64,000 nt of DNA from NCBI RefSeq assembly GCF_022227845.1, contig NZ_JAJNQN010000021.1, positions 1 through 64,000 of the forward strand, written 5' to 3'. The notes below the pieces were generated by a model, which ran no database searches, was not told the DNA's origin, and was given only the letters and a program-made list of their open reading frames with translations. This DNA comes from Ectothiorhodospira lacustris (GTDB lineage: Bacteria > Pseudomonadota > Gammaproteobacteria > Ectothiorhodospirales > Ectothiorhodospiraceae). Made by a program: the position numbers and the translations under genes. Below are positions 1 to 64,000 of the stretch, piece after piece (position 1 is the stretch's first letter; the number at the start of each line of letters is the position of its first letter).

Positions 1-27
1 CTGGACTCCCGCTTGCGCGGGAGTGAT
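1..27. repeat. REP-like palindromic intergenic repeat, partial copy at window edge
   Basis: The first bases read CTGGACTCCCGCTT followed by GCGCGGGAGTG, so ACTCCCGC pairs with GCGGGAGT around a short loop. Nearly the same element occurs at 53543-53570, where only a loop base differs, next to a sister palindrome. This is a dispersed intergenic repeat of REP type. It lies downstream of the last gene of the minus-strand run and could form an RNA hairpin at its 3' end. The copy may extend beyond the window. Confidence 0.7.
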
Positions 28-42
28 GACAGGGGGGCGGGC

Positions 43-99
43 GTGACGGCAAAAGGGCAGCGTGACGGCAAGAGAGCAGAGCGACGGCAAGAGGGCAGA
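43..99. repeat. Three tandem copies of a 19-bp unit
   Basis: Units at 43-61, 62-80 and 81-99 each follow the pattern GYGACGGCAARAGRGCAGM, with two or three differences between copies. They sit in the non-coding spacer downstream of the HemY-type gene. No function can be read from the sequence; it looks like a small minisatellite. Confidence 0.65.
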
Positions 100-192
100 A
101 GGCAAAAGGGTGGGACCGACGGTAAGGAGCGCTTCCGTCGGGGGCATGCGGCCTTCTCGGGCGTCACGGTCAGGGGCTTTTTCAGGGCCTAC

Positions 193-1536
193 TCAGAACT
201 TTTTCTCTCCCAGCAGGGCGGCGGCCTCGCCGGTCAGGCGGCCGTTGCGGGCGCAGTCGTTCATGGCGATGCCCCGGTACGCGTTGCCGGTCAGGTGCAG
301 GCCCGGATAACGGCCCACGTGTGCCATCAGACGATCCATAGCTTCGATGTGACCCACCGGATACCCAGGCAGACCCCGCGGCCATTTCTTCACGAACTGT
401 ACGTCAGGCGAGACATCGATCCCCAGGGCCTTGCTGACGCCGTCGCGCGCGTGGGCAATGAGGGCGTCGTCATCCAGGTCGACCATGTGTGGATCCCGTT
501 GTCCGCCCAGCATCACGCGCACGCATTTCATGCCTTCCGGGGCGCGATCAGGGAAGATGGAACTGTCCCAAAGGATGCCGAGGAAAGGCATGCGGGCGGC
601 AGCCGTGGTCAGTACCCCGAAGCCGTCCAGAGGATGATCCAGGTGCTTCCAGCCGAAGCCCACCACGGCGATGGGGGCGTAGTTGACCGCATCCAACTGC
701 CGTTCCAGTTCCTGATCCAACCCTGCCAGGATGCGGGCGGCCACATGGGCCGGCACGGCCAGGATCACCTGATCCACGGTAGCCGACTGGTCGCCGGCTT
801 CGACCCGGAAACCCTTGCCTTCTTGAACCACGGCTTCCACCGGTGTGTCCAGGTGCCATTCGGCCTTGATCGTCTTATGCAGATGTTCCGTCAGGGCATT
901 CATGCCACCCTTGAAACTCATCAGCACGCCGCCGGGGCCGGCGCTCTGCTTGCGGCGGGCGATCATGCCCTTGAACAAGCCGCCATGCTTACGTTCCAAC
1001 TCCGTCACCAGGGGGAAGGCGGCCTTCACGGAGACCCGGTCGGCGGTGGTGCCGTAAATGCCGGCAGTCATGGCATCCAGGAAGATGTCGGTGAAGGCCT
1101 TGCCCAGACGACGGTAGCCGAAGGACTGCAGGGTTTCATCGCTGTCATCCCGCTTGGGGCGGATGAACAACTCGCCCATCACCCGCAGTTTCTGCGGCCA
1201 GTTGAGCAGTTCGGTCTTGAGGAATTTGCCCGGAGAGTCGGGCATGGGGTGCATGCGGTCGGTGTAAATGAAGCGTCTGCGGGAGGCATCCTGACTGCGC
1301 ATGAGCACGTCGCCGGCGCCGCAGTCCGTGACCAGTTGCAGCATGTCCGGTTTGTTGCTCAGAAAACCGTTGCCGCCTTCCTCAAAGCGAAAGCCTTCGA
1401 TGTCAATGGTGTGCAGGGTGCCGCCCACGTGGGGGTTGGCTTCGTAGATTACAATCTCCGCATCGCTTCGGGCGCGTTGCAGATAAAAGGCCGTGGCCAG
1501 ACCGCTGATACCGGCCCCGATAATGGCTACCCGCAT
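193..1536 (-). CDS. hemY: Protoporphyrinogen oxidase, HemY/PPOX type (FAD-dependent)
   Basis: Predicted 447-residue flavoprotein that oxidises protoporphyrinogen IX to protoporphyrin IX in heme (and possibly bacteriochlorophyll) synthesis. The N-terminus has the dinucleotide-binding motif GAGISGLATAFY (residues 7-18), followed by an E-A-N-P-H-V-G-G-T segment typical of the FAD amine oxidase/PPOX superfamily; the C-terminal GNAYRGIAMNDCARNG is the second FAD contact region. Length matches HemY/HemG-type PPOX (about 450-470). A strong Shine-Dalgarno, GGGAG, lies 6 bases before the ATG at 1536. It is the last gene of the long minus-strand run, 101 bases after ubiE. Related amine oxidases such as phytoene desaturase-like enzymes are possible alternatives but the motifs fit PPOX better. 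Confidence 0.85.
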   Translation of the reverse strand: MRVAIIGAGISGLATAFYLQRARSDAEIVIYEANPHVGGTLHTIDIEGFRFEEGGNGFLSNKPDMLQLVTDCGAGDVLMRSQDASRRRFIYTDRMHPMPDSPGKFLKTELLNWPQKLRVMGELFIRPKRDDSDETLQSFGYRRLGKAFTDIFLDAMTAGIYGTTADRVSVKAAFPLVTELERKHGGLFKGMIARRKQSAGPGGVLMSFKGGMNALTEHLHKTIKAEWHLDTPVEAVVQEGKGFRVEAGDQSATVDQVILAVPAHVAARILAGLDQELERQLDAVNYAPIAVVGFGWKHLDHPLDGFGVLTTAAARMPFLGILWDSSIFPDRAPEGMKCVRVMLGGQRDPHMVDLDDDALIAHARDGVSKALGIDVSPDVQFVKKWPRGLPGYPVGHIEAMDRLMAHVGRYPGLHLTGNAYRGIAMNDCARNGRLTGEAAALLGEKKF

Positions 1537-1637
1537 GGGTGTCTCCCTATTTTGTCTCTGAAATCGATGTTGTCAGGCCGCGATTCAGCCTGAAATGCTT
1601 GATGGCAATCGGATCATGTGCCCTGACATCCGGCACA

Positions 1638-2363
1638 TCACATGGTGGCGGATGCCCCCGGTTTGCGGGCGATGAAGCGCGTCGAGATTCCCAGAAATTC
1701 ATCCTTGACCTCCACCAACTCAAACCCGGCCTGGGTGAGTTTGTCACAGAGTTGCTGTGTGCTCATGAAGCCCTGGATGGACTCCGGCAGATAGGTGTAG
1801 GCCTCCTTGTCCCGGGAAATCATGGCACCGACACGGGGCAGCACCTTGCTCATGTACAGGCGGTTCATCCGATCCATCAGCGTGAGTTTTTCATGGCTCA
1901 TGAACTCCAGGATCACCGCCAGCCCGCCCGGTGCCAGCACCCGGTGAAACTCCCTCAGGGCGCCTTCCACGTCGAGCACGTTGCGAATGCCGTAGCTGAT
2001 GCTCACCAGGTCGGCGCTCCCATCCTCCAGGGGCAGGGCAGTGGCCGGCGCCTCCATGAACGTCGCATCATCCACCTTACGGCGGGCCAGTTCCAGCATC
2101 CCTACCGCCGGGTCCACGCCGGTGGCCCGTTCGATGGTCGTTCCACAGAATGCCGCCGCTTCGCGCCAGAACAGGATCAGGTCGCCTGTGCCGGTGGCCA
2201 CATCCACCAGGTGCCGCACCGGACCGCCGTGGATCTGCATGGCTGCCCGGCATCCGTTGCGGCGCCACTGCCGGTCCACCCCGAAGCTGAGAATGCGGTT
2301 CAGTTTGTCGTAGGTAGGGGAGATGTCGTTGAACATCTGGATGATGCGTTGCTGTTTGTCCAT
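1638..2363 (-). CDS. ubiE: Demethylmenaquinone/2-polyprenyl-6-methoxybenzoquinol methyltransferase (UbiE/MenG)
   Basis: 241-residue class I SAM-dependent C-methyltransferase. The opening MFNDISPTYDKLNRILSFGVDRQWR is a UbiE/MenG signature, followed by the SAM motif VDVATGTGDL (about residues 53-62) and the family motif SYGIRNV. UbiE performs the last methylation of menaquinone and a C-methylation in ubiquinone synthesis. Its position downstream of the men operon on the same strand suggests the menaquinone step (MenG) here; whether the genome has a second UbiE for ubiquinone cannot be seen. The gap to the upstream SRPBCC gene is 42 bases. Confidence 0.9.
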   Translation of the reverse strand: MDKQQRIIQMFNDISPTYDKLNRILSFGVDRQWRRNGCRAAMQIHGGPVRHLVDVATGTGDLILFWREAAAFCGTTIERATGVDPAVGMLELARRKVDDATFMEAPATALPLEDGSADLVSISYGIRNVLDVEGALREFHRVLAPGGLAVILEFMSHEKLTLMDRMNRLYMSKVLPRVGAMISRDKEAYTYLPESIQGFMSTQQLCDKLTQAGFELVEVKDEFLGISTRFIARKPGASATM

Positions 2364-2405
2364 GCAGGGTTCCAGTGCAAAGGGAGGGTGACGTGCGCCG
2401 CGACG

Positions 2406-2885
2406 TTATGTCTTTGATGGGGGCGGGCCATTGCGGCGCTGCGCCGCCTGGTCTTCGATCAAGGAACGGCGGATGCGTTCGAAGGCCTGGCGACTGATGT
2501 GATGAATGATCGGTCTGGCCACTCGGCCCACGGTCTTGTCCAGCAGTCGGGTGGGCAGATGGTATTCAATGGTGAGTTGCACCCGAGTGCCTCCGGGGAC
2601 GGAGGAAAAGCGATAGTGCCCGGTATTGCGGATACCGCTGAGGGACTGCCAGCGGATCATGTGCGGCGGCTTCTCGTCGACGATGGTCACATCCCAATGA
2701 AAGACCATGCCGTTGGCGCGGACCTGCCAGCGATAGGTCTTCTCGTTCAGGGGCGTGACGGATTCCACGGCATCGGCGTAGCGCGGAAACTCATCCACTC
2801 GACGGATCATCCCGAAGACTTCTTCCTGTTCCGCCGGAAACAGCATGTCATGATCAACGACCGGCATCTGGTAATCAGCTCCCAT
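2406..2885 (-). CDS. SRPBCC (START/polyketide cyclase-like) lipid-binding fold protein
   Basis: 159 residues with the look of the SRPBCC/Polyketide_cyc2 superfamily: a strand pattern containing HDMLFPAEQEEVFGMIRRVDEFPRYADAVESV near the N-terminus, a central RWQSLSGIRNTGHYRFS and a C-terminal helix ending in RIRRSLIEDQ. The fold forms a hydrophobic pocket for lipids, quinones or aromatic ligands; no catalytic role can be assigned. It lies between a DUF2867 oxidoreductase (35 bases upstream) and ubiE, which points to handling of a hydrophobic intermediate, but that is inference. The ATG at 2885 has no obvious Shine-Dalgarno; an ATG at 2867 preceded by GGGAG is an alternative start. Confidence 0.75.
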   Translation of the reverse strand: MGADYQMPVVDHDMLFPAEQEEVFGMIRRVDEFPRYADAVESVTPLNEKTYRWQVRANGMVFHWDVTIVDEKPPHMIRWQSLSGIRNTGHYRFSSVPGGTRVQLTIEYHLPTRLLDKTVGRVARPIIHHISRQAFERIRRSLIEDQAAQRRNGPPPSKT

Positions 2886-2920
2886 GAACGGCGGGGTAAG
2901 AAAGACCCCGCGTGGTTATG

Positions 2921-4423
2921 TCAAACACCGCCGGATGGGTCAAGAGACGGGACGGTTTCGGCCCGCCGGGCGATCCCCTCGGCCAGCCCCTTGAAGACAA
3001 AGGCATGGGCCGGTGCCATCAGGTACCAGTACAGTAGCCCCCACACACCGGCCGGGTGCCAGTAGTTGGTAACGGTGATCCGGGTTCCCTGGTCCTCCGG
3101 CATCAGTTCGATTTCCAGGACACCCGCCCCGGGGGCGCGCATCCCGAATCCCAGGGTGAGGCGTCTTTCCTGTTCGATGGCCATCACCCGCCAGGAGTCC
3201 ACCATGTCGCCGAGGCGCAGTTCGGTTGGGTGACGGCGCCCATAGTTGCGGCCGGGGCCTCCCAGCAGCCAGTCGATGCCTTCGCGGAGCTTCCACAGGG
3301 TCTCATAGGCAAAGTAGCGATTTTCTCCGCCGATGCGACTGACTACCTCCCAGACCTGGGTCGGGGTCGCCCGAGCCAGGGCGCTGCCACAGGCCCGCTT
3401 GGCGTAATAGGCGTAGTCCACCCGGTAGTCACGGAACATGAATGCCCCTTCGGTCCAGCGGGCGGCGACCGCGTGGGATTGTTCGGCTGCGAAGGTGGCG
3501 CGCACCGCAGTGCGAAAATCCATCAGGTCCTGGGGCATGAGACTGCGGGTACGCACATCATCGGCCACATAGTCTTCCTTGAGACCTTCGATCAGCGCCT
3601 GGGCGATGGCGGTGGGCACGGAGGTGACCAGGCGCAGCCAATAGGAGGACAGTTTGGGTGACAGCAGCGGGACCGGGACGATCCGTGGCGGTCTGCGCCC
3701 GGCCTCCTCGGCCAGGGTGCGCATCATGTCCGCGTAGGTGAGGTACTCAGGACCACCGGTGTCCAGGATCTCGCCGGCGGCCTCCGGGATGCGGGGGGCG
3801 CGCTCCAGGTAGTCGAGCAGATTATCCAAGGCGATGGGTGGGGACATGCGGGAGACCCACTTGGGGGTGACCATGACCGGCAGATGCAGGACCAGATCGC
3901 GCATCACTTCAAAGGCCGCCGAGCCGGGGCCGACGATGATGCCCGCGCGCAGTTCGGTGACCGGGACGCTGCCCTTGCGCAGTTCGTCACCGGTGAGGCG
4001 CCGGGAGACGATATGCTCGCTGCGGGCGGAGGCCGGGGCCAGCCCGCCCAGGTAGACGATGCGCCGGACACCGGCCTCGGCGGCGGCTTGGGCAAAATTC
4101 CTTGCCGCCTCCAGATCCAGACGGCCAAAGGACTTACCGGCACCCATGGAATGGACCAGATAGTAGGCGATCTGGACATCCTTGAGGGCCGGCCCCAGGG
4201 TCTCGGGCTTGAGGGCGTCGGCCGGGACCAGTTCGGCCCCCGTCCAGCCCCGGGCCTCCAGCACGCTCAGCGTACGTGAGCAGGCCCGAACCCGGATGCC
4301 CCGGTCCAGCAGGCGGGGTACCAGATTACTGCCGATGTAGCCGCTGGCGCCGAAAACCAGGGTCAGGGCATCCGGGCTGATCGCATTGTCTGCGGGTGTC
4401 TTCGAGGTGCCGGGTGTCGCCAT
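2921..4423 (-). CDS. NAD(P)-binding SDR-type oxidoreductase fused to a DUF2867 domain
   Basis: 500 residues in two parts. The first ~300 residues form an atypical/extended SDR Rossmann domain (LVFGASGYIGSNLVPRLL, then YYLVHSMG and VRRIVYLGGLAP). The last ~180 residues (from about WEVVSRIGGENRYFAYETLW) match the DUF2867 domain, an SRPBCC-like fold usually fused to such reductases. The substrate is unknown. I place the start at ATG 4423, which has GGAG 7 bases upstream; a GTG at 4450 would add 9 residues. A TATAGT box lies upstream near 4455-4460 on the minus strand, so the gene may have its own promoter within the men-to-hemY run. The adjoining SRPBCC gene suggests a joint function. Confidence 0.8.
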   Translation of the reverse strand: MATPGTSKTPADNAISPDALTLVFGASGYIGSNLVPRLLDRGIRVRACSRTLSVLEARGWTGAELVPADALKPETLGPALKDVQIAYYLVHSMGAGKSFGRLDLEAARNFAQAAAEAGVRRIVYLGGLAPASARSEHIVSRRLTGDELRKGSVPVTELRAGIIVGPGSAAFEVMRDLVLHLPVMVTPKWVSRMSPPIALDNLLDYLERAPRIPEAAGEILDTGGPEYLTYADMMRTLAEEAGRRPPRIVPVPLLSPKLSSYWLRLVTSVPTAIAQALIEGLKEDYVADDVRTRSLMPQDLMDFRTAVRATFAAEQSHAVAARWTEGAFMFRDYRVDYAYYAKRACGSALARATPTQVWEVVSRIGGENRYFAYETLWKLREGIDWLLGGPGRNYGRRHPTELRLGDMVDSWRVMAIEQERRLTLGFGMRAPGAGVLEIELMPEDQGTRITVTNYWHPAGVWGLLYWYLMAPAHAFVFKGLAEGIARRAETVPSLDPSGGV

Positions 4424-4510
4424 GGGAGATCTCCGGTGAGGGCTTGTCACTTTACTATACGGGGTTTTTCTCCTGCCTTGATGAACGTCTGTGTTTGACA
4501 GGTTTGGGTG

Positions 4511-4951
4511 TCAGGGCGCCGACGAGGAAGATCGTTCCCTGAGCAGCACCGTCAGTCGGCAGACGCAGACGGTTGTCTCTGCCTCGTCCTCCAGCCGGAT
4601 CTCCCAGACTTGGGTGTTGCGTCCCAGGTGTAGTGGCCGGGCACAGCCGAGGATCCGGCCGTGGCGGACGGACTTGAGATGACTGGCGCTGATCTCCATG
4701 CCCGCCGCCATCCATCCCGGAGGCGCCGCCAGGTTGGCGGCCACGCTGCCCAGGGTTTCGGCCAGGGCCACGGAGGCACCGCCGTGGAGCAGACCATGGG
4801 GTTGGCGGGTACGTGCGTCCACAGGTAGCGTCCCGAACAGGGCCGTGTCGGTGATTCGGGTGATCTCGATCCCCAGGGCTTCCATGAGGGTGCCCTGGTG
4901 GACGGCATTGATCGCCTCGAGGTCTATGGGGCGTTGCCACAGTGGCATCAT
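4511..4951 (-). CDS. menI: 1,4-dihydroxy-2-naphthoyl-CoA hydrolase (hotdog thioesterase)
   Basis: 146-residue hotdog-fold thioesterase of the YdiI/PaaI-type group. The key segment HGGASVALAETLGS (about residues 54-67) carries the catalytic Glu after the HGG turn, as in E. coli YdiI. Its position as the last men gene, two bases after the menE stop, makes the DHNA-CoA hydrolase role (releasing 1,4-dihydroxy-2-naphthoate for MenA) the best assignment. Two consecutive ATG codons (4951 and 4948) are possible starts. A generic acyl-CoA thioesterase is the alternative. Confidence 0.85.
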   Translation of the reverse strand: MMPLWQRPIDLEAINAVHQGTLMEALGIEITRITDTALFGTLPVDARTRQPHGLLHGGASVALAETLGSVAANLAAPPGWMAAGMEISASHLKSVRHGRILGCARPLHLGRNTQVWEIRLEDEAETTVCVCRLTVLLRERSSSSAP

Positions 4952-4953
4952 GG

Positions 4954-6360
4954 TCAGCGCTCCCGAGGATGCGGGGTATTGGCCAGCCGGATCAATTCTC
5001 GGCGCTGAATCTTGAGATCGCCGGTGGGCGGCATGGGCAAGAAGGTCGTCGGCACCATGAAGGGCTTGAGTTGTTCCCTGAGCCAGGTGCGCAGGGCATG
5101 GTCGTCCAGTTCCGCGTTGGACTGGATGAAGGCCACGGGACGGTGGCCGAACTCTGCGTCCTGTCGCGGCACCACCACCGCCCGGAGGATATCGGGGTGG
5201 GTATGCAGCAGGTGCTCAATGGCTTCCGGCTGAATGTTTTCACCACCGCTTATGAACTGATTGTCCAGTCTCCCCACCACCTGGAAACGGCCGTCCTCCC
5301 ATCGGCCCAGGTCACGGGTATGGAACCAGCCTTCCCCGTCGGTCGAGGGGAGGATGCCGCCCGAGTCCCGATACCCCAGGAACAGGGTGCCGCCGCGGAC
5401 CAGGATCTCGCCATCGGCGTCCAGACGGCATTCCCGGTGCGGCAGGATGCGGGCCGGCCCTTCCGGGGGCTGGGCGATCACCTGGGAACTCATTTCGGTC
5501 AGCCCATAGCTGGTCCAGCAGGGCAGGCCCTGCCGGCGTGCCTGTTCCAGCAGGGAGGCACGCACCGGTCCTCCCCCCAAGAGCAGGCACCGCAGGGTCG
5601 AAGAAGCAGGGTTTCCCTGCTTCAGCAGACGGTGTAGCTGGGTTTCCACCATGGAGACATGGGTGACGCCCATGTGCAGCAGAAAGCCGGCATTCTCGGC
5701 ACGCCCGTCCAGCACCAGGGCTGCGCCCCCCAGCAGGCAGCGAAACACGATGGCCAGGCCACCCACATGGTAGGTAGGCAGGGATAGCAGGTACCGGTCT
5801 CCCGGCCACAACGGGATGAGTGCCGCAGAACCGGCCGCACTGAGGACATGGTTGGCATAGCTGTGGACGGCCAGCTTCGGCCGGCCGGTGGAGCCGGAGG
5901 TCAGGATGCCCGTGCAAGGTGTGTGTGCCTGAAATCGGTGGCGTAGCGCCATGGCGGCAGGTGGCGAGGCCGAGGTGGTGACATCCCGATCGATCCTGAC
6001 GCTTGGTTGGAGGGGCCGACCAGGCTCCCGAACCAGCCAGCGGATACCCTGTTCTTGCAGCAATGTGCCCAGCGGGGTTTCCGGTATTGCCGGATTGACG
6101 GGTAACAGACAGGCGCCGCTGCGGAGTACGGCCAGCAGGTCGATGACGCCGGCCACCGTAGCCCGGGTGCGCAGGGCAATCCAGTCTCCGGCCTGAACAC
6201 CCCGGGCCAGAAAGGTTATGGCCCGCTGATCCACCCGTGCCTCCAACTCGGCGAAGCTCAGGCTGTCTTCGGGGGTGATGATGGCGGGTTCTTCGGCATG
6301 ACGTCTGCCTGCCTTCTGCAGCAGGCAGGGCATGTCGGCACAGGGCGGGTGGGGGCTCAT
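4954..6360 (-). CDS. menE: o-Succinylbenzoate--CoA ligase
   Basis: 468-residue adenylate-forming enzyme that activates o-succinylbenzoate to its CoA thioester. The phosphate loop reads LTSGSTGRPKLAVHS, the A5 motif SYGLTEMSSQ, and the hinge/A8 region GRLDNQFISGGENIQPEAIE; these are standard acyl-CoA synthetase motifs and the length matches MenE (about 450). I chose ATG 6360 because it overlaps the menC stop as ATGA, as the other men junctions do; the frame stays open for another 100 residues upstream without similarity to the family. Confidence 0.92.
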   Translation of the reverse strand: MSPHPPCADMPCLLQKAGRRHAEEPAIITPEDSLSFAELEARVDQRAITFLARGVQAGDWIALRTRATVAGVIDLLAVLRSGACLLPVNPAIPETPLGTLLQEQGIRWLVREPGRPLQPSVRIDRDVTTSASPPAAMALRHRFQAHTPCTGILTSGSTGRPKLAVHSYANHVLSAAGSAALIPLWPGDRYLLSLPTYHVGGLAIVFRCLLGGAALVLDGRAENAGFLLHMGVTHVSMVETQLHRLLKQGNPASSTLRCLLLGGGPVRASLLEQARRQGLPCWTSYGLTEMSSQVIAQPPEGPARILPHRECRLDADGEILVRGGTLFLGYRDSGGILPSTDGEGWFHTRDLGRWEDGRFQVVGRLDNQFISGGENIQPEAIEHLLHTHPDILRAVVVPRQDAEFGHRPVAFIQSNAELDDHALRTWLREQLKPFMVPTTFLPMPPTGDLKIQRRELIRLANTPHPRER

Positions 6361-7355
6361 GTCCAGCATCCAAGGTATTCCAGTTCGGCTTGTGGTGTGA
6401 TCGGCAATGCGTGGTGTTCCGGTTGGCTGAGAATGGGCATCAGCAGTGCCCGGGCAAATATACCGAAGGTATCCAGACCTTGGGGACCCCGGATGTCCCA
6501 GTGGTGGACGAGGCGTGCATAGAGGTCCAGGCTGAGATTGCTTTCGTAGGCGGCACTGAGAATGGCGGGAATGCCTCGTCGGCGGGCCTGATGAACCAGG
6601 ATGCTGCTGCGGTTCAGGCCGGTGAGCATGGGCTTGATGACCAGGGCGCCCAGTCCCGGTGTCCACAGATCGGGTGTCTTCCCCTCTCTCAAGGTCTCAT
6701 CCCAGGCGAAGGGGATGCCGGTGTGCGGCCACCACTGTCGGTAGTCGCTGCCGGCCCGCAGGGGTTCCTCGATGAATTGAATCCGTTGCCGGTCAATGGC
6801 CTGACAGAGCGTTTCGGCCTGTTCCAGGTTCCAGGAACGGTTGGCATCCAGACGCAGCCACTGGCCTTCGGCAAGTTGTGCCGCCACATGCTGGATCCTG
6901 TCGATATCCGTCGCCAGGGCGTCACGTCCCACCTTGAGTTTGAAGCAAAGGGGTTCCGGATCATCCGCAAGGTCCAGGGCGTCGTCGTGACGGATCAGGC
7001 AGCACCGCGGGACCGAGGCCGCTGGTGGCAGGTGTTGAGTCCATTGCAGCAGCCCGGCTTCCAGGCCGAAACGCACTTCCGGTGCGGTCGTGGTCGGCAG
7101 ATGACGGAAGCGGTCGGCCGGTGCGCCGCCCCGGTCCAGGATCTGCCGGATCTGCTGCAGGCACTGATCCAGCGTGGCCTGGCTGAAACCGGGCAGGGGG
7201 CTGATTTCGGACCAGAGGCTGTCCGCGCGGGGACGACACCACTCCAGCAACAGTCCCTCTCGTTGGGTCAGGCGGTGCCCCGGCATGGGCAATGGCTGCC
7301 TGAGGGGAAGGGAGAAACGCCAGAGCCGCATTTCATGAGGGGGGCGTGCTTCCAT
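6357..7355 (-). CDS. menC: o-Succinylbenzoate synthase (enolase superfamily)
   Basis: 332-residue enolase-superfamily enzyme that dehydrates SHCHC to o-succinylbenzoate. Expected residues are visible: FKLKVG with the catalytic Lys pair region, DANRSW and EEPL and WDETL supplying the metal ligands, and VIKPMLTG with the second catalytic Lys. The start is uncertain. ATG 7355 has AGGA about 11 bases upstream; ATG 7331 (MRLWRF) and ATG 7406 are alternatives. It follows menB after a 70-base gap, the widest gap in the men run, and overlaps menE by 4 bases. Confidence 0.9.
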   Translation of the reverse strand: MEARPPHEMRLWRFSLPLRQPLPMPGHRLTQREGLLLEWCRPRADSLWSEISPLPGFSQATLDQCLQQIRQILDRGGAPADRFRHLPTTTAPEVRFGLEAGLLQWTQHLPPAASVPRCCLIRHDDALDLADDPEPLCFKLKVGRDALATDIDRIQHVAAQLAEGQWLRLDANRSWNLEQAETLCQAIDRQRIQFIEEPLRAGSDYRQWWPHTGIPFAWDETLREGKTPDLWTPGLGALVIKPMLTGLNRSSILVHQARRRGIPAILSAAYESNLSLDLYARLVHHWDIRGPQGLDTFGIFARALLMPILSQPEHHALPITPQAELEYLGCWT

Positions 7356-7425
7356 GGGTGGTCCGTTCCTGTCGGTGGCCAGCCCCGGGTTTGCGCCCCT
7401 CTCCATGAAGAGGGGCCGGCACGGG

Positions 7426-8277
7426 TCAGGGCTGGCGTCTGAATTTACGGAAATCGGGCTGGCGCTTCTCCAGATAGGCGTTGCGGCCTTCCTGTCCCTC
7501 TTCGGTCATATAGAAGAGCATGGTGGCGTTGCCGGCCAGTTCCTGGATGCCGGCCTGGCCGTCGACCCCGGCATTGAAGGCGGATTTGAGCATCCGCAGG
7601 GCGATGGGGGAGTGCTCCAAGATCCGGCGACACCAGGCCACGGTCTCCTGCTCCAGTTGCGCCAGCGGAACCACGGTATTGACCAGACCCATGTCCAGGG
7701 CTTCCCGGGCATCGTACTGACGGCACAGGAACCAGATCTCCCGGGCCTTTTTCTGGCCCACCACACTGGCCATATAGCTGGCACCGAAGCCGCCGTCAAA
7801 GGAGCCCACCTTGGGGCCGGTCTGGCCGAAGCGGGCATTGTCCGCGGCAATGCTCAGGTCGCAGATCAGGTGCAGCACATGGCCGCCGCCGATGGCGTAG
7901 CCGGCCACCATGGCGATCACCGGCTTGGGGCAGGAGCGGATTTCTTTCTGCAGGTCCAATACGTTCAGATGATGGACGCCCTGTTCATCCTGGTAGCCGG
8001 AATCACCGCGGACTCGCTGATCACCCCCGGAGCAGAAGGCCAGATCCCCCCGGCCGGTGAGGACGATGACGCCGACCGCTTCGTCAAAGCGGGCATCCGA
8101 CAGGGCCTGGCGCAGTTCCTTGACCGTCCGGGGACGGAAGGCGTTGCGGACCTCCGGGCGATTGATGGTGATTTTCGCGATGCCCTCGGCTTTGTGGTAC
8201 AGGATATCTTCATAAGGGGCCGAATGGTCCTGCCAGTCCAGTGCCGGGGTGATGGAAGAGACTGCTGCTGTACTCAT
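7426..8277 (-). CDS. menB: 1,4-Dihydroxy-2-naphthoyl-CoA synthase
   Basis: 283-residue crotonase-fold enzyme that cyclises o-succinylbenzoyl-CoA to DHNA-CoA. The oxyanion-hole segments [10 protein letters not shown] and [19 protein letters not shown] and the MenB-specific [14 protein letters not shown] are present; the last motif carries the Gly linked in the family to bicarbonate-assisted (type I) MenB. The C-terminal [20 protein letters not shown] is also diagnostic. It overlaps menH by 4 bases (ATGA). Confidence 0.95.
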
Positions 8278-9086
8278 GAGGATGCTGTACTCGTTTGTGT
8301 GAAGTGCATGGGATGGCAGAGTCGGCGCATGACGGCGGCCACCTGCTCGGGTGCCTGAGCGTGGCAGTTATGCCCCAGACCGTCCAGTTTGACAAGTTCA
8401 AGCCCCGGGCAGGCATGGGTCAGCCCCTGCCCCAGGGCGCTGAATTTGGTGTCCCGGGTGCCTGCGATGAAGGCCCGGGCACAGGTCAGTCCAGCCAGAC
8501 CGGGGCGAAGATCCGGCTGACCACTCAGACCAGCGGCACGCAGTACCCGGGCCAGTGTCATCGGGTTCTGACAGGATCGGGCCTGGACGAAGGCATCACG
8601 CTGGGCGGGGGACAGGTCGGCAAACACCGGTTGCTGATACCAGTCCTCCAGGACCCGGGGCCAGGGTTCCTGTTCGAGCCGCCGGGCCCAGGCCTCGTCA
8701 TGGCGCCGCCGCGCCAGCCGCTCCGTTTCGCTATTCAGGCCCGGGTGGGCGCCCTCCAGGAGTAGGACGGCGATGCGTTCGGGATGGCGGATTGCCAGCC
8801 AGGCGGCTATGCGCCCACCCATGGAATAGCCCGCCAGGCCGACGTGCGGAGGCAGTGCTGGCGCCAGTTGCTGCCAGAGCCGTTCACAATACTCCTCGAA
8901 GTTCAGGTCCGCGGAAAGGGATTGACCGGCATGGCCCGGCAGGTCGGGCATCAGGCAGTGGTACCGGTCTGAAAGTAGCCGGGCCGTTTGCAGCCAGTCA
9001 TGGCCGCTGCCCATGAAGCCGTGGAGCAGGACCAGGGTGGGGTGATGGACGGCGCCCAGTGACGCTATGACGGGTTGCCGGGTCAT
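8274..9086 (-). CDS. menH: SHCHC synthase (alpha/beta hydrolase)
   Basis: 270 residues, (1R,6R)-2-succinyl-6-hydroxy-2,4-cyclohexadiene-1-carboxylate synthase, which eliminates pyruvate from SEPHCHC. The alpha/beta-hydrolase features are [12 protein letters not shown], nucleophile elbow GYSMGGR and the late His in LGHNCHAQ. It overlaps menD and menB by 4 bases each, so translation is probably coupled. Size and context agree with MenH rather than a generic hydrolase. Confidence 0.9.
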
Positions 9087-10783
9087 GTCTCATAGCGGAC
9101 TTCCACCAGGGCGCTGATCAGGCCCTTGATGATCCGGCTGCTCTGGTTGTGGGGAAAGTTCAGTTCGATCAGGGTAACACCGCCCTTGCGGCAGGCATCG
9201 CTATAGGTTTTTTCAAAACCGGCGGCCGAATCCGGGTTTGCGTAGGCCAGGCCGAACAGGGCCGCCGCGCTGCGAAACGTCAGGCCATGGGGCAACTGGA
9301 ACAGGGCTTGGAAATGCTCCTTCTGTTCCGCGGCGGGTAGCAGATTGAAGATCCCGCCGCCGTCATTGTTGAGGACCACGATGATCAGCGGGTGGTGACA
9401 GCGGGGTGCCAGTGCCAGGCTGTTCAGATCATGGAGCAGGGACAGATCGCCGATCAGCAGGGTCGCCCCGGCTGGATGACCCATGGCCAGGCCCATGGCC
9501 GTGGCCACCAGCCCGTCGATGCCGCTGGCCCCCCGGTTGGTGATGCAGCGATTGCCCCGTCCAGGCCGGGCGACCATGTCCAGCAGCCGGATGCTCAGAC
9601 TGTTGCCGGGCAGCAGCAGCATGTTCTCGGGGATCATGTCGGCGATGATGCGGGCAGCGGCCGGCTCCGAGAAGGGATAGGTCAGCGTCAGCTCCAGATG
9701 TTCGCTGAGTTGGGACTGCAGGGATTCGATACCCAGCCCCCGCTGAGGCGGGACTCGGAGCTGGTTGCAGAACTCAGGAATCGAGGCCTGTATCTGGGTG
9801 GCGTGGTGCTCCGGGTCCAGGCCGTCCTCATGGGGGCTCACCAGCCAGTACTGGCCCTGGAAGCACGCCAGCCATTGGTTGATTCGCTTACTGGTAATGC
9901 GGCCGCCGAACTGGACCACCTGATGCATGGCCTTGAGACGGCGCCTGACGTGGGTGATCGCCAGCAGCAGGTCCGGATGGGCCAGCACGCAGGGGTGCTC
10001 CCGGAGACGTAATTGACTGCCGATGTCGGCCAGAATGGGCACTGAGGCCGTTTCGGCCAGGGCCAGGACCGCCTCAGCCTCTTCGGTGTCCAGCTGGCCG
10101 GCGACGAAGATCACCGGCTCCCTGAGCCGGTGCAGGCTGAAACCGGGATGCGGGGGCGGAGACATTTCCACCGGCGGCACGTCGGCCAGCCAGGGACCGA
10201 AGTCGATGGAGTCCGAGGTGCCGTAGAGCGGTTCACGAAACGGCACATTGATGTGGACCGGCCCCCGGTCAGGTCCTCGCAGTCGGGCAAGGACCGCATC
10301 CAGCTGCTGGGCCAGCCAGCCGCCGGACAGCGTGGCGTCGGGGGGCGGCAGATTCAGGGCCGCCCGCGTATGGCTCTGGAAGATCCCCGGCTGGACGATG
10401 GCCTGGTTGGCGCCGCAGCCCACCAGTTCCTCAGGGCGATCGGCGGTGACCGCCACCAGGGGCTGATGGGTCTGGAAGGCCTCCACCAGGGCCGGGTGCA
10501 GGTTGGGTACGGCGGTGCCCGAGGTGGTGATCAGGGCGACCGGACGTTGCCCGGCCTTGCATAGCCCCAGACCCAGGAAGGCCAGGCCCCGCTCATCGAA
10601 GTGGGTATGCAGCCCCAGGTCGGGATGGTCGTCACGATAGCGGGCGGCCGCCAGGGACAGCGGTGCACTGCGACTGCCCGGCGCCAGACAAATATCGCGG
10701 ACGCCGTGCTGATAGAGACGGTCTATCAGGAGGTGCGCCCACGCCTCGTTGATATGAGTGAATGCTGCCCGCATGATCGACAC
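9083..10783 (-). CDS. menD: SEPHCHC synthase (ThDP-dependent)
   Basis: 566-residue thiamine diphosphate enzyme adding 2-oxoglutarate-derived succinic semialdehyde to isochorismate. Typical MenD features: APGSRSAPLSLAA near the N-terminus, TTSGTAVPNLHPALVEA with the ThDP Glu region following, ANRGASGIDGLVATAMG-like segment (here TNRGASGIDG) and VLNNDGGGIFNLLP, the ThDP-metal motif. Start may be GTG 10783, directly abutting the menF stop, or ATG 10774. Confidence 0.95.
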   Translation of the reverse strand: MSIMRAAFTHINEAWAHLLIDRLYQHGVRDICLAPGSRSAPLSLAAARYRDDHPDLGLHTHFDERGLAFLGLGLCKAGQRPVALITTSGTAVPNLHPALVEAFQTHQPLVAVTADRPEELVGCGANQAIVQPGIFQSHTRAALNLPPPDATLSGGWLAQQLDAVLARLRGPDRGPVHINVPFREPLYGTSDSIDFGPWLADVPPVEMSPPPHPGFSLHRLREPVIFVAGQLDTEEAEAVLALAETASVPILADIGSQLRLREHPCVLAHPDLLLAITHVRRRLKAMHQVVQFGGRITSKRINQWLACFQGQYWLVSPHEDGLDPEHHATQIQASIPEFCNQLRVPPQRGLGIESLQSQLSEHLELTLTYPFSEPAAARIIADMIPENMLLLPGNSLSIRLLDMVARPGRGNRCITNRGASGIDGLVATAMGLAMGHPAGATLLIGDLSLLHDLNSLALAPRCHHPLIIVVLNNDGGGIFNLLPAAEQKEHFQALFQLPHGLTFRSAAALFGLAYANPDSAAGFEKTYSDACRKGGVTLIELNFPHNQSSRIIKGLISALVEVRYET

Positions 10784-12226
10784 TCAGGATTCCAGCACGG
10801 CGAGAAAGGATTCGATCTTGGCTTCCAGCTCGTTCCATTCCGCCTCGGGATCGGAGCCTTCCACGATGCCGACACCGGAGTAGCACAGTGCCTGGTTGCG
10901 ATGGAGCAGGGTGGAACGGATGGCCACGGCAAATTCCGAGCGCTGCGGACAGATCCTGCCGATCACGCCGCTGTACCAGCCGCGGTGGGCGGTCTCCTGT
11001 CGGCTGATCAGGTCCCGGGCCTCGCTGCGGGGAAAGCCGCAGACCGCCGGGGTGGGGTGCAGGGCGGCCAGCAACTGGTCATCGCGCACACCTTCCCTGA
11101 GGGTGGCGTGAATGGGCAGGTAACGGTGCTGGATGCGGTCCAGCTTGAAGATGCGGGCCTGGGCGGGACCCTCGATCTGTGTGATCCAGGGGGCGATCTG
11201 CTCGCGCACATACCGGGTGACCAGTTCATGCTCATGGATTAACTTGGGGTCCTGCAGCAGGATGCGCTCCAGTGCCGTGTCTTCTTGTGCCGTGCCGCCG
11301 CGGCGTACGGTGCCGGCCAGGGATTCGGTGAACACGTGGCGGCCCACGCGACTGAACAGCCGCTCCGGGGAGCATCCCATGAACAACCGTTCTCCGTTTT
11401 CCATGGCAAAGCAGAAACTGCCCGGGTTGCTCTGGTGCCAGCGCTCCAGGGTCAGGAAGGCAGGTGGGGGGGCAGTCAGCTGCAGATCCACCCGTCGGGC
11501 CAGCACCACCTTGCGGATGAGGCCCTGGGTGATGTGTGTGAGGATGTTGCCGATATGCCGACTGCAGGTGTCAAAATCCATGTGATCGACGCGCCGGGTG
11601 ATGCGGACCGGCGGAGGGAGCGGACCGTCCGCCGTTGTCTGACGCAGGTGGCACAGGGCGGCGATGAGTCGCGTCTTGCGGGTCATGAAATCCCGCCGCG
11701 AGCCCGCCAGCAGGTTGACGCCCAGGCGGTATTGTCCCGCCTGTCGGCGCAGCTCGATGGCCGGCAGCACGAAGCGGGCCGCAGGAAACCCCTCCCAGTC
11801 ATCCCGTCCGGGCAGGCCGTCGAAGGAGAGGCCGCCGATGAAGGCGGTGGCTTGTCCACCGAGGGTGTCATGGACCCGGCGCAGCAGGGCAGGATAGGCG
11901 GCGGCTTCCCGGGCGCTCAGCTCCACGGCGATGCCGATGCCGGCGATGCTTTCGTCCCCTTCCCGATTCTGCCACAGGCTGCGCTCGCCGGCCGGTGCGG
12001 CCTGCAGCCAGCGGAAGGGACTGGTCCTCGGGACGGGCACGCTCAGGTGCAGCAGGTGGTCGCTGCGGAAGGACCAGTTCTTGATCCGGCCCAGCAGGGT
12101 TTCCACCGCCCCATGCAGGGGGCTGCCGGTATCCAGACAGTCGCCTCCGGCATCTCGGCCCACGCCCGGAGTACCGGCGCCCAGGGGCTGGTCGAGTGAT
12201 ACCGGATATTGACTGACTGATGACAC
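10784..12226 (-). CDS. menF: Isochorismate synthase
   Basis: 480-residue chorismate-utilising enzyme converting chorismate to isochorismate, the first menaquinone step. Diagnostic segments are KVVLARR, FMGCSPERLFSR, ESLAGTVRRGG, HEHELVTRYVREQI, LHPTPAVCGFPR and WYSGVIGRI near the C-terminus. I chose GTG 12226 because AGAGG lies 7 bases upstream; a TTG at 12244 would add 6 residues. It heads the men operon. Confidence 0.93.
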   Translation of the reverse strand: MSSVSQYPVSLDQPLGAGTPGVGRDAGGDCLDTGSPLHGAVETLLGRIKNWSFRSDHLLHLSVPVPRTSPFRWLQAAPAGERSLWQNREGDESIAGIGIAVELSAREAAAYPALLRRVHDTLGGQATAFIGGLSFDGLPGRDDWEGFPAARFVLPAIELRRQAGQYRLGVNLLAGSRRDFMTRKTRLIAALCHLRQTTADGPLPPPVRITRRVDHMDFDTCSRHIGNILTHITQGLIRKVVLARRVDLQLTAPPPAFLTLERWHQSNPGSFCFAMENGERLFMGCSPERLFSRVGRHVFTESLAGTVRRGGTAQEDTALERILLQDPKLIHEHELVTRYVREQIAPWITQIEGPAQARIFKLDRIQHRYLPIHATLREGVRDDQLLAALHPTPAVCGFPRSEARDLISRQETAHRGWYSGVIGRICPQRSEFAVAIRSTLLHRNQALCYSGVGIVEGSDPEAEWNELEAKIESFLAVLES

Positions 12227-12335
12227 GGTACATCCTCTGAACAAGTGGCCGGCCTCGCGCTCCCGTTCCGGATCGCCCGGCGGCTCCGGGGGGCGGGCAG
12301 GATCCGTCGCCGTCGTGAAGCGCCGCCCGCCGAAA

Positions 12336-12341
12336 ATTATA
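12336..12341 (-). promoter_or_regulatory. Candidate -10 element of the men operon
   Basis: On the minus strand these bases read TATAAT, a perfect -10 hexamer, about 110 bases before the menF start codon. No good -35 hexamer precedes it, which would suit an activator-dependent promoter. The implied transcription start is near 12329. Confidence 0.5.
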
Positions 12342-12364
12342 AAAACCGGTTAATGAGGGCAGAT

Positions 12365-12378
12365 ATGACTTATATCAC
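12365..12378. promoter_or_regulatory. CRP/FNR-family-like operator upstream of menF
   Basis: The plus strand reads ATGACTTATATCAC. It scores about 7 of 10 against the FNR pattern TTGAT-N4-ATCAA, and the slightly wider TATGA-N6-TCACT scores 8 of 10 against the CRP pattern TGTGA-N6-TCACA. Its centre lies about 42 bases upstream of the start inferred from the TATAAT box, the usual position for class II activation by this regulator family. This is a prediction only. Confidence 0.4.
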
Positions 12379-12483
12379 TTTGGATTGTGCCACAGGAGGG
12401 ACGTTCCGAAATGCCGTGATAGCGGCATCATGGATCACCGGGTCAGCTATATGTTAATAAAAATGGGTTGCAAGTCAGTCCTG

Positions 12484-12512
12484 CTTGAAAGCCCGCTGCC
12501 CCGGCCCAATAT
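12484..12512 (+). promoter_or_regulatory. Sigma32 (heat-shock) promoter of clpB
   Basis: CTTGAAA at 12484-12490, a perfect sigma32 -35 core, is followed after 14 bases by CCCAATAT at 12505-12512, close to the CCCCATNT -10 pattern. It lies about 40 bases before the clpB start. The htpG gene in this window has a matching element. Confidence 0.8.
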
Positions 12513-12552
12513 CCAGGATTAATCTGACATAGTCTCAAGGGGTTTTGCCACC

Positions 12553-15138
12553 ATGCGCATGGACAAATTCACCAGCAAGTTCCAGATGGCACTGGCCGAT
12601 GCCCAGTCCCTGGCGGTGGGCCGTGATCACCAGATGATCGAACCGATACATCTGATGATCGCCCTGCTGGACCAGGCGGGGGGATCGGTACGGCCCCTCC
12701 TGGCCCAGGCCGGTGTCAATGTGAACCTGCTGCGGTCCCAGTTGGGGGAGGCCCTGGAGCGCCTGCCCAGTGTGGAGGGGGCCGCCGGTGACCTGCATAT
12801 CTCCAACGACCTGGGCCGGCTACTGAATCTGTGCGACAAGCTGGCGCAGGATCGCAAGGACCAGTTCATCTCCTCCGAGCTGTTCGTGCTGGCGGCCCTG
12901 GAACATCAGGGGCAGCTGGGAGAAGTGCTCAGAAAGACCGGGGCGGCCAAGGGGGCCATCGACCGGGCCGTCAACGATCTGCGCGGTGGTCAGCGGGTGG
13001 AGGACCCCAACGCGGAGGAACAGCGCAAGGCCCTGGAAAAATACACCATCGACCTCACCGAGCGGGCCGAGCAGGGCAAGCTGGATCCGGTGATCGGTCG
13101 TGACGAGGAAATCCGCCGTGCCATTCAGGTGCTGCAGCGCCGCACCAAGAACAACCCCGTTCTCATCGGTGAGCCCGGCGTGGGCAAGACCGCCATCGTT
13201 GAGGGGCTGGCCCAGCGCATCGTCGACGGCGCGGTGCCCGAGGGTCTCAAGGACCGGCGGCTGCTGTCTCTGGACATGGGATCACTCATCGCCGGGGCCA
13301 AGTTCCGCGGCGATTTCGAAGAGCGTCTCAAAGCGGTGCTCAGCGACCTGGCCAAGCAGGAGGGGCGAGTGATCCTGTTCATCGACGAGCTGCACACCAT
13401 GGTGGGTGCCGGCAAGGCGGAAGGCTCCATGGACGCGGGCAACATGCTCAAGCCCGCCCTGGCCCGAGGCGAGCTCCACTGCATCGGTGCCACCACCCTG
13501 GACGAATACCGCAAGTACGTGGAAAAGGATGCCGCCCTGGAGCGGCGTTTTCAGAAAGTGCTGGTGAACGAGCCCAATGTGGAAGACACCATCGCCATCC
13601 TGCGCGGCCTGAAGGAACGCTATGAAGTCCATCATGGGGTGGACATCACGGATCCTGCCATCGTCGCCGCCGCGACCCTCTCCCATCGCTACATCACGGA
13701 TCGGCAGCTACCGGATAAGGCCATCGACCTGGTGGATGAGGCAGCCAGTCGCATCCGCATGGAGATCGACTCCAAGCCTGAGAGCATGGATCGTCTGGAA
13801 CGGCGTCTGATTCAGCTCAAGATCGAGCGCGAAGCCCTGAAGAAAGAATCCGATGAAGCCTCCCGCAAGCGTCTGGAGGCCCTGGAGGTGGAGATCGAAA
13901 AGCTGGAGCGGGAGTATTCGGACCTGGATGAGATCTGGAAGGCGGAAAAGGCCGCCCTGTCCGGCACCGCCTCCATAAAGGAGGAGTTGGAGCGGGCCCG
14001 TCTGGAACTGGAGACCGCCCGCCGGGCCGGCGACCTGGGCCGCATGTCCGAGCTGCAGTACGGCCGCATTCCCGAGTTGGAACGGCAACTGGACATGGCC
14101 GCCCAGGCGGAAATGCATGAGATGCGACTGTTGCGCAACAAGGTGACCGAGGAAGAAATCGCTGATGTGGTGTCCCGTTGGACCGGCATCCCCGTCTCCA
14201 AGATGCTGGAAGGTGAGCGGGAAAAGCTGCTGCGCATGGAAGAAGCCCTCACCCGGCGCGTCGTGGGTCAGGGCGAGGCGGTCAAGGCCGTCGCCGACGC
14301 CATCCGCCGTGCGCGGGCAGGGCTTTCCGATCCCAACCGCCCCAATGGTTCCTTCCTGTTCCTGGGCCCCACCGGGGTGGGCAAGACCGAACTGACCAAG
14401 GCCCTGGCTGCGTTCCTGTTCGACACCGAAGAGGCCATGGTGCGCATCGATATGTCGGAATTCATGGAGAAACATTCCGTGGCCCGGCTCATCGGTGCCC
14501 CGCCGGGCTATGTGGGGTACGAAGAAGGTGGCTATCTGACCGAGGCGGTCAGGCGCAAGCCCTACTCGGTGATCCTGCTGGATGAGGTGGAAAAGGCCCA
14601 TTCGGACGTCTTCAACGTGCTGTTGCAGGTGCTTGATGACGGCCGTCTCACCGATGGCCAGGGTCGCACCGTGGATTTTCGCAACTGCGTGATCGTGATG
14701 ACCTCCAATCTGGGTTCCCAGTTGATCCAGGAGATGGCCGGAGAGGAACGCTACGACGAGATGAAGGCAGCGGTGATGGAGGTGGTCGGCACCCATTTCC
14801 GCCCCGAGTTCATCAATCGTGTGGATGAGGTGGTGGTCTTCCACCCTCTGGGTCGGGAACAGATTCGCGCCATCACCACCATCCAGCTGGATTATCTGCG
14901 CCGCCGCCTGGCGGAGCGCGACCTGCAGCTCACGGTGTCCGAGGCGGCCTTGGACCGGCTGGGCGAGGCCGGGTTCGATCCGGTCTACGGGGCCAGACCC
15001 CTGAAGCGGGCGATTCAGCAGCAACTGGAAAACCCGCTGGCCCAGCGTATCCTGCGGGGCGAGTATCATCCCGGTGACGCCGTGGTGGTGGATTGCGCCG
15101 GGGAGGGGCTGACCTTCGGCAAGGATCGTCCGAGCTGA
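12553..15138 (+). CDS. clpB: ATP-dependent disaggregase ClpB
   Basis: 861-residue AAA+ disaggregase that works with DnaK to rescue aggregated proteins. The N-terminal repeat domain begins with the ClpB-type [20 protein letters not shown]. Walker A motifs are GEPGVGKT (residues 206-213) and GPTGVGKT (605-612), with a long coiled-coil middle domain (about 405-525, rich in E, K and L) between them, which distinguishes ClpB from ClpA/ClpC. Length agrees with E. coli ClpB (857). AAGGGG upstream serves as ribosome-binding site, and a sigma32-type promoter lies at 12484. Confidence 0.98.
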
Positions 15139-15158
15139 AGGAAAAAAGGACCGGGGAG

Positions 15159-15190
15159 GGGGCGGGTGGACCGCCCTTCGGGCTTTTCCA
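15159..15190 (+). terminator. Rho-independent-type terminator after clpB
   Basis: GGGCGG pairs with CCGCCC around GTGGA, and an overlapping GCCC-TTC-GGGC hairpin is followed directly by TTTT and further T-rich sequence. It lies 20 bases after the clpB stop. Confidence 0.6.
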
Positions 15191-15218
15191 TTTTTCCATT
15201 TCATCATATGCTTCGTCC

Positions 15219-15518
15219 ATGAGCGAAACACTGCAATTATCAGGTGAACTGGTCCAGCAGCTTCAGGAGGTGCTGGCGAGTCACGATCCCCGCTGTGGGG
15301 ACCCTCTGGTCGCGGTCCAGTACATGGCCGCCGTTACCGGCTATTTACTGGCCTGCCAGCATGTGCCGGATGATCGGCGCCGGGAGTTTCTGGAGCAACT
15401 GCAGTCCTTCATGGGGAGTGTGTTCGAGGACGTGGCGGCACAGCAGCGCCAAGTGCCGCCGGAACCTGTACACGCCCCTCAGGAGGCCTTCGGTATCTGG
15501 CGTCCGGGCGATCCGTGA
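15219..15518 (+). CDS. Small hypothetical protein
   Basis: 99 residues starting MSETLQLSGELVQQLQEVL; predicted mostly helical and soluble, with a Pro-rich tail (QVPPEPVHAPQEAFG). I do not recognise a family. The start was chosen as the ATG after the clpB terminator; the frame stays open upstream but overlaps that terminator. It is convergent with the TM2 gene, 15 bases away. Confidence 0.55.
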   Translation: MSETLQLSGELVQQLQEVLASHDPRCGDPLVAVQYMAAVTGYLLACQHVPDDRRREFLEQLQSFMGSVFEDVAAQQRQVPPEPVHAPQEAFGIWRPGDP

Positions 15519-15533
15519 TCTCCCGGATGGTTT

Positions 15534-16037
15534 TCAGGTCCTGTCACGCGATGTGCGCCGACCCTTGTCGGCCTTCAACAGTGCCCTCAGCATGGCCTCT
15601 TGCTGATTGAACGCAGCCGGTTGTTCCCCGAGAGAAGGATCCTTTGCCGTTTCCGGCGCGTCCCTTCGCCCCTGATAGCCCGGTGGCGGCCGGTGTCCCG
15701 GTTGCAGGAAGTGACGCATGCGCAGGGCCTTGTTGAGGTGTGTAATACGGCGGTCGATCCAGAACAGGTCGAAGACCAGGGCGCCCAGCAGGCCCAGGCC
15801 CGGTAGCAGCAGCCAGACCCGGGTCCCGAGGAACAGGCCGGCGAGCAGCCACAGGGTCAGGAGCAGATAAGCCGCCCCGCCGAGGGGCTCCTTCAAATAG
15901 AATCGATGCAGGCCCAGCGGGAAACCGGCCATCAGACCGTAAGCAACCATAGGGCGGCGCATGTCGCGGACGTAGCGGGCATTCATCTGCTGCAGACCTG
16001 CCCCCTTGAGGTCCAGGCGCTTCCAGTCTCGGCCCAT
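15534..16037 (-). CDS. TM2-domain membrane protein
   Basis: 167 residues. After a basic N-terminus it has the TM2 signature GFPLGLHRFYLKEPLGG (about residues 39-55) followed by two close hydrophobic helices (AAYLLLTLWLLAGLFLG and VWLLLPGLGLLGALVFDLFWI). The C-terminal 50 residues are polar and probably cytoplasmic. TM2 proteins are inner-membrane proteins of unknown function. The gene stands alone on the minus strand, divergent from the LysR gene 68 bases away. Confidence 0.75.
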   Translation of the reverse strand: MGRDWKRLDLKGAGLQQMNARYVRDMRRPMVAYGLMAGFPLGLHRFYLKEPLGGAAYLLLTLWLLAGLFLGTRVWLLLPGLGLLGALVFDLFWIDRRITHLNKALRMRHFLQPGHRPPPGYQGRRDAPETAKDPSLGEQPAAFNQQEAMLRALLKADKGRRTSRDRT

Positions 16038-16105
16038 GCGTATCCTCCTGCTGCAATCAAGATGCCGACCATCAGAGTGTAGGACGAAATCAGGGATATC
16101 CCATC

Positions 16106-17035
16106 ATGGCTGACCGACGACTGCAGGTGTTCTATACGGTGGCGCGACTGTTGTCGTTCACCAAAGCGGCGGAGGCCCTGCACATGACCCAGCCGGCGGT
16201 CACCTTCCAGGTCCGCCAGCTGGAAGAGCATTTCAATACGCGGCTGTTCGATCGTACCCATAACCGGGTCAGCCTCACGGAGGCCGGCCGGACCGCCTAC
16301 GGCTATGCCGAGCGTATCTTCGAGGCCTATGCGGAGATGGATAATGCCATCCGGGAGATCACGGGCGATATTACCGGGGCCCTGACCCTGGGGGCCAGCA
16401 CCACCATTGCCGAGTACATGCTCCCGGCCCTGCTGGGCAACTTCAAGCAGAAGTACCCGGAGGTGAGCCTGCGCCTGAAGGTGTCCAATTCCGAGGGGAT
16501 CGTCTCCATGGTGGAGAACAACGTCATCGATCTGGGGGTGGTGGAAGGACCTGTTTCCAACCGCAACCTTCAGGTGGAGGTGTGTCGCTTGGATCAGCTG
16601 GTGGTCATCGTGCCGCCCTCTCACCCACTGGCGGCGAAGGATTGCGTGAGCATCGCAGAGGTCCTGCCGTTCCCGTTCATCTGCCGGGAGGAAGGCTCCG
16701 GCACCCGCGAGGTGATCATGGACTATCTGGCGGCCCAGGATGTGGATCGCAATGCCCTGGCCATCTGCCTGGAACTGGGCAGCCCCGAGGCGATCAAAGG
16801 CGCTGTCGAGGCCGGCATGGGTGTATCCATCCTCTCCCGCTCCACCATCGACAAGGAACTGGCCCTGGCGCGTCTGGTGGGCATCCCGCTGGAGCCGCCC
16901 CTGACGCGGCAGTTTTCGTTCGTGCATCAGCGTCAGAAGTTCCGGTTGCGGGCCATGGAGGAGTTGCTCTCCTTCGCTCGCGATTACTGCGAAACCCAGT
17001 CCGCTGCTGAAGGGGAGCGCTGTCTGTCTTCTTGA
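16106..17035 (+). CDS. LysR-family transcriptional regulator
   Basis: 309 residues. The N-terminal winged helix-turn-helix is clear (LQVFYTVARLLSFTKAAEALHMTQPAVTFQVRQLEEHF, residues 5-42), followed by the periplasmic-binding-like effector domain starting near residue 90 (GALTLGASTTIAEYMLPALL). The effector is unknown; the sequence resembles the CysB/CbbR/YeiE-type group by eye. It precedes a three-gene operon on the same strand (57-base gap) and may regulate it or the divergent TM2 gene. Confidence 0.88.
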   Translation: MADRRLQVFYTVARLLSFTKAAEALHMTQPAVTFQVRQLEEHFNTRLFDRTHNRVSLTEAGRTAYGYAERIFEAYAEMDNAIREITGDITGALTLGASTTIAEYMLPALLGNFKQKYPEVSLRLKVSNSEGIVSMVENNVIDLGVVEGPVSNRNLQVEVCRLDQLVVIVPPSHPLAAKDCVSIAEVLPFPFICREEGSGTREVIMDYLAAQDVDRNALAICLELGSPEAIKGAVEAGMGVSILSRSTIDKELALARLVGIPLEPPLTRQFSFVHQRQKFRLRAMEELLSFARDYCETQSAAEGERCLSS

Positions 17036-17092
17036 TCGTGCAGGTTCGGGACCGGGTGTTTTCAGGCCGCGAGACCCTGCAGGGAGTCCGCC

Positions 17093-17836
17093 ATGAAGAA
17101 CTACGCGGTTGTACAGCACAGCTATGCGGAATTTCTCGGGCTGATCGAGAGCCATCTCGAGCGGCGGGACATTGGGTTCAGTTATTTCCGTCCCTTCGTG
17201 GGGCAGGGACTGCCGGGCTCCGCCGCCCCGTTCGATGGCCTCTGGCTGTTGGGTGGCGCCTGGTCCACCGCCGACGAGACCCACAATCCCCAGGTGCCCG
17301 ACGAGTTGCATCTGATCGGTATTTTTCAGAAGGCTCGGCGTCCGGTGGTGGGGCTGGGCATGGGGGGGCTGCTGGTGGCGCAGGCGTCCGGTGGCGAGGC
17401 CTCGCGGGAGCCTGCCTTCAGGGCGGGTTTCGTCACCGCCCGCAAGACGGTGACAGGCGAGGGTGATCCGCTGGCGGAAGCCGTGGATGGGCGGCAGGTG
17501 CTGGTCATGCACCACGGCAGTGTGGCATTGCCTGAAGGACTCACCCCGATCCTGGTGGATGACTCGGGCCGCTGGCTGGCGATACGACCGGACCCCATGA
17601 CCTACGGCCTGCTGTTCCGCCCCGAGCTCAAGCCGGGCATGCTGGAGGACATCATCATGGAGCCGGGCCACAACCCGCCGCCGAACATCACCGAACTGCT
17701 GGTGCAGGCCCGAGAGGCCTGGCCGGGGATGCAGGACTTGACGGCGCAGGTGGTGGCGGCCCTGGTGACCGCGCTGGGCCTGATGCAGGAACGTCGCAAG
17801 ATGCCCGTGTTTAATCTCAAACTGGAGCCTAAGTGA
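17093..17836 (+). CDS. Class I glutamine amidotransferase-like protein lacking the catalytic triad
   Basis: 247 residues with the layout of a class I GATase: WLLGGAWST, then the nucleophile-elbow position GLGMGGLL (residues 87-94), then VMHHGSVALPEG, then LLFRPEL (174-180). In active enzymes the elbow is G-x-C-x-G and the late motif is F-H-P-E. Here the Cys position is Gly89 and the His position is Arg176, so glutaminase activity should be absent. The protein is probably a binding or regulatory descendant. It overlaps the next gene by 4 bases (GTGA). Confidence 0.6.
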   Translation: MKNYAVVQHSYAEFLGLIESHLERRDIGFSYFRPFVGQGLPGSAAPFDGLWLLGGAWSTADETHNPQVPDELHLIGIFQKARRPVVGLGMGGLLVAQASGGEASREPAFRAGFVTARKTVTGEGDPLAEAVDGRQVLVMHHGSVALPEGLTPILVDDSGRWLAIRPDPMTYGLLFRPELKPGMLEDIIMEPGHNPPPNITELLVQAREAWPGMQDLTAQVVAALVTALGLMQERRKMPVFNLKLEPK

Positions 17837-18213
17837 GTCTGCCCCCCCCTTCCACCCATCGCGCCCCTGCGGCCTCCGAACGACGTCTGCGGGACCTGTA
17901 TCGTGGCCTGTCGGCCCCGGATCAGGAGACCCTGCTGGCCTTTGCGGAGTTTCTTGCCGGCCGCACTCCGGCGGTGCCGGTCTCCATCCCCTTACCGGAA
18001 CCCATTCCCCGCCCCGCCGAGGAAACGGTGATCCGGGCCATGAAGCGCCTGTCGGCCACCTATCCCGCGCTGGACAAGGCGCGTCTGCTCAACGAGACTT
18101 CTCAGCTCATGACGCAACATGTGATGCAGGGGCGTGGGGCCGTGGAAGTGATTGATGAACTGGAGGCGGTGTTTGCCCGCCATTATCAGCGTCTGTGCGA
18201 GAAGCCTGAATGA
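17833..18213 (+). CDS. Hypothetical protein in the GATase-like/PerM operon
   Basis: 126 residues, start GTG overlapping the upstream stop. Mostly helical: ERRLRDLYRGLSAPDQETLLAFAEFLAGR, a Pro-rich linker (SIPLPEPIPRPAEE), then a helical C-terminus (VIRAMKRLSATYPALDKARLLNETSQLMTQHVM is the longest helix region). No recognised catalytic motif or signal peptide. The overlap with both neighbours implies co-translation with the amidotransferase-like protein and the permease. Confidence 0.7.
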   Translation: MSLPPPSTHRAPAASERRLRDLYRGLSAPDQETLLAFAEFLAGRTPAVPVSIPLPEPIPRPAEETVIRAMKRLSATYPALDKARLLNETSQLMTQHVMQGRGAVEVIDELEAVFARHYQRLCEKPE

Positions 18214-19310
18214 TCCCGGTCCTGCGTCGCTGGTACGAACGCCATTTTTCCGATCCCCAGGTGGTGATCCTGGCGTTCCTGCTGTTGGTGGGTTTTGCCG
18301 TGGTACTGTTTGCCGGCAAGCTGTTGGCGCCGCTGCTGGCCAGCATCATCATTGCCTATCTGCTGGAGGGGGCCGTACGCCGCCTGCACGGCTGGCGTAT
18401 TCCGAGAATGGCGGCGGTCACCCTGGTCTTCCTGGTGTTCATGGCCCTATTGGTGGCCACCCTGCTGGTGGTGGTGCCGGTAATGAGCCAGCAGATCACA
18501 CAGCTGGTGCGCGAGCTGCCCAATATGGTGGTGCAGGGACAGAACATCCTGCTGCAATTGCCCGAGCGCTATCCCCAGTTCATCACCGAGGAGCAGGTGC
18601 GAGAGATCATGGGCGCCATCCGCGCCGAGTCCATCGCCCTGGGGCAGCGGGTGGTGAACCTGACCTTGGCATCGGCCATGCATGCGGTCACCATCATGGT
18701 CTATCTGGTCATCGTGCCCATCATGGTGTTCTTCCTGCTCAAGGACAAGGATGCCATTCTGGGCTGGATCACCGGTTTCCTGCCCCGGGACCGGGGACTG
18801 GCCAACGAGGTCTGGGCCGAGGTGAACATGAAGATCGCCAGCTATGTGCGCGGCAAGTTCGTGGAGATCCTCATCGTCTGGGCCGCCAGTTACCTGACCT
18901 TCATCTATTTCAACCTCAACTATGCCCTGTTGCTGTCCTTCATGGTGGGGTTATCGGTGATCATCCCTTACATCGGCGCCGCCCTGGTCACCATTCCGGT
19001 GGCGGTGGTGGCCTATTTCCAGTTCGGGGTGAGCAGCGAGTTCACCTATGTGCTCATCGCCTATGCGGTGATCCAGTTTCTGGACGGTAACGTGCTGGTG
19101 CCCCTGCTGTTCTCCGAGGTGGTGAACCTGCATCCGGTGGCCATCATCACCGCGGTGATCCTGTTCGGTGGGTTGTGGGGGCTGTGGGGGGTCTTCTTCG
19201 CCATCCCGCTGGCCACTCTGATCCAGGCGGTGATCCGTTCCTGGCCCCGCTACGACAACATAAACGATCATGAGGAACAGGCGGCCAGCTACGACGATGA
19301 GGCGGTTTGA
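18210..19310 (+). CDS. AI-2E family transporter (PerM/UPF0118)
   Basis: 366-residue polytopic inner-membrane protein with about eight hydrophobic helices. The family pattern is visible: two early helices, a central soluble region (residues ~90-150), then VPIMVFFLLKDKD and the C-terminal GLSVIIPYIGAALVTIP and FAIPLATLIQAVI motifs. Members export varied substrates; some act as Na+/H+ antiporters and TqsA affects AI-2. The substrate here is unknown. The ATG overlaps the preceding stop (ATGA). Confidence 0.9.
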   Translation: MIPVLRRWYERHFSDPQVVILAFLLLVGFAVVLFAGKLLAPLLASIIIAYLLEGAVRRLHGWRIPRMAAVTLVFLVFMALLVATLLVVVPVMSQQITQLVRELPNMVVQGQNILLQLPERYPQFITEEQVREIMGAIRAESIALGQRVVNLTLASAMHAVTIMVYLVIVPIMVFFLLKDKDAILGWITGFLPRDRGLANEVWAEVNMKIASYVRGKFVEILIVWAASYLTFIYFNLNYALLLSFMVGLSVIIPYIGAALVTIPVAVVAYFQFGVSSEFTYVLIAYAVIQFLDGNVLVPLLFSEVVNLHPVAIITAVILFGGLWGLWGVFFAIPLATLIQAVIRSWPRYDNINDHEEQAASYDDEAV

Positions 19311-19318
19311 ACCGACGT

Positions 19319-20731
19319 TCAGAGATGCTCAGAGGCAAAATCCGCCAGCCGTGAGCGTTCACCTCGTTGCAGCAGTACATGGCCGGCGTGGGCCCAGTCC
19401 TTGAAACGATCCACCACATAGGTCAGGCCCGAGGTGGTTTCCGTCAGGTAGGGGGTGTCGATCTGACCCACGTTGCCCAGACAGACCACCTTGGTCCCGG
19501 GGCCGGCCCGGGTGATCAGGGTCTTCATCTGCTTTGAGGTGAGGTTTTGAGCCTCGTCCAGAATGATGAAGCGATTGAGGAAGGTGCGTCCACGCATGAA
19601 GTTCAGGGAACGGATCTTGATCCGGCTTCCGATCAGGTCGTTGGTCGCCGCCCGGCCCCAGTCCCCCCCGGTTTCCGAGCGGGTGAGCACCTCCAGATTG
19701 TCCATCAGGGCCCCCATCCATGGGGTCATCTTCTCTTCTTCGGTGCCGGGCAGAAAGCCGATGTCCTCCCCGACCGGTACCGTCACCCGGGTCATGATGA
19801 TCTCCCGGTAACGGTTGTCTTCCAGGGTCTGCGCCAGACCCGCCGCCAGGGTAAGCAGAGTCTTGCCGGTGCCGGCGGTACCGACCAGCGAGACAAAGTC
19901 CACCGCCGGATCCATGAGCAGGTTCAGGGCGAAGTTCTGCTCCCGGTTGCGGGCGTGGATACCCCAGACCGTGTGCCGAGAACCGGTGTAGTCCCGAGCC
20001 AGTTCCACTATTGCGGCATCGCCCTCCCGGCTCCGCACCATGGCGGTGAACGAAGGATCGTCTTCCCGATAGAGGCACTGGTTGGGGTACCACTGGCCCA
20101 CCATGGGGCCGGTGACGCGATAGAACGTGCGGCCGCTTTCCTGCCAGGACTCCATGGACCGGCCGTGGCTGTCCCAAAAATCCGTCGGCAGTTCGCAAGT
20201 TCCCCGGTAGAGCAGATTCACATCGTCCAGGACCTGGTCGTTGTAGTAATCCTCCGCATGGATGCCCAGTACCGCCGCCTTGATGCGCAGGTTGATGTCC
20301 TTGGAGACCAGGGTGACGGCCTCGTCCGGACGTTCTCCCTGCAGGGCCAGTGCCGTGCCCAAGATGGTGTGATCCGGGGTGCGTCCCGGTAGGCTGTCCG
20401 GCAGGTGGGAAGACAATACCCGGGTCTGGAAGAACAGCCGGCCGCCGCCGGCGGCGTCCATATCGCCCAGGCGTGCGCCGGCCAGCGACAGTCCCTGGGC
20501 AATCTGGGCATGGCTGGCATCAGCCATCAGTTCATCGATGAAACGGCTGGCCTGGCGCACGTTGCGGGCGACCTCCGAGACCCCTTTCTTGGCCTTGTCC
20601 AGTTCCTCCAGCACGACCATGGGCAGGAATACATCATGCTCCTTGAAGCGGAACAGCGCCGCCGGGTCATGCATGAGCACGTTGGTATCCAACACGAACA
20701 GGCGCTTGCCGTGGATCTCCTTCTTGACCAT
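19319..20731 (-). CDS. PIN domain-PhoH ATPase fusion (PhoH2 type)
   Basis: 470 residues. The N-terminal PIN-type nuclease domain begins FVLDTNVLMHDP with conserved acidic residues and continues to about residue 150 (VTLVSKDINLRIKA). The C-terminal PhoH ATPase has Walker A GTAGTGKT and Walker B FIILDEAQN. Such PhoH2 proteins are RNA helicase/ribonucleases in the studied mycobacterial examples. GGAG precedes the ATG by 7 bases. The stop is 8 bases from the convergent permease stop, with no visible terminator between them. Confidence 0.92.
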   Translation of the reverse strand: MVKKEIHGKRLFVLDTNVLMHDPAALFRFKEHDVFLPMVVLEELDKAKKGVSEVARNVRQASRFIDELMADASHAQIAQGLSLAGARLGDMDAAGGGRLFFQTRVLSSHLPDSLPGRTPDHTILGTALALQGERPDEAVTLVSKDINLRIKAAVLGIHAEDYYNDQVLDDVNLLYRGTCELPTDFWDSHGRSMESWQESGRTFYRVTGPMVGQWYPNQCLYREDDPSFTAMVRSREGDAAIVELARDYTGSRHTVWGIHARNREQNFALNLLMDPAVDFVSLVGTAGTGKTLLTLAAGLAQTLEDNRYREIIMTRVTVPVGEDIGFLPGTEEEKMTPWMGALMDNLEVLTRSETGGDWGRAATNDLIGSRIKIRSLNFMRGRTFLNRFIILDEAQNLTSKQMKTLITRAGPGTKVVCLGNVGQIDTPYLTETTSGLTYVVDRFKDWAHAGHVLLQRGERSRLADFASEHL

Positions 20732-20760
20732 GGGAGGGCTCCGGGACGGGGGAGGGTGGG

Positions 20761-21237
20761 TCAGAGCGCGTCGATGGCCTCAAGCACCTCGTCTACGTGG
20801 CCGGCCACTTTCACCTTGCGCCATTCCCGGCGCAGGATGCCGTCACGATCGATGAGAAAGGTGCTGCGCTCGATACCTCGTACCTGTTTACCGTACATGT
20901 TTTTCAGCTTCATGACTCCGAACAGCTCACAGACCGCCTCGGACTCATCGGCAAGCAGTTCGAAGGGAAAGCCGTGTTTGGCCTTGAACTTTTCGTGAGA
21001 CTTGAGGGCATCCCGGGAGATCCCGATCACCGCGACGCCGGCGGCGCGAAAATCTTCGTGCCGGGCGGTGAAATCCTTGCCTTCCGTGGTGCAGCCGGCG
21101 GTATCGTCTTTGGGGTAGAAGTAGATCACCACGGGTCCCGCCGCCAGCAGCCTGGAGAGCCGGATGGGTTCACCGCCGGTGGCGGGGAGTTCAAAATCGG
21201 GCACTGCCTTGCCGGTTTCGATCACGCTGTCCGTCAT
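20761..21237 (-). CDS. bcp: Peroxiredoxin of the BCP/PrxQ family
   Basis: 158 residues; thiol peroxidase reducing peroxides. The active-site segment YPKDDTAGCTTEGKDF holds the peroxidatic Cys49. In E. coli BCP a second Cys follows five residues later; here that position is Lys54, so it is not the CxxxxC type. Cys103 (SEAVCELF) could act as resolving residue, or the enzyme is one-Cys. Good AGGAG before ATG 21237. It lies 29 bases upstream of phoH and 69 bases after the GcvR-like gene. Confidence 0.9.
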   Translation of the reverse strand: MTDSVIETGKAVPDFELPATGGEPIRLSRLLAAGPVVIYFYPKDDTAGCTTEGKDFTARHEDFRAAGVAVIGISRDALKSHEKFKAKHGFPFELLADESEAVCELFGVMKLKNMYGKQVRGIERSTFLIDRDGILRREWRKVKVAGHVDEVLEAIDAL

Positions 21238-21306
21238 GGTCCTGGTCTCCTGGGCATGCCATCACTGAAAAAACAGCCGGGCGGGGAGGCGTTGCGTGGT
21301 GCGAAC

Positions 21307-21861
21307 CTACCCCTTGATGGGTTCGATGACACCATCCAGATTCAGTTCATCACAGAAATCCAGAAAATCCTCCCGAAGGGAGGCGATGTGTTCCGTGGTG
21401 GGGATCTCCACCGACATGTGGGCATTGAACATGGGTGTCCCGGAGTGGGAGGCGACATAGGCGTGGCTGTTCAGCTCCCGGATGCCCACCCCGCGGGCGG
21501 TGAAGAAGCCCACCAGTTGATGCACGATCCCCGGCTGGTCCAGGGAAACCACATCCACGGAATAGGGCAGGCTTGGCCCCGTGTCCTGACACGGCCCCGT
21601 GCGCCGGGAGAGGATTTCCAGATCCGCCTGTCGCCCCAGGGCCGCCATCGCGCCGTCCAGCTTGCTCAGGGTGTTCCAGTTGCCCGATACCAGCATCAGG
21701 GCGGCAAATGTACCGCCCAGGGCCGACATGTGGCTGTCTTGGATACTGCACCCGCTTTCCAGGATCACCCGCGACAAGTGTTCCGCCAGTCCCGGTCGGT
21801 CATCTCCCATGGCTGAAATAACCAGATGGGTCGTGCGTGGATGCTTGGTGGGCTGGGGCAT
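21307..21861 (-). CDS. gcvR: GcvR-like ACT-domain regulatory protein
   Basis: 184 residues with two ACT domains: the first starts HLVISAMGDDRPGLAEHLSRVI (about residues 12-33), the second PYSVDVVSLDQPGIVHQLVGFF (about 100-121). This layout matches the glycine cleavage system repressor GcvR, which in E. coli binds GcvA rather than DNA. Divergent from dapA, an arrangement also common in gammaproteobacteria (gcvR-dapA). ATG 21861 is chosen; a TTG at 21891 would add 10 residues, and neither has a clear Shine-Dalgarno. Confidence 0.8.
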   Translation of the reverse strand: MPQPTKHPRTTHLVISAMGDDRPGLAEHLSRVILESGCSIQDSHMSALGGTFAALMLVSGNWNTLSKLDGAMAALGRQADLEILSRRTGPCQDTGPSLPYSVDVVSLDQPGIVHQLVGFFTARGVGIRELNSHAYVASHSGTPMFNAHMSVEIPTTEHIASLREDFLDFCDELNLDGVIEPIKG

Positions 21862-22046
21862 GGTCACGGGCAGGCAATGATGATGGAGCAAAGGGTATCA
21901 GTTTCCGGTTGCCTCGCCTATCAAGGCCGGCGGTAGAACATCGCCGCCGGCAGCGCGGAAACAATCCTGCAGGCATCACCGCCATGGCTTGATGGTGAGG
22001 AGGGCGGACATTACTATGTCCGCTTGCATTCAGCGCGGAGGTTTCG

Positions 22047-22940
22047 ATGTTTCACGGCAGCATGGTGGCACTGGTCACACCCATGGAGGAGGATGGCTTC
22101 ATCTCCGAATCGGCGCTGGAGCGGTTGGTGGAGTTCCATATCAGTCAGGGGACCGACGCCATCGTCGCGGTGGGTACGACCGGGGAGTCCGCCACCCTGG
22201 ATGTGGACGAGCACTGCCGGGTCCTGCGTCTGGTGATGGAGTTCGCGGCCGGTCGCGTGCCCGTGATTGCCGGTACCGGGGCCAATTCCACGGCCGAGGC
22301 CATCGACCTCACCCGGGTGGCCATGCAGATGGGCGTCGATGCCTGCCTGCTGGTGACCCCCTATTACAACAAGCCCACCCAGGAAGGTCTGTACCGTCAC
22401 TACCGTGCCATCGCCGATGCGGTGCCCATCCCCCAGATCCTTTACAATGTTCCCGGGCGTACCGCCGTGGACCTGCTGCCTGAAACCGTGGAACGCCTGG
22501 CGGATATCTCCAACATCGTCGGCCTCAAGGAGGCCACGGGTGACCTTGAGCGTGCTCGCCTCCTGCTGGAACGGTGCGGGGACCGTCTGGATCTGTATAG
22601 TGGTGACGATGCCACCGGCCTGGAATTCATGCTGGCCGGCGGCAAAGGCGTCATCTCGGTCACGGCCAACGTGGCACCGGGCGCCATGCACGACATGTGT
22701 GCCGCGGCACTGGCCGGTGACAGGGAGGCCGCTGTTGCCGCCGATGCTCCCGTCAAGGGGCTGCACGAGGCCCTGTTCCTGGAGTCAAACCCCATTCCGG
22801 TCAAGTGGGCCCTGCACGAGATGGGACTGATCCCCCAGGGGATTCGTCTACCGCTGACGCCCCTGTCCGAAAACCTGCGCGAGCCCCTGCGGGAAGCCCT
22901 GCGGGCCGCCGGCATACCTTTGAGTACCTATCCTGCATGA
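22047..22940 (+). CDS. dapA: 4-Hydroxy-tetrahydrodipicolinate synthase
   Basis: 297-residue TIM-barrel aldolase condensing pyruvate with aspartate semialdehyde in lysine/diaminopimelate synthesis. The Schiff-base Lys is Lys161 (GLKEATGD) and the proton-relay Tyr is Tyr133 (LYNVPGRT); GTTGES binds pyruvate. GGAGG lies 6 bases upstream of the ATG. Its stop overlaps the bamC start (ATGA). Confidence 0.97.
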
Positions 22941-24082
22941 AGACATACCGCATTATGGCCAAGGCCTGGATACTGCTGCCGGGCCTGACTGCCGTCATGG
23001 TACTGACTGCCTGCGGGAGCCTTGGCTCCCGCGACGGTCATGCCGACAGTCAAGAAACCCGTGCCCTGGAGATCCCGCCTGATCTGGTGGCCCCGAACGT
23101 GGATCCGAGCTTCCGTATTCCCGATCAGACCGCGACCAGGGCGAGTGCCCTGGATGACCGCCGGCCGGTACGGGGGGACGCGCCCATCACCCAGGTCCGG
23201 ACGCCGGTCCTGGTGGATGCGGCCACGTTGCAGCTTCGGCGTGAAGGCAATGTACGCTGGCTGGAGGTGCAAGACACGCCGCCTGTGGATCTCTGGCCCC
23301 AGCTGCGGGCCTTCTTCCAGGCTCAGGCGTTGCCCTTGAACCGGGAGGAGCCGGTGCTCGGGATTTTGGAAACCGAGTGGTTCCAGGCCCGTGCTCAGGT
23401 CCCCATGCAGGGCGGTATACGCGGTTTGCTGGGAAGGCTGTTCGGGGATTTCTATGATGCCAGCACTCGGGATCAGTACCGCATGCGGGTGGAGCCCCAA
23501 GGTGATTCCGGCACGGCGATCTTTGTCAGTCACCGCAGTGTCGAGGAGGTGGCCGAGCGGGAAGACATCGTGCGCTGGCGCGTCCGCCCCTCCGATCCGG
23601 AAGCCGAGGCCGAGATGCTGGTGCGCCTGATGGTGCATCTGGGGCTGGAACCCGAGCAGGCCGCCGAGGCGCTGGGACGGGCTCCCGATCTCACCCCAGG
23701 CCTTCGCCTGAGTGAGACGGACGGAGAAATGGCCCTGGAGGTTCGGGGAGAGTTCGCCGGACTGTGGCGCCGCATGGGGGTGTTGCTGGATCGTGCCGCC
23801 CTGCTGGTGGATGACCAGGATCGCAGTGAAGGCGTGTACTACGTGACCTTCCGGCCGGAGGCCCATGAGCGCCGGGGTGGTGGGTTCCTCAGTCGCCTGT
23901 TCAGTACCGGAGAGAGTGCCAGGTTACGGTCGGATACCCAGTACCAGATCCATCTGCGGCAGGCGGGTGAGTGGGTGCGAGTGATCCCACGCTCACAGAC
24001 CGGGCAGGCCCTCTCCGCCAACGAGGCTGCGGCGGTACTGGAGCGGATCGAGCAGGAGTTTAGTCCCGGGGGCGAAGGGTAG
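22937..24082 (+). CDS. bamC: Outer-membrane assembly lipoprotein BamC
   Basis: 381-residue lipoprotein component of the BAM complex that inserts beta-barrel proteins. The signal peptide ends in the lipobox LTAC (Cys about residue 23), followed by the unstructured lasso region and [11 protein letters not shown], a BamC/NlpB hallmark. Two helix-grip domains follow. The dapA-bamC order is conserved in gammaproteobacteria. The frame is open upstream inside dapA; the ATGA overlap and the signal peptide define the start at 22937. Confidence 0.92.
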
Positions 24083-24103
24083 GTAGGGCCATGCGTCCAT
24101 GAA

Positions 24104-24129
24104 AGCAGGGGCATGGCCATGCCCCTGCT
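24104..24129. terminator. Bidirectional hairpin between bamC and folE2
   Basis: A perfect 26-base palindrome: AGCAGGGGCAT, central GGCC, then ATGCCCCTGCT. It lies between the convergent bamC and folE2 genes and includes the folE2 stop codon, so it probably ends transcription from both sides. No long T-tract is present. Confidence 0.6.
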
Positions 24130-24940
24130 AGCCTGCCTTGTTCTTCTCGATCAGGGCGTAGGCGGAATGGTTGTGGATGGACTCGAAATTCTCCGAGGAC
24201 ACGGAATAAGCGCTGATCCGCTCATCCGCATTCAGGCGAATGGCAATGTCACGCACCAGGTCTTCCACGAACTTGGGATTGTCGTAGGCCCGTTCCGTCA
24301 CATGCTTCTCATCCGGGCGCTTGAGTAGTCCGTAGAGTTCGCAGGAGGCCTGGGATTCCACCAGGTCGATGAGTTCCTCCACCCAGACGAACTGTTCCAC
24401 CCGTGCGTTGACGGTGACGTGGGAACGCTGATTGTGGGCGCCATATTCGGAGATGCCCTTGGAACAGGGGCAGAGGCTGGTGACCGGCACCACTACCTGG
24501 ATGTTCATGCATGGCTTGCCGTCACTGATCTCGCCGATGAAGGTGACCTCGTAGTCCATCAGGCTCTGCACGCCGGATACCGGTGCCGCCTTGTTGACGA
24601 AGAAGGGGAAGCGCATCTCGATGTGGCCGGTGGCGGCTTCCAGGCGCTCCGCCATCTCATGCAGCATGCTCTTGAAGGAGTCCACGGTGATCTCGTATTC
24701 GTGGGTATTGAGGATCTCCACGAAGCGGGACATGTGGGTGCCCTTGAAGTCCTGGGGCAGGTTCACGTACATGTTGAAGGAGGCCACCGTATGCTGTTCC
24801 TTGCCGGTGCGATCCCGCACCCGTACCGGGTGGCGGATGTCCTTGATGCCCACCTTGTTGATGGGGATGCGCCGGGTATCGGCACTGGACTGCACGTCGG
24901 GGATGGCCGAGGTGCGGGCCGGGGAGAGGGGTGTGCTCAT
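24128..24940 (-). CDS. folE2: GTP cyclohydrolase FolE2 (type IB)
   Basis: 270-residue T-fold enzyme making 7,8-dihydroneopterin triphosphate from GTP. The family Cys-containing motif [20 protein letters not shown] is present, along with [22 protein letters not shown] and the C-terminal [12 protein letters not shown]. FolE2 does not need zinc strictly, unlike FolE. AAAGGA precedes the ATG. It is 15 bases downstream of queD; both act on GTP-derived pterins, and FolE-type product also feeds queuosine synthesis via QueD. Confidence 0.95.
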
Positions 24941-24955
24941 GACGGTGTCCTTTGA

Positions 24956-25333
24956 CTACGCTTCCGTATAGCGGACGCAGGCCCGCTCGGTCTCCCACAG
25001 GGTGATGGCGCTGACCCGGACGCCCGGTGCGTTCAGGCGGGCAGCCATCTCCCGGAAGAACCAGGCCGCAATGTTTTCGGCCGTGGGATTCACGTCCCGG
25101 AAGGGTGCCAGATCGTTGAGATAGGTATGATCCAGTTCGCCGGCAATCTCTCTTGCCAGCGACTTGATGGTCTTGAAGTCCACGGCCATGCCCAGGGGAT
25201 CCAGCACCGTGGCCTCCACTTCGGCTTCGACCTTCCAGTTATGACCATGCAGGCGGGAACAGTTCCCCGGATAATCACGGAGCGTATGTGCCGACGCGAA
25301 ATCGGTCAGCACCTTGAGTGTATATTTGGGCAC
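24956..25333 (-). CDS. queD: 6-Carboxy-5,6,7,8-tetrahydropterin synthase
   Basis: 125-residue T-fold (PTPS family) enzyme of queuosine/preQ0 synthesis. Zinc ligands His16, His29 and His31 (SAHTLRDYPGNCSRLHGHNW) and catalytic Cys25 are visible, and the late HTYLND and PTAENIAAW motifs fit QueD. The start is GTG 25333 without a clear Shine-Dalgarno. It forms a likely two-gene unit with folE2. Confidence 0.93.
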   Translation of the reverse strand: MPKYTLKVLTDFASAHTLRDYPGNCSRLHGHNWKVEAEVEATVLDPLGMAVDFKTIKSLAREIAGELDHTYLNDLAPFRDVNPTAENIAAWFFREMAARLNAPGVRVSAITLWETERACVRYTEA

Positions 25334-25400
25334 GGGGGACTATTGTTTACCAGTTTTGTCGGATATTACGCGACTGTCATGAGCGGCACAAGCCGGCTGA

Positions 25401-27260
25401 TCACAGGCGTGCCTTGATGGCGGCCTCAATGCCTGCCGCGTCCAGCCCCGCATCGGCAAGGAGTTCCTCGCGGGTGCCATGGCTCTGGAAGCGGTCGGGG
25501 AGGCCCAAGTGGAGCAGGCGGGCGGCCACGTCATGGCGTGCCAGGCACTCGGCCACGGCACTGCCGGCGCCACCGGCGACCACATTGTCCTCAATGGTGA
25601 CGATCAGGCCATGGCGGCGTGCGGCTTCCAGCACCCGGGTTTCGTCCAGGGGACGGACGAAACGCATGTTGATCACTGTCGCATCCAGGCGTTCGGCTAC
25701 TTCCAGGGCCTGGGTAAGCAGGGTGCCGAAGGCCAGGATGGCCACGTCCTTGCCCTTGCGGCGGATTTCGGCCTCGCCCAAGGGCAGGGGGATCAGACCT
25801 TCGTCGACAGTCACGCCGGTTCCCTTGCCGCGGGGATAGCGCACCGCCGCCGGCTGATCCAGCAGGTAGCCGGTAGACAGCATGCGGCGGCATTCATTTT
25901 CGTCGGAGGGGGTCATGATGACCATGCCGGGGATGCAGCGCAGGAAGGAGAGGTCGAAACTGCCCGCGTGGGTGGGACCGTCGGGACCCACCACGCCGGC
26001 CCGGTCGATGGCCAGCAACACCGGCAGGTCCTGCAGCACCACGTCGTGGATCAGCTGGTCGTAGGCACGTTGCAGGAAGGTGGAATAAATGGCCACCACC
26101 GGCTTGAGGCCCTCGCAGGCCATGCCGGCCGCCAGGGTGACGGCATGCTGTTCGGCGATACCCACGTCGTGGTAGCGCTCCGGATATTTGCAAGCGAAGG
26201 TCCGCATGCCCGAGCCTTCGCACATGGCCGGGGTGATGGCCACCATGCGCTCGTCGGCCGCGGCCTGGTCGCATAGCCAGTCACCGAAGACCTGGGTGTA
26301 GGTGGGGGTGCCGCCGCCGCTCTTGCCGCTCTGGATGCCCTGTTCCGGATCGAAGCTGCCCACGCCATGGTAGGTGCAGGGGTCTTCTTCCGCCGGGGCG
26401 TAGCCGCGGCCCTTGTGAGTCACTACATGCAGCAGCAACGGCCCGTCCATAGCTTGCAGGTTGCGCAGCATCTTGACCAGGCTGACCACGTCATGACCGT
26501 CGATGGGGCCGTAATAGTTCAGGCCCAATTCCTCGAACAGGGTGCCGGGGATGATCATACCCTTGACGTGCTCTTCGGCACGGCGCATGAACTCGCGCAT
26601 GGGCGGCATGTGTTCCAGGACCTTCTTGCTGCCTTCCCGCATGGTTGAGTAGATGGGGCCGGACAGCAGACGGGCCAGATAGCGGTTCATCGCGCCCACA
26701 TTGGCCGAGATGGACATGTTGTTGTCGTTGAGGATGACCAGCAGGTCGGCCTTTTCATCTCCGGCGTGGTTGAGGGCCTCGAAGGCCATGCCGGCGGTCA
26801 TGGCGCCGTCACCGATGATGGCGATGGATTTACGTTTTTCCCCTTTCTGGCGGGCCGCCAGGGCCATGCCCAGGGCTGCGCCGATGGAGGTGCTGGAGTG
26901 ACCGACACCAAAAGCGTCGTAGGGACTCTCTTCCCGCTTGGGGAAGCCGGCCAGGCCATCCTTCTTGCGCAGGGTATGCATGGCATCGCGCCGACCGCTG
27001 AGGATCTTGTGGGTGTAGCTCTGATGACCCACATCCCAGACCAGTCGGTCTTCCGGCGTGGCGAAGGTGTAGTGCAGGGCGATGGTCAGTTCCACCGTGC
27101 CCAGATTGGCCGCCAGGTGACCGCCGGTGCGTGAGACCGATTCCAGCAGGAAGGCGCGCAACTCGTCCGCCAGTACGGGGAGCTCGTTGAGCGAGCACTT
27201 GCGCACGTCTTCCGGCGAATGGATGCGAGACAGCAGAGGGTACGAAACGGTTTGTGTCAT
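25401..27260 (-). CDS. dxs: 1-Deoxy-D-xylulose-5-phosphate synthase
   Basis: 619-residue ThDP enzyme for the first MEP-pathway step (pyruvate + glyceraldehyde 3-phosphate). Motifs: [13 protein letters not shown], the ThDP-metal stretch [18 protein letters not shown] ending in LNDNNMSIS, and the transketolase-like [17 protein letters not shown]. It provides isoprenoid precursors to ispA immediately upstream, and thus side chains for the quinones made by the men genes. 91 bases separate it from ispA. Confidence 0.97.
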
Positions 27261-27351
27261 TTCACTGTCGACCGGCTAAAAGTGCATTATCCGGGGGGGC
27301 GCCCAGCCACGCAAGCCGAAACCTGCAGGGTCTGGGTGCCGCGGCGGTGGC

Positions 27352-28236
27352 TCAATGGATGCGTTCGATGATGTAGCGGGCGATCCAACGCAGCAGGTCG
27401 GCGCCTTCATCCAGATCCGTGAGGCTGTCCAGGGCGCGATCCACCAGTTCCCGGGCCTGCTGCTTGGACGCCTCCAGGCCGATGATCGCCGGATAGGTGG
27501 CCTTGCCCAAGGCCTGGTCCGCCCCCTGGGTCTTGCCCAGGGTCTGGGTGTCGCTTTCGATGTCGAGGATATCGTCACGGATCTGGAAGGCCAGTCCGAT
27601 GGACTTGGCGAAGCAGTCCAGCTTGCCGGCCAGCGTCTCGTCCACCCCCGGGCAGCTGCTGAAACCCAGCATCACTGCGGCCCGGATCAGGGCGCCGGTC
27701 TTGTGGATGTGCATGTTCTCCAGTTGGGCGATATCCGGCGTCTGTCCTTCGAAGCCTAGATCGATGGCCTGCCCGCCGACCATGCCTCGTGAGCCGGAGG
27801 CCCGCGCCAGGTGCTCGATCATGCGCAGCCGGGCCCTGGGATCGTCCACCATGGCAGGGTCCCCGGCCAGGATCTGGAAGGCCAGGGCCTGCATGGCGTC
27901 ACCGGCCAGGATTGCGGTGGCCTCGTCATAGGCCTTGTGGCAGGTGGGTTTACCGCGGCGCAGGTCGTCGTCGTCCATGGCCGGGAGGTCATCATGGATG
28001 AGGGAGTAGACGTGGATCAGTTCGACGGCGCAGGCAGGGCCATCCAGACGTTCCAGGGGGACGCCCAAGGCGGTGCCGGTGGCGTAGGTCAGGATGGGAC
28101 GAATGCGCTTGCCGCCGTTGAGGGCCGAGTAGCGCATGGCCTCGTGCAGGCGCGCCGGGAGGATGGCATCCCCCGGCAGCCAACCGGCCAGGGCGTTTTC
28201 AAACCGTTGCTGCAGTTCGGAAATGCGTGACTCCAC
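27352..28236 (-). CDS. ispA: Farnesyl (polyprenyl) diphosphate synthase
   Basis: 294-residue short-chain E-prenyltransferase. The two Asp-rich motifs are DDLPAMDDDDLRRGK (first, DDxxxxD type) and the second IRDDILD; GGKRIRP binds IPP. Length and the residues around the first motif match IspA. Start is GTG 28236, directly after the xseB stop, with AAGGAG 8 bases upstream inside xseB. Confidence 0.94.
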   Translation of the reverse strand: MESRISELQQRFENALAGWLPGDAILPARLHEAMRYSALNGGKRIRPILTYATGTALGVPLERLDGPACAVELIHVYSLIHDDLPAMDDDDLRRGKPTCHKAYDEATAILAGDAMQALAFQILAGDPAMVDDPRARLRMIEHLARASGSRGMVGGQAIDLGFEGQTPDIAQLENMHIHKTGALIRAAVMLGFSSCPGVDETLAGKLDCFAKSIGLAFQIRDDILDIESDTQTLGKTQGADQALGKATYPAIIGLEASKQQARELVDRALDSLTDLDEGADLLRWIARYIIERIH

Positions 28237-28503
28237 TCAGCGTTCTCCTTCCTCATCGGACCCTTGGCCCGGCGTGTCAAAGTCGATATCGGTGCCGCTC
28301 TCGGTGAGTTGGCGGACCTTCTGTTCAGCCTGGGTCAGGGCCTGCTGGCACCGGCGGGTAAGGGCGATGCCGTGTTCGAATTCCTTGAGCGAGGCCTCCA
28401 GGCTCAGTTCCCCCTGCTCCATGCGGGCGACCAGTGCCTCCAGTGCCTCCAGATCCTGCTCGAAGGCGGCGGGGTCGGTGGGCGGGGGCGTCTTTTTCGC
28501 CAT
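28237..28503 (-). CDS. xseB: Exodeoxyribonuclease VII small subunit
   Basis: 88 residues; XseB pairs with XseA to degrade single-stranded DNA. The family core is [35 protein letters not shown], followed by [17 protein letters not shown] 28503 or the adjacent GTG 28506 can serve as start, both with AAGGA upstream. The xseB-ispA-dxs order is standard. Confidence 0.93.
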
Positions 28504-28610
28504 CACTTCTGATCCTTGCCTGAAAGGGGATGTACCTGAAAGGCTGCTAACTTATAGGAATCCGGCGGGGCGGGAAAGCCCGGCGGTGAGTTTGCTTGTC
28601 CTGGGACGGA

Positions 28611-29969
28611 TCAGATCCAGTCCAGCACGTCACCCAGGCGCTTGGCAGACATCACCTCCATGCCGTCGATGGGCTTTCGGGGCGCGTTGCCCATGGGCAC
28701 GATGGCTCGGGTAAAGCCGTGCTTGGCGGCTTCCCGCAGGCGTTCCTCGCCGTTGGGGACGGGGCGGATCTCGCCGGCCAGTCCCACCTCGCCGAAGCTC
28801 ACCAGTTCGTGGGGCAGGGGGCGGTCGCGGAAACTGGACAGGGCCGCCAGCAGCATGGGCAGGTCCGCCGCTGTCTCGGTGACCCTGACCCCACCGACCA
28901 CGTTGACGAAGACATCCTGATCATAGAGGGCCAGCCCGCCATGGCGATGGAGCACCGCCAGCAGCATGGTGAGACGGTTCTGCTCCAGGCCCACGGTGAT
29001 GCGGCGGGGCTGCGGGGCGTGGCTCTCGGCCACCAGGGCCTGGACCTCCACCATCAGCGGCCTGGTCCCCTCGCGGGTGACCATGATGACGCTGCCGGAG
29101 ACGGGGGCTTCGTGGCGGGACAGAAAGATGGCCGAAGGGTTGGTGACCGGCTTGAGGCCTGTTTCCAGCATGGCGAACACGCCCAGCTCATTGACCGCAC
29201 CGAAGCGGTTCTTGACCGCCCGCAGGACCCGGTAACGTCCCCCCGGATCACCCTCGAAATAGAGTACGGTATCCACCATGTGCTCCAGTACCCGGGGGCC
29301 GGCGATCTGGCCTTCTTTGGTGACATGACCGACGATGAACAGGGCGGTCCCCGTCTGCTTCGCGTAGCGTACCAGGACGGCGGCACTCTCCCGCACCTGG
29401 GCGACCGAGCCGGGGGCAGACTGCAGTTGTTCCGAATAGATCGTCTGGATGGAATCCACCACCATCACCTGGGGGCGCTCTTGTTGCGCGTGGGTGGTGA
29501 TGCGCTCGACACAGGTCTCGGTCAGCAGACGCAGGTCATCACAGGGCAGGCCCAGACGGTGTCCGCGCAGGGAGACCTGTTCCGGTGACTCCTCGCCGGT
29601 GACATAGAGGCTGCGCAGGTCGGGCAGGGTGGCCAGGGTCTGCAGCAGCAGGGTGGACTTGCCGATGCCCGGGTCGCCGCCGATCAGGACCACCGAGCCC
29701 TGCACCAGTCCACCGCCCAACACCCGGTCCAGTTCGGAGATGCCGGTGCTGGTACGGGCCTGTCCGCCACCGGTGACCTCGCCCAGGCGGCGAACCTGTG
29801 GGGCGGCGATGCCGGCGTAGCCGGCAAAACGGCTGCCGACGGCGGCGGCTGGAGCGGAGACCGCGGTCTCCATCGCATTCCAGGCGCCGCAGTCCGGGCA
29901 CTGGCCGCTCCACTTGGGAGACAGTGCCCCGCAGGCGGTGCACTGGTATTGGGTCCTGGGCTTGGCCAT
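28611..29969 (-). CDS. radA: DNA repair protein RadA/Sms
   Basis: 452-residue RecA-like branch-migration protein. N-terminal zinc finger YQCTACGALSPKWSGQCPDCG (Cys10, 13, 27, 30), Walker A GDPGIGKST, the RadA-specific KNRFG motif (in VKNRFGAVNE) and a C-terminal Lon-like domain are all present. It lies 9 bases downstream of the CNNM/CorC-type gene, so the two may share a transcript. Confidence 0.96.
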   Translation of the reverse strand: MAKPRTQYQCTACGALSPKWSGQCPDCGAWNAMETAVSAPAAAVGSRFAGYAGIAAPQVRRLGEVTGGGQARTSTGISELDRVLGGGLVQGSVVLIGGDPGIGKSTLLLQTLATLPDLRSLYVTGEESPEQVSLRGHRLGLPCDDLRLLTETCVERITTHAQQERPQVMVVDSIQTIYSEQLQSAPGSVAQVRESAAVLVRYAKQTGTALFIVGHVTKEGQIAGPRVLEHMVDTVLYFEGDPGGRYRVLRAVKNRFGAVNELGVFAMLETGLKPVTNPSAIFLSRHEAPVSGSVIMVTREGTRPLMVEVQALVAESHAPQPRRITVGLEQNRLTMLLAVLHRHGGLALYDQDVFVNVVGGVRVTETAADLPMLLAALSSFRDRPLPHELVSFGEVGLAGEIRPVPNGEERLREAAKHGFTRAIVPMGNAPRKPIDGMEVMSAKRLGDVLDWI

Positions 29970-29977
29970 GGGGCGGT

Positions 29978-31258
29978 TCAGTCCTGCCCCGTCGGGTGTG
30001 GCGGCAGGCGCGGGCTGATGCGCACGGTACGGATGGCGTTGTTCTTCACCTGCACGATCTCCATGGGGTAGCCATCCATGAGGACGCTGATGTTGGCATC
30101 GGGGATGGTTTCCAGGTGTTCCAGCAGCAGCCCGTTGAGGGTGCGGGGGCCGTCCAGGGGGAAGTGGGATCCCAGTAGCCGGTTGAGTTCACGCAGGTGG
30201 ATGGTGGCATCCACCAGGTAGCTGCCGTCCGCCTGGGGGAGGACTTCCGGGGTGATGGCGCCCGGGTCCGAGGTGAATTCGCCCACTACTTCTTCCAGTA
30301 GGTCCTCCAGGGTGACCAGTCCCTGAATGTCGCCGTATTCATCCACCACCAGGCCGATGCGGCGTTTCTCCCGCTGGAAGTTGAGGAGCTGGCGATTGAG
30401 GTTGGTGCCCTCGGGAATGAAATAGGGAGGTCGCAGGGACTCGCGCAACTGTTCGGGGGCCAGTTCATTGCGGTAGACCATGGGCAGGACCCGGCGCAGA
30501 TGGATGAAGCCCAGGATGTTGTCCACGTTGCCTTCGAACACCGGCAGCCGGGTGTATTGGCTGTGGATGAGCTGTTGGGTGATCTCGTCCCAGTCATCTT
30601 CCAGGTCGATGCCCACGATCTCGTTACGGGGCACCATGATGTCTTCCACGGTGGCCTTTTCCAGATCCAGCAGGTTCACCAGCATGCGCTGATGCCGGGC
30701 CGGGATCAGGGCGCCGGCCTCATTCACGGCAACCCGAAGCTCCTCGCTGGAGAGGGCGTGCTGAGCACGGGTCTGGGCGCGCACGCCGAGCAGGCGCAGG
30801 ACGGTGTTGGACAGTAGGTTGACCGTCCACACCAGGGGGTAAGCCACGACCATGAGGGGGGTGTAGACGTAGGCGGCCGGGTAGGCCACCTTCTCCGAGT
30901 GCAAGGCCGCCAGTGTCTTGGGGGCCACCTCGGCGAAGACCAGCAGGGCCAGGGTCAGTAGTCCGGTAGCGATGGCGATGCCGGCATCGCCGTAGACCCG
31001 GAAGCCGATGTAGGTGGCCAATTGGGTGATGATGATGTTGACGAAGTTGTTACCCAGCAGAATCAGGCCGATGAGTCGGTCCGGTTTGTCCAGCAACCGC
31101 TGGGCTCGGCCGGCGCCGCCGTGTCCGGCCTGGGCCAGATGGCGCATGCGGTAGCGGTTGAGCGACATCAGCGCGGTTTCGGAGCCGGAGAAAAAGGCGG
31201 AGCACAAGAACAGCGTCACCAGCAATATGGCCAGTACACTTAAGGGTATTTGTTCCAA
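29978..31258 (-). CDS. CNNM/CorC-family (HlyC/CorC) membrane protein with CBS pair
   Basis: 426 residues: an N-terminal DUF21 (CNNM) membrane domain with SAFFSGSETALMSLN and about four helices, then two CBS domains (about residues 195-320, with VDNILGFIHLRRVLP and VTLEDLLEEVVGEF), then a CorC_HlyC domain at the C-terminus. The family (E. coli YfjD) is linked to Mg2+/Co2+ transport. The start is uncertain: TTG 31258 has GGA 6 bases upstream and gives the usual short N-terminus; GTG 31288 would add 10 residues. Confidence 0.88.
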   Translation of the reverse strand: MEQIPLSVLAILLVTLFLCSAFFSGSETALMSLNRYRMRHLAQAGHGGAGRAQRLLDKPDRLIGLILLGNNFVNIIITQLATYIGFRVYGDAGIAIATGLLTLALLVFAEVAPKTLAALHSEKVAYPAAYVYTPLMVVAYPLVWTVNLLSNTVLRLLGVRAQTRAQHALSSEELRVAVNEAGALIPARHQRMLVNLLDLEKATVEDIMVPRNEIVGIDLEDDWDEITQQLIHSQYTRLPVFEGNVDNILGFIHLRRVLPMVYRNELAPEQLRESLRPPYFIPEGTNLNRQLLNFQREKRRIGLVVDEYGDIQGLVTLEDLLEEVVGEFTSDPGAITPEVLPQADGSYLVDATIHLRELNRLLGSHFPLDGPRTLNGLLLEHLETIPDANISVLMDGYPMEIVQVKNNAIRTVRISPRLPPHPTGQD

Positions 31259-31398
31259 GGGAGGTCCGGTACCACGGGGGGGTTGCACACCTGTGGAATT
31301 ACACGTGCCGGATCAGGGGGATGTCAAGGGGGAAATGCCCCGGGACGGCAGGCCGAGGCCGTGTGGCCCGGGCCGCCGGGGGGCAGTCGTCGGTCTTG

Positions 31399-32217
31399 TC
31401 AGAGGCCCAGCACCATTTCCAGGACCATCTTGCTGCCCACGTACGCCACGAATAACAGGGCAAACCCGATCAGGGTCCAGCGGGCGGCGAGCCGGCCTCG
31501 CCAGCCGAAGCGGAAGCGGCCGATCAGCAGGGCGGCGAAGATCAGCCAGGCAATGATGGCGAACACCACCTTGTGAGCCAGGTGTTGGGCAAAGAGGTCG
31601 TCCAGCACGAACAGGCCGGTCAACAGGGCGGCAGTCAGGAAGATGAAGCCCCAGCCGATGACATGAAACAGCATGGAATCCATGGTGGACAGCGGCGGCA
31701 GGGCGCGGATCAGCCCGCCGGGGCGATGGTTATGCAGGCTGTAGTTCTGCAGGGTCAACAGGGCGGCCTGGATGGCGGCAATGGTCAGTAGGCTGAAGGC
31801 GATCATGGCCAGCAGCATGTGGGCGCGAAGCCCCGGGTCGGCGGCGGCGGTGGTGTGAAGGTCGCCCGCCAGGGCCAGTTCCAGGGAGACCGTGACCCCG
31901 GCAAAGGGGAGCAGCAGGATCCCCAGGATATGAATGGGGTAGCGGATGGAGGCCACCAGCAGGAAGAAGGCGATGAGCCAGGCCACCATGGAGACCACGC
32001 TGAAGACCCCCATGCCGGTGCCGTTGGCACTGAATATGTGGAGGTAGAGCAGCAGGGCGTGCAGGGCGACCGCACCCCCCCAAACGGAAAACAGGAGTAT
32101 CTTGCCCCGGGCGGGCGGCGCGGCGCCACCGGAACCCTTGCGCAGCCGCTGCATGAGCAGGGCGCCCCCTGTGAAGTAGAGCACGGTGGTGATAAATCCG
32201 ATGGCGGCTACGAACAT
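31399..32217 (-). CDS. ypjD: CcsA-like inner-membrane protein YpjD
   Basis: 272 residues with about eight transmembrane helices and the cytochrome c assembly (CcsA/CcmC-like) pattern: HALLLYLHIFS early, conserved His in RAHMLLAMIAFSLL and in HVIGWGFIFLTAALLTG, and HKVVFAIIAW. Location next to ffh is typical of ypjD. Its exact role is unknown in the family. Divergent from the MBL gene. Confidence 0.88.
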   Translation of the reverse strand: MFVAAIGFITTVLYFTGGALLMQRLRKGSGGAAPPARGKILLFSVWGGAVALHALLLYLHIFSANGTGMGVFSVVSMVAWLIAFFLLVASIRYPIHILGILLLPFAGVTVSLELALAGDLHTTAAADPGLRAHMLLAMIAFSLLTIAAIQAALLTLQNYSLHNHRPGGLIRALPPLSTMDSMLFHVIGWGFIFLTAALLTGLFVLDDLFAQHLAHKVVFAIIAWLIFAALLIGRFRFGWRGRLAARWTLIGFALLFVAYVGSKMVLEMVLGL

Positions 32218-32245
32218 TTATGAGCACCAAACCTTAGATTTCAAT

Positions 32246-32260
32246 TGAGAATCATTGCAT
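32246..32260. promoter_or_regulatory. Weak Fur-like box in the ypjD/MBL divergent gap
   Basis: The plus strand reads TGAGAATCATTGCAT, which matches about 9 of 14 defined positions of the 7-1-7 Fur pattern TGATAATNATTATCA, with the left half much better than the right. This is weak support only. Confidence 0.2.
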
Positions 32261-32362
32261 AAATTCCCTTCTCGGTGAAGGGATCAATCTTGATATCGGT
32301 CCCTGCGGACAGCGTGTTACGATCGGGTCCAATGTTCTGGTCCAGCAAGGTGCGCAAGGAGC

Positions 32363-33130
32363 ATGCAGATCACGGTCCTGGGTTGCAGCGGCGGCATTGG
32401 CGACGGCCGTCGTACCACTTCCATCATGATCGATGACGACATCCTCATCGACTGTGGTACCGGGGTGGGTGATCTTTCCCTGGAAGCCATGGCCAGGATA
32501 AGGCATCTGCTGATCACGCATACCCACCTGGATCATATTGCCTGCCTTCCGCTGCTGGTGGATACCCTGTTCAGTCGGCTTCAGTCCCGGCCGCTGGTGA
32601 TCCATGCCCGCGCAGATTGCATGCACATTATCCATGATCACATTTTCAATTGGCAGATCTGGCCGGATTTCTTCGAGCTGCCGGAGCGGGAGCGCCCGGT
32701 GGTGCAGTTCGATGCCATGGTGCCTGATATTCCCCTCCATCTGGACGGGCGTCGTATCGACATGCTGCCGGTGGCCCACTCGGTGCCGGCGGTAGGATAC
32801 CGGGTGGAGCGGGACGGGGTGGCGTTTGCCTTCAGCGGTGATACCACCAGCAACGACGTCTTCTGGGATGCCCTCAACGCCCATGATGCCCTGGATCTGC
32901 TGTTCGTGGAATGTGCTTTCCCTGATCGGGATCAGGCTCTGGGTCAGCGAGCCGGACATTACTGTCCGTCGCTGCTGGCAAAGGATCTTGCCAAGCTGCG
33001 CCATGCGCCTCGTGTCGGTATCACCCATCTCAAGCCCGGTGAAGAAGACGGTGTGTTTGAGGCGCTGGAGGCCCAGGTCACCGGGCGTGATCTGCTGCGG
33101 CTCTGCAGTGGTGATATTTTCACGATATAA
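32363..33130 (+). CDS. MBL-fold metallohydrolase, class II cyclic-nucleotide phosphodiesterase-like
   Basis: 255 residues. The metal site THTHLDHIACLP (about residues 52-63) follows the HxHxDH pattern, with further ligands in VAHSVPA, SGDTTSND and a late THLKPGEE His. The spacing and the LDCGTG-like start resemble class II 3',5'-cyclic nucleotide phosphodiesterases and RNase Z-like enzymes; the substrate is not certain. AAGGAG lies only one base before the ATG, unusually close, and no better in-frame start is visible. Confidence 0.75.
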   Translation: MQITVLGCSGGIGDGRRTTSIMIDDDILIDCGTGVGDLSLEAMARIRHLLITHTHLDHIACLPLLVDTLFSRLQSRPLVIHARADCMHIIHDHIFNWQIWPDFFELPERERPVVQFDAMVPDIPLHLDGRRIDMLPVAHSVPAVGYRVERDGVAFAFSGDTTSNDVFWDALNAHDALDLLFVECAFPDRDQALGQRAGHYCPSLLAKDLAKLRHAPRVGITHLKPGEEDGVFEALEAQVTGRDLLRLCSGDIFTI

Positions 33131-33181
33131 TCCCTGACCCTTCCAACCGGTTGCATGCGGCGCCGCGGCGCTCCCAAGCCT

Positions 33182-34543
33182 ATGTTTGACAGCCTTTCAG
33201 AACGCCTTCAGGGCACCATCAAGCGCCTTCGCGGCCAGGCTCGCCTGACCGAGGAGAACATCCAGGACACCATTCGTGAGGTCCGCAAGGCCTTGCTGGA
33301 AGCAGACGTGGCCCTGCCGGTGGTGCGTGAATTCATTGCCCGGGTGAAGGAGCGGGCGGTGGGGCAGGAGGTGCTGGCCAGCCTGACCCCGGGCCAGGCC
33401 CTGGTCAAGGTGGTGAACGACGAGCTGATCAAGGTCATGGGCGAAGCCAATGACGGCCTCAAGCTCAATGTGCAGCCGCCGGCGGTGATCCTCATGGCCG
33501 GCTTGCAGGGAGCGGGCAAGACCACCACCGTGGCCAAGCTGGCGCGCTGGCTCAAGGAGCGTCAGGACAAGAAGGTGATGGTAGCCAGCTGTGACGTCTA
33601 CCGTCCCGCCGCTATCCGGCAGCTGCAGACCCTGGCCGGCGAAGTGGGCGTGAACTTCTTTCCCAGCGAGGCCGGTCAGGCCCCCCTGGATATTGCCGCC
33701 GCCGCCCTGGAGCAGGCCCGCAGACAGCACCAGGATGTGCTGATCGTGGATACCGCCGGTCGCCTGCACATCGACGGGGAGATGATGGATGAGATCCGTC
33801 GCCTGCACGAGCGCCTGAATCCCGCCGAAACCCTGTTCGTGGTGGACAGCATGACCGGCCAGGATGCCGCCAACACCGCCAAGGCCTTCAATGACGCCCT
33901 CCCGCTCACCGGGGTGGTGCTCACCAAGGCTGATGGTGATGCCCGGGGTGGTGCGGCCCTGTCGGTGCGTCATATCACCGGCAAGCCCATCAAGTTCCTT
34001 GGCATGGGGGAGAAGACCGCAGCCCTGGAGCCCTTCCATCCCGACCGCCTCGCCTCCCGCATCCTGGGTATGGGGGATGTCCTCAGCCTGGTGGAAGAGG
34101 CTTCCCGTCAGGTGGATCAGGACAAGGCCGAGAAGCTGGCCCGCAAGATCAAGAAGGGCAAGACCTTTGATCTGGAAGACCTGCGGGATCAGCTCGGTCA
34201 GATGTCCAAGATGGGGGGGATGAGCTCACTGCTGGAGAAGTTGCCCGGGGCGGGTGATCTGCCCGATGCCATCAAGAACAAGTCCCATGACAAGGATCTG
34301 CAGCGCATGGTGGCCATCATCAACTCCATGACCCCCAAAGAGCGGCGCAATCCGGATATCATCAAGGGCTCACGCAAGCGGCGCATCGCCGCCGGGTCCG
34401 GGACCCAGGTGCAGGATGTGAACCGCCTGCTCAAACAGCACCTGCAGATGAGCAAGATGGTCAAGCAGTTTTCCAAGGGCGGCATGAGTAAGATGATGAA
34501 ATCCCTCAAGGGACGTATGCCGGGGGGGCGTTTGCCCTTCTGA
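33182..34543 (+). CDS. ffh: Signal recognition particle protein Ffh
   Basis: 453-residue SRP GTPase, same length as the E. coli protein. N domain helices, P-loop GLQGAGKTT (residues 107-115), DTAGRLHID, TKADGDARGG, and a Met-rich C-terminal M domain (QHLQMSKMVKQFSKGGMSKMMKS) are present. The ATG at 33182 gives the canonical start MFDSLSERLQ. The ribosomal rpsP operon follows. Confidence 0.98.
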   Translation: MFDSLSERLQGTIKRLRGQARLTEENIQDTIREVRKALLEADVALPVVREFIARVKERAVGQEVLASLTPGQALVKVVNDELIKVMGEANDGLKLNVQPPAVILMAGLQGAGKTTTVAKLARWLKERQDKKVMVASCDVYRPAAIRQLQTLAGEVGVNFFPSEAGQAPLDIAAAALEQARRQHQDVLIVDTAGRLHIDGEMMDEIRRLHERLNPAETLFVVDSMTGQDAANTAKAFNDALPLTGVVLTKADGDARGGAALSVRHITGKPIKFLGMGEKTAALEPFHPDRLASRILGMGDVLSLVEEASRQVDQDKAEKLARKIKKGKTFDLEDLRDQLGQMSKMGGMSSLLEKLPGAGDLPDAIKNKSHDKDLQRMVAIINSMTPKERRNPDIIKGSRKRRIAAGSGTQVQDVNRLLKQHLQMSKMVKQFSKGGMSKMMKSLKGRMPGGRLPF

Positions 34544-34546
34544 AGC

Positions 34547-34574
34547 TTGTGCCTTGACGATGCGCGTGTATAAT
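34547..34574 (+). promoter_or_regulatory. Sigma70 promoter for the rpsP operon
   Basis: TTGTGC at 34547-34552 and a perfect TATAAT at 34569-34574 are separated by 16 bases, in the gap between ffh and rpsP. A GC-rich discriminator follows, as expected of ribosomal protein promoters. An overlapping TTGACG is too close to the -10 to act as its -35. Confidence 0.65.
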
Positions 34575-34633
34575 GGCGCGCTTTTCCGGGGCATGTCCCC
34601 CAAACGATACCAGACAAGCAGGGCTAACAGCAG

Positions 34634-34894
34634 ATGGTAACGATTCGACTGGCTCGCGGCGGCGCCAAGAAGGCGCCTTTCTACCACATCGTGGTGACCG
34701 ACTCCCGCAGCCGCCGCGACAGCGGCTATATTGAGCGTGTGGGCTACTTCAACCCCGTGGCCCGTGGTCAGGAGGTGCGTCTGCACCTGGATACCCAGCG
34801 CGTGGAGCACTGGCTGTCCAAGGGCGCTGCGGCTTCCGACCGTGCCGCCAGGCTGATCAAGGAATTCACCAAGCAGAACGCTGCCGCCGCCTGA
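34634..34894 (+). CDS. rpsP: 30S ribosomal protein bS16
   Basis: 86 residues beginning [20 protein letters not shown], with [17 protein letters not shown], the bS16 core. First gene of the conserved rpsP-rimM-trmD-rplS operon with a TATAAT promoter 60 bases upstream. Confidence 0.97.
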
Positions 34895-34923
34895 GGCGAC
34901 GGCCCGTTCGAGTCGCCCCGCAG

Positions 34924-35430
34924 ATGAACCGTCCGGACTGGATCATACTGGGACGCATTGCCGGGGTGTACGGCGTCAAGGGCTGGGTCAAGCTGTTTTC
35001 CGAGACCGAGCCCCGTGAGGGCATCCTGGCCTATAACCCGCTGTCCATCCAGATTGACGGCGAGTGGCGAGTCCTCAGTGTGGAGTCCGGCCGGGCCCAT
35101 GGTAAGGGTGTGGTGGCCAAGCTGACAGGCATCGACGATCGCGACGCAGCGGCCGTACTGGTCGGTGCTCCGATCGGCATTCGTCCGGAACAGCTGGAGC
35201 CCTTGCCGGAAGGCGAGTATTACTGGGCCGACCTGGTCGGGCTTGAGGTGATCAACCTGGAGGCCGTCAGTCTGGGCTGGGTGGATCACCTCATGGAGAC
35301 CGGCGCCAACGATGTCCTGGTGGTGAGTGGTGATCGGGAACGTCTGATACCCTACGTCAGGGATCAGGTCATCCTGGAGATTGATCTGGAGGCAGGTATC
35401 ATTCGCGTGGACTGGGATCCGGATTTCTAG
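34924..35430 (+). CDS. rimM: Ribosome maturation factor RimM
   Basis: 168 residues; helps 30S subunit head maturation and binds uS19. Opening [19 protein letters not shown] is the RimM signature, and the PRC-barrel C-terminus has [11 protein letters not shown] and [10 protein letters not shown]. No clear Shine-Dalgarno, which fits translational coupling within the operon. Confidence 0.96.
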
Positions 35431-35440
35431 GCCCGCCACG

Positions 35441-36205
35441 GTGCGATTCGATGTCATCAGCCTGTTCCCCGAGTGGGCTGCCTCGGTAGCCGACTGGGGC
35501 ATTACGGGCCGCGCCCGCGAACGCGGACTGTTGTCCGTCCACTGCTGGGATCCGCGGGACTACACCCACGACCGGCATCGGACCGTGGATGATCGCCCTT
35601 ACGGGGGTGGTCCCGGCATGGTGATGAAGGTAGAACCCCTGCGGCAGGCCATTTGGGCTGCTCGGGCCGATGACGAGGTACCGGCCCGGGTGATCTACAT
35701 GAGCCCTCAGGGGCGGCCTCTGGATCAGGCCGGCGTGCGGCAGCTGGCAACCCTGCCAAGGGTCATTTTGCTGGCAGGCCGCTACGAAGGTATTGATGAA
35801 CGGCTGATCCGGCTGGAAGTGGACGAGGAATGGTCCATCGGTGACTACGTGCTGTCCGGTGGCGAGTTGGCGGCCATGGTGGTGATCGATGCCTGCGCCC
35901 GGCTCTTGCCCGGGGCCCTGGGGGACGAATTGTCCGCCATGCAGGACTCCTTCAGCCAGGGACTGCTGGATTGTCCTCACTACACCCGGCCGGAGGTGGT
36001 GGACGGATTGGGCGTACCGGAGGTGCTTCGTTGCGGCGACCATGGCCGAATCGAGCGCTGGCGTCGCAAGCAGGCCCTGGGTCGAACCTTGGAACGGCGG
36101 CCCGACATATTGGCACAACTGGAATTAAGCGAGGCGGACTGCCGCCTGCTGGAAGAATATCAACGCGAGCTGGCGGACGCGCAGGCCGCGCCGAGCAGTG
36201 ACTGA
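35441..36205 (+). CDS. trmD: tRNA (guanosine-37-N1)-methyltransferase
   Basis: 254-residue SPOUT methyltransferase placing m1G37 in tRNA. Trefoil-knot motifs: [26 protein letters not shown] and [13 protein letters not shown]. The start is GTG 35441 ([12 protein letters not shown]), 10 bases after the rimM stop; the frame is open further upstream within rimM but without family similarity. Confidence 0.97.
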
Positions 36206-36218
36206 CAGGGGTCGAAAC

Positions 36219-36566
36219 ATGAGCAACATCATCCAGCAACTGGAAGCCGAGCAGATGAACCGCGAGGTGCCCGATTTCACGCCAGGCGACACCGTTGTCG
36301 TCCAGGTGAAGGTGAAGGAAGGCAGCCGCGAGCGTCTGCAGGCCTTTGAAGGCGTGGTCATCGCCAAGCGCAACCGCGGCATCAATTCCGCCTTCACGGT
36401 GCGCAAGATCTCCCATGGCGAAGGCGTGGAGCGCGTGTTCCAGACCTACAGCCCGGTCGTGGCCGAGATCCAAGTGAAGCGTCGTGGCGCCGTGCGCCGC
36501 GCCAAGCTGTATTACCTGCGTGGGCGTACCGGCAAGGCTGCCCGCATCAAGGAAGACATCAAGTAA
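36219..36566 (+). CDS. rplS: 50S ribosomal protein bL19
   Basis: 115 residues, identical in length to E. coli bL19, with [20 protein letters not shown] and [26 protein letters not shown] precedes ATG 36219. Last gene of the operon, followed by a strong terminator. Confidence 0.98.
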
Positions 36567-36592
36567 CATTGATGGCCTTGAGGGGCATGAAG

Positions 36593-36625
36593 AAAGCGCT
36601 TCGGGAAACCGGGGCGCTTTTTTTT
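36593..36625 (+). terminator. Rho-independent terminator of the rpsP operon
   Basis: AAAGCGCTTCGG pairs with CCGGGGCGCTTT (two G-U pairs) around a GAAA tetraloop and runs directly into eight T residues. It lies 27 bases after the rplS stop. Confidence 0.92.
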
Positions 36626-36672
36626 CGTCTGCATGAATGGGCCGCCGGAGGATGTGGTCAAGGAGTATCGTC

Positions 36673-38442
36673 ATGCCTGGTTTGCTGATGCCGAAGGTTT
36701 TCCTGGTCTTTTTCCTGATGAGTCTGGTGCTGGGCTGGATGCCGCGGGTCCTTGCCGACCCGGTGGTGGATGAGGCCATGGCCCTGTCACGCCTGGGCGC
36801 TACCGACCTGGCCTTGGGGGTGCTGGCGAGGCAGTCGCTGGATCACCAGGCCCAGCCGGGACGCTGGATGGCCCGGGAACAGGCGCGTATCGAGATCCTC
36901 GGGACCAGCGAGCGCTGGGAACAGGTGGTGGAGCGGGCTCGGGGCGTGCCGGTGGAACTGCCGGTGGATTTCGTGATCTGGACCCGCACCCGACAGGCCC
37001 ACGCCCTCATCGCCCTGGAACGAGGGGGGGAAGCGCGGGATGTACTCAGACCCCTGATCTGGTTTGGCGCCCCCAATGCCACGGAACAATGGTTTCGGGC
37101 CTGGCGCCGCATGCTGGCGGAATCCTACAGTCTGGATGGTCGGCCGGAAGACGCCCTGACCGCGCTGCGCCGTTACCGCCAGGATTACGGCCGCGAGGCC
37201 GGAGATGCCGCGTTGCTGGAAGCGCGCATCCTGCTCTCGGTGGGGCGGCATGAGGAAGCGGTCAATGCCCTGAGCGGCGTGGACGGTCACGAGGCCGGTG
37301 CTCTGCGAATCCTGGCCCGGTTCCGGGCCGGCGCGCTTTCCGCCGAGGATGCGGTTAGTCAGGCCGGTCGCGCCGCTCGTGTACAGGAAAAGGACTCGGT
37401 GGTGGCAGCTCGCTACCTGGCGGTGGCGGCCATGGCGGCCCAGTCGCTACGGGACCCGATGCAGCAGATTCCGGTGCTGGAATCCGCCCTGGTGGCGCAA
37501 TCTCGGCTGGGTGCTGGGGATGACCTGTATCGGCTGACGGCACAGCCCCTTTGGCAGAGTTATCTGCGCCTGGGGGAGCGACTGGCCAACGAGCGTCAGC
37601 TTCTGATCGGCGATGATGAGCCCTGGTTCAAACTGGCGGATAGCCTGGAGGCCGGGCAGCCCCTGGCCTTCCGTGGCCTGCTGGCGGTTGTGGCCTTGAG
37701 AAGCCCCATGCCCCAGGGGCAGGCTCGGGCCCACCGCCGTCTGAGCGAGCAACTGGCGGGTATCGAAGGATTGGGTGAGCCGCTGCTGCAGGCCCTCTAC
37801 CTTGGCGATGGCCCGTTCGGACAGGCCGATCGTGTCCCGGCACCGGTGCGCCATCTGTTGGCGGAAACCGCCCTGAGCCAAGGAGATCTGAATACCGCCT
37901 CCCGCCTGATGGCCGGGCTGGACCGGGCGCCCGACGGGGTGGACCCCTTCCTGTGGGGCTTGCGTCGGGCACGTACCCTGATCCTGGGCGGGCAGGAAGA
38001 GGCGGGTATCGATGGTCTCTACCGGGTGTTGTCCGCTGTTCGACAGCTGGAAGGGGAGGCGGCGGACCGTTTCATGCAGGTGCTGTTCGATCTGCAGGCG
38101 GTCCGCCGTCATCAGGACGCCCTGAACCTGTTCCAGGTGGTCGCTCCCCGATTGACGGAGCGTCGCAGGTTGCGGGAGCTGATGTTCTGGCAAGCCGATT
38201 CCCACGGTGCCCTGGGGGAGCATGAGCAGGCCGCCCGGCTGTATCTTCGTTCCGCCCTGCTGGGGGACAGTACCGACATGTGGGCGCTCAGCGCCCGGTT
38301 CCAGGCAGCCGAGGCCTTGGGCGAGGCGGGACTGGTCGGGGATGCCGGGGTCATCTACGAGGACCTGATCCGTCGTACCCCGGAGCCGGAGCGCCGGGTG
38401 ATGCTCCGGCAGCGCTTGCAGCAGTTGCAGTTACAGCAGTAG
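36673..38442 (+). CDS. Periplasmic TPR-like helical repeat protein, function unknown
   Basis: 589 residues. A signal peptide (hydrophobic LLMPKVFLVFFLMSLVLGW, cleavage near VLA-DP) is followed by an almost entirely helical sequence with repeated A-x-x-L-x-x-x-G patterns typical of tetratricopeptide-like repeats (for example EDALTALRRYRQDYG, DALNLFQVVAPRL, EHEQAARLYLRSALLG). No catalytic motif. ATG 36673 is chosen for its AAGGAG 8 bases upstream. It probably scaffolds an envelope complex; no partner is evident next door. Confidence 0.75.
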   Translation: MPGLLMPKVFLVFFLMSLVLGWMPRVLADPVVDEAMALSRLGATDLALGVLARQSLDHQAQPGRWMAREQARIEILGTSERWEQVVERARGVPVELPVDFVIWTRTRQAHALIALERGGEARDVLRPLIWFGAPNATEQWFRAWRRMLAESYSLDGRPEDALTALRRYRQDYGREAGDAALLEARILLSVGRHEEAVNALSGVDGHEAGALRILARFRAGALSAEDAVSQAGRAARVQEKDSVVAARYLAVAAMAAQSLRDPMQQIPVLESALVAQSRLGAGDDLYRLTAQPLWQSYLRLGERLANERQLLIGDDEPWFKLADSLEAGQPLAFRGLLAVVALRSPMPQGQARAHRRLSEQLAGIEGLGEPLLQALYLGDGPFGQADRVPAPVRHLLAETALSQGDLNTASRLMAGLDRAPDGVDPFLWGLRRARTLILGGQEEAGIDGLYRVLSAVRQLEGEAADRFMQVLFDLQAVRRHQDALNLFQVVAPRLTERRRLRELMFWQADSHGALGEHEQAARLYLRSALLGDSTDMWALSARFQAAEALGEAGLVGDAGVIYEDLIRRTPEPERRVMLRQRLQQLQLQQ

Positions 38443-38452
38443 GCTTGTGGGC

Positions 38453-38956
38453 ATGGCCTCACCCATGCCCCGCAGTCCCGATTACGATCTGGTACTGGAT
38501 TCGCCCTTGGGGCGACTGGCCCTGCGCTGTTCCGGGCAGGGTCTGACGGCGCTGGATTATGTCGCCGACGAAGTGCCCCTGCGCGATCCCTGCAATACCC
38601 TTTCCTCCCAGGCCGCGGAGCAACTGCGGCACTATTTCAAGGACCCCTCCTTCGTCTTCGATCTGCCTCTGGATCTGCAGGGGACCCCGTTTCAGCAGCG
38701 TATCTGGTCAGCCCTGATCCGTATTCCCAGTGGCAAGGTGCTCAGCTATGGGGCGCTTGCCCGCCTGGTGGGGTCCGGTCCCCGTGCGATCGGCGGTGCC
38801 TGCCGGGCCAATCCCCTCCCCGTGATCGTGCCCTGTCATCGCGTGATATCGACCCGCGGTGGCCTGGGTGGCTATGGGGGGGCAACCTGTGGGGCAGGAC
38901 TGGAGGTCAAGTCCTGGTTGCTGGTTCACGAGGGAGCACTGTCGGGGTTTTCGTAG
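38453..38956 (+). CDS. ogt: Methylated-DNA--protein-cysteine methyltransferase
   Basis: 167-residue suicide enzyme removing O6-alkyl groups from guanine. Core motif IVPCHRVI with acceptor Cys128, preceded by TPFQQRIWSALIRIPSGKVLSYGALA and RAIGGACRANPLP. The Ada regulatory domain is absent, so it is Ogt/AGT type. ATG 38453 is likely; GTG 38447 and ATG 38465 are alternatives. It begins 10 bases after the TPR-like gene. Confidence 0.93.
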   Translation: MASPMPRSPDYDLVLDSPLGRLALRCSGQGLTALDYVADEVPLRDPCNTLSSQAAEQLRHYFKDPSFVFDLPLDLQGTPFQQRIWSALIRIPSGKVLSYGALARLVGSGPRAIGGACRANPLPVIVPCHRVISTRGGLGGYGGATCGAGLEVKSWLLVHEGALSGFS

Positions 38957-38995
38957 TGGGTCATTCCTTGCGGTTCTTAGGATATTTCCTTTTTA

Positions 38996-39001
38996 TTGAC
39001 A
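38996..39001 (+). promoter_or_regulatory. Candidate -35 of the soxAX promoter
   Basis: A perfect TTGACA lies in an AT-rich patch 116 bases before soxA. No convincing -10 hexamer stands 16-18 bases downstream, so the promoter may need an activator or the match may be chance. Confidence 0.3.
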
Positions 39002-39116
39002 TTTGTCCATGTTGCTCGCAGTCTATGGGGCAGGGCTTCGGGTGTCTGGTTGCAGGGGTTACGGGAGACTCGAAAACACAACAAAGACGTTGAAAAAACG
39101 TGTGGAGGACAGGGGT

Positions 39117-39920
39117 ATGCTCAAAAAATTCTTGGCCGGCGTGGCGCTGGCCGGGGGGCTGGTGGGTGGTGCCATGGCCTCCGACTCGCCGTACCTGACC
39201 GGGCGCGAGCAGTTGTTGATGCTGGCCGACGATAATCCGGCGGAACTGACCCTGTGGCGTGGCGAAGAACTGTTTCATGAGGTTCGGGGGCCGAAAAATG
39301 TGTCCCTGGAACGCTGTGATTTCGGCCTTGGGCCCGGCGTGCTGAAAGGGGCCTATGTGAGGATGCCGCGCTGGTTCGAGGACGCAGGCAAGGTCATGGA
39401 CCTGGAATCCAGGATCATCCATTGCATGAAGACCCTGCAAGGCTTTACCGACGAGGACGACCCTGTCGCCCGCAAGCACTCCAGTGATACCCGCGAGGCG
39501 GACCTGGTGGCCATCTACACCTACGTTGCCAGTCAGTCCAACGGCATGAAATGGAACCCTCCCATGAATCACCCCATGGAACGCCTGACCCGCAATGCAG
39601 GGGAGGTGCTGTTCCATCGTCGTGCCGGCAGCATGGATTTTGCCTGCGCCACCTGTCACTCCACACCCCGCAAGCGTATCCGGCTGTCCTTCCTGCCGGT
39701 GGCATCCAACGTTGAGGAATGGTCAAAGGCCGTTTCCTGGCCTGCCTACCGCATCGGTCATGGGGTGGTGCGCACTTCCCAGCACCGGGTCCGGGGCTGC
39801 TATTACCAGATGCGCCAGGCCGGCATCCAGTTCGGTTCGGATGCCTCCATTGCCATCATTTCCTACTGGACCCATCAGGCCCAGGGTGGTGTGGCTACGT
39901 TGCCTGATCTCAAGCGCTGA
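39117..39920 (+). CDS. soxA: SoxA, c-type cytochrome of the SoxAX thiosulfate-oxidising complex
   Basis: 267-residue periplasmic cytochrome that, with SoxX, attaches thiosulfate to the SoxYZ carrier. A Sec signal peptide covers about 1-21. The C-terminal domain has the single heme motif CATCH (Cys177, Cys180, His181) and the catalytic Cys228 in VRGCYYQMR, the residue that carries the persulfide ligand in SoxA. The N-terminal domain keeps Cys67 and Cys103 but has no CxxCH, so this is a one-heme SoxA. A GGAGG/AGGGG stretch precedes ATG 39117. Confidence 0.93.
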   Translation: MLKKFLAGVALAGGLVGGAMASDSPYLTGREQLLMLADDNPAELTLWRGEELFHEVRGPKNVSLERCDFGLGPGVLKGAYVRMPRWFEDAGKVMDLESRIIHCMKTLQGFTDEDDPVARKHSSDTREADLVAIYTYVASQSNGMKWNPPMNHPMERLTRNAGEVLFHRRAGSMDFACATCHSTPRKRIRLSFLPVASNVEEWSKAVSWPAYRIGHGVVRTSQHRVRGCYYQMRQAGIQFGSDASIAIISYWTHQAQGGVATLPDLKR

Positions 39921-39938
39921 TAATGGGGGGCGCAGACC

Positions 39939-40652
39939 ATGAACAAACAGAACAATATTGTCGGACATACCCTCATTGCTATCGGCATGGCGCTGGTTTC
40001 GGTGACACTGATGGCCGGTTGTGCCCAGCCCAGGCCGGATACCCAGGCCGAACGGGACTTCAGTCGTCTCTCCCCGGAGGCCTATGCCGAGTATCTGATC
40101 TTCCGCTCGGGCAGTTTCAATCTCGCCCAGGAGACCCAGGAAGGCGGCACCGCGGCAGATCGCATGGCGCAGGATGTCCTGCAGCGCATGTGCAGCGAGG
40201 CTCGTAACCGTCCCCAGCCCGAGATGGCGGTGCGTATCGTCGGTGCGGCCCGGGACAGCATCGTCTATCCCGAGGGAGGGATTCAGCTGGGAGACTGGCG
40301 CCAGGGGGCTGAACTGGCCCGCAGCGGGACGGGGTTCCGTATTGGCCACAACGTGGATGACCACAGCCGGCCCGTGGGCGGGAACTGCTACGCCTGCCAC
40401 CAGCTGGACCCGGATGAACTGGGTTTCGGCAATCTGGGCCCCAGCCTGGCCGCCTACGGCGCCCTGCGGGGGGACAGCGAGGCGGTGCGCAGGTTCGTCT
40501 ATGACATGATTTATAATCCCCACAGTTATTTTCCCTGCACCCAGATGCCTCGCTTTGGTGTCAGCCAGTTCCTGAATCAGGAGAGCATCTCCCACATCAT
40601 GGCCTATCTGCTGGATCCGCAGTCGCCGGTGAATGTCCGCCACAGCCGATAA
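39939..40652 (+). CDS. soxX: SoxX, c-type cytochrome subunit with putative lipoprotein signal
   Basis: 237 residues. The heme motif CYACH (Cys150, Cys153, His154) and axial Met203 in CTQMPRFG identify SoxX, along with LGFGNLGPSLAAYG. The N-terminal ~110 residues before the cytochrome domain are longer than in short SoxX proteins. The signal ends LMAGC (Cys28), which resembles a lipobox, so the subunit may be membrane-anchored. 18 bases after soxA. No soxYZ, soxB or soxCD lies in this window. Confidence 0.9.
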   Translation: MNKQNNIVGHTLIAIGMALVSVTLMAGCAQPRPDTQAERDFSRLSPEAYAEYLIFRSGSFNLAQETQEGGTAADRMAQDVLQRMCSEARNRPQPEMAVRIVGAARDSIVYPEGGIQLGDWRQGAELARSGTGFRIGHNVDDHSRPVGGNCYACHQLDPDELGFGNLGPSLAAYGALRGDSEAVRRFVYDMIYNPHSYFPCTQMPRFGVSQFLNQESISHIMAYLLDPQSPVNVRHSR

Positions 40653-40815
40653 TGGTCACGCCGGGGACAGGGATGTCCCTAATCTTCCCCCTGGTTGCTG
40701 CAAAAGCTCTATCATTCCCACCGAGTACATCGGGCTTTCCGGTGGGCGGCCGTGTCTGTCCGCCGGTTTTCGTCCGTGCCATCTTCCTTGCCGCAAGTCT
40801 CGAGAGAGCCCCTAT

Positions 40816-41676
40816 ATGTTGAGTTACCGTCACGGCTTTCACGCCGGCAATTTTGCCGATGTGCACAAGCACGCGCTGCTGGCCTGTGTGCTGACGGCCC
40901 TGACCCGCAAGGACAAGCCCCTGGCGGTGGTGGATACCCATGCCGGGGCCGGTCTGTATGACCTGCAGGATCCGCTGGCACTCAAGACCGCCGAATACCG
41001 GATGGGGGTCTTGCGGGTGCTGACTGCACCCGATGCGCCTCCGGCCCTGGCGCCCTATCTGGGGATTATCCGTGCCCTGAATCCGTTGCTCGGGGAGCCG
41101 CAGCTTTATCCGGGTTCGCCGAAAGTGGCCCGCGCACTGATGCGCGAAGACGATCGGCTGATCCTCAACGAACTGCATCCGGCGGACCATGCCGTGCTGC
41201 GGGCCAACTTCAGTGATGACCCGCAGGTGGCCGTGCATCAGCGGGACGCCCGCGAAGTCCCCCGGTCCCTGCTGCCGCCGGTCATCCGACGCGGGCTGGT
41301 GCTGGTGGATCCACCCTATGAGCGGGACCGGGACTACCGGGTGACCCTGGACCTGGTGTTGGAGGCCCATCGTCGCTGGCCGACGGCGGTCTTCATGATC
41401 TGGTATCCCATTCTGGCGGCGGGACGCCACCGAAGCCTGGTCCAGGGGCTGGTGCGGGGCGGGGTGAAGGATCTGTTGGTGAGTGAGCTGTGCGTTGCGC
41501 CGCCGGAGACGCCCATGGGGCTCAATGGCTCCGGCATGGCCGTCATCAATGCGCCCTGGCAGCTGGATCGGACCCTGGCCGAGCTTCAGCCCTGGCTGCA
41601 CGCGTGTCTGGACCCGCAGGGGCAGGGGGGCAGCACGCTGGCGTGGCGGGGTGTCCCCGCAAGCGCATTGAAATAA
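40816..41676 (+). CDS. rlmJ: 23S rRNA (adenine-2030-N6)-methyltransferase RlmJ
   Basis: 286 residues (E. coli RlmJ 280). Begins MLSYRHGFHAGNFADVHKHALL, the RlmJ signature; contains DTHAGAG (SAM binding) and the N6-adenine catalytic motif VDPPYERDRDY. ATG 40816 is the canonical start; the longer open frame upstream covers the soxX 3' region and has no similarity. Confidence 0.94.
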   Translation: MLSYRHGFHAGNFADVHKHALLACVLTALTRKDKPLAVVDTHAGAGLYDLQDPLALKTAEYRMGVLRVLTAPDAPPALAPYLGIIRALNPLLGEPQLYPGSPKVARALMREDDRLILNELHPADHAVLRANFSDDPQVAVHQRDAREVPRSLLPPVIRRGLVLVDPPYERDRDYRVTLDLVLEAHRRWPTAVFMIWYPILAAGRHRSLVQGLVRGGVKDLLVSELCVAPPETPMGLNGSGMAVINAPWQLDRTLAELQPWLHACLDPQGQGGSTLAWRGVPASALK

Positions 41677-41680
41677 CCCC

Positions 41681-41708
41681 CTTGAAACCTCGTTGATCGT
41701 CCCCAGAT
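41681..41708 (+). promoter_or_regulatory. Sigma32 (heat-shock) promoter of htpG
   Basis: CTTGAAA at 41681-41687, then 13 bases, then CCCCAGAT at 41701-41708: near-perfect agreement with the sigma32 consensus CTTGAAA-N(13-15)-CCCCATNT. It lies 46 bases before the htpG start and begins right after rlmJ. Confidence 0.88.
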
Positions 41709-41753
41709 ATCTCACGCTCGATCAGACCCAAAATCCTTAACCGCGGAGCATCC

Positions 41754-43640
41754 ATGAGCGTCGATACCCACAAGGAAACCCGACAGTTCCAGACCGAGGT
41801 CAGCCAGTTGCTGCACCTGATGATCAACGCGCTGTACTCCAACAAGGAGATCTTCCTGCGCGAACTCATCTCCAATGCCGCCGATGCCTGTGATAAGCTG
41901 CGCTTCGAGGCCCTGTCCGATGATGCCCTGATGGAAGGGCAGGGCGACCTGCAGATCCAGGTGAGCTTCGACAAGGACGCCCGCACCGTCACCGTGCGTG
42001 ACAACGGCATCGGCATGAGTCGGGAAGAGGTGATTCAGAACATCGGCACCATCGCCCGATCCGGCACCCGAGAGTTCATCGGCAAGCTCACCGGCGACCA
42101 GAAGAAGGACGCCCATCTCATCGGCCAGTTCGGTGTGGGCTTCTACTCCGCCTTCATCGTCGCCGACCAGGTGACCCTCACCACCCGCCGTGCCGGCATG
42201 ACCCCGGAGCATGGTGTGTGCTGGACCTCCGATGGCTCCGGCGAATTCTCCGTGGAGACCGTGGAAAAGGCCGAGCGCGGCACCGAGGTGGTCCTGCACC
42301 TGAAGGCGGACGAGGACGAGTTCCTGGATCAGTGGCGGCTGCGTCACATCATCACCCGCTACTCCGATCATATCCCCCTGCCCATCAGCATGCCGGGCAC
42401 CGATGACAAGGGCGAACCCAACGATGAATGGGAAACGGTGAACCGGGCCAACGCCCTGTGGACCCGTCCCAAATCGGAGATCACCGACGACGAGTACAAG
42501 GCCTTCTACAAGCACGTGGGGCACGACTTCGAAGATCCCCTGGTCTGGACCCACAATCGGGTGGAGGGTCGACAGGAATACACCTCCCTGCTGTACATCC
42601 CCGCCCGCGCGCCCTTCGACCTGTGGGACCGGGACCGTCGCCACGGCATCAAACTGTATGTACAGCGGGTGTTCATCATGGACGACGCCGAGCACCTGAT
42701 GCCGACCTATCTGCGCTTCGTGCGCGGCGTGGTGGACTCCAGCGACCTGCCCCTGAACATCTCCCGCGAGATCCTGCAAAGCAATAAGCTCATCGACGGC
42801 ATGCGCTCCGGTTCGGTGAAGAAGGTACTGGGACTGCTGGAGGACATGGCCGCCAACGAGCCCGAGAAGTACCAGGGCTTCTGGGACGCCTTTGGCCGGG
42901 TGATGAAGGAAGGCCCCGGTGAGGACTACGCCAACCGGGAGCAGATCGCCCGTCTGCTGCGCTTTGCCAGCACCCACACCGGTGATGCCGCCCAGATCGT
43001 CTCCCTGTCGGACTATGTGGCGCGGATGAAGGAGGGGCAACAGCACATCTACTTCATTACCGCCGACAGCCACACGGCAGCCCTGCACAGCCCCCATCTG
43101 GAGGTCTTCCGCAAGCGCGGCATCGAGGTGCTGCTGCTGTCCGACCGGGTGGACGAATGGCTGGTGTCCCACCTGCACGAGTTCGAGGGCAAATCCCTCA
43201 AGTCCGTGGCCAAGGGCGAACTGGACCTGGGAGACACCGAGACCGAGGAAGAAAAGCAGGCTCAGCAGGCCGCCGAGGAGAAGGTCAAGGACCTGTTGCC
43301 GCGCATCAAGGCGGCTCTGGAGGAGCGGGTGGAAGACGTGCGCTTCTCCCACCGTCTCACCGACTCCCCGGCCTGTATCGTCCTTTCCGAGCACGACATG
43401 GCCCTGTACATGCAGCAGCTGCTCAAGCAGGCGGGCCAGAACTTGCCGGATACCCGTCCGGTGCTGGAGGTCAACCCGGCCCATCGCCTCATCGAGCGCA
43501 TGGGCGAGGAGACCGACGACGCCCGTTTCGCCGACTGGGCCAGGCTGCTCATGGATCAGGCGATTCTGGCCGAAGGCGGCCAGCTGGAAGACCCCGCGGG
43601 CTTCGTGCGGCGTCTGAACGCCTTGATCACCAGCGGCTGA
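41754..43640 (+). CDS. htpG: Chaperone HtpG (Hsp90)
   Basis: 628-residue Hsp90. The GHKL ATP site is clear: [41 protein letters not shown]; the middle domain has [13 protein letters not shown] and [14 protein letters not shown]. Length matches E. coli HtpG (624). GGAG upstream and a sigma32-type promoter at 41681 point to heat-shock control. Confidence 0.98.
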
Positions 43641-43654
43641 CGGCGTTGATCATG

Positions 43655-43683
43655 CCCTTCTCTCCCGCAGCGGGGGAGAAGGG
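43655..43683. repeat. CCCTTCTC-type inverted repeat after htpG
   Basis: CCCTTCTC-T-CCCGC pairs with GCGGG-GGAGAAGGG across a short loop. A closely similar element (CCCTCTCCC / GGGAGAGAGGG) lies at 53636-53660. It sits between the convergent htpG and glutaredoxin-MauE genes and may act as a transcription barrier, but lacks a T-tract. Confidence 0.6.
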
Positions 43684-43715
43684 ACAGGCCCCTCACGAAT
43701 ACCCCAAAACCAGGA

Positions 43716-44477
43716 TTACCCCAGCCAGAGCATTCGGATCGGCATCCAGATGGCCATGGCGATCATCATCAGGTTCTCCGTCAGGGAGACGAAGCCGAGC
43801 GGTACGTTGCTCGAGCCGCCCACGCAGGCGCACTTGAGCTCGCGCCTGTCAATGTAGACGGCCTTGAAGACCGAGGCCGCGCCGACGGTTCCGATGAACA
43901 GCGCGACGGGAGACGCGATCCAGATCAGCGCGCCGGCGATCATCAGGACACCGGCCAGTGCCTCGCCGAAGGGATAGATGTACCCGTAGCGGACCCAGCG
44001 TCGCGCCAGCAGATCGTAATTCAGGAACATCGTCGAGAAGCTCTCGATATCCTGGAGCTTTTGGATGGCGAGGATGCACATGCTGATCGCGATGAACCAC
44101 TCCACAGTCCTGACGCTGAACACGGTGCCGAACGTGTACCAGCTGACCGACAGGGCCATGAGGAAAGCGACCGAGAAAATCGCAACGACCGGCCCGTAGC
44201 TGGTCTCGTCCGCGTCCTTGACCTCCTTGCCGAAATGGGCGCGAAGATCTTCATAGCCGCCGATCCGATCTCCATCGATGAAGGTCTGCGGGGTCGTCTC
44301 GACGCCATGCTCCTTCTTGAACGCTTCGGTCTCGTCCTGCGTCGTAAGCGGGTGATCCTCGACGATGAAGCCCTGCCGCTCGAGGAGATCCTTCGACTTG
44401 AGCCCAAATGGGCAAAGATGGTCGGGCATGACCATCCGGTAGAGGGTCGCTGTTTTGCTATTGTGATCCAAGGCCAT
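43716..44477 (-). CDS. Glutaredoxin-MauE/DoxX membrane fusion protein, probably horizontally acquired
   Basis: 253 residues. An N-terminal glutaredoxin-like domain with active site CPFG (Cys22, monothiol) and the GSH-binding TTPQTFIDGDRIGGYEDL is followed by a four-to-five-helix membrane domain of the MauE/DoxX group (residues ~100-253) containing a CACVGG motif on a loop. This suggests thiol-redox work at the membrane. In the first ~85 codons Leu is coded by CTC, CTT and TTG and never CTG, whereas neighbours use CTG almost throughout, and Val is GTC. I chose ATG 44477; upstream open frame has no similarity. Confidence 0.78.
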   Translation of the reverse strand: MALDHNSKTATLYRMVMPDHLCPFGLKSKDLLERQGFIVEDHPLTTQDETEAFKKEHGVETTPQTFIDGDRIGGYEDLRAHFGKEVKDADETSYGPVVAIFSVAFLMALSVSWYTFGTVFSVRTVEWFIAISMCILAIQKLQDIESFSTMFLNYDLLARRWVRYGYIYPFGEALAGVLMIAGALIWIASPVALFIGTVGAASVFKAVYIDRRELKCACVGGSSNVPLGFVSLTENLMMIAMAIWMPIRMLWLG

Positions 44478-44933
44478 GTGGTCTCCTTGCAGGGATTTTT
44501 GCCCGCTCAACGGCCACCCAGCGCCATCTGGTGATGTGCTCTTGGTGGAAACGGTGACCGTCGATGGCCCGACATGCCTCGTGCGGCACACCCGCACATC
44601 GGCGCTCACTCTAGATTGTGGCCGCCGTAGTTTCCGTTCGCTGGCCCACATTGATGGCTGTCGCAAGGGCTCAGAAACCGCATCCCACCATGGCCAATAT
44701 CAAACTCGGTGGGGAAGGCCGTCAGGCCGCAGATCGTCGCCGCTGTTGCCGGTGCAGGGCCTCAAACTGAGAGAGCCGTCCTTTTTTGTGCCTGCACATA
44801 GCCTATTCCCCACCGTTTTTCCAGCTTGAATTTCTCTCTCTCAGAGTCTAGTCTTGCCCCACGAAATTCCCCTATGTTGTGCCTATTCATTCCACAAGGC
44901 ACAACAAGTTGTATCTTCAAAAGGAACGCCCCC
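44478..44933. other. 456-base gap between the MauE fusion and nrdJa
   Basis: No supported gene. The left two thirds (to about 44770) resemble the adjacent foreign gene in base use and may be a remnant of the transferred segment; open frames there resemble nothing I know. The right part holds the nrdJa leader with a 10-bp inverted repeat at 44875-44906. No cobalamin-riboswitch box was recognised. Confidence 0.5.
44875..44906 (+). promoter_or_regulatory. 10-bp inverted repeat in the nrdJa leader
   Basis: TGTTGTGCCT (44875-44884) is perfectly complementary to AGGCACAACA (44897-44906) with a 12-base loop, ending 27 bases before the nrdJa start and 14 bases before its AAGGA. It may be an operator or an RNA hairpin. 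It does not match the NrdR-box pattern. Confidence 0.45.
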
Positions 44934-47090
44934 ATGAAACTCCAGGCCGAACAAGCCCTTGCGAATCCATCTTCACGGGAGGTGCCGATGCAGCCGGCCT
45001 CCCTGGATATCTGGGACAAGAAGTACCGTCTCAAGACCCGCACCGACGAGACCCTGGATGAGACCCTGGATGACACCTGGAAGCGCATCGCTCGGGCCCT
45101 GGCCGATGTGGAGGCCACCCCCGAACTGCGGGAAAAATGGTACGGCAAGTTCCTCTGGGCCCTGCGCCAGGGGGCGATCCCGGCCGGGCGTATCATCGCC
45201 AATGCCGGTGCCTGGGAGCACAAGCCTGCCACCTCCACCATCAACTGCACCGTATCGGGCACCATCCATGACTCCATGGACGACATCCTGCAGAAACTCC
45301 ACGAGGCGGGGCTGACCCTGAAGGCCGGCAGCGGTATCGGCTATGACTTCTCCACCCTGCGTCCCCGGGGGGCCTATGTCTCCGGCGCCGGTGCCTATAC
45401 CTCCGGGCCTTTGTCGTTCATGGATATCTACGACAAGATGTGCTTCACCGTGTCCTCCGCCGGGGGGCGCCGGGGGGCGCAGATGGGCACCTTCGACATC
45501 GGTCATCCGGACGTGGTGGATTTCATCCGCGCCAAGCGTGCGGACGGTAGCCTGCGCCAGTTCAACCTCTCCCTGCTCATCACCGCCGATTTCATGCAGG
45601 CGGTGAAGGATGACGCCGAATGGCCCCTGGCCTTCCCCATGACCCTGCAGGAGGCGGAGCAGGACGGCATCGACCTGGATGATCCGGCGCAGGTGCTGTG
45701 GCGCGACTGGCCCGATCCCGCCGACTACATCACCAATAACGATGGCCTGGTGGCCTGCCGCATCTACCGACGCCTGCTTGCCCGCAAGCTGTGGAATGTG
45801 GTCATGACCTCCACTTATGACTATGCCGAGCCGGGCTTCGTGCTCATCGACAAGGTCAACGAGATGAACAACAACTGGTGGTGCGAGCAGATCCGGGCGA
45901 CGAACCCATGCGGCGAGCAGCCCTTGCCGCCCTACGGCGCCTGTCTCTTGGGCTCCATCAACCTCACCAAGTTCGTGCGCGAGCCCTTCACCGCCAAGGC
46001 CCGGTTCGACTGGGAACAGTTCCGGGAGACCGTCGCCGTCTTTACCCGCATGCTGGACAACGTGGTGGAGATCAACGGCCTGCCGCTGCCCCAGCAGCGG
46101 GAGGAGATCATCCGCAAGCGCCGCCACGGCATGGGCTACCTGGGGCTGGGCTCCGCCATCACCATGCTGGGCATGAAGTACGGCGAGGAAAGATCCCTGC
46201 GCTTCACCGAGGACGTCACCCGGGAGATGGCCCTGTCGGGCTGGCGCACCGGTCTGTCCCTGGCTCGGGAGAAGGGACCGGCGCCCATCATGGAAGAAGA
46301 GTTCGAAGTGACCCCCACCATGCTGCGCCTGCGCCCGGAGATGGAGCAGGACGGCATCAAGGTGGGCGACCGGATCAAGGGCAAGGTGCTGCATGCCCGC
46401 TACAGCCGCTATATGCAGCAGGTGGCCCAGGTGGACCCTGAGCTGGTGAAGGTCTTGGCGGCCCAGGGTTGCCGTTTCACCCACCACACCTCCATCGCGC
46501 CTACGGGGACCATCTCCCTGTCCCTGGCCAACAATGCCAGTAACGGGATCGAGCCCTCGTTCGCCCACCACTATGCCCGCAACGTGATCCGCTCCGGCAA
46601 GAAGACCAAGGAAAAGGTGGACGTGTACTCCTTCGAACTGCTGGCTTACCGGCACCTGGTCAATCCCGAGGCCATGCCCTATGCGGAAGACCCCAAGGCC
46701 CAGTTGCCCGAGTATTTCATCACCGCCGACGAGATCGATCCCAAGGCCCATGTGGATGTGCAGGCGGCGGCACAGAGGTGGATCGACTCGTCCATTTCCA
46801 AGACCATCAACGTGCCCACGGCCCATCTGTTCGACGACTTCAAGGACATCTACATGTATGCCTATGAGCAGGGGCTCAAGGGCTGCACCACCTTCCGCTT
46901 CAATCCGGAGGCCTTCCAGGGCGTGCTGGTGAAGGAAAAGGATCTGGAGAACACCACCTATCGCTTCGTGCTGGAAGACGGCAGCGTGGTGCTGGCCAAG
47001 GGCAATGAAGAAATCGAATACGACGGCGAGACCCATAACGCCGCCAATCTCTACGATGCCCTGAAGGAAGGGTATTACGGTAAATTCTGA
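44934..47090 (+). CDS. nrdJa: Adenosylcobalamin-dependent ribonucleotide reductase, large part (NrdJa)
   Basis: 718 residues carrying the catalytic barrel of a class II (B12-dependent, oxygen-indifferent) ribonucleotide reductase. Active-site segments: STINCTVSGTIHDSMDDIL, NPCGEQPLPPYGACLLGSINL with the radical Cys and Glu, and THHTSIAPTGTISL. The usual C-terminal TSCPD/Cys-rich part is absent and is supplied by the next gene, as in the split NrdJab of Pseudomonas. ATG 44934 has AAGGA upstream; the open frame further upstream lies in the leader. Confidence 0.93.
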   Translation: MKLQAEQALANPSSREVPMQPASLDIWDKKYRLKTRTDETLDETLDDTWKRIARALADVEATPELREKWYGKFLWALRQGAIPAGRIIANAGAWEHKPATSTINCTVSGTIHDSMDDILQKLHEAGLTLKAGSGIGYDFSTLRPRGAYVSGAGAYTSGPLSFMDIYDKMCFTVSSAGGRRGAQMGTFDIGHPDVVDFIRAKRADGSLRQFNLSLLITADFMQAVKDDAEWPLAFPMTLQEAEQDGIDLDDPAQVLWRDWPDPADYITNNDGLVACRIYRRLLARKLWNVVMTSTYDYAEPGFVLIDKVNEMNNNWWCEQIRATNPCGEQPLPPYGACLLGSINLTKFVREPFTAKARFDWEQFRETVAVFTRMLDNVVEINGLPLPQQREEIIRKRRHGMGYLGLGSAITMLGMKYGEERSLRFTEDVTREMALSGWRTGLSLAREKGPAPIMEEEFEVTPTMLRLRPEMEQDGIKVGDRIKGKVLHARYSRYMQQVAQVDPELVKVLAAQGCRFTHHTSIAPTGTISLSLANNASNGIEPSFAHHYARNVIRSGKKTKEKVDVYSFELLAYRHLVNPEAMPYAEDPKAQLPEYFITADEIDPKAHVDVQAAAQRWIDSSISKTINVPTAHLFDDFKDIYMYAYEQGLKGCTTFRFNPEAFQGVLVKEKDLENTTYRFVLEDGSVVLAKGNEEIEYDGETHNAANLYDALKEGYYGKF

Positions 47091-47104
47091 ACAAGGGCAT
47101 CATC

Positions 47105-47854
47105 ATGACCATCAAGATCAGTAGCAAGATCGTGGATTTCGGCATCAGCCGCGAGCCTCGCCCCGATGGCGAGAGCCAGCCGCCGGCGATACCCCAAGAG
47201 GAACCGGCGCCCGCAGCGGCGCCGGCCGTGGACACGGCCGACAAGGCCCCCAAGGTGGTGCACATGCATGAGAAGCTGGAACGGCCTGAGATGCTGCTGG
47301 GGTCCACCTACAAGCTGAAGACCCCGCTCTCCGAGCATGCCCTGTACGTGACCATCAACGATGTGATCCTGAACCCGGGCACCGAGCACGAGCTGCGGCG
47401 TCCCTTCGAGATCTTCATCAACTCCAAGAATATGGATCACTTCCAGTGGATCGTGGCCCTGACCCGCATCATCTCGGCGGTATTCAGAAAGGGTGGCGAC
47501 GTCACCTTCCTGGTGGAGGAGCTGCGCTCCGTGTTCGATCCCCGGGGCGGCTATTTCAAGAAGGGCGGCAAGTACATGCCTTCCCTGGTGGCCGAGATCG
47601 GCGATGCCATCGAGAGCCACATGCGCATGATCGGTCTGATCAAGGATGAGGGTCTGGACGAACATCAGCGCCGCCTGGTGGAGGAAAAGCGCGCCCAGTA
47701 CGAGGCCAGCGTGCATCAGGCCAGCGACGATCCCCAGGCCCGGGAGAGCTTCCCCCCCGGTGCCCAGCTCTGCGGCAAGTGCCACACCAAGGCCGTGGTG
47801 GTGATGGACAACTGCCTCACCTGCCTGAACTGCGGCGACAGCAAGTGCGGCTGA
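47105..47854 (+). CDS. nrdJb: Ribonucleotide reductase small accessory part with TSCPD and Cys-rich tail (NrdJb)
   Basis: 249 residues. A variable, Pro/Ala-rich N-terminus leads into a TSCPD-type domain (about residues 60-180: KLKTPLSEHALYVTINDV, FEIFINSKNMDHFQWIVALTRI). The C-terminus is Cys-rich (CGKCHTK, then CLTCLNCGDSKCG), giving a likely zinc site and the shuttle thiols that re-reduce NrdJa. 14 bases downstream of nrdJa. Confidence 0.88.
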   Translation: MTIKISSKIVDFGISREPRPDGESQPPAIPQEEPAPAAAPAVDTADKAPKVVHMHEKLERPEMLLGSTYKLKTPLSEHALYVTINDVILNPGTEHELRRPFEIFINSKNMDHFQWIVALTRIISAVFRKGGDVTFLVEELRSVFDPRGGYFKKGGKYMPSLVAEIGDAIESHMRMIGLIKDEGLDEHQRRLVEEKRAQYEASVHQASDDPQARESFPPGAQLCGKCHTKAVVVMDNCLTCLNCGDSKCG

Positions 47855-47878
47855 TGGGAAATGAAATGATGTGACATG

Positions 47879-47919
47879 AAAAAAGCCCCCGCCGATGGAT
47901 CATCGGCGGGGGCTTTTTT
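47879..47919. terminator. Strong bidirectional terminator between nrdJb and glnS
   Basis: AAAAAAGCCCCCGCCGAT pairs perfectly with ATCGGCGGGGGCTTTTTT across a short loop (GGATC region). The A and T tracts let it end transcription in both directions for the convergent nrdJb and glnS. Confidence 0.93.
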
Positions 47920-47959
47920 AGATGCGCCTAGCGGGTTGATGCCTGTGGGGGCACCCGGA

Positions 47960-49642
47960 TCAGGCGCCCTGGCCCTCGATCTTTGCCCAGGTATCCCGCA
48001 GGGTGACGGCCCGGTTGAATACCGGCCGCTCCGGGGTGCCGTCCGGGTCGGCGGCGAAGTACCCCAGGCGCTCGAACTGGAAGGAGTCGCCGGGCCGGGC
48101 CTTGGCCGTCTCGGGTTCGATGCGGGCATCCGGGATCACCACCAGGGATTCCGGGTTCAGATGCTCGGTGAAGTCTACGGCCTTGTCGCCGGCGGGATCG
48201 GGCACCTGGAACAGACGGTCGTAGAGCCGGACTTCGGTCTGCACCGAGTGGACGGCCGAGACCCAGTGGATGGTGCCCTTGACCTTGCGGTTGGCGCCGG
48301 GTTGGCCGGAACGGGTGTCCGGATCCAGGCTGCAGCGCAGTTCCACCACCTGGCCGCCTGTATCCTTGATCACCTCGTCACAGCGGATGATGAAGGCATT
48401 GCGCAGGCGTACTTCACCGCCGGGCTTGAGGCGGAAGAACTTCTTGGGCGCCTCTTCCATGAAGTCGTCGGCTTCGATGTAGATCTCCCGGGTCATGGCT
48501 ACCCGGCGGGTGCCCATGTCCGGCTTCTGTGGGTGGACCGCCGCGTCCAGCCATTCCGTCTCGCCTTCGGGGAAGTTGGTCAGCACCAGCTTGAGGGGAC
48601 GCAGGACGGCCATGGTGCGGGGGGCGCGTTCGTTCAGATCGTTGCGCAGGGCGTTTTCCAGCACGCCGAAGGGGATGATGGAGTCGGACTTGGTGACGCC
48701 GATCTCGGCACAGAAGGTGCGGATGGCTTCGGGGGTGAAGCCCCGACGACGCACCCCGGCCAGGGTGGGCATGCGGGGGTCATCCCAGCCGCTGACATGG
48801 CCTTCGTCCACCAGGCGGGTGAGGCGGCGCTTGGAGAGGACGGTGAAGTCCAGGTTGAGCCGGGAGAATTCAATCTGCACCGGGTGGGAAGGCACCGGCA
48901 GGTGCGCCAGCAGCCATTCGTAGAGGGGGCGGTGATCCTCGAATTCCAGGGTGCACAGGGAGTGGGTGATGTGCTCGATGGCATCACTTTGTCCATGGGC
49001 GTAGTCATAGCTGGGATAGATGCACCACTGGTCACCGGTGCGCGGGTGGGTCAGGTGGCGGATGCGATAGATGACCGGGTCCCGCAGATTGATGTTGCCG
49101 GAGGCCATGTCAATCTTCGCCCGCAACACGTGGGCGCCGTCCGCGAACTCGCCGGCGCGCATGCGCTGGAACAGGTCGCGGCTTTCCTCGCTGGGGCGAT
49201 TGCGGAAGGGGCTTTCCACGCCGGGTTCGGTGAGGGTGCCGCGCTGGGCGCGGATGCTCTCCGCATCCTGGCTGTCCACGTAGGCCAGGCCATGGTCGAT
49301 CAGGTGCAGGGCCCACGCATAGAGCTGTTCGAAGTAGTCGGAGGCGTGGCGCTCGTGCTTCCAGGTGTAGCCCAGCCAGCGCACATCTTCCTTGATGGCG
49401 TCGATGTACCGCTGCTCCTCCTTGGCCGGGTTGGTGTCGTCGAAGCGAAGATTGGTGTGCCCGCCGAACGCCTCGGCCACGCTGAAGTTCAGGGCGATGG
49501 ATTTGGCATGCCCCAGATGCAGGTAGCCGTTGGGCTCCGGCGGAAAACGGGTGACGATCTGCTGATACTGGCCTGCATCCAGCTCCTTGCGGATACGGTT
49601 GCGGATGAAGTGGGTAGGGCCCTGGATGTCCGGTTCAGTCAT
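47960..49642 (-). CDS. glnS: Glutaminyl-tRNA synthetase
   Basis: 560-residue class I aminoacyl-tRNA synthetase. HIGH-type motif in RFPPEPNGYLHLGHAKSI, KMSKS-type motif in TVLSKRRLTRLV, and the GlnRS-specific IEADDFMEEAPKKFFRL beta-barrel. ATG 49642 gives the normal N-terminus (HFIRNRIRKEL); the frame runs open 20 codons further. Confidence 0.96.
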   Translation of the reverse strand: MTEPDIQGPTHFIRNRIRKELDAGQYQQIVTRFPPEPNGYLHLGHAKSIALNFSVAEAFGGHTNLRFDDTNPAKEEQRYIDAIKEDVRWLGYTWKHERHASDYFEQLYAWALHLIDHGLAYVDSQDAESIRAQRGTLTEPGVESPFRNRPSEESRDLFQRMRAGEFADGAHVLRAKIDMASGNINLRDPVIYRIRHLTHPRTGDQWCIYPSYDYAHGQSDAIEHITHSLCTLEFEDHRPLYEWLLAHLPVPSHPVQIEFSRLNLDFTVLSKRRLTRLVDEGHVSGWDDPRMPTLAGVRRRGFTPEAIRTFCAEIGVTKSDSIIPFGVLENALRNDLNERAPRTMAVLRPLKLVLTNFPEGETEWLDAAVHPQKPDMGTRRVAMTREIYIEADDFMEEAPKKFFRLKPGGEVRLRNAFIIRCDEVIKDTGGQVVELRCSLDPDTRSGQPGANRKVKGTIHWVSAVHSVQTEVRLYDRLFQVPDPAGDKAVDFTEHLNPESLVVIPDARIEPETAKARPGDSFQFERLGYFAADPDGTPERPVFNRAVTLRDTWAKIEGQGA

Positions 49643-49726
49643 TGCCTGATGCGTGCTTGGGGGAAGCCGCTCAGTATACGGGGGAGGTCGTGGCGGCGCC
49701 AATATGGGCGAGGCGTCGAGAGGTCA

Positions 49727-49756
49727 ACAAAAAAGCCCCCTGAAACAGGGGGCTTG
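49727..49756 (-). terminator. Terminator after the 165-residue hypothetical gene
   Basis: On the minus strand AAGCCCCCTG pairs with CAGGGGGCTT around TTT and is followed by a T-tract. It ends the minus-strand transcript of the two small genes at 49779-50531. Confidence 0.88.
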
Positions 49757-49778
49757 AGGCAGGAACACGTTATTGATC

Positions 49779-50276
49779 TCAGGTCACATCGAAGAACCGA
49801 CTGGATTCCGCCGGACGGTTGGGATCGGGGAACATGTCCCGAACAATGCGTGATTCCAGACGTTCCTGCATCTCGGTCACGCCGGGCCGGCCGGTTTCAT
49901 CGCCGGGTGCGGGACCGGTCGCTGCGGCAGCGGCATCACCTGCGGTGCTTGCGGGTGCTTGCCGGGCAGATTCGGGATCCGCCAGTTGGGCGGGATCGAC
50001 ACCAAAGCCGGCCGGGGCGGTTTCCGCCTCGCGGGCCGCCTGGAGCCGGGCCTGGGCCGCCAGTTCGCTACCGCCTTGCTGACGGGCAATGGCCTCCTCC
50101 TGGGAGCGTGCCGCGTCGGGTCGGCCTTGCTCGACCTCCTCGCTATTGAGCACGGCCCGATCGAATTCGGTAGGGGTCACCGTGCCGCCGCCACCCTCAC
50201 GTTCCACAGGGGCGGGGATCACCGGGTTGGGAATCACCGGTTGGACGGGGTTCATGACTGGGGTCGTGACCATCAT
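49779..50276 (-). CDS. Hypothetical low-complexity protein
   Basis: 165 residues rich in Ala, Pro, Glu and Gly, with no signal peptide or membrane helix; probably largely disordered apart from a helical stretch (SEEVEQGRPDAARSQEEAIARQ, about 45-66, and AQARLQAAREAETA). I do not recognise it. GAGGAG lies 8 bases before the first of two ATG codons. It follows the small axial-like gene after 18 bases and ends in a strong terminator, so the two form one transcript. Confidence 0.6.
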   Translation of the reverse strand: MMVTTPVMNPVQPVIPNPVIPAPVEREGGGGTVTPTEFDRAVLNSEEVEQGRPDAARSQEEAIARQQGGSELAAQARLQAAREAETAPAGFGVDPAQLADPESARQAPASTAGDAAAAATGPAPGDETGRPGVTEMQERLESRIVRDMFPDPNRPAESSRFFDVT

Positions 50277-50294
50277 GGCTTGGACTCCTCGCCG

Positions 50295-50531
50295 TTAGGC
50301 CTTCACGTTGATAAGTGTGCCCAGCATCCGGTCTTCCGTCTGCAGGACCTTGACGGAGGCCTCCACCTGGGTGGCATGCTGAATCTGCTCGACCAGGGGT
50401 TCCATCAGACTGCGTTGCGCCGTGCCGTTCATCTGTCCGGCACCAGCGATCTCCGCCGCGTTTCCGCGCAGCCCCTGCATGCCGGTGTGGATCCCGGACA
50501 GCGCACTGTAGCTTGCGGTTGTGATGACCAT
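50295..50531 (-). CDS. Very small flagellar rod/hook-like (axial) protein
   Basis: 78 residues. The N-terminus YSALSGIHTGMQGLRGNAAEIAG resembles the terminal helix motif of flagellar axial proteins (S-A-x-x-G-x-x-A/G-M-x-x-L-x-x-x-A), and the C-terminus VEASVKVLQTEDRMLGTLINVKA resembles the EANVKVxxTxDxMLGTLIDI end of FlgE/FlgG/FlgC proteins. The whole central domain is missing. It may be a truncated relative or a distinct short family; no other flagellar gene is visible here. Confidence 0.55.
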   Translation of the reverse strand: MVITTASYSALSGIHTGMQGLRGNAAEIAGAGQMNGTAQRSLMEPLVEQIQHATQVEASVKVLQTEDRMLGTLINVKA

Positions 50532-50692
50532 TGGCTTGTTCTGGATTGAGGCTTACTACAAGTCTAGTTGAATGATGGGCGAATGTCTTCCCATCGGGCG
50601 GATTCTTCGCGCCGTCCGGCGGCCGCGCCCGCCCCCCGGTCAGGGGATGTTAATCTTGCCCATTCCACGGCGCTTCCCACTGTGACCACATC

Positions 50693-51373
50693 ATGTTCAA
50701 AAAGATCCTGTTGACCCTATCCGTTGCCATCCCCTTTTTCGGGTTGGCCTTTCTGCTGACCGGCTCGCCGCCCCGGACCCATTACGATGATCTGCCCTGG
50801 GATGTGGAGGTCCATGCCGACGGGACCTCCAGCGTCTTCGGCATTCACCTGGAACAGACGCCGCTGTCGGACCTGCGGGAACGGTTCATGGCATTTCCCA
50901 GCCTGGCCCTGTTTCAGACCCGGGAGGATGGGAAGAGCCTGGAGGCCTATTTCGGGCCGGTGAAACTGGGGCCCTTCGAGGCCAATTTCCTGGCGGTACT
51001 GGTGGCGGATGAGGAGATCCTGTCAGGCTTTGCCGAGCGGGCGGTCCATGGCAAGGCCACCCCCAGCGGCGCACGCCGTCTGGAACTGTCGGAAAGCGAC
51101 ACCCGGGCCGCGCTGGCGCTGCCGGTGGCGGAGATCACCTATGTGCCAAGGGCCCGTTATGATGAGGAATCCGTGCTGGCCCGTTTTGGTGAGCCCTACC
51201 AGCGCCTGCCCATGGATGATGGTCGCCGCTACTGGCTGTATCCGGAGCAGGGGCTGGTGCTGATGTTCAATCGCCGGGGCCGGGATGTGTTGCACTACGT
51301 CGCACCGGCCCGTTTCGACGAGGCCCAGGGGCGCATCCTGGCCGGCGAGGGCCTGGATCGGCTGCAGCCATGA
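50693..51373 (+). CDS. Exported or membrane-anchored hypothetical protein
   Basis: 226 residues. A hydrophobic N-terminal helix (KKILLTLSVAIPFFGLAFLLTG) acts as signal anchor or signal peptide; the rest is a soluble mixed alpha/beta domain (WDVEVHADGTSSVFGIHLEQTPLS, later RYWLYPEQGLVLMFNRRGRDVLHY). The family is not recognised. Its stop overlaps the ycgN start (ATGA). Confidence 0.7.
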   Translation: MFKKILLTLSVAIPFFGLAFLLTGSPPRTHYDDLPWDVEVHADGTSSVFGIHLEQTPLSDLRERFMAFPSLALFQTREDGKSLEAYFGPVKLGPFEANFLAVLVADEEILSGFAERAVHGKATPSGARRLELSESDTRAALALPVAEITYVPRARYDEESVLARFGEPYQRLPMDDGRRYWLYPEQGLVLMFNRRGRDVLHYVAPARFDEAQGRILAGEGLDRLQP

Positions 51374-51837
51374 CCGGGGCATTGCTCAAGCCCGGTTTCT
51401 GGGAAGGCCGGCCGCTGGCCGACCTGGACGATCATGAATGGGAAGCACTCTGTGACGGCTGCGGACGCTGCTGCCTGCACAAGCTGCAGGACGAGGATAC
51501 CGACGAGATTTACTACACGGACGTGGCCTGCCGTCTGCTGGACCCCCAGAGCTGCCGCTGCAGCCGGTATGAGGATCGCCTGTCTCAGGTACCGGACTGT
51601 GTCCGGCTGACCCCGGCTGAAGTGACCCAGGTGGCGTGGCTGCCGCCTACCTGCGCCTATCGCCGCCTCCATGAGGGTAGGGGGCTGCCGTCGTGGCATC
51701 CTCTGCTTACCGGTGATCCGGAGAGCGTCCATCGGGCGGGCGTGTCCGTGCAAGGCCGCATCCTCTGCGAGCAGAGGATGCGGGATGACTGGCAGACCCG
51801 GATCGTCATCTGGCCCTGCCAAGACGGGCCGGGTTGA
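51370..51837 (+). CDS. ycgN: YcgN family cysteine-cluster protein
   Basis: 155 residues with a conserved cysteine pattern: CDGCGRCCLHK, VACRLLD, CRCSRYEDR, VPDCVRL and PPTCAYR, matching the UPF0260/YcgN family (Fe-S or zinc cluster presumed). WHPLLTGDPESVHRAG is another family hallmark. Function unknown. Overlaps the previous gene by 4 bases. Confidence 0.9.
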   Translation: MTGALLKPGFWEGRPLADLDDHEWEALCDGCGRCCLHKLQDEDTDEIYYTDVACRLLDPQSCRCSRYEDRLSQVPDCVRLTPAEVTQVAWLPPTCAYRRLHEGRGLPSWHPLLTGDPESVHRAGVSVQGRILCEQRMRDDWQTRIVIWPCQDGPG

Positions 51838-51847
51838 CCGCTCCTTC

Positions 51848-52519
51848 TCAACCCGGAATCCTTGCAAACTGCCGGGGGCCGTGCCCCTCCTTGGTCTGTA
51901 GATAGGCCTTGAGGCGGGCGGCGAAATCCGGCACCACGGACGTCTTGACTGCATCCAGGGCATTGAGTCGGTCCGCCCAGGCCTGGATTCGGGGGAAGTC
52001 GGCCCCGTCGAGCAGAGGTATGGCCCGGTTCAGTAGGGTATAGCGCATGAACAGGGGGGCGTAGGCGGCATCCACCAGGGAGAAGGCCTCGCCGTTGAAC
52101 CAGGGGCCTTCACCGAGGGCCGCTTCCAGGCGGCGCAGTCCGGCGATGGCGGCGGCCAGATGCTGTTCCAGGTCATGTTCCGTTTCAGCCATCATGAGCC
52201 GGTACTGGTCGATGATGGCCTGGCTGCCGAACTCGATCCAGGCCCGGTTCAGGGCCAGGGTCAGCGGGTCGGTGGGCTTGAGGCCGGGTGGGGTGATGTC
52301 ATCGATGAATTCGTTGATGACGGCGGATTCGAACAGGACCGTCCGCTGGTCCACCTGCAGCACCGGGACCTTGCCGGTGGGGGAGAGGGCGAGAAACCAT
52401 TCCGGCGGGTGTTCCAGGTCGATATAGTCGATCTCGTAGGGGGCCTGCTTGTAGCGCAGGGTGATGACGCTGCGCTGGACGAAGGGGCAGAGTTCGAAGC
52501 TGATGAGTCTCAAGTGCAT
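51848..52519 (-). CDS. SspA/omega-like glutathione S-transferase
   Basis: 223 residues. Thioredoxin-like N-terminus LISFELCPFVQRSVITL with Cys11, the glutathione-binding PTGKVPVLQVD and ESAVINEFID, then an all-helical C-terminal domain. The Cys active site suggests an omega-type or SspA-like protein rather than a classical Tyr/Ser GST; its client is unknown. The frame is open far upstream across hslR; MHLRLISFEL is the natural start. Confidence 0.85.
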   Translation of the reverse strand: MHLRLISFELCPFVQRSVITLRYKQAPYEIDYIDLEHPPEWFLALSPTGKVPVLQVDQRTVLFESAVINEFIDDITPPGLKPTDPLTLALNRAWIEFGSQAIIDQYRLMMAETEHDLEQHLAAAIAGLRRLEAALGEGPWFNGEAFSLVDAAYAPLFMRYTLLNRAIPLLDGADFPRIQAWADRLNALDAVKTSVVPDFAARLKAYLQTKEGHGPRQFARIPG

Positions 52520-52582
52520 GGAGAGGTGCGGGTCCCTGGTTTGGTAAGCTGTCCAGTGTATCAATCCACGCGGACCTGGTTC

Positions 52583-52975
52583 ATGAGTGATGCATTGAGT
52601 GCTGTGCGAATCGATAAATGGCTCTGGGCCGCCCGTTTCTTCAAGACTCGCGCCCTGGCCGCCGAAGCGGTGAGCGGAGGACATGTCCATGTGAACGGGC
52701 AGCGGGTCAAGCCGGCCCGGACCGTCAAGGTGGGCGATCAGCTTCGCATCACGCGCAATGCCGAGGCCTGGGAGGTGGCGGTGCTGGGGCTGAACGACCG
52801 GCGCCGGCCCGCCACTGAGGCTCAGGCCCTGTACCGGGAGTCGGAAGAGAGCCGTATTCGACGTGCCGAGGAGGCCGAGGCACGGCGTTTGGCCCGGCTG
52901 GCCGTGCCCCATACGGAGCATCGCCCGGATCGCCGTGACCGGCGTCATATCCGCCGCTTCATCGGTAAGGAGTAG
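52583..52975 (+). CDS. hslR: Heat-shock RNA-binding protein Hsp15
   Basis: 130 residues: S4 RNA-binding domain at the N-terminus (VRIDKWLWAARFFKTRALAAEAVSGGHVHVNG) with a basic C-terminal tail (HRPDRRDRRHIRRFIGKE). Hsp15 rescues stalled 50S subunits carrying peptidyl-tRNA. Size and start (ATG 52583) match. No sigma32-like promoter stands out upstream. Confidence 0.92.
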   Translation: MSDALSAVRIDKWLWAARFFKTRALAAEAVSGGHVHVNGQRVKPARTVKVGDQLRITRNAEAWEVAVLGLNDRRRPATEAQALYRESEESRIRRAEEAEARRLARLAVPHTEHRPDRRDRRHIRRFIGKE

Positions 52976-52979
52976 ACCC

Positions 52980-53417
52980 GTGCCCAGACCCGTGACACCG
53001 CTCATCGCCGCTGACGTGATCATTCGTCTGAAGGATCAGGCCGATCGCATCGTGCTGATCGAGCGCCTGAATCCGCCCCATGGCTGGGCCTTGCCCGGCG
53101 GTTTCATGGATGTGGGGGAACCACTAGAGCAGGCCGCGGTCCGCGAGGCCCGGGAGGAAACCGGATTGGTGGTGCGACTGGAGGCCCTGCTGGGCTGCTA
53201 TTCGGACCCTGGCCGGGATGAACGGGGGCATACGGTGAGTGCCGTCTATGCGGCGGTGGCCCGGGGGATGCCGGTGGCGGCGGATGATGCCAAGGCGGTC
53301 TGGGTCGTGGCCCCGGACCGGGTGGACCGGCCCCTGGCCTTCGATCATCGCCGGATACTGGATGACTATCTGGAATTCCGGCGCACGGGCCGGGTGGCTC
53401 CGCTAAGGTCGTTCTGA
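52980..53417 (+). CDS. NUDIX hydrolase
   Basis: 145 residues. The Nudix box GFMDVGEPLEQAAVREAREETGL occupies residues about 41-63. The preceding PPHGWALPGG and the size suggest an ADP-ribose or nucleotide pyrophosphatase; the substrate is not certain. Start GTG 52980 with AAGGAG 7 bases upstream, four bases after hslR. Confidence 0.88.
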   Translation: MPRPVTPLIAADVIIRLKDQADRIVLIERLNPPHGWALPGGFMDVGEPLEQAAVREAREETGLVVRLEALLGCYSDPGRDERGHTVSAVYAAVARGMPVAADDAKAVWVVAPDRVDRPLAFDHRRILDDYLEFRRTGRVAPLRSF

Positions 53418-53501
53418 ATGCATCATCCCTTGGCGTGAGCCATTCCCGCCTCTGAGTCTGTCATTATCCGTGCTGAGTCGGTCGTCAGTTTTTGAATCAG
53501 T

Positions 53502-53570
53502 CATTCCCGCGTACGCGGGAATCCACTCGCGGCTTGGGAACCCTGGACTCCCGCTTTCGCGGGAGTGACG
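53502..53570. repeat. Pair of REP-like palindromes
   Basis: First palindrome 53503-53522 (ATTCCCGCG-TA-CGCGGGAAT), second 53543-53570 (ACTCCCGC-TTT-GCGGGAGT within CTGGACTC...GTGACG). The second matches the copy at the left window end. Pairs in this arrangement are typical REP-type units. Confidence 0.8.
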
Positions 53571-53635
53571 GCCAGAGGGACTGTAGATGCAGTGAGGGAG
53601 TGATTCAGCGCTTCCCGCAGGGACTCATGGCAGTT

Positions 53636-53660
53636 CCCTCTCCCCCGATGGGAGAGAGGG
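53636..53660. repeat. CCCTCTCCC-type inverted repeat
   Basis: CCCTCTCCC pairs with GGGAGAGAGGG around CCGAT, similar to the element at 43655-43683. It lies just downstream of the phaC stop and could protect the phaEC transcript end. 53418-53676 otherwise contains no gene. Confidence 0.6.
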
Positions 53661-53676
53661 GCGGAGGGGGGATTGA

Positions 53677-54744
53677 TTAACCCCGTTCCTTGACCCACTT
53701 GCCGATGGCCGGCGGTACGGTCTTTTGTGCCTTGCCGCTCACATAGATGCCGATATGGCCGCCGGGGAAGGACAGTTCGGTGTAGTCCTTGGTGCCTACC
53801 TTTCCGGCCATGGCCTTGGAGGCATCCGGCGGTACCAGGTGATCCTGCTCGGCAAAGATGTTCAGCACCGGCATGGTCACATTGGCCAGGTCGATCTCGT
53901 GCTCGCCGATGTGCAGGCCACCGTTCATCAGCTTGTTCTGTTGGTAGAAGTCCTTGATGAACTGGCGATAGGTCTCGCCCGCCTGGTCCGGGCTGTCGAA
54001 GATCCACTTCTCCATGCGCAGGAAGTTATCCAGCTTGTCCTTGTCCTGCAGCACTTCCACCATGTCCAGATACTTCTGGCCCATGAGCTGGTAGGGCTTG
54101 AGGTTAAGGAAGGTCCAGTTGAGCAGTTCACCGGGGATATTGCCCATGGTGTCCACCAGGGTGTCCACATCCACATGCTTGACCCAGTGGGAGAGGATGT
54201 TGCCCGGGGTGTGGAAGTCCACCGGAGTCACCATGGTGATCAGGTTCTGCACCTTTTCCGGATGCATGGCGCTGTAGCACAGGCTGAAGGTGCCGCCCTG
54301 ACAGATGCCCAGGAGGTTGATCTTGTCCAGCTTGTGGCGACGGCAGATCTCATCCACGCAGCGGTCCACGTACCCGTTGAGGTAATCATCCATGGTCAGG
54401 AAACGGTCGGCCCGGTCCGGGTAGCCCCAGTCGATCAGGTAGACGTCCATGCCGGCGTCCAGCAGACCCTTGACCGTGGAGCGGTCATCCTGCAGATCGG
54501 TCATGTAGGGGCGGTTCACCAGGGCGTAGACGATCAGCACCGGTACCGGATGCTGCACCACGGAGGCCGGTGCCTGGAAACGGTACAGGGTGAGCTTGTC
54601 TTCCTTGTAGACCGCTTCTTTGGGCGTCACGCCGGCAGGGATGTCGCCGGCGTCGGCCAGGTTCTGCAAGCCCTGGGTGAGCTTGTTCTGGAAGGTGGTC
54701 AGCTCGTCCATGACCTGATCGGGTCTGATCTGAATCGGAATCAT
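53677..54744 (-). CDS. phaC: Class III poly(3-hydroxyalkanoate) synthase catalytic subunit
   Basis: 355-residue PHA polymerase subunit using 3-hydroxyacyl-CoA. The modified lipase box GICQGG holds catalytic Cys148; Asp301 (FAEQDHLVP) and His330 (FPGGHIGI) complete the triad at almost exactly the spacing of Allochromatium vinosum PhaC (149/302/331). The short length and the adjacent phaE define class III. It is 15 bases downstream of phaE. Confidence 0.97.
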   Translation of the reverse strand: MIPIQIRPDQVMDELTTFQNKLTQGLQNLADAGDIPAGVTPKEAVYKEDKLTLYRFQAPASVVQHPVPVLIVYALVNRPYMTDLQDDRSTVKGLLDAGMDVYLIDWGYPDRADRFLTMDDYLNGYVDRCVDEICRRHKLDKINLLGICQGGTFSLCYSAMHPEKVQNLITMVTPVDFHTPGNILSHWVKHVDVDTLVDTMGNIPGELLNWTFLNLKPYQLMGQKYLDMVEVLQDKDKLDNFLRMEKWIFDSPDQAGETYRQFIKDFYQQNKLMNGGLHIGEHEIDLANVTMPVLNIFAEQDHLVPPDASKAMAGKVGTKDYTELSFPGGHIGIYVSGKAQKTVPPAIGKWVKERG

Positions 54745-54759
54745 TGGCCGTCTCTCCTT

Positions 54760-55869
54760 TTAGTCGCTCTGCTTGGCCTTGGTGGATGCGGTCTGGCGCT
54801 TGGTGGCCGTGCTACGCCCGCGGGTGCCGGTTGCGGCACTTTCTCCGCTTTCAGCGACCCCTTTGCTTTCAGCCTTGGCTTCAGCCTGCGCCGGCGTGGC
54901 ATCGCCGTTCGCCTGTTCGGTCAGTTTGCGCACGGCGGTCTTGAGGGCCTGCATCTCACGACGGCTTTCCTGGAGGCGGCGGTGCAGGGTGTTGACCTCG
55001 CGGCGGGTGGGCATGTTCAGGCTTTCGGTAACCTCGTCCATGAGACGGGTGCCCTGGCGCTTTACTGCCATCAGGCTGTTGACCATCTCGCCGTAGATCT
55101 TGGCGTACTCCTCGGACATGACGAATTCGCCATAGACCTCTTCACAGACGTCCACCCACTCATCGTAGAGAGTACGCATGGAGGTAATGGGTTTGTCCTG
55201 ACGGCCGGCATCGTCCAGTCGGGCCCGGAAACGGTCGATGGAGTCCATGCCTACCTTGTTGAAGGCGCCCTGGTAGTTCTGCATGGCCTGCTGGTAGTTG
55301 ACCATCAGTTTGGCCAGATTCTGGTACTGCTCCTGGGATTCGCGGGTGTAGCCGACACCGGGTACGGACAGGAAGCGGTCCAGCTGTTCCTGGACCGCAT
55401 CGCCATAGGGCGCGCGGGCCGGTGGCCGCAGGGCCTGCATGAAGTCGCCCGGCATGGGCATGAAGGAGGATGTGGCGCGGCTCCATGTGTCCAGGGGCAT
55501 CTGCCAGAAGGCCTTGGCATCCTTGCTGGCACCAGGCATGTTGGTGAAACCCTGGAAGGCATTGCTCATCTGGTCCAGCCATTTGTTCACGGCTTCGGCG
55601 GCATTCTGCTGCCCGTTGTTGCCGCGATAGAGGTTCTCGGCCATGGAGAAATAGCCGCGACCCACGTTCATCATCTGTTCCAGGGCATCGTTGCCGGACA
55701 AGGGCATGCCGGTGGAGGCGGTCTTCCACCACTGGTCCAGTCCGTTCCCCCAGTTGGTGGTACCTTCGCTGCCACCCATGGACTTGCGGCTCATGTCCAT
55801 CCAGGCAGACCAGTACTTGCGCTGGGCTTCCATCCAGTCTTCAGGGTTAAAGGGGTTTGAGTCAGCCAT
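54760..55869 (-). CDS. phaE: Class III PHA synthase subunit PhaE
   Basis: 369 residues, required with PhaC for activity. Opens DSNPFNPEDWMEAQRKYWSAWMDM, typical of PhaE, and has the central YGEFVMSEEYAKIYGEMVNSLMAVK region, then a coiled-coil stretch (RREVNTLHRRLQESRREMQALK) and a Lys/Ala/Ser-rich tail. ATG 55869 has AAGGAG 7 bases upstream; an adjacent TTG at 55872 is less likely. Confidence 0.95.
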   Translation of the reverse strand: MADSNPFNPEDWMEAQRKYWSAWMDMSRKSMGGSEGTTNWGNGLDQWWKTASTGMPLSGNDALEQMMNVGRGYFSMAENLYRGNNGQQNAAEAVNKWLDQMSNAFQGFTNMPGASKDAKAFWQMPLDTWSRATSSFMPMPGDFMQALRPPARAPYGDAVQEQLDRFLSVPGVGYTRESQEQYQNLAKLMVNYQQAMQNYQGAFNKVGMDSIDRFRARLDDAGRQDKPITSMRTLYDEWVDVCEEVYGEFVMSEEYAKIYGEMVNSLMAVKRQGTRLMDEVTESLNMPTRREVNTLHRRLQESRREMQALKTAVRKLTEQANGDATPAQAEAKAESKGVAESGESAATGTRGRSTATKRQTASTKAKQSD

Positions 55870-56287
55870 CAATCATCTCCTTTGGGTCCATTCTGGGCCA
55901 GGTGGTTATCATCCGGAGGGCTGTCGCGACCGGCCAATCGGAAACCCGGGCCCATGGGAGGTTTCCGGGCTTGGGTTGTCAGCACTTGGGACGATCCGAC
56001 AGCGTACAGCATTATGAGGATAAGGTTAGCATAGAAGTTGTGCGGTGCAACATTTCCGCCGGGGTGGTGCGTCATGGTTGGTCATAGGCGCACCGCTTCT
56101 GGTATAAACAGCCGGAGTGATTCATTGATCCCCGAGACTGTCTCCCTTTTGGATCAAATATGCCAGGAAAGCAAGACCAAGTGCCCTGAAAGTGCGAGCC
56201 ACCCCCGGTGCCGGGCATCATGATCCGGTCACGGGGCGGGCCACAGGCATACCATCTCAGAATACGCCCCTGATCAGGAGGATTTAC
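55870..56287. other. Divergent phaE/phaA intergenic region
   Basis: 418 bases without a gene. It must contain promoters for phaEC (left) and phaA (right). AT-rich patches lie near 56010-56040 and 56140-56170. A TGC-GGT-GCA motif at 56041-56049 is a candidate PhaR operator. No clear sigma70 pair was identified. Confidence 0.6.
56041..56049. promoter_or_regulatory. Candidate PhaR operator between phaE and phaA
   Basis: TGCGGTGCA, a TGC-N3-GCA inverted motif inside GTTG-N7-CAAC. PhaR of other bacteria binds TGC-rich inverted sites of this kind (for example CTGC-N3/4-GCAG). A second such motif precedes the phasin gene. Confidence 0.4.
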
Positions 56288-57472
56288 ATGGCTGAATCTA
56301 TTGTCATCGTCGATGCGGCGCGCACCCCGGTCGGTACCTTCAACGGTTCCTTGTCCCAGATTCCGGCCTCGACCCTGGGGGCCATGGTCATCAAGGCCCT
56401 GCTGGCTCGCACCGGTCTGTCCTCTGAGCAGGTGGACGAGATCATCCTGGGGCAGGTGCTGCAGGCGGGCGTGGGCCAGAATCCCGCTCGTCAGGCCGCC
56501 GTGGAAGCCGGCATTCCCTATTCCTCTCCGGCCATGACCATCAACAAGGTCTGCGGTAGTGGCCTCAAGGCGGTTCATCTGGCCTGGCAGTCGGTCCTGT
56601 GTGGTGATTCCAATGTGGTGATCGCCGGTGGCCAGGAGAACATGAGCGCCTCTCCCCATGTGCTGCCCGGTTCCCGTCAGGGCGCCAAGATGGGCGACTG
56701 GAAGATGGTGGACACCATGATCAAGGATGGCCTGTGGTGTGCCTTCAATGACTATCACATGGGCACCACCGCTGAAAACATCGCTGGCGAGTTCAGGATC
56801 AGCCGGGAGGAGCAGGATGCTTTTGCCGCCCAGTCCCAGCAGCGGGCCGAAGCCGCCCAGAAGGCGGGCTATTTCAAGGATGAGATCGTGCCGGTGGAGG
56901 TCCCTCAGAAGAGGGGGGAAGTGAAGGTCTTTGACACGGACGAATTTCCCCGTCACGGCACCACGGCAGAGGGTCTGGGTAAGTTGAGGCCGGCGTTCAG
57001 TCGAGACGGTTCGGTGACCGCGGGCAATGCCTCCGGCATTAATGATGGTGCCGCTGCCGTGATGGTCATGCGTGAATCCATGGCCAGTGAGCTGGGTCTC
57101 AACCCGCTGGCCCGTATCGTCTCCTTCGCCGCTGCGGGCGTGGACCCGGCGATCATGGGTACTGGTCCCATCCCCGCCACCATCAAGTGCCTGGAAAAGG
57201 CCGGCTGGCGTCCTGCCGATCTGGATATGGTGGAGGCCAACGAGGCTTTTGCCGCCCAGGCCATCGCCGTCAACCAGCAGCTGGGCTGGGATCTGTCCAA
57301 GGTGAACGTGAGCGGCGGTGCCATCGCCATCGGTCACCCCATCGGCGCCTCCGGTGCCCGGGTGCTGGTGACGTTGCTGCACGGCATGAAGCGTACCGGT
57401 GCCCGACGTGGTCTGGCCACCCTGTGCATCGGTGGTGGTCAGGGTGTGGCTTTGGCAGTGGAAGCGGTCTGA
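56288..57472 (+). CDS. phaA: Acetyl-CoA acetyltransferase (beta-ketothiolase)
   Basis: 394-residue biosynthetic thiolase condensing two acetyl-CoA to acetoacetyl-CoA, the first PHB step. Cys89 in [11 protein letters not shown], the [10 protein letters not shown] His and the CIGGGQG Cys form the active site; EANEAFAAQ precedes. AGGAGG lies 7 bases before the ATG. Confidence 0.96.
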
Positions 57473-57563
57473 CAGGGGCGAGGCCCCGGCCGGGTCCGGC
57501 GGACTTGTCGTCGGGTCCGGTCTCCTGCATGCAGTCCATGTGAAAGATTGATGGGAGAAGCGG

Positions 57564-58127
57564 GTGAATGAACCGCGGATAGTGAAGAAATACCCCAATC
57601 GCCGCCTCTACGATACCGAGGAGAGCCGGTATGTGACGCTGGCCGATGTGCAGCAGCTGGTGCGCCGCGGGATCGATGTGAAGGTGGTGGACAGCCAGTC
57701 GGGGAAGGATATCACCCGGGGTATCCTGATTCAGATCATCACCGAGCAGGAGACGGCCGGAGAGCCGCTCTTCACCACGGAGATGTTGGTGCGTTTCATC
57801 CGTTTCTACGATGAGGCGGTCCACGAGGCCTTTTCCGGCTACCTGGACCAGAGTTTGCGGTTTTTTGCCGATCAGCAGCGGGATTTCAATGACCGCATGC
57901 GCGGTGTGCTGGGTGGGCGGGCTACCTGGGACATTACGGAGATGACCCGTCGCAACCTGGAGTTCTGGAAGGGCATGCAGGATCAATTCTTCAAGGCCGC
58001 AGTATTCCCGGGCTCAGGCCATGAGGCCAAGCAAGATCCGGCCGAGCCGCTGGGTGAGAAGCCGCCGAAGGATGCAGCCGCAGATGCCGCGGACGCAGAG
58101 CAGGGGGTGGGTAAAAAGCGGAAATGA
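57564..58127 (+). CDS. phaR: Polyhydroxyalkanoate synthesis repressor PhaR
   Basis: 187 residues. N-terminal PHB/PHA accumulation regulator DNA-binding domain RIVKKYPNRRLYDTEESRYVTLADV, followed by the PHB_acc domain (GILIQIITEQE, LVRFIRFYDEAV) that senses PHA granules, and a charged tail. In studied species PhaR represses phasin genes and binds granules. Start GTG 57564 with GGGAGA upstream. Confidence 0.94.
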   Translation: MNEPRIVKKYPNRRLYDTEESRYVTLADVQQLVRRGIDVKVVDSQSGKDITRGILIQIITEQETAGEPLFTTEMLVRFIRFYDEAVHEAFSGYLDQSLRFFADQQRDFNDRMRGVLGGRATWDITEMTRRNLEFWKGMQDQFFKAAVFPGSGHEAKQDPAEPLGEKPPKDAAADAADAEQGVGKKRK

Positions 58128-58192
58128 CCCGGCAGATCTAGAGGCCGACGGTGACGGCAGACGGGCCTGTGTCGCAAAATCGGCACGTCGCC

Positions 58193-58221
58193 TTGACGCC
58201 GTTTTCGGATGGGGTTATATG
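58193..58221 (+). promoter_or_regulatory. Sigma70 promoter of the phasin gene
   Basis: TTGACG at 58193-58198, exactly 17 bases, then TATATG at 58216-58221. This is the best-formed sigma70 pair in the pha region and lies about 70 bases before the phasin start. Confidence 0.65.
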
Positions 58222-58232
58222 TTGCGCCGCAG
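58222..58232. promoter_or_regulatory. Candidate PhaR operator at the phasin transcription start
   Basis: TTGCGCCGCAG has the TGC-N3-GCA core and begins one base after the -10 hexamer, covering the expected transcription start. That position suits repression of phaP by PhaR. Confidence 0.45.
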
Positions 58233-58292
58233 CATGAGCAGCGGCAAGGCTGGATGCTGTGTCCATGCACCCCAAACACCGGAGAGCGCACC

Positions 58293-58664
58293 ATGAACGA
58301 CATGATCGAGCTGTTCAATAAGGCCAACCAGAGCGGCTTTGAAACCTTCCGCAAGCTGAGTGACATCAACCGACAGGCCTTTCAGAAGCTGTTGGAGCAG
58401 CAGCTGGACTTGACCACGGGCCTGGTGGATGTGAGCATGAAACACCTTGATCAGGCGGGCAAGGCCAAGGGGTATCAGGAGCTTTTGACCCTGCAGACGG
58501 ACCTGCTGCGTGATTGCAGCCGGAAGATGGTTGTCAGTTACAAGAATGGTCATGAGATCCTGGACGACGCCCGCAATTCCATGACCCAGTTGATGGATGA
58601 CTCCGTCAAAGCGGCGGAAGAAACCGTCAGGCACGTGAGCACTGTCGCCAAGAAGGCTGCCTGA
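58293..58664 (+). CDS. phaP: Phasin family protein
   Basis: 123 residues, wholly amphipathic helix, with the phasin pattern FNKANQSGFETFRKLSDINRQAFQKLLEQQLDLTTGLVD and a C-terminal VKAAEETVRHVSTVAKKAA. Phasins coat PHA granules. GGAG precedes ATG 58293. Between phaR and phaB. Confidence 0.88.
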   Translation: MNDMIELFNKANQSGFETFRKLSDINRQAFQKLLEQQLDLTTGLVDVSMKHLDQAGKAKGYQELLTLQTDLLRDCSRKMVVSYKNGHEILDDARNSMTQLMDDSVKAAEETVRHVSTVAKKAA

Positions 58665-58715
58665 TTTCCTTTTTCGCAGCCCTCAAGGCCAGTCAAGAAA
58701 CAAGGAGTCCGAAGA

Positions 58716-59462
58716 GTGACCAAGCGAGTAGCGTTAGTGACCGGCGGTACCGGCGGTATCGGCACCGAGATCTGCAAGAAGCTGGCCCGTCAGGGGCATG
58801 TGGTCGTGGCCAATTACCTGCCCGCGCTGCAGGCCGAGGCCGAGGCCTGGCAGCAGCAGATGAAGGCGGAAGGTCTGGACATGCACATCGCCGCCGGTGA
58901 TGTGTCTTCGTTCCAGTCCTGTGCCGACATGATCCAGGACATTGAGTCCCGTCTGGGACCCATCGACATTCTGGTCAACTGTGCCGGCATCACCAAGGAC
59001 AAGACGCTGCGCAAGATGACCGAAGACCAGTGGCGTGATGTCATCAACATCAACCTGAACAGCGTGTTCAACGTCACCCGCCATGTGGTGGAGGGCATGA
59101 CCTCCCGCGGTTTCGGCCGTGTCGTCAATATCTCTTCCGTCAACGGCCAGAAGGGTCAGTTCGGTCAGGCCAACTATTCCGCCGCCAAGGCCGGCATGCA
59201 CGGCTTCACCATGGCGGTGGCCCAGGAGACGGCCGCCAAGGGCGTCACCGTCAACACGGTGTCTCCCGGCTACACGGCGACGGCCATGACCGATGCCATG
59301 CCCGAAGATGTGCGCAATGCCATCGTTGCCCAGATTCCAGCCGGGCGCATGGGCACCACGGCCGACATCGCCTTCACCGTGGCCATGCTCTGCGACGAAG
59401 AGGCGGGCTACATCACCGGTGCCAACATCCCGGTCAACGGTGGTCTGTTCACCTCCTTCTGA
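58716..59462 (+). CDS. phaB: Acetoacetyl-CoA reductase (NADPH)
   Basis: 248-residue SDR enzyme giving (R)-3-hydroxybutyryl-CoA, the monomer for PhaEC. Cofactor motif GGTGGIG (residues ~10-16), catalytic Ser and Tyr in NISSVNGQKGQFGQANYSAAKAG, NxAG replaced by CAG. Start GTG 58716 with AAGGAG upstream. Last gene of the pha locus, followed by a strong terminator. Confidence 0.95.
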   Translation: MTKRVALVTGGTGGIGTEICKKLARQGHVVVANYLPALQAEAEAWQQQMKAEGLDMHIAAGDVSSFQSCADMIQDIESRLGPIDILVNCAGITKDKTLRKMTEDQWRDVININLNSVFNVTRHVVEGMTSRGFGRVVNISSVNGQKGQFGQANYSAAKAGMHGFTMAVAQETAAKGVTVNTVSPGYTATAMTDAMPEDVRNAIVAQIPAGRMGTTADIAFTVAMLCDEEAGYITGANIPVNGGLFTSF

Positions 59463-59502
59463 GGCCGTTGTTCGCCCCATCGGCTGAGACTCGCGTCTCG
59501 TA

Positions 59503-59528
59503 CGGGCCCCGTTTTCGGGGCCCGTTTT
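59503..59528 (+). terminator. Rho-independent terminator after phaB
   Basis: CGGGCCCCG, TTTT loop, CGGGGCCCG, then TTTTC. A perfect stem 40 bases after the phaB stop. Confidence 0.92.
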
Positions 59529-59676
59529 CTGTGGTCGGCGTCTTTTCTGAAGCGTGATGGATGTCACAAAAAATTGAAAGTGATGTGGTAAAAATGCATC
59601 CTCAACGCTTGATTTGATGATATTTATTCGCACCCGCTTTTATCTGATGCTATTCTCCCCCGTGTTTTGGGGTTAA

Positions 59677-59802
59677 GCGGAAAGACCCGTGCAGGGGATT
59701 TCCGCCCTGTCCGGCGGGCGTTGGGAAATCGCCCGCAAAGGGGAGTCGGCGCCGCCGATGTCTCCAGCGCTTTGACCGTCCGGGTCTTGCCGGCGTGACC
59801 GG
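59677..59802 (+). ncRNA. Hairpin-rich 5' leader, possible cis-regulatory RNA of unknown class
   Basis: Four successive stems: GCGGAAA/TTTCCGC (59677-59683 with 59699-59705); GCGGGCG/CGCCCGC (59714-59720 with 59730-59736); TCGGC/GCCGA (59746-59750 with 59754-59758); CCGGGTC/GACCGG with a bulge (59780-59786 with 59797-59802). They lie 87 bases before the M23 peptidase start. I could not match the sequence to a riboswitch I know (cyclic di-GMP, cyclic di-AMP, glycine and cobalamin types were considered). Confidence 0.35.
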
Positions 59803-59888
59803 AAAAGGCCCCGCGCCCGATGACATGCGTGCCGTCAGAAGTCGGCGGGACAAGGGCAAGGCATTGTGAGCAAATTACGGGGGCATCT

Positions 59889-61382
59889 ATGCCGTTTTCA
59901 AAACCAAGTTTTTCGATGGTGATGGGAATCCTTGCTGTTTTCCTGATCATCATTGCCTTATATCCCAAGATCCTGTCCGGATTCGGTGGCAATGGCTCGT
60001 CTTCATCCGTAGCCCTCATCCAGACCCTGGATATCCCTGCCGGCCCGTCGGGCGCGGGACATGCCGTCCCCGTGACGGCCGCCGAGCCCAAGGAGCGGCG
60101 CCGGATCGCGGTGGCCTCGGCTGCCGAGGCGGGGCAGGGTGAGTTGCATCGGACCTCCTTCATGACTCAGGAGCGGCTGAACCCTGCAACGGGACCGGAT
60201 GAAAATCCAACCTCCTATGAGTCCTTCAGCCTGGGTGACGAGGAAGAGGTGTCCAAGGCTTCCGAGTGGTTCGAGTACACCATCGCCCGTGGTGATCGCC
60301 TGTCTTCCCTCTGGGTGGGTGACTGGGGGCTGCCCATGGCCACCTTGTACCGCTTGTTGGGCGATGCCGAAAATGCCCGCGTGCTGAACCGTCTGCGAGT
60401 GGGTCAGCAGGTGGAGTGGCAGACCGATGATGAGGGGTATCTGACCCGCCTGCGCATCTGGACCGACCGTGGCAAGGGCGTGGAATGGGAGCGTGCCGCG
60501 GAAGGCTGGGACTTTGAGCGCCGTGAGGTGGAGAGTGGCCGCGAGATTACTCATATGGTGATTACGGCGCGGGTCGAGGGCAGTATTTCCGCCGCGCTTG
60601 CCGGTCGGGAGGAACTCTCCGGCCGGGCCGCCGCCGCCCTGGCGGTGTTGCTCGATCGCCATCTGCCGGTGCGTATGCATGCCCGTAGCGGGGATGTCTT
60701 CTCCCTGCTGGTGGAGCAGGAGACCCTGGCCGGTGATAACGAACCCATCGAACTGAGACTGTTGGCCTTTGATTATCAGGGGGCTCAGTTGAACATCAGT
60801 GCCGCGCGCCATGTGGATGGGCGTTTCTACACCCCTGAAGGTCACAGTTTGTTACCGCCCTTTGACCGGCGTCCCTTTGCCGGCAACTACCGGATCAGTT
60901 CTCCCTTTGATCTGCGGCGCCGCCATCCGGTGACCGGTACCGTCGCCCCGCATCATGGTACGGATTTCGCCATGCCCATTGGTACGCCGATTCAGGCGCC
61001 TGCCGACGGGCGTGTAGTGAGGGTGGATTCGCACCCCTATGCCGGCCGCTTCCTGGTGATCGAGCATGGCCAGGGCTATACCACCCGCTATCTCCACCTG
61101 AGCCGCCCTCTGGTGCGTCCCGGTGAGACGGTGGCGCGTGGGCAGCGCATTGCCTTGTCCGGCAATACCGGACGCAGCACCGGCCCCCATCTGCACTATG
61201 AGTTGCATGTGAGTGGTCGTCCGGTCGATGCTATGCGGGCCGAACTGCCCCGCAGTGAGCGTCTGGCCGGTGAAGACCTCAAGCGCTTCCAGAAGGTGAG
61301 CAGTACGTTACTGGCGGAAGTGAAGGGACCTCGACAGTCCCGTCAGGTGGCGATGCTGCCGTATTCCGAAATGGCCATGTAA
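59889..61382 (+). CDS. mepM: M23 family murein endopeptidase (MepM-like)
   Basis: 497 residues. A signal anchor near the N-terminus (MVMGILAVFLIIIALYP) is followed by an OapA/LysM-like substrate-binding region (EYTIARGDRLSSLWVGDW, about residues 135-200) and the C-terminal peptidase domain with zinc motifs HHGTDFAMP and HLHYELHV. The enzyme cleaves D-Ala-mDAP crosslinks in peptidoglycan. It has a long, structured leader; G-rich GGGGG serves as Shine-Dalgarno. Confidence 0.9.
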   Translation: MPFSKPSFSMVMGILAVFLIIIALYPKILSGFGGNGSSSSVALIQTLDIPAGPSGAGHAVPVTAAEPKERRRIAVASAAEAGQGELHRTSFMTQERLNPATGPDENPTSYESFSLGDEEEVSKASEWFEYTIARGDRLSSLWVGDWGLPMATLYRLLGDAENARVLNRLRVGQQVEWQTDDEGYLTRLRIWTDRGKGVEWERAAEGWDFERREVESGREITHMVITARVEGSISAALAGREELSGRAAAALAVLLDRHLPVRMHARSGDVFSLLVEQETLAGDNEPIELRLLAFDYQGAQLNISAARHVDGRFYTPEGHSLLPPFDRRPFAGNYRISSPFDLRRRHPVTGTVAPHHGTDFAMPIGTPIQAPADGRVVRVDSHPYAGRFLVIEHGQGYTTRYLHLSRPLVRPGETVARGQRIALSGNTGRSTGPHLHYELHVSGRPVDAMRAELPRSERLAGEDLKRFQKVSSTLLAEVKGPRQSRQVAMLPYSEMAM

Positions 61383-61451
61383 CCCGTGGCGCGAAGCTGC
61401 CGGGCGGGGAGATCCCGTCCATGGGTACCGGCTTTATTGGGTAAGGTCCTC

Positions 61452-62852
61452 ATGTCAATACGAAGCTGCTATGATAGCGCCCACAATAAGCAGCATAAGA
61501 CATGTGTGTCCAACGAACTTCACCCAATCCAGCCTGAATTCGGTGCCGGTGCTTATCGCATCTATGCCCGTGCAGAGCACGGCATTTCCCGCGCCAATAT
61601 CAGCGAGAACGCCCTCAAGGTCCTTTACCGTCTGAAGGATGCCGGTTTTCGTGCCTGCCTGGTGGGTGGCGGGGTACGGGATCTGCTGTTGGGTCGTGAA
61701 CCCAAGGACTTCGACGTGGCTACGGATGCCCATCCGGAGGAGGTCAGGCGTCTGTTCCGCAATTGTCGCCTCATTGGTCGGCGCTTCCGTCTGGCCCATG
61801 TGTTTTACGGGTCCGAGATCATCGAAGTCGCCACCTTTCGTGCACCCCATGACAGCTTTGTTGATGACGGTGATGCCGACGGCGTTGCCGAGGCCCTGAT
61901 CGAGGATGGCCGCATCATCCGGGACAATGTCTACGGCACTATCGAACAGGATGCCTGGCGCCGGGATTTTTCCATCAATGCCCTTTATTACGATATCCGG
62001 GATTTTTCGGTGGTGGATTACACCGGCGGGATGGATGATCTCAAGCAGGGGGTAGTGCGGCTGATCGGTGATCCCGAGGTGCGCTATCGGGAAGACCCGG
62101 TGCGCATGTTGCGTGCCGTGCGATTTGCCACCAAACTGGGTTTTCGTCTGGATGAAGCGACGGAATCCTGTCTTTCCCGTCTGGGAGATCTGCTGCTGGA
62201 CGTGCCGCCGGCGCGTCTGTTCGATGAGGTCATCAAGCTCTTCCATGCCGGTTGCGGTCTGCAGACCTTCGAGGCATTGCGGCACCATGACCTCTTCGGT
62301 CGCATGTTCCCGCTGACGGAAGAAGCCCTTTCCCACGAGGAGGAGGGCTTTCCCATCACCTTCGTGGCCAACGCTCTGCGCAATACCGATGAGCGCATTC
62401 AGTCCGGCAAGGGTGTCAATCCGGCGTTTCTCTATGCAGTTCTGCTATGGGAGCCGGTACGTCATGCCGCCCGGCGTTTCATGGATGAGGGCGAAGCCGA
62501 GTTGCCTGCCCTACAGCATGCCGGCGGGATGGTACTGTCCCGGCAGGCCCGACACATCCTGATCCCCAAGCGCTTCGCCCTGCCCATGCGGGAGATCTGG
62601 GAACTGCAACCCCGTTTTGAGCAACGTCGCGGCGCCCGTGCCCTGCGCCTGCTGACCCATCCCCGGTTCCGGGCTGCCTACGATTTTTACTGCCTGCGTG
62701 CCCGCTCCGGCGAGGCGCTCACGGAAGGCTGCGAGTGGTGGACCCGCCTGCAGGAGGTGGATGAAGCGGAGCAGCGCTCCATGGTGGAGGTGTCCGGCAA
62801 GAAACCCCGTTCCCGCCGTCGGCGCCGCAGCAAGTCATCCGGCAACGCCTGA
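61452..62852 (+). CDS. pcnB: Poly(A) polymerase PcnB
   Basis: 466 residues. Nucleotidyltransferase motifs LVGGGVRDLLLGREPKDFDVATDA, then RRDFSINALYYD and GDPEVRYREDPVRMLRAVRFATKLGF; an Arg-rich tail (SRRRRRSKSS) as in E. coli PcnB. The start is uncertain: ATG 61452 (AAGGT upstream) or GTG 61506; a TATGAT box near 61470 would favour the latter. Polyadenylates RNA for decay. Confidence 0.92.
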   Translation: MSIRSCYDSAHNKQHKTCVSNELHPIQPEFGAGAYRIYARAEHGISRANISENALKVLYRLKDAGFRACLVGGGVRDLLLGREPKDFDVATDAHPEEVRRLFRNCRLIGRRFRLAHVFYGSEIIEVATFRAPHDSFVDDGDADGVAEALIEDGRIIRDNVYGTIEQDAWRRDFSINALYYDIRDFSVVDYTGGMDDLKQGVVRLIGDPEVRYREDPVRMLRAVRFATKLGFRLDEATESCLSRLGDLLLDVPPARLFDEVIKLFHAGCGLQTFEALRHHDLFGRMFPLTEEALSHEEEGFPITFVANALRNTDERIQSGKGVNPAFLYAVLLWEPVRHAARRFMDEGEAELPALQHAGGMVLSRQARHILIPKRFALPMREIWELQPRFEQRRGARALRLLTHPRFRAAYDFYCLRARSGEALTEGCEWWTRLQEVDEAEQRSMVEVSGKKPRSRRRRRSKSSGNA

Positions 62853-62856
62853 CGTC

Positions 62857-63357
62857 ATGACACCCGTACTGGCCTATATTGGTATCGGCGCCAATCTGGA
62901 GACGCCGCGGGTCCGGGTTCTTGAAGCTCTGGAGGCCTTGGCGGGCTTGCCGCATACCCGCCTGCTACGTCAGTCTTCACTCTACCGCAGCCCGCCCATG
63001 GGGCCGGTGGATCAGCCGGACTACATCAACGCGGTGGCCGAACTGGAAACCCGCCTGGCTCCGGCGGCCCTGCTGCAGGCCTTGCTGGAACTGGAGCGCC
63101 GACATGGCCGTGTCCGTGACGGTGAGCGCTGGGGGCCGCGGACCCTGGATCTGGACATCCTGCTCTACGGTGACCGAATCATCGATGAGCCTCATCTGAC
63201 GGTGCCTCATTCCGGGATGCAGGCGCGGGCCTTTGTCCTGTATCCTTTGGCGGAGATTGCGCCTGACCTTTGGATCCCCGATCTGGGGGCGCTGGAGGGC
63301 CTGTTGGCCCGATGCCCCCGGAACGGTCTGGAAAGACTGGTGGAAGAGTCTGGATGA
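62857..63357 (+). CDS. folK: 2-Amino-4-hydroxy-6-hydroxymethyldihydropteridine pyrophosphokinase
   Basis: 166-residue HPPK of folate synthesis. Opens AYIGIGANLETP; core RWGPRTLDLDILLYGD and VPHSGMQARAFVLYPLAEIAPD match the family. Four bases after pcnB and overlapping the next gene by 4 bases (ATGA). Confidence 0.95.
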   Translation: MTPVLAYIGIGANLETPRVRVLEALEALAGLPHTRLLRQSSLYRSPPMGPVDQPDYINAVAELETRLAPAALLQALLELERRHGRVRDGERWGPRTLDLDILLYGDRIIDEPHLTVPHSGMQARAFVLYPLAEIAPDLWIPDLGALEGLLARCPRNGLERLVEESG

Positions 63358-64000
63358 CAGAAGCAGAACCGACTTATATTGCCGTTGAGGGTCCCATCGG
63401 GGTGGGCAAGACCAGCCTGGCCCAGCGCCTGGCTGAGACCCTCAATGCGGATCTGGTGCTGGAGTCTCCCGAGGAAAACCCCTTTCTGGAGCGCTTTTAC
63501 CAGGATCCTCGCGGTACCGCATTGCCTACCCAGCTCTGCTTTCTCATGCAGCGCCTGGCGCTGTTGCGCAGCATGGCCCGGCAGGATGCCGGCCATCACC
63601 CGGTCCGGGTGGTGGACTTCGTGCTGGCCAAGGATGACCTGTTTGCTCAGGTGGCCCTGGATGCGGACGAATACCGGCTTTATCAGCAGATTCGCAACGA
63701 GCTGGACAGAAATGTCCCCAGGCCGGATCTGGTGATCTACCTGCAGGCGCCTGTCGAAGTCTTGCGGGAGCGCATTGCATTGCGGGGGCGTAGCTTCGAA
63801 CGCATGATGGACAGCGTCTATCTGCAGCGCCTGAGTGATACCTATGCCAGTTTCTTCTATCATTATGCGGAGGCCCCGCTGCTGATCGTCAATGCCGGTG
63901 AGATCGATTGGGTCAAACGGGACGAGGATTTTCAGCAGTTGCTGGCGTTCATGCGCACGGTGCGTGCGGGGCGTCACTATTTCAACCCGCTGCCATCCGC
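63354..64000 (+). CDS. Deoxynucleoside kinase family protein, 3' end cut by the window
   Basis: At least 215 residues. P-loop GPIGVGKTS (about residues 14-22), then ENPFLERFYQD, VVDFVLAKDDLFA and the LID-like RGRSFER; the fold is that of deoxyadenosine/deoxyguanosine kinases. In many proteobacteria this gene sits between folK and panB. No stop codon before 64000; the family is about 210-230 residues, so little is missing. Confidence 0.88.
   Translation, partial: MTEAEPTYIAVEGPIGVGKTSLAQRLAETLNADLVLESPEENPFLERFYQDPRGTALPTQLCFLMQRLALLRSMARQDAGHHPVRVVDFVLAKDDLFAQVALDADEYRLYQQIRNELDRNVPRPDLVIYLQAPVEVLRERIALRGRSFERMMDSVYLQRLSDTYASFFYHYAEAPLLIVNAGEIDWVKRDEDFQQLLAFMRTVRAGRHYFNPLPS

Follow-up and report, generated by a model that had tools for sequence, protein, structure and literature searches.

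Within the window, meaning the whole 64,000-nucleotide stretch of Ectothiorhodospira lacustris DNA analysed here, an SDR-DUF2867 protein of the YbjT family and a free SRPBCC protein are encoded as a pair in the men operon, and this pair probably has a link to menaquinone. The arrangement is kept across the genus, and the SDR gene is also tied to menA, men genes or ubiE in other genomes. The more specific proposal, that the two proteins would act as an accessory module in the late stages of menaquinone metabolism, which take place at the membrane, is advanced tentatively, at slightly less than even chances.

Both genes were assigned by ORF calling and Pfam. The larger one (2921..4423, minus strand) encodes a protein of 500 amino acids, in which an NAD(P)-binding Rossmann domain (residues ~17-337) is followed by DUF2867 (~338-489), whose C-terminal end is a hydrophobic helix, GVWGLLYWYLMAPAHAFVF. 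The start codon, ATG at 4423, is common to close relatives, and a GTG at 4450 would give a longer ORF; a Pfam search of 2921-4450 returned DUF2867 (E 8.1e-22) and NAD_binding_10 (E 5.7e-14). The presence of an N-terminal NAD(P)-binding domain and a C-terminal DUF2867 on one chain, together with full-length alignment to YbjT orthologues, places the protein in the YbjT family. The smaller gene (2406..2885, minus strand) encodes a protein of 159 amino acids with the Bet v 1 or helix-grip fold, matched by Polyketide_cyc2 (PF10604, E 7.6e-13) and Polyketide_cyc (PF03364, E 3.5e-11). PF03364 is over its cut-off and PF10604 scores better, and the combination of helix-grip fold and family profile assigns this protein to the SRPBCC superfamily. 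Its sole NCBIfam match, LIC10604, falls far under the cut-off. The reading frames, strands, coordinates and domain assignments proposed in an earlier note on this DNA are thus borne out, as is its statement that neither protein is a known menaquinone-pathway enzyme, since neither matches any NCBIfam model of a Men enzyme.

The surrounding genes, all on the minus strand, run in the order menFDHBCEI, SDR-DUF2867, SRPBCC, ubiE and hemY. Upstream lie MenF (10784..12244; TIGR00543 isochorismate synthase, 288.4 bits against a cut-off of 224.75), MenD (9083..10783; TIGR00173, 405.3 against 244.2), MenH (8274..9086; TIGR03695, 231.1 against 208.55), MenB (7426..8277; TIGR01929, 462.8 against 342.7), MenC (6357..7406; TIGR01927, 165.5 against 130.55) and MenE (4954..6375; TIGR01923, 351.9 against 330.15), followed by a MenI-like hot-dog thioesterase (4511..4951) whose closest models, EntH and DHNA-CoA hydrolase, are both under their equivalog cut-offs. 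Downstream are the UbiE/MenG methyltransferase (1638..2363; NF001244, 249.6 bits against 216) and a HemY-type protoporphyrinogen oxidase (193..1536; TIGR00562, 294.8 against 97.85), the last gene of the conserved block. The placement of the pair between the men operon and ubiE, as first described, therefore holds, with the men genes and UbiE over NCBIfam cut-offs and the MenI-like gene below them. Because the genome contains menF to menI, menG and, elsewhere, a MenA-like gene that scores below the menA cut-offs, the pair fills no evident gap in the pathway.

A single transcript shared with the men genes is the simplest reading of this arrangement. Measured between ORF ends, the gaps are 87 bp from menI to the SDR gene, 35 bp from there to SRPBCC and 42 bp from SRPBCC to ubiE, and in one congener (G006) menI and the SDR gene overlap by 4 bases. 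Scanning of positions 1500-12600 found no terminator-like site, and a sigma-70 consensus scan, which addresses promoters of that type only, found no site between menI and the SDR gene. The earlier suggestion that a TATAGT box at 4455..4460 (minus strand) might serve as a separate promoter is accordingly doubtful: in relatives these bases are the last codon and stop of menI, as in G007, where they are read as the MenI C-terminus (...LREKNPV-stop). The region, AAAAACCCCGTATAGT, is preserved in G002, G007 and G008, and extra bases ahead of it in the window make the MenI stop fall earlier there.

Conservation within the genus of the window (g1) argues that the gene arrangement goes beyond chance, since the block is kept across genomes and both proteins show low dN/dS. 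The block formed by menE, menI, SDR and SRPBCC together with hemY occurs in 10/10 g1 genomes, with ubiE between SRPBCC and hemY in nine of the ten, G006 being without it. By two methods, comparison of the window with G002 gave dN/dS values of 0.06-0.12 for the SDR gene and 0.09-0.13 for SRPBCC, alongside 0.07-0.14 for ubiE, 0.03-0.07 for menB and 0.06-0.18 for menD.

A second setting was found in Thioalkalivibrio (g3), where the SDR orthologue (>500 bits) is present in 14/30 genomes. A menA-type gene, identified by TIGR00751 (178 bits in G014, cut-off 102), accompanies it in 13 of these 14 and occurs at that strength in 0/16 SDR-negative genomes; the lone SDR-positive genome lacking it (G031) is 58% complete, with a 3.6-kb contig. 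The two genes adjoin on one contig in 12/13 cases, and in G034 each is at the end of a separate contig. Similarly, the SDR gene has SRPBCC no more than 1 kb away in 12/14 genomes, the other two SDR genes being at contig ends. A gene for a cNMP-binding protein lies between the two on the opposite strand (L062, L085), and a 'mid' ORF considered at this place was rejected as antisense to it. The men genes of this genus stand apart from the SDR gene, as in G012, with menD at 1.66 Mb and the SDR gene at 2.10 Mb.

Across the order set, which comprises 47 genomes from one family (Ectothiorhodospiraceae), the SDR orthologue occurs in 25 and menD over cut-off in 17, with menB in the same 17. All 17 menD-positive genomes carry the SDR gene, against 8/30 menD-negative ones (Fisher 4e-7, a value that overstates independence given the relatedness of the genomes). 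In one menD-positive genome (G046), the SDR and SRPBCC genes are 1.5 Mb apart. The SDR gene is not confined to genomes with a menaquinone pathway: the eight menD-negative carriers lack menB and mqnC as well, MqnC over cut-off being found in 0/47 genomes of the order. Seven of these eight carry the g3 menA, and four (G014, G035, G037, G038) are 96-99% complete. Comparison of G014 with L087, which also lacks menD, menB and mqnC, showed menA, SDR and SRPBCC to be stop-free, with dN/dS of 0.04-0.15.

Enrichment of menD among SDR carriers extends beyond the order. In a class sample of 370 genomes at least 90% complete, the SDR gene was found in 10, menD in 25 and both in 6; up to four SDR candidates were scored per genome, so that some copies may be missed, and 2 of the 360 SDR-negative genomes belong to the window's own family. 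With that family removed, menD occurs in 3/7 SDR genomes against 19/358 (p 0.006). A second set of 50 named SDR genomes was drawn from the 80 best loci listed, leaving out 30 loci that are near copies (Aeromonas, Photobacterium, Psychromonas, a Vibrio, enterics, Yersinia, two Thioalkalivibrio and two Dehalococcoidia). Here menD was matched in 24/50 and over its cut-off in 23/50, against 19/360 SDR-negative class genomes, a comparison between different samplings in which the named set includes incomplete MAGs. When the own family, Chloroflexota, Aeromonas, vibrio-like genomes and enterics are removed, menD is over cut-off in 13/35 SDR genomes, or, counted as hand-grouped lineages, in 7/23 (p 3e-4 against 19/360). 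The menD-positive carriers include Halomonas, Thalassotalea, Motiliproteus and Steroidobacteraceae. The other 27/50 named genomes are without menD over cut-off, a call that concerns the men route alone; they include 5/5 Woeseiaceae, 3/3 Halieaceae-grouped SDR genomes and several other MAGs.

The neighbours of the SDR gene were surveyed over the 80 best named loci listed, whose Thioalkalivibrio members are partly the same genomes as those of the order set. A gene for an SRPBCC protein like that of the window lies near the SDR gene only in five Thioalkalivibrio loci of these 80, and over these and seven class-sample loci the pair is found together only in Ectothiorhodospiraceae. Four Thioalkalivibrio loci also have menA nearby. 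In Thiocapsa sp. KS1, the SDR gene, a hydrolase gene, menF, menD, menB, menA and menC lie on one strand, followed by a gene for a penicillin-binding protein. A Burkholderiales MAG (L092) has menA (193 bits, over the TIGR00751 cut-off) and UbiE near the SDR gene, UbiE is close to it in L101, and a 35% UbiE match lies ~7 kb away in L135. At the limits used, the remaining loci among the 80 showed no men gene near the SDR gene, and the seven class-sample loci outside the family showed neither a men gene nor ubiE in stretches of 8-20 kb. Some candidates were set aside. A MenB-like match in L124, at 32% only, was left out of the counts, and NCBIfam at E 1e-20 does not identify as UbiE the methyltransferases beside the SDR gene in L094, L108 and L113, although those of L108 and L113 are over the PF01209 cut-off. 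A light-regulon reading of the pair (LitR, photolyase) was likewise set aside, and surveying the family and the order to which G262 belongs (five genomes) yielded nothing further.

These neighbourhoods show a modest excess of men genes over a flank control. Window genes accounted for two group-places for ubiE, one each for menB and menD and none for menF and hemY, whereas 39 other window ORFs, some of them probably antisense, gave five group-places from four ORFs, including clpB of Halochromatium; the men genes among the queries were menB, menD and menF. Among neighbours within 8 kb in 35 groups, some of them named from sequence rather than by profile scan, the most frequent were generic ABC ATPases (10), response regulators (9) and plain SDRs (5). 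UbiE-like methyltransferases followed in four groups (including L108, where NCBIfam does not call the protein UbiE), as did serine-acetyltransferase-like, CoA-transferase-like and xanthine-dehydrogenase-like proteins, and the menA place, cNMP-binding proteins, lipocalins and two more in three. Thus ubiE and menA rank high among the recurrent neighbours of the SDR gene, in company with other genes; most SDR copies lie away from men genes.

One account of these patterns is chance co-location inside a single family, spread by descent, and it fits the fact that every linked pair seen belongs to Ectothiorhodospiraceae. It is nonetheless highly improbable, given that the family itself shows two settings (the men operon in g1, menA in g3) and that the SDR gene has a third in Thiocapsa, with another gene order, and a fourth in Burkholderiales. 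In an SDR tree of 83 rows, the 14 copies labelled as men-linked (L101 on the strength of ubiE alone) are found in separate parts: some within Ectothiorhodospiraceae, the Thiocapsa copy next to Thiorhodococcus, and others among Burkholderiales. The label changes 7 times on this tree, against 13.2 in shuffles, and contig ends hide some links in this labelling.

Alternatively, the YbjT family, which spans E. coli, Aeromonas, vibrios and enterics through Chloroflexota, might perform general housekeeping of membrane lipids or isoprenoids, acting on some common membrane lipid or on its damage products, with the men site as just one of several convenient locations. This is possible, at clearly less than even odds. 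The occurrence of the SDR gene in menD-negative Woeseiaceae, Halieaceae and others points that way, as do its mixed neighbours (e.g., Blc lipocalin, cNMP-binding and CBS proteins) and the grouping of ybjT with poxB and ltaE in E. coli, but linkage to menA, men genes or ubiE in separate lineages and the enrichment of menD in SDR genomes speak against it. The suggestion in the earlier note that the proteins handle a quinone is strengthened by the SDR ties to menA, men genes and ubiE beyond the operon and by the enrichment of menD, but the link is not exclusive, because the SDR gene alone often lies near unrelated genes and in menD-negative genomes, and because SRPBCC relatives (E up to 1e-5) occur in 45/47 order genomes against 25/47 for the SDR gene, often at 30-42% identity and with the SDR gene absent. 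Of the co-occurrence survey proposed at the same time, in which wide presence of the pair beside unrelated genes in men-negative genomes was to count against a quinone role, the result for the pair is favourable, as it was not seen widely in such places among the 80 best named loci and the seven class-sample loci, but that for the SDR gene alone is not.

Predicted structures bear on what the proteins may do. The SDR-DUF2867 model (pLDDT 92.5) gave a fold match list spanning residues 10-337, with DUF2867 outside it, in which 46/50 listed rows are complex I or supercomplex chains; the best NDUFA9-type match has Z 29.5 and rmsd 2.6 over 295 aligned residues, and other SDRs start at Z 27.3, ~2 Z units lower. 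In a profile search, the first and third matches were the complex I chains 9g83_P (E 7.8e-17) and 6gcs_E, so that NDUFA9/NUEM, the 39-40 kDa subunit of complex I, is among the closest solved relatives by both approaches. NDUFA9/NUEM is an atypical SDR that binds NADPH beside a quinone site and serves complex I as a non-catalytic or assembly-type subunit. In an alignment of 66 rows, the GxxGxxG nucleotide motif is kept (G25 and G31 in 66/66, G28 in 65/66) and Arg50 is invariant, and the SDR Tyr-x3-Lys pair is replaced by His137-x3-Arg141 in 66/66 rows, whereas bacterial 9g83_P has Tyr-x3-Lys at the aligned site.

By analogy with NDUFA9, the SDR protein could sense NAD(P)H as a subunit without catalytic activity, or as an assembly factor, of a quinone-reacting complex. 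The fold and profile matches and the replacement of Tyr and Lys in 66/66 rows favour this reading, yet it is unlikely: the invariant His and Arg may support a novel kind of catalysis, the fold match stops before DUF2867, and no respiratory complex subunit is encoded next to the pair in the window operon.

The SRPBCC model (pLDDT 87) has a plain helix-grip fold, and the nearest solved proteins in a profile search were DR_A0006, TTHA0849 and the uncharacterised 3p9v. COQ10-type proteins, which are lipid-pocket carriers for ubiquinone, other START-type carriers and other SRPBCC proteins share this fold; the free SRPBCC protein passes the PF03364 cut-off but scores better with PF10604. Both proteins of the pair had been described as having hydrophobic-ligand folds; this holds for the free SRPBCC protein, and for DUF2867 the case is mixed. 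The strand and helix order predicted for DUF2867 is compatible with an SRPBCC fold, and its region has weak Pfam matches to AHSA1 (E 0.022) and Polyketide_cyc2 (E 0.081), but detectable homology between DUF2867 and the free SRPBCC protein found no support, with an hhalign probability of 0.9%.

The best fit for the pair is an accessory role downstream of prenylation, because the recurrent neighbours MenA and MenG use membrane-bound prenylated substrates. Under the accessory-module proposal, SDR-DUF2867 would bind NAD(P)H through its NDUFA9-like Rossmann domain and sit on the inner membrane via the hydrophobic C-terminal helix of DUF2867, where, in the pool or at the stage separating MenA from MenG/UbiE, it might act on or guard a prenylated naphthoquinone. 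For this compound the SRPBCC protein would be a lipid-pocket carrier, as COQ10-type proteins are for ubiquinone. Here, we infer the substrate, the membrane side, the catalysis and the carrier role. MenA to MenI and MenG are operon partners or direct neighbours of the SDR gene, from which both proteins of the pair differ in fitting no Men model.

A narrower possibility, also raised in the earlier note, is that the pair reduces the menaquinone ring or side chain. The presence of an SDR domain and a lipid-pocket partner beside menA and ubiE could suggest such a tailoring enzyme. E. coli, however, has fully unsaturated MK-8, and the menaquinones of Aeromonas, vibrios and other family-bearing groups are unsaturated too, which tells against reduction as the general role of the family. 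In addition, the known side-chain reductases (MenJ) come from another family, and the classical SDR catalytic pair is absent. A tailoring function is therefore quite improbable, and saturation of the side chain by the pair is unlikely.

For the Thioalkalivibrio genomes without menD, menB or mqnC, a bolder reading is that MenA, SDR-DUF2867 and SRPBCC might constitute a stand-alone late-quinone module, in which menaquinone would be made from imported dihydroxynaphthoate, or another aromatic acceptor would be prenylated, with the SDR protein performing a new His/Arg-type NADPH step on the prenylated quinone. This seems a long shot; were it true, E. coli YbjT would be an unrecognised quinone enzyme.

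YbjT of E. coli (b0869) has the same two domains as the window protein, at ~40% identity, and a like hydrophobic C-terminal helix. It differs in falling in a separate enteric clade of the 83-row tree and in its gene context, poxB-ltaE-ybjT rather than the men operon. The operon shared with poxB and ltaE has been reported (PMC2759082) and appears as an entry in a table of the HU regulon (PMC2634741), and a promoter study also lists ybjT in one of its tables (PMC7567609). A proteome atlas describes YbjT as tethered to the inner membrane and predicts links to the envelope-antigen (Rff, Rfb) pathways (PMC2672614); the reported tethering, like the shared helix, speaks for the accessory-module proposal, and the predicted links do not favour a quinone role. 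In a literature search with most subscription journals outside its reach, no functional assay of YbjT was found, DUF2867 returned osteopontin work only, and ybjT together with menaquinone returned work on Raman spectra only. The genomic link with menaquinone prenylation and methylation offers a first concrete and cheap functional test for YbjT-type proteins, both in E. coli K-12 and in purple sulfur bacteria.

Relatives of the SRPBCC protein also occur on plasmids, in 42 records, all below 60% identity and 28 of them in Pantoea.

Four Thioalkalivibrio genomes (G014, G035, G037 and G038), estimated to be 96-99% complete, were found to yield no menD, menB or mqnC match over the cut-off. The prenylation gene menA is retained in these genomes together with the SDR-DUF2867 and SRPBCC genes (survey loci L064, L069, L065 and L043). 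A precursor may be imported, or a different quinone may be made.

Within the window, the men block ends with a gene for a HemY-type protoporphyrinogen oxidase (193-1536), an arrangement shared by all ten genomes of the genus (10/10); in one of them, G006, a UbiA-type gene adjoins the HemY-type gene. In addition, relative to the close relatives G007 and G008, menI in the window carries, in the region 4455-4515, about 60 additional bases ahead of its ancestral end, which alter the MenI C-terminus. The clpB gene adjoins menF in the window and lies two genes after the SDR gene in Halochromatium (L090:12303-14924), which perhaps reflects an ancient common neighbourhood.

Several other settings of SDR-DUF2867 genes were recorded in the wider survey. 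A small cNMP-binding protein is a recurrent adjoining neighbour, in Thioalkalivibrio and at two Burkholderiales loci (L062:11054-11668, L101:2712-3203 and L097:1000-1485), and CBS-domain proteins occur at L090 and L097. Furthermore, a Blc-type lipocalin follows the SDR gene in Halorhodospira (L088:11501-12199), with similar ORFs close to the SDR gene in L111 and L084. In a Burkholderiales MAG, two distinct SDR-DUF2867 genes stand in tandem (L108:10010-13040) next to a methyltransferase gene, and in a Thermoflexaceae MAG a heliorhodopsin gene (L120:8838-9851) immediately precedes the SDR-DUF2867 gene.
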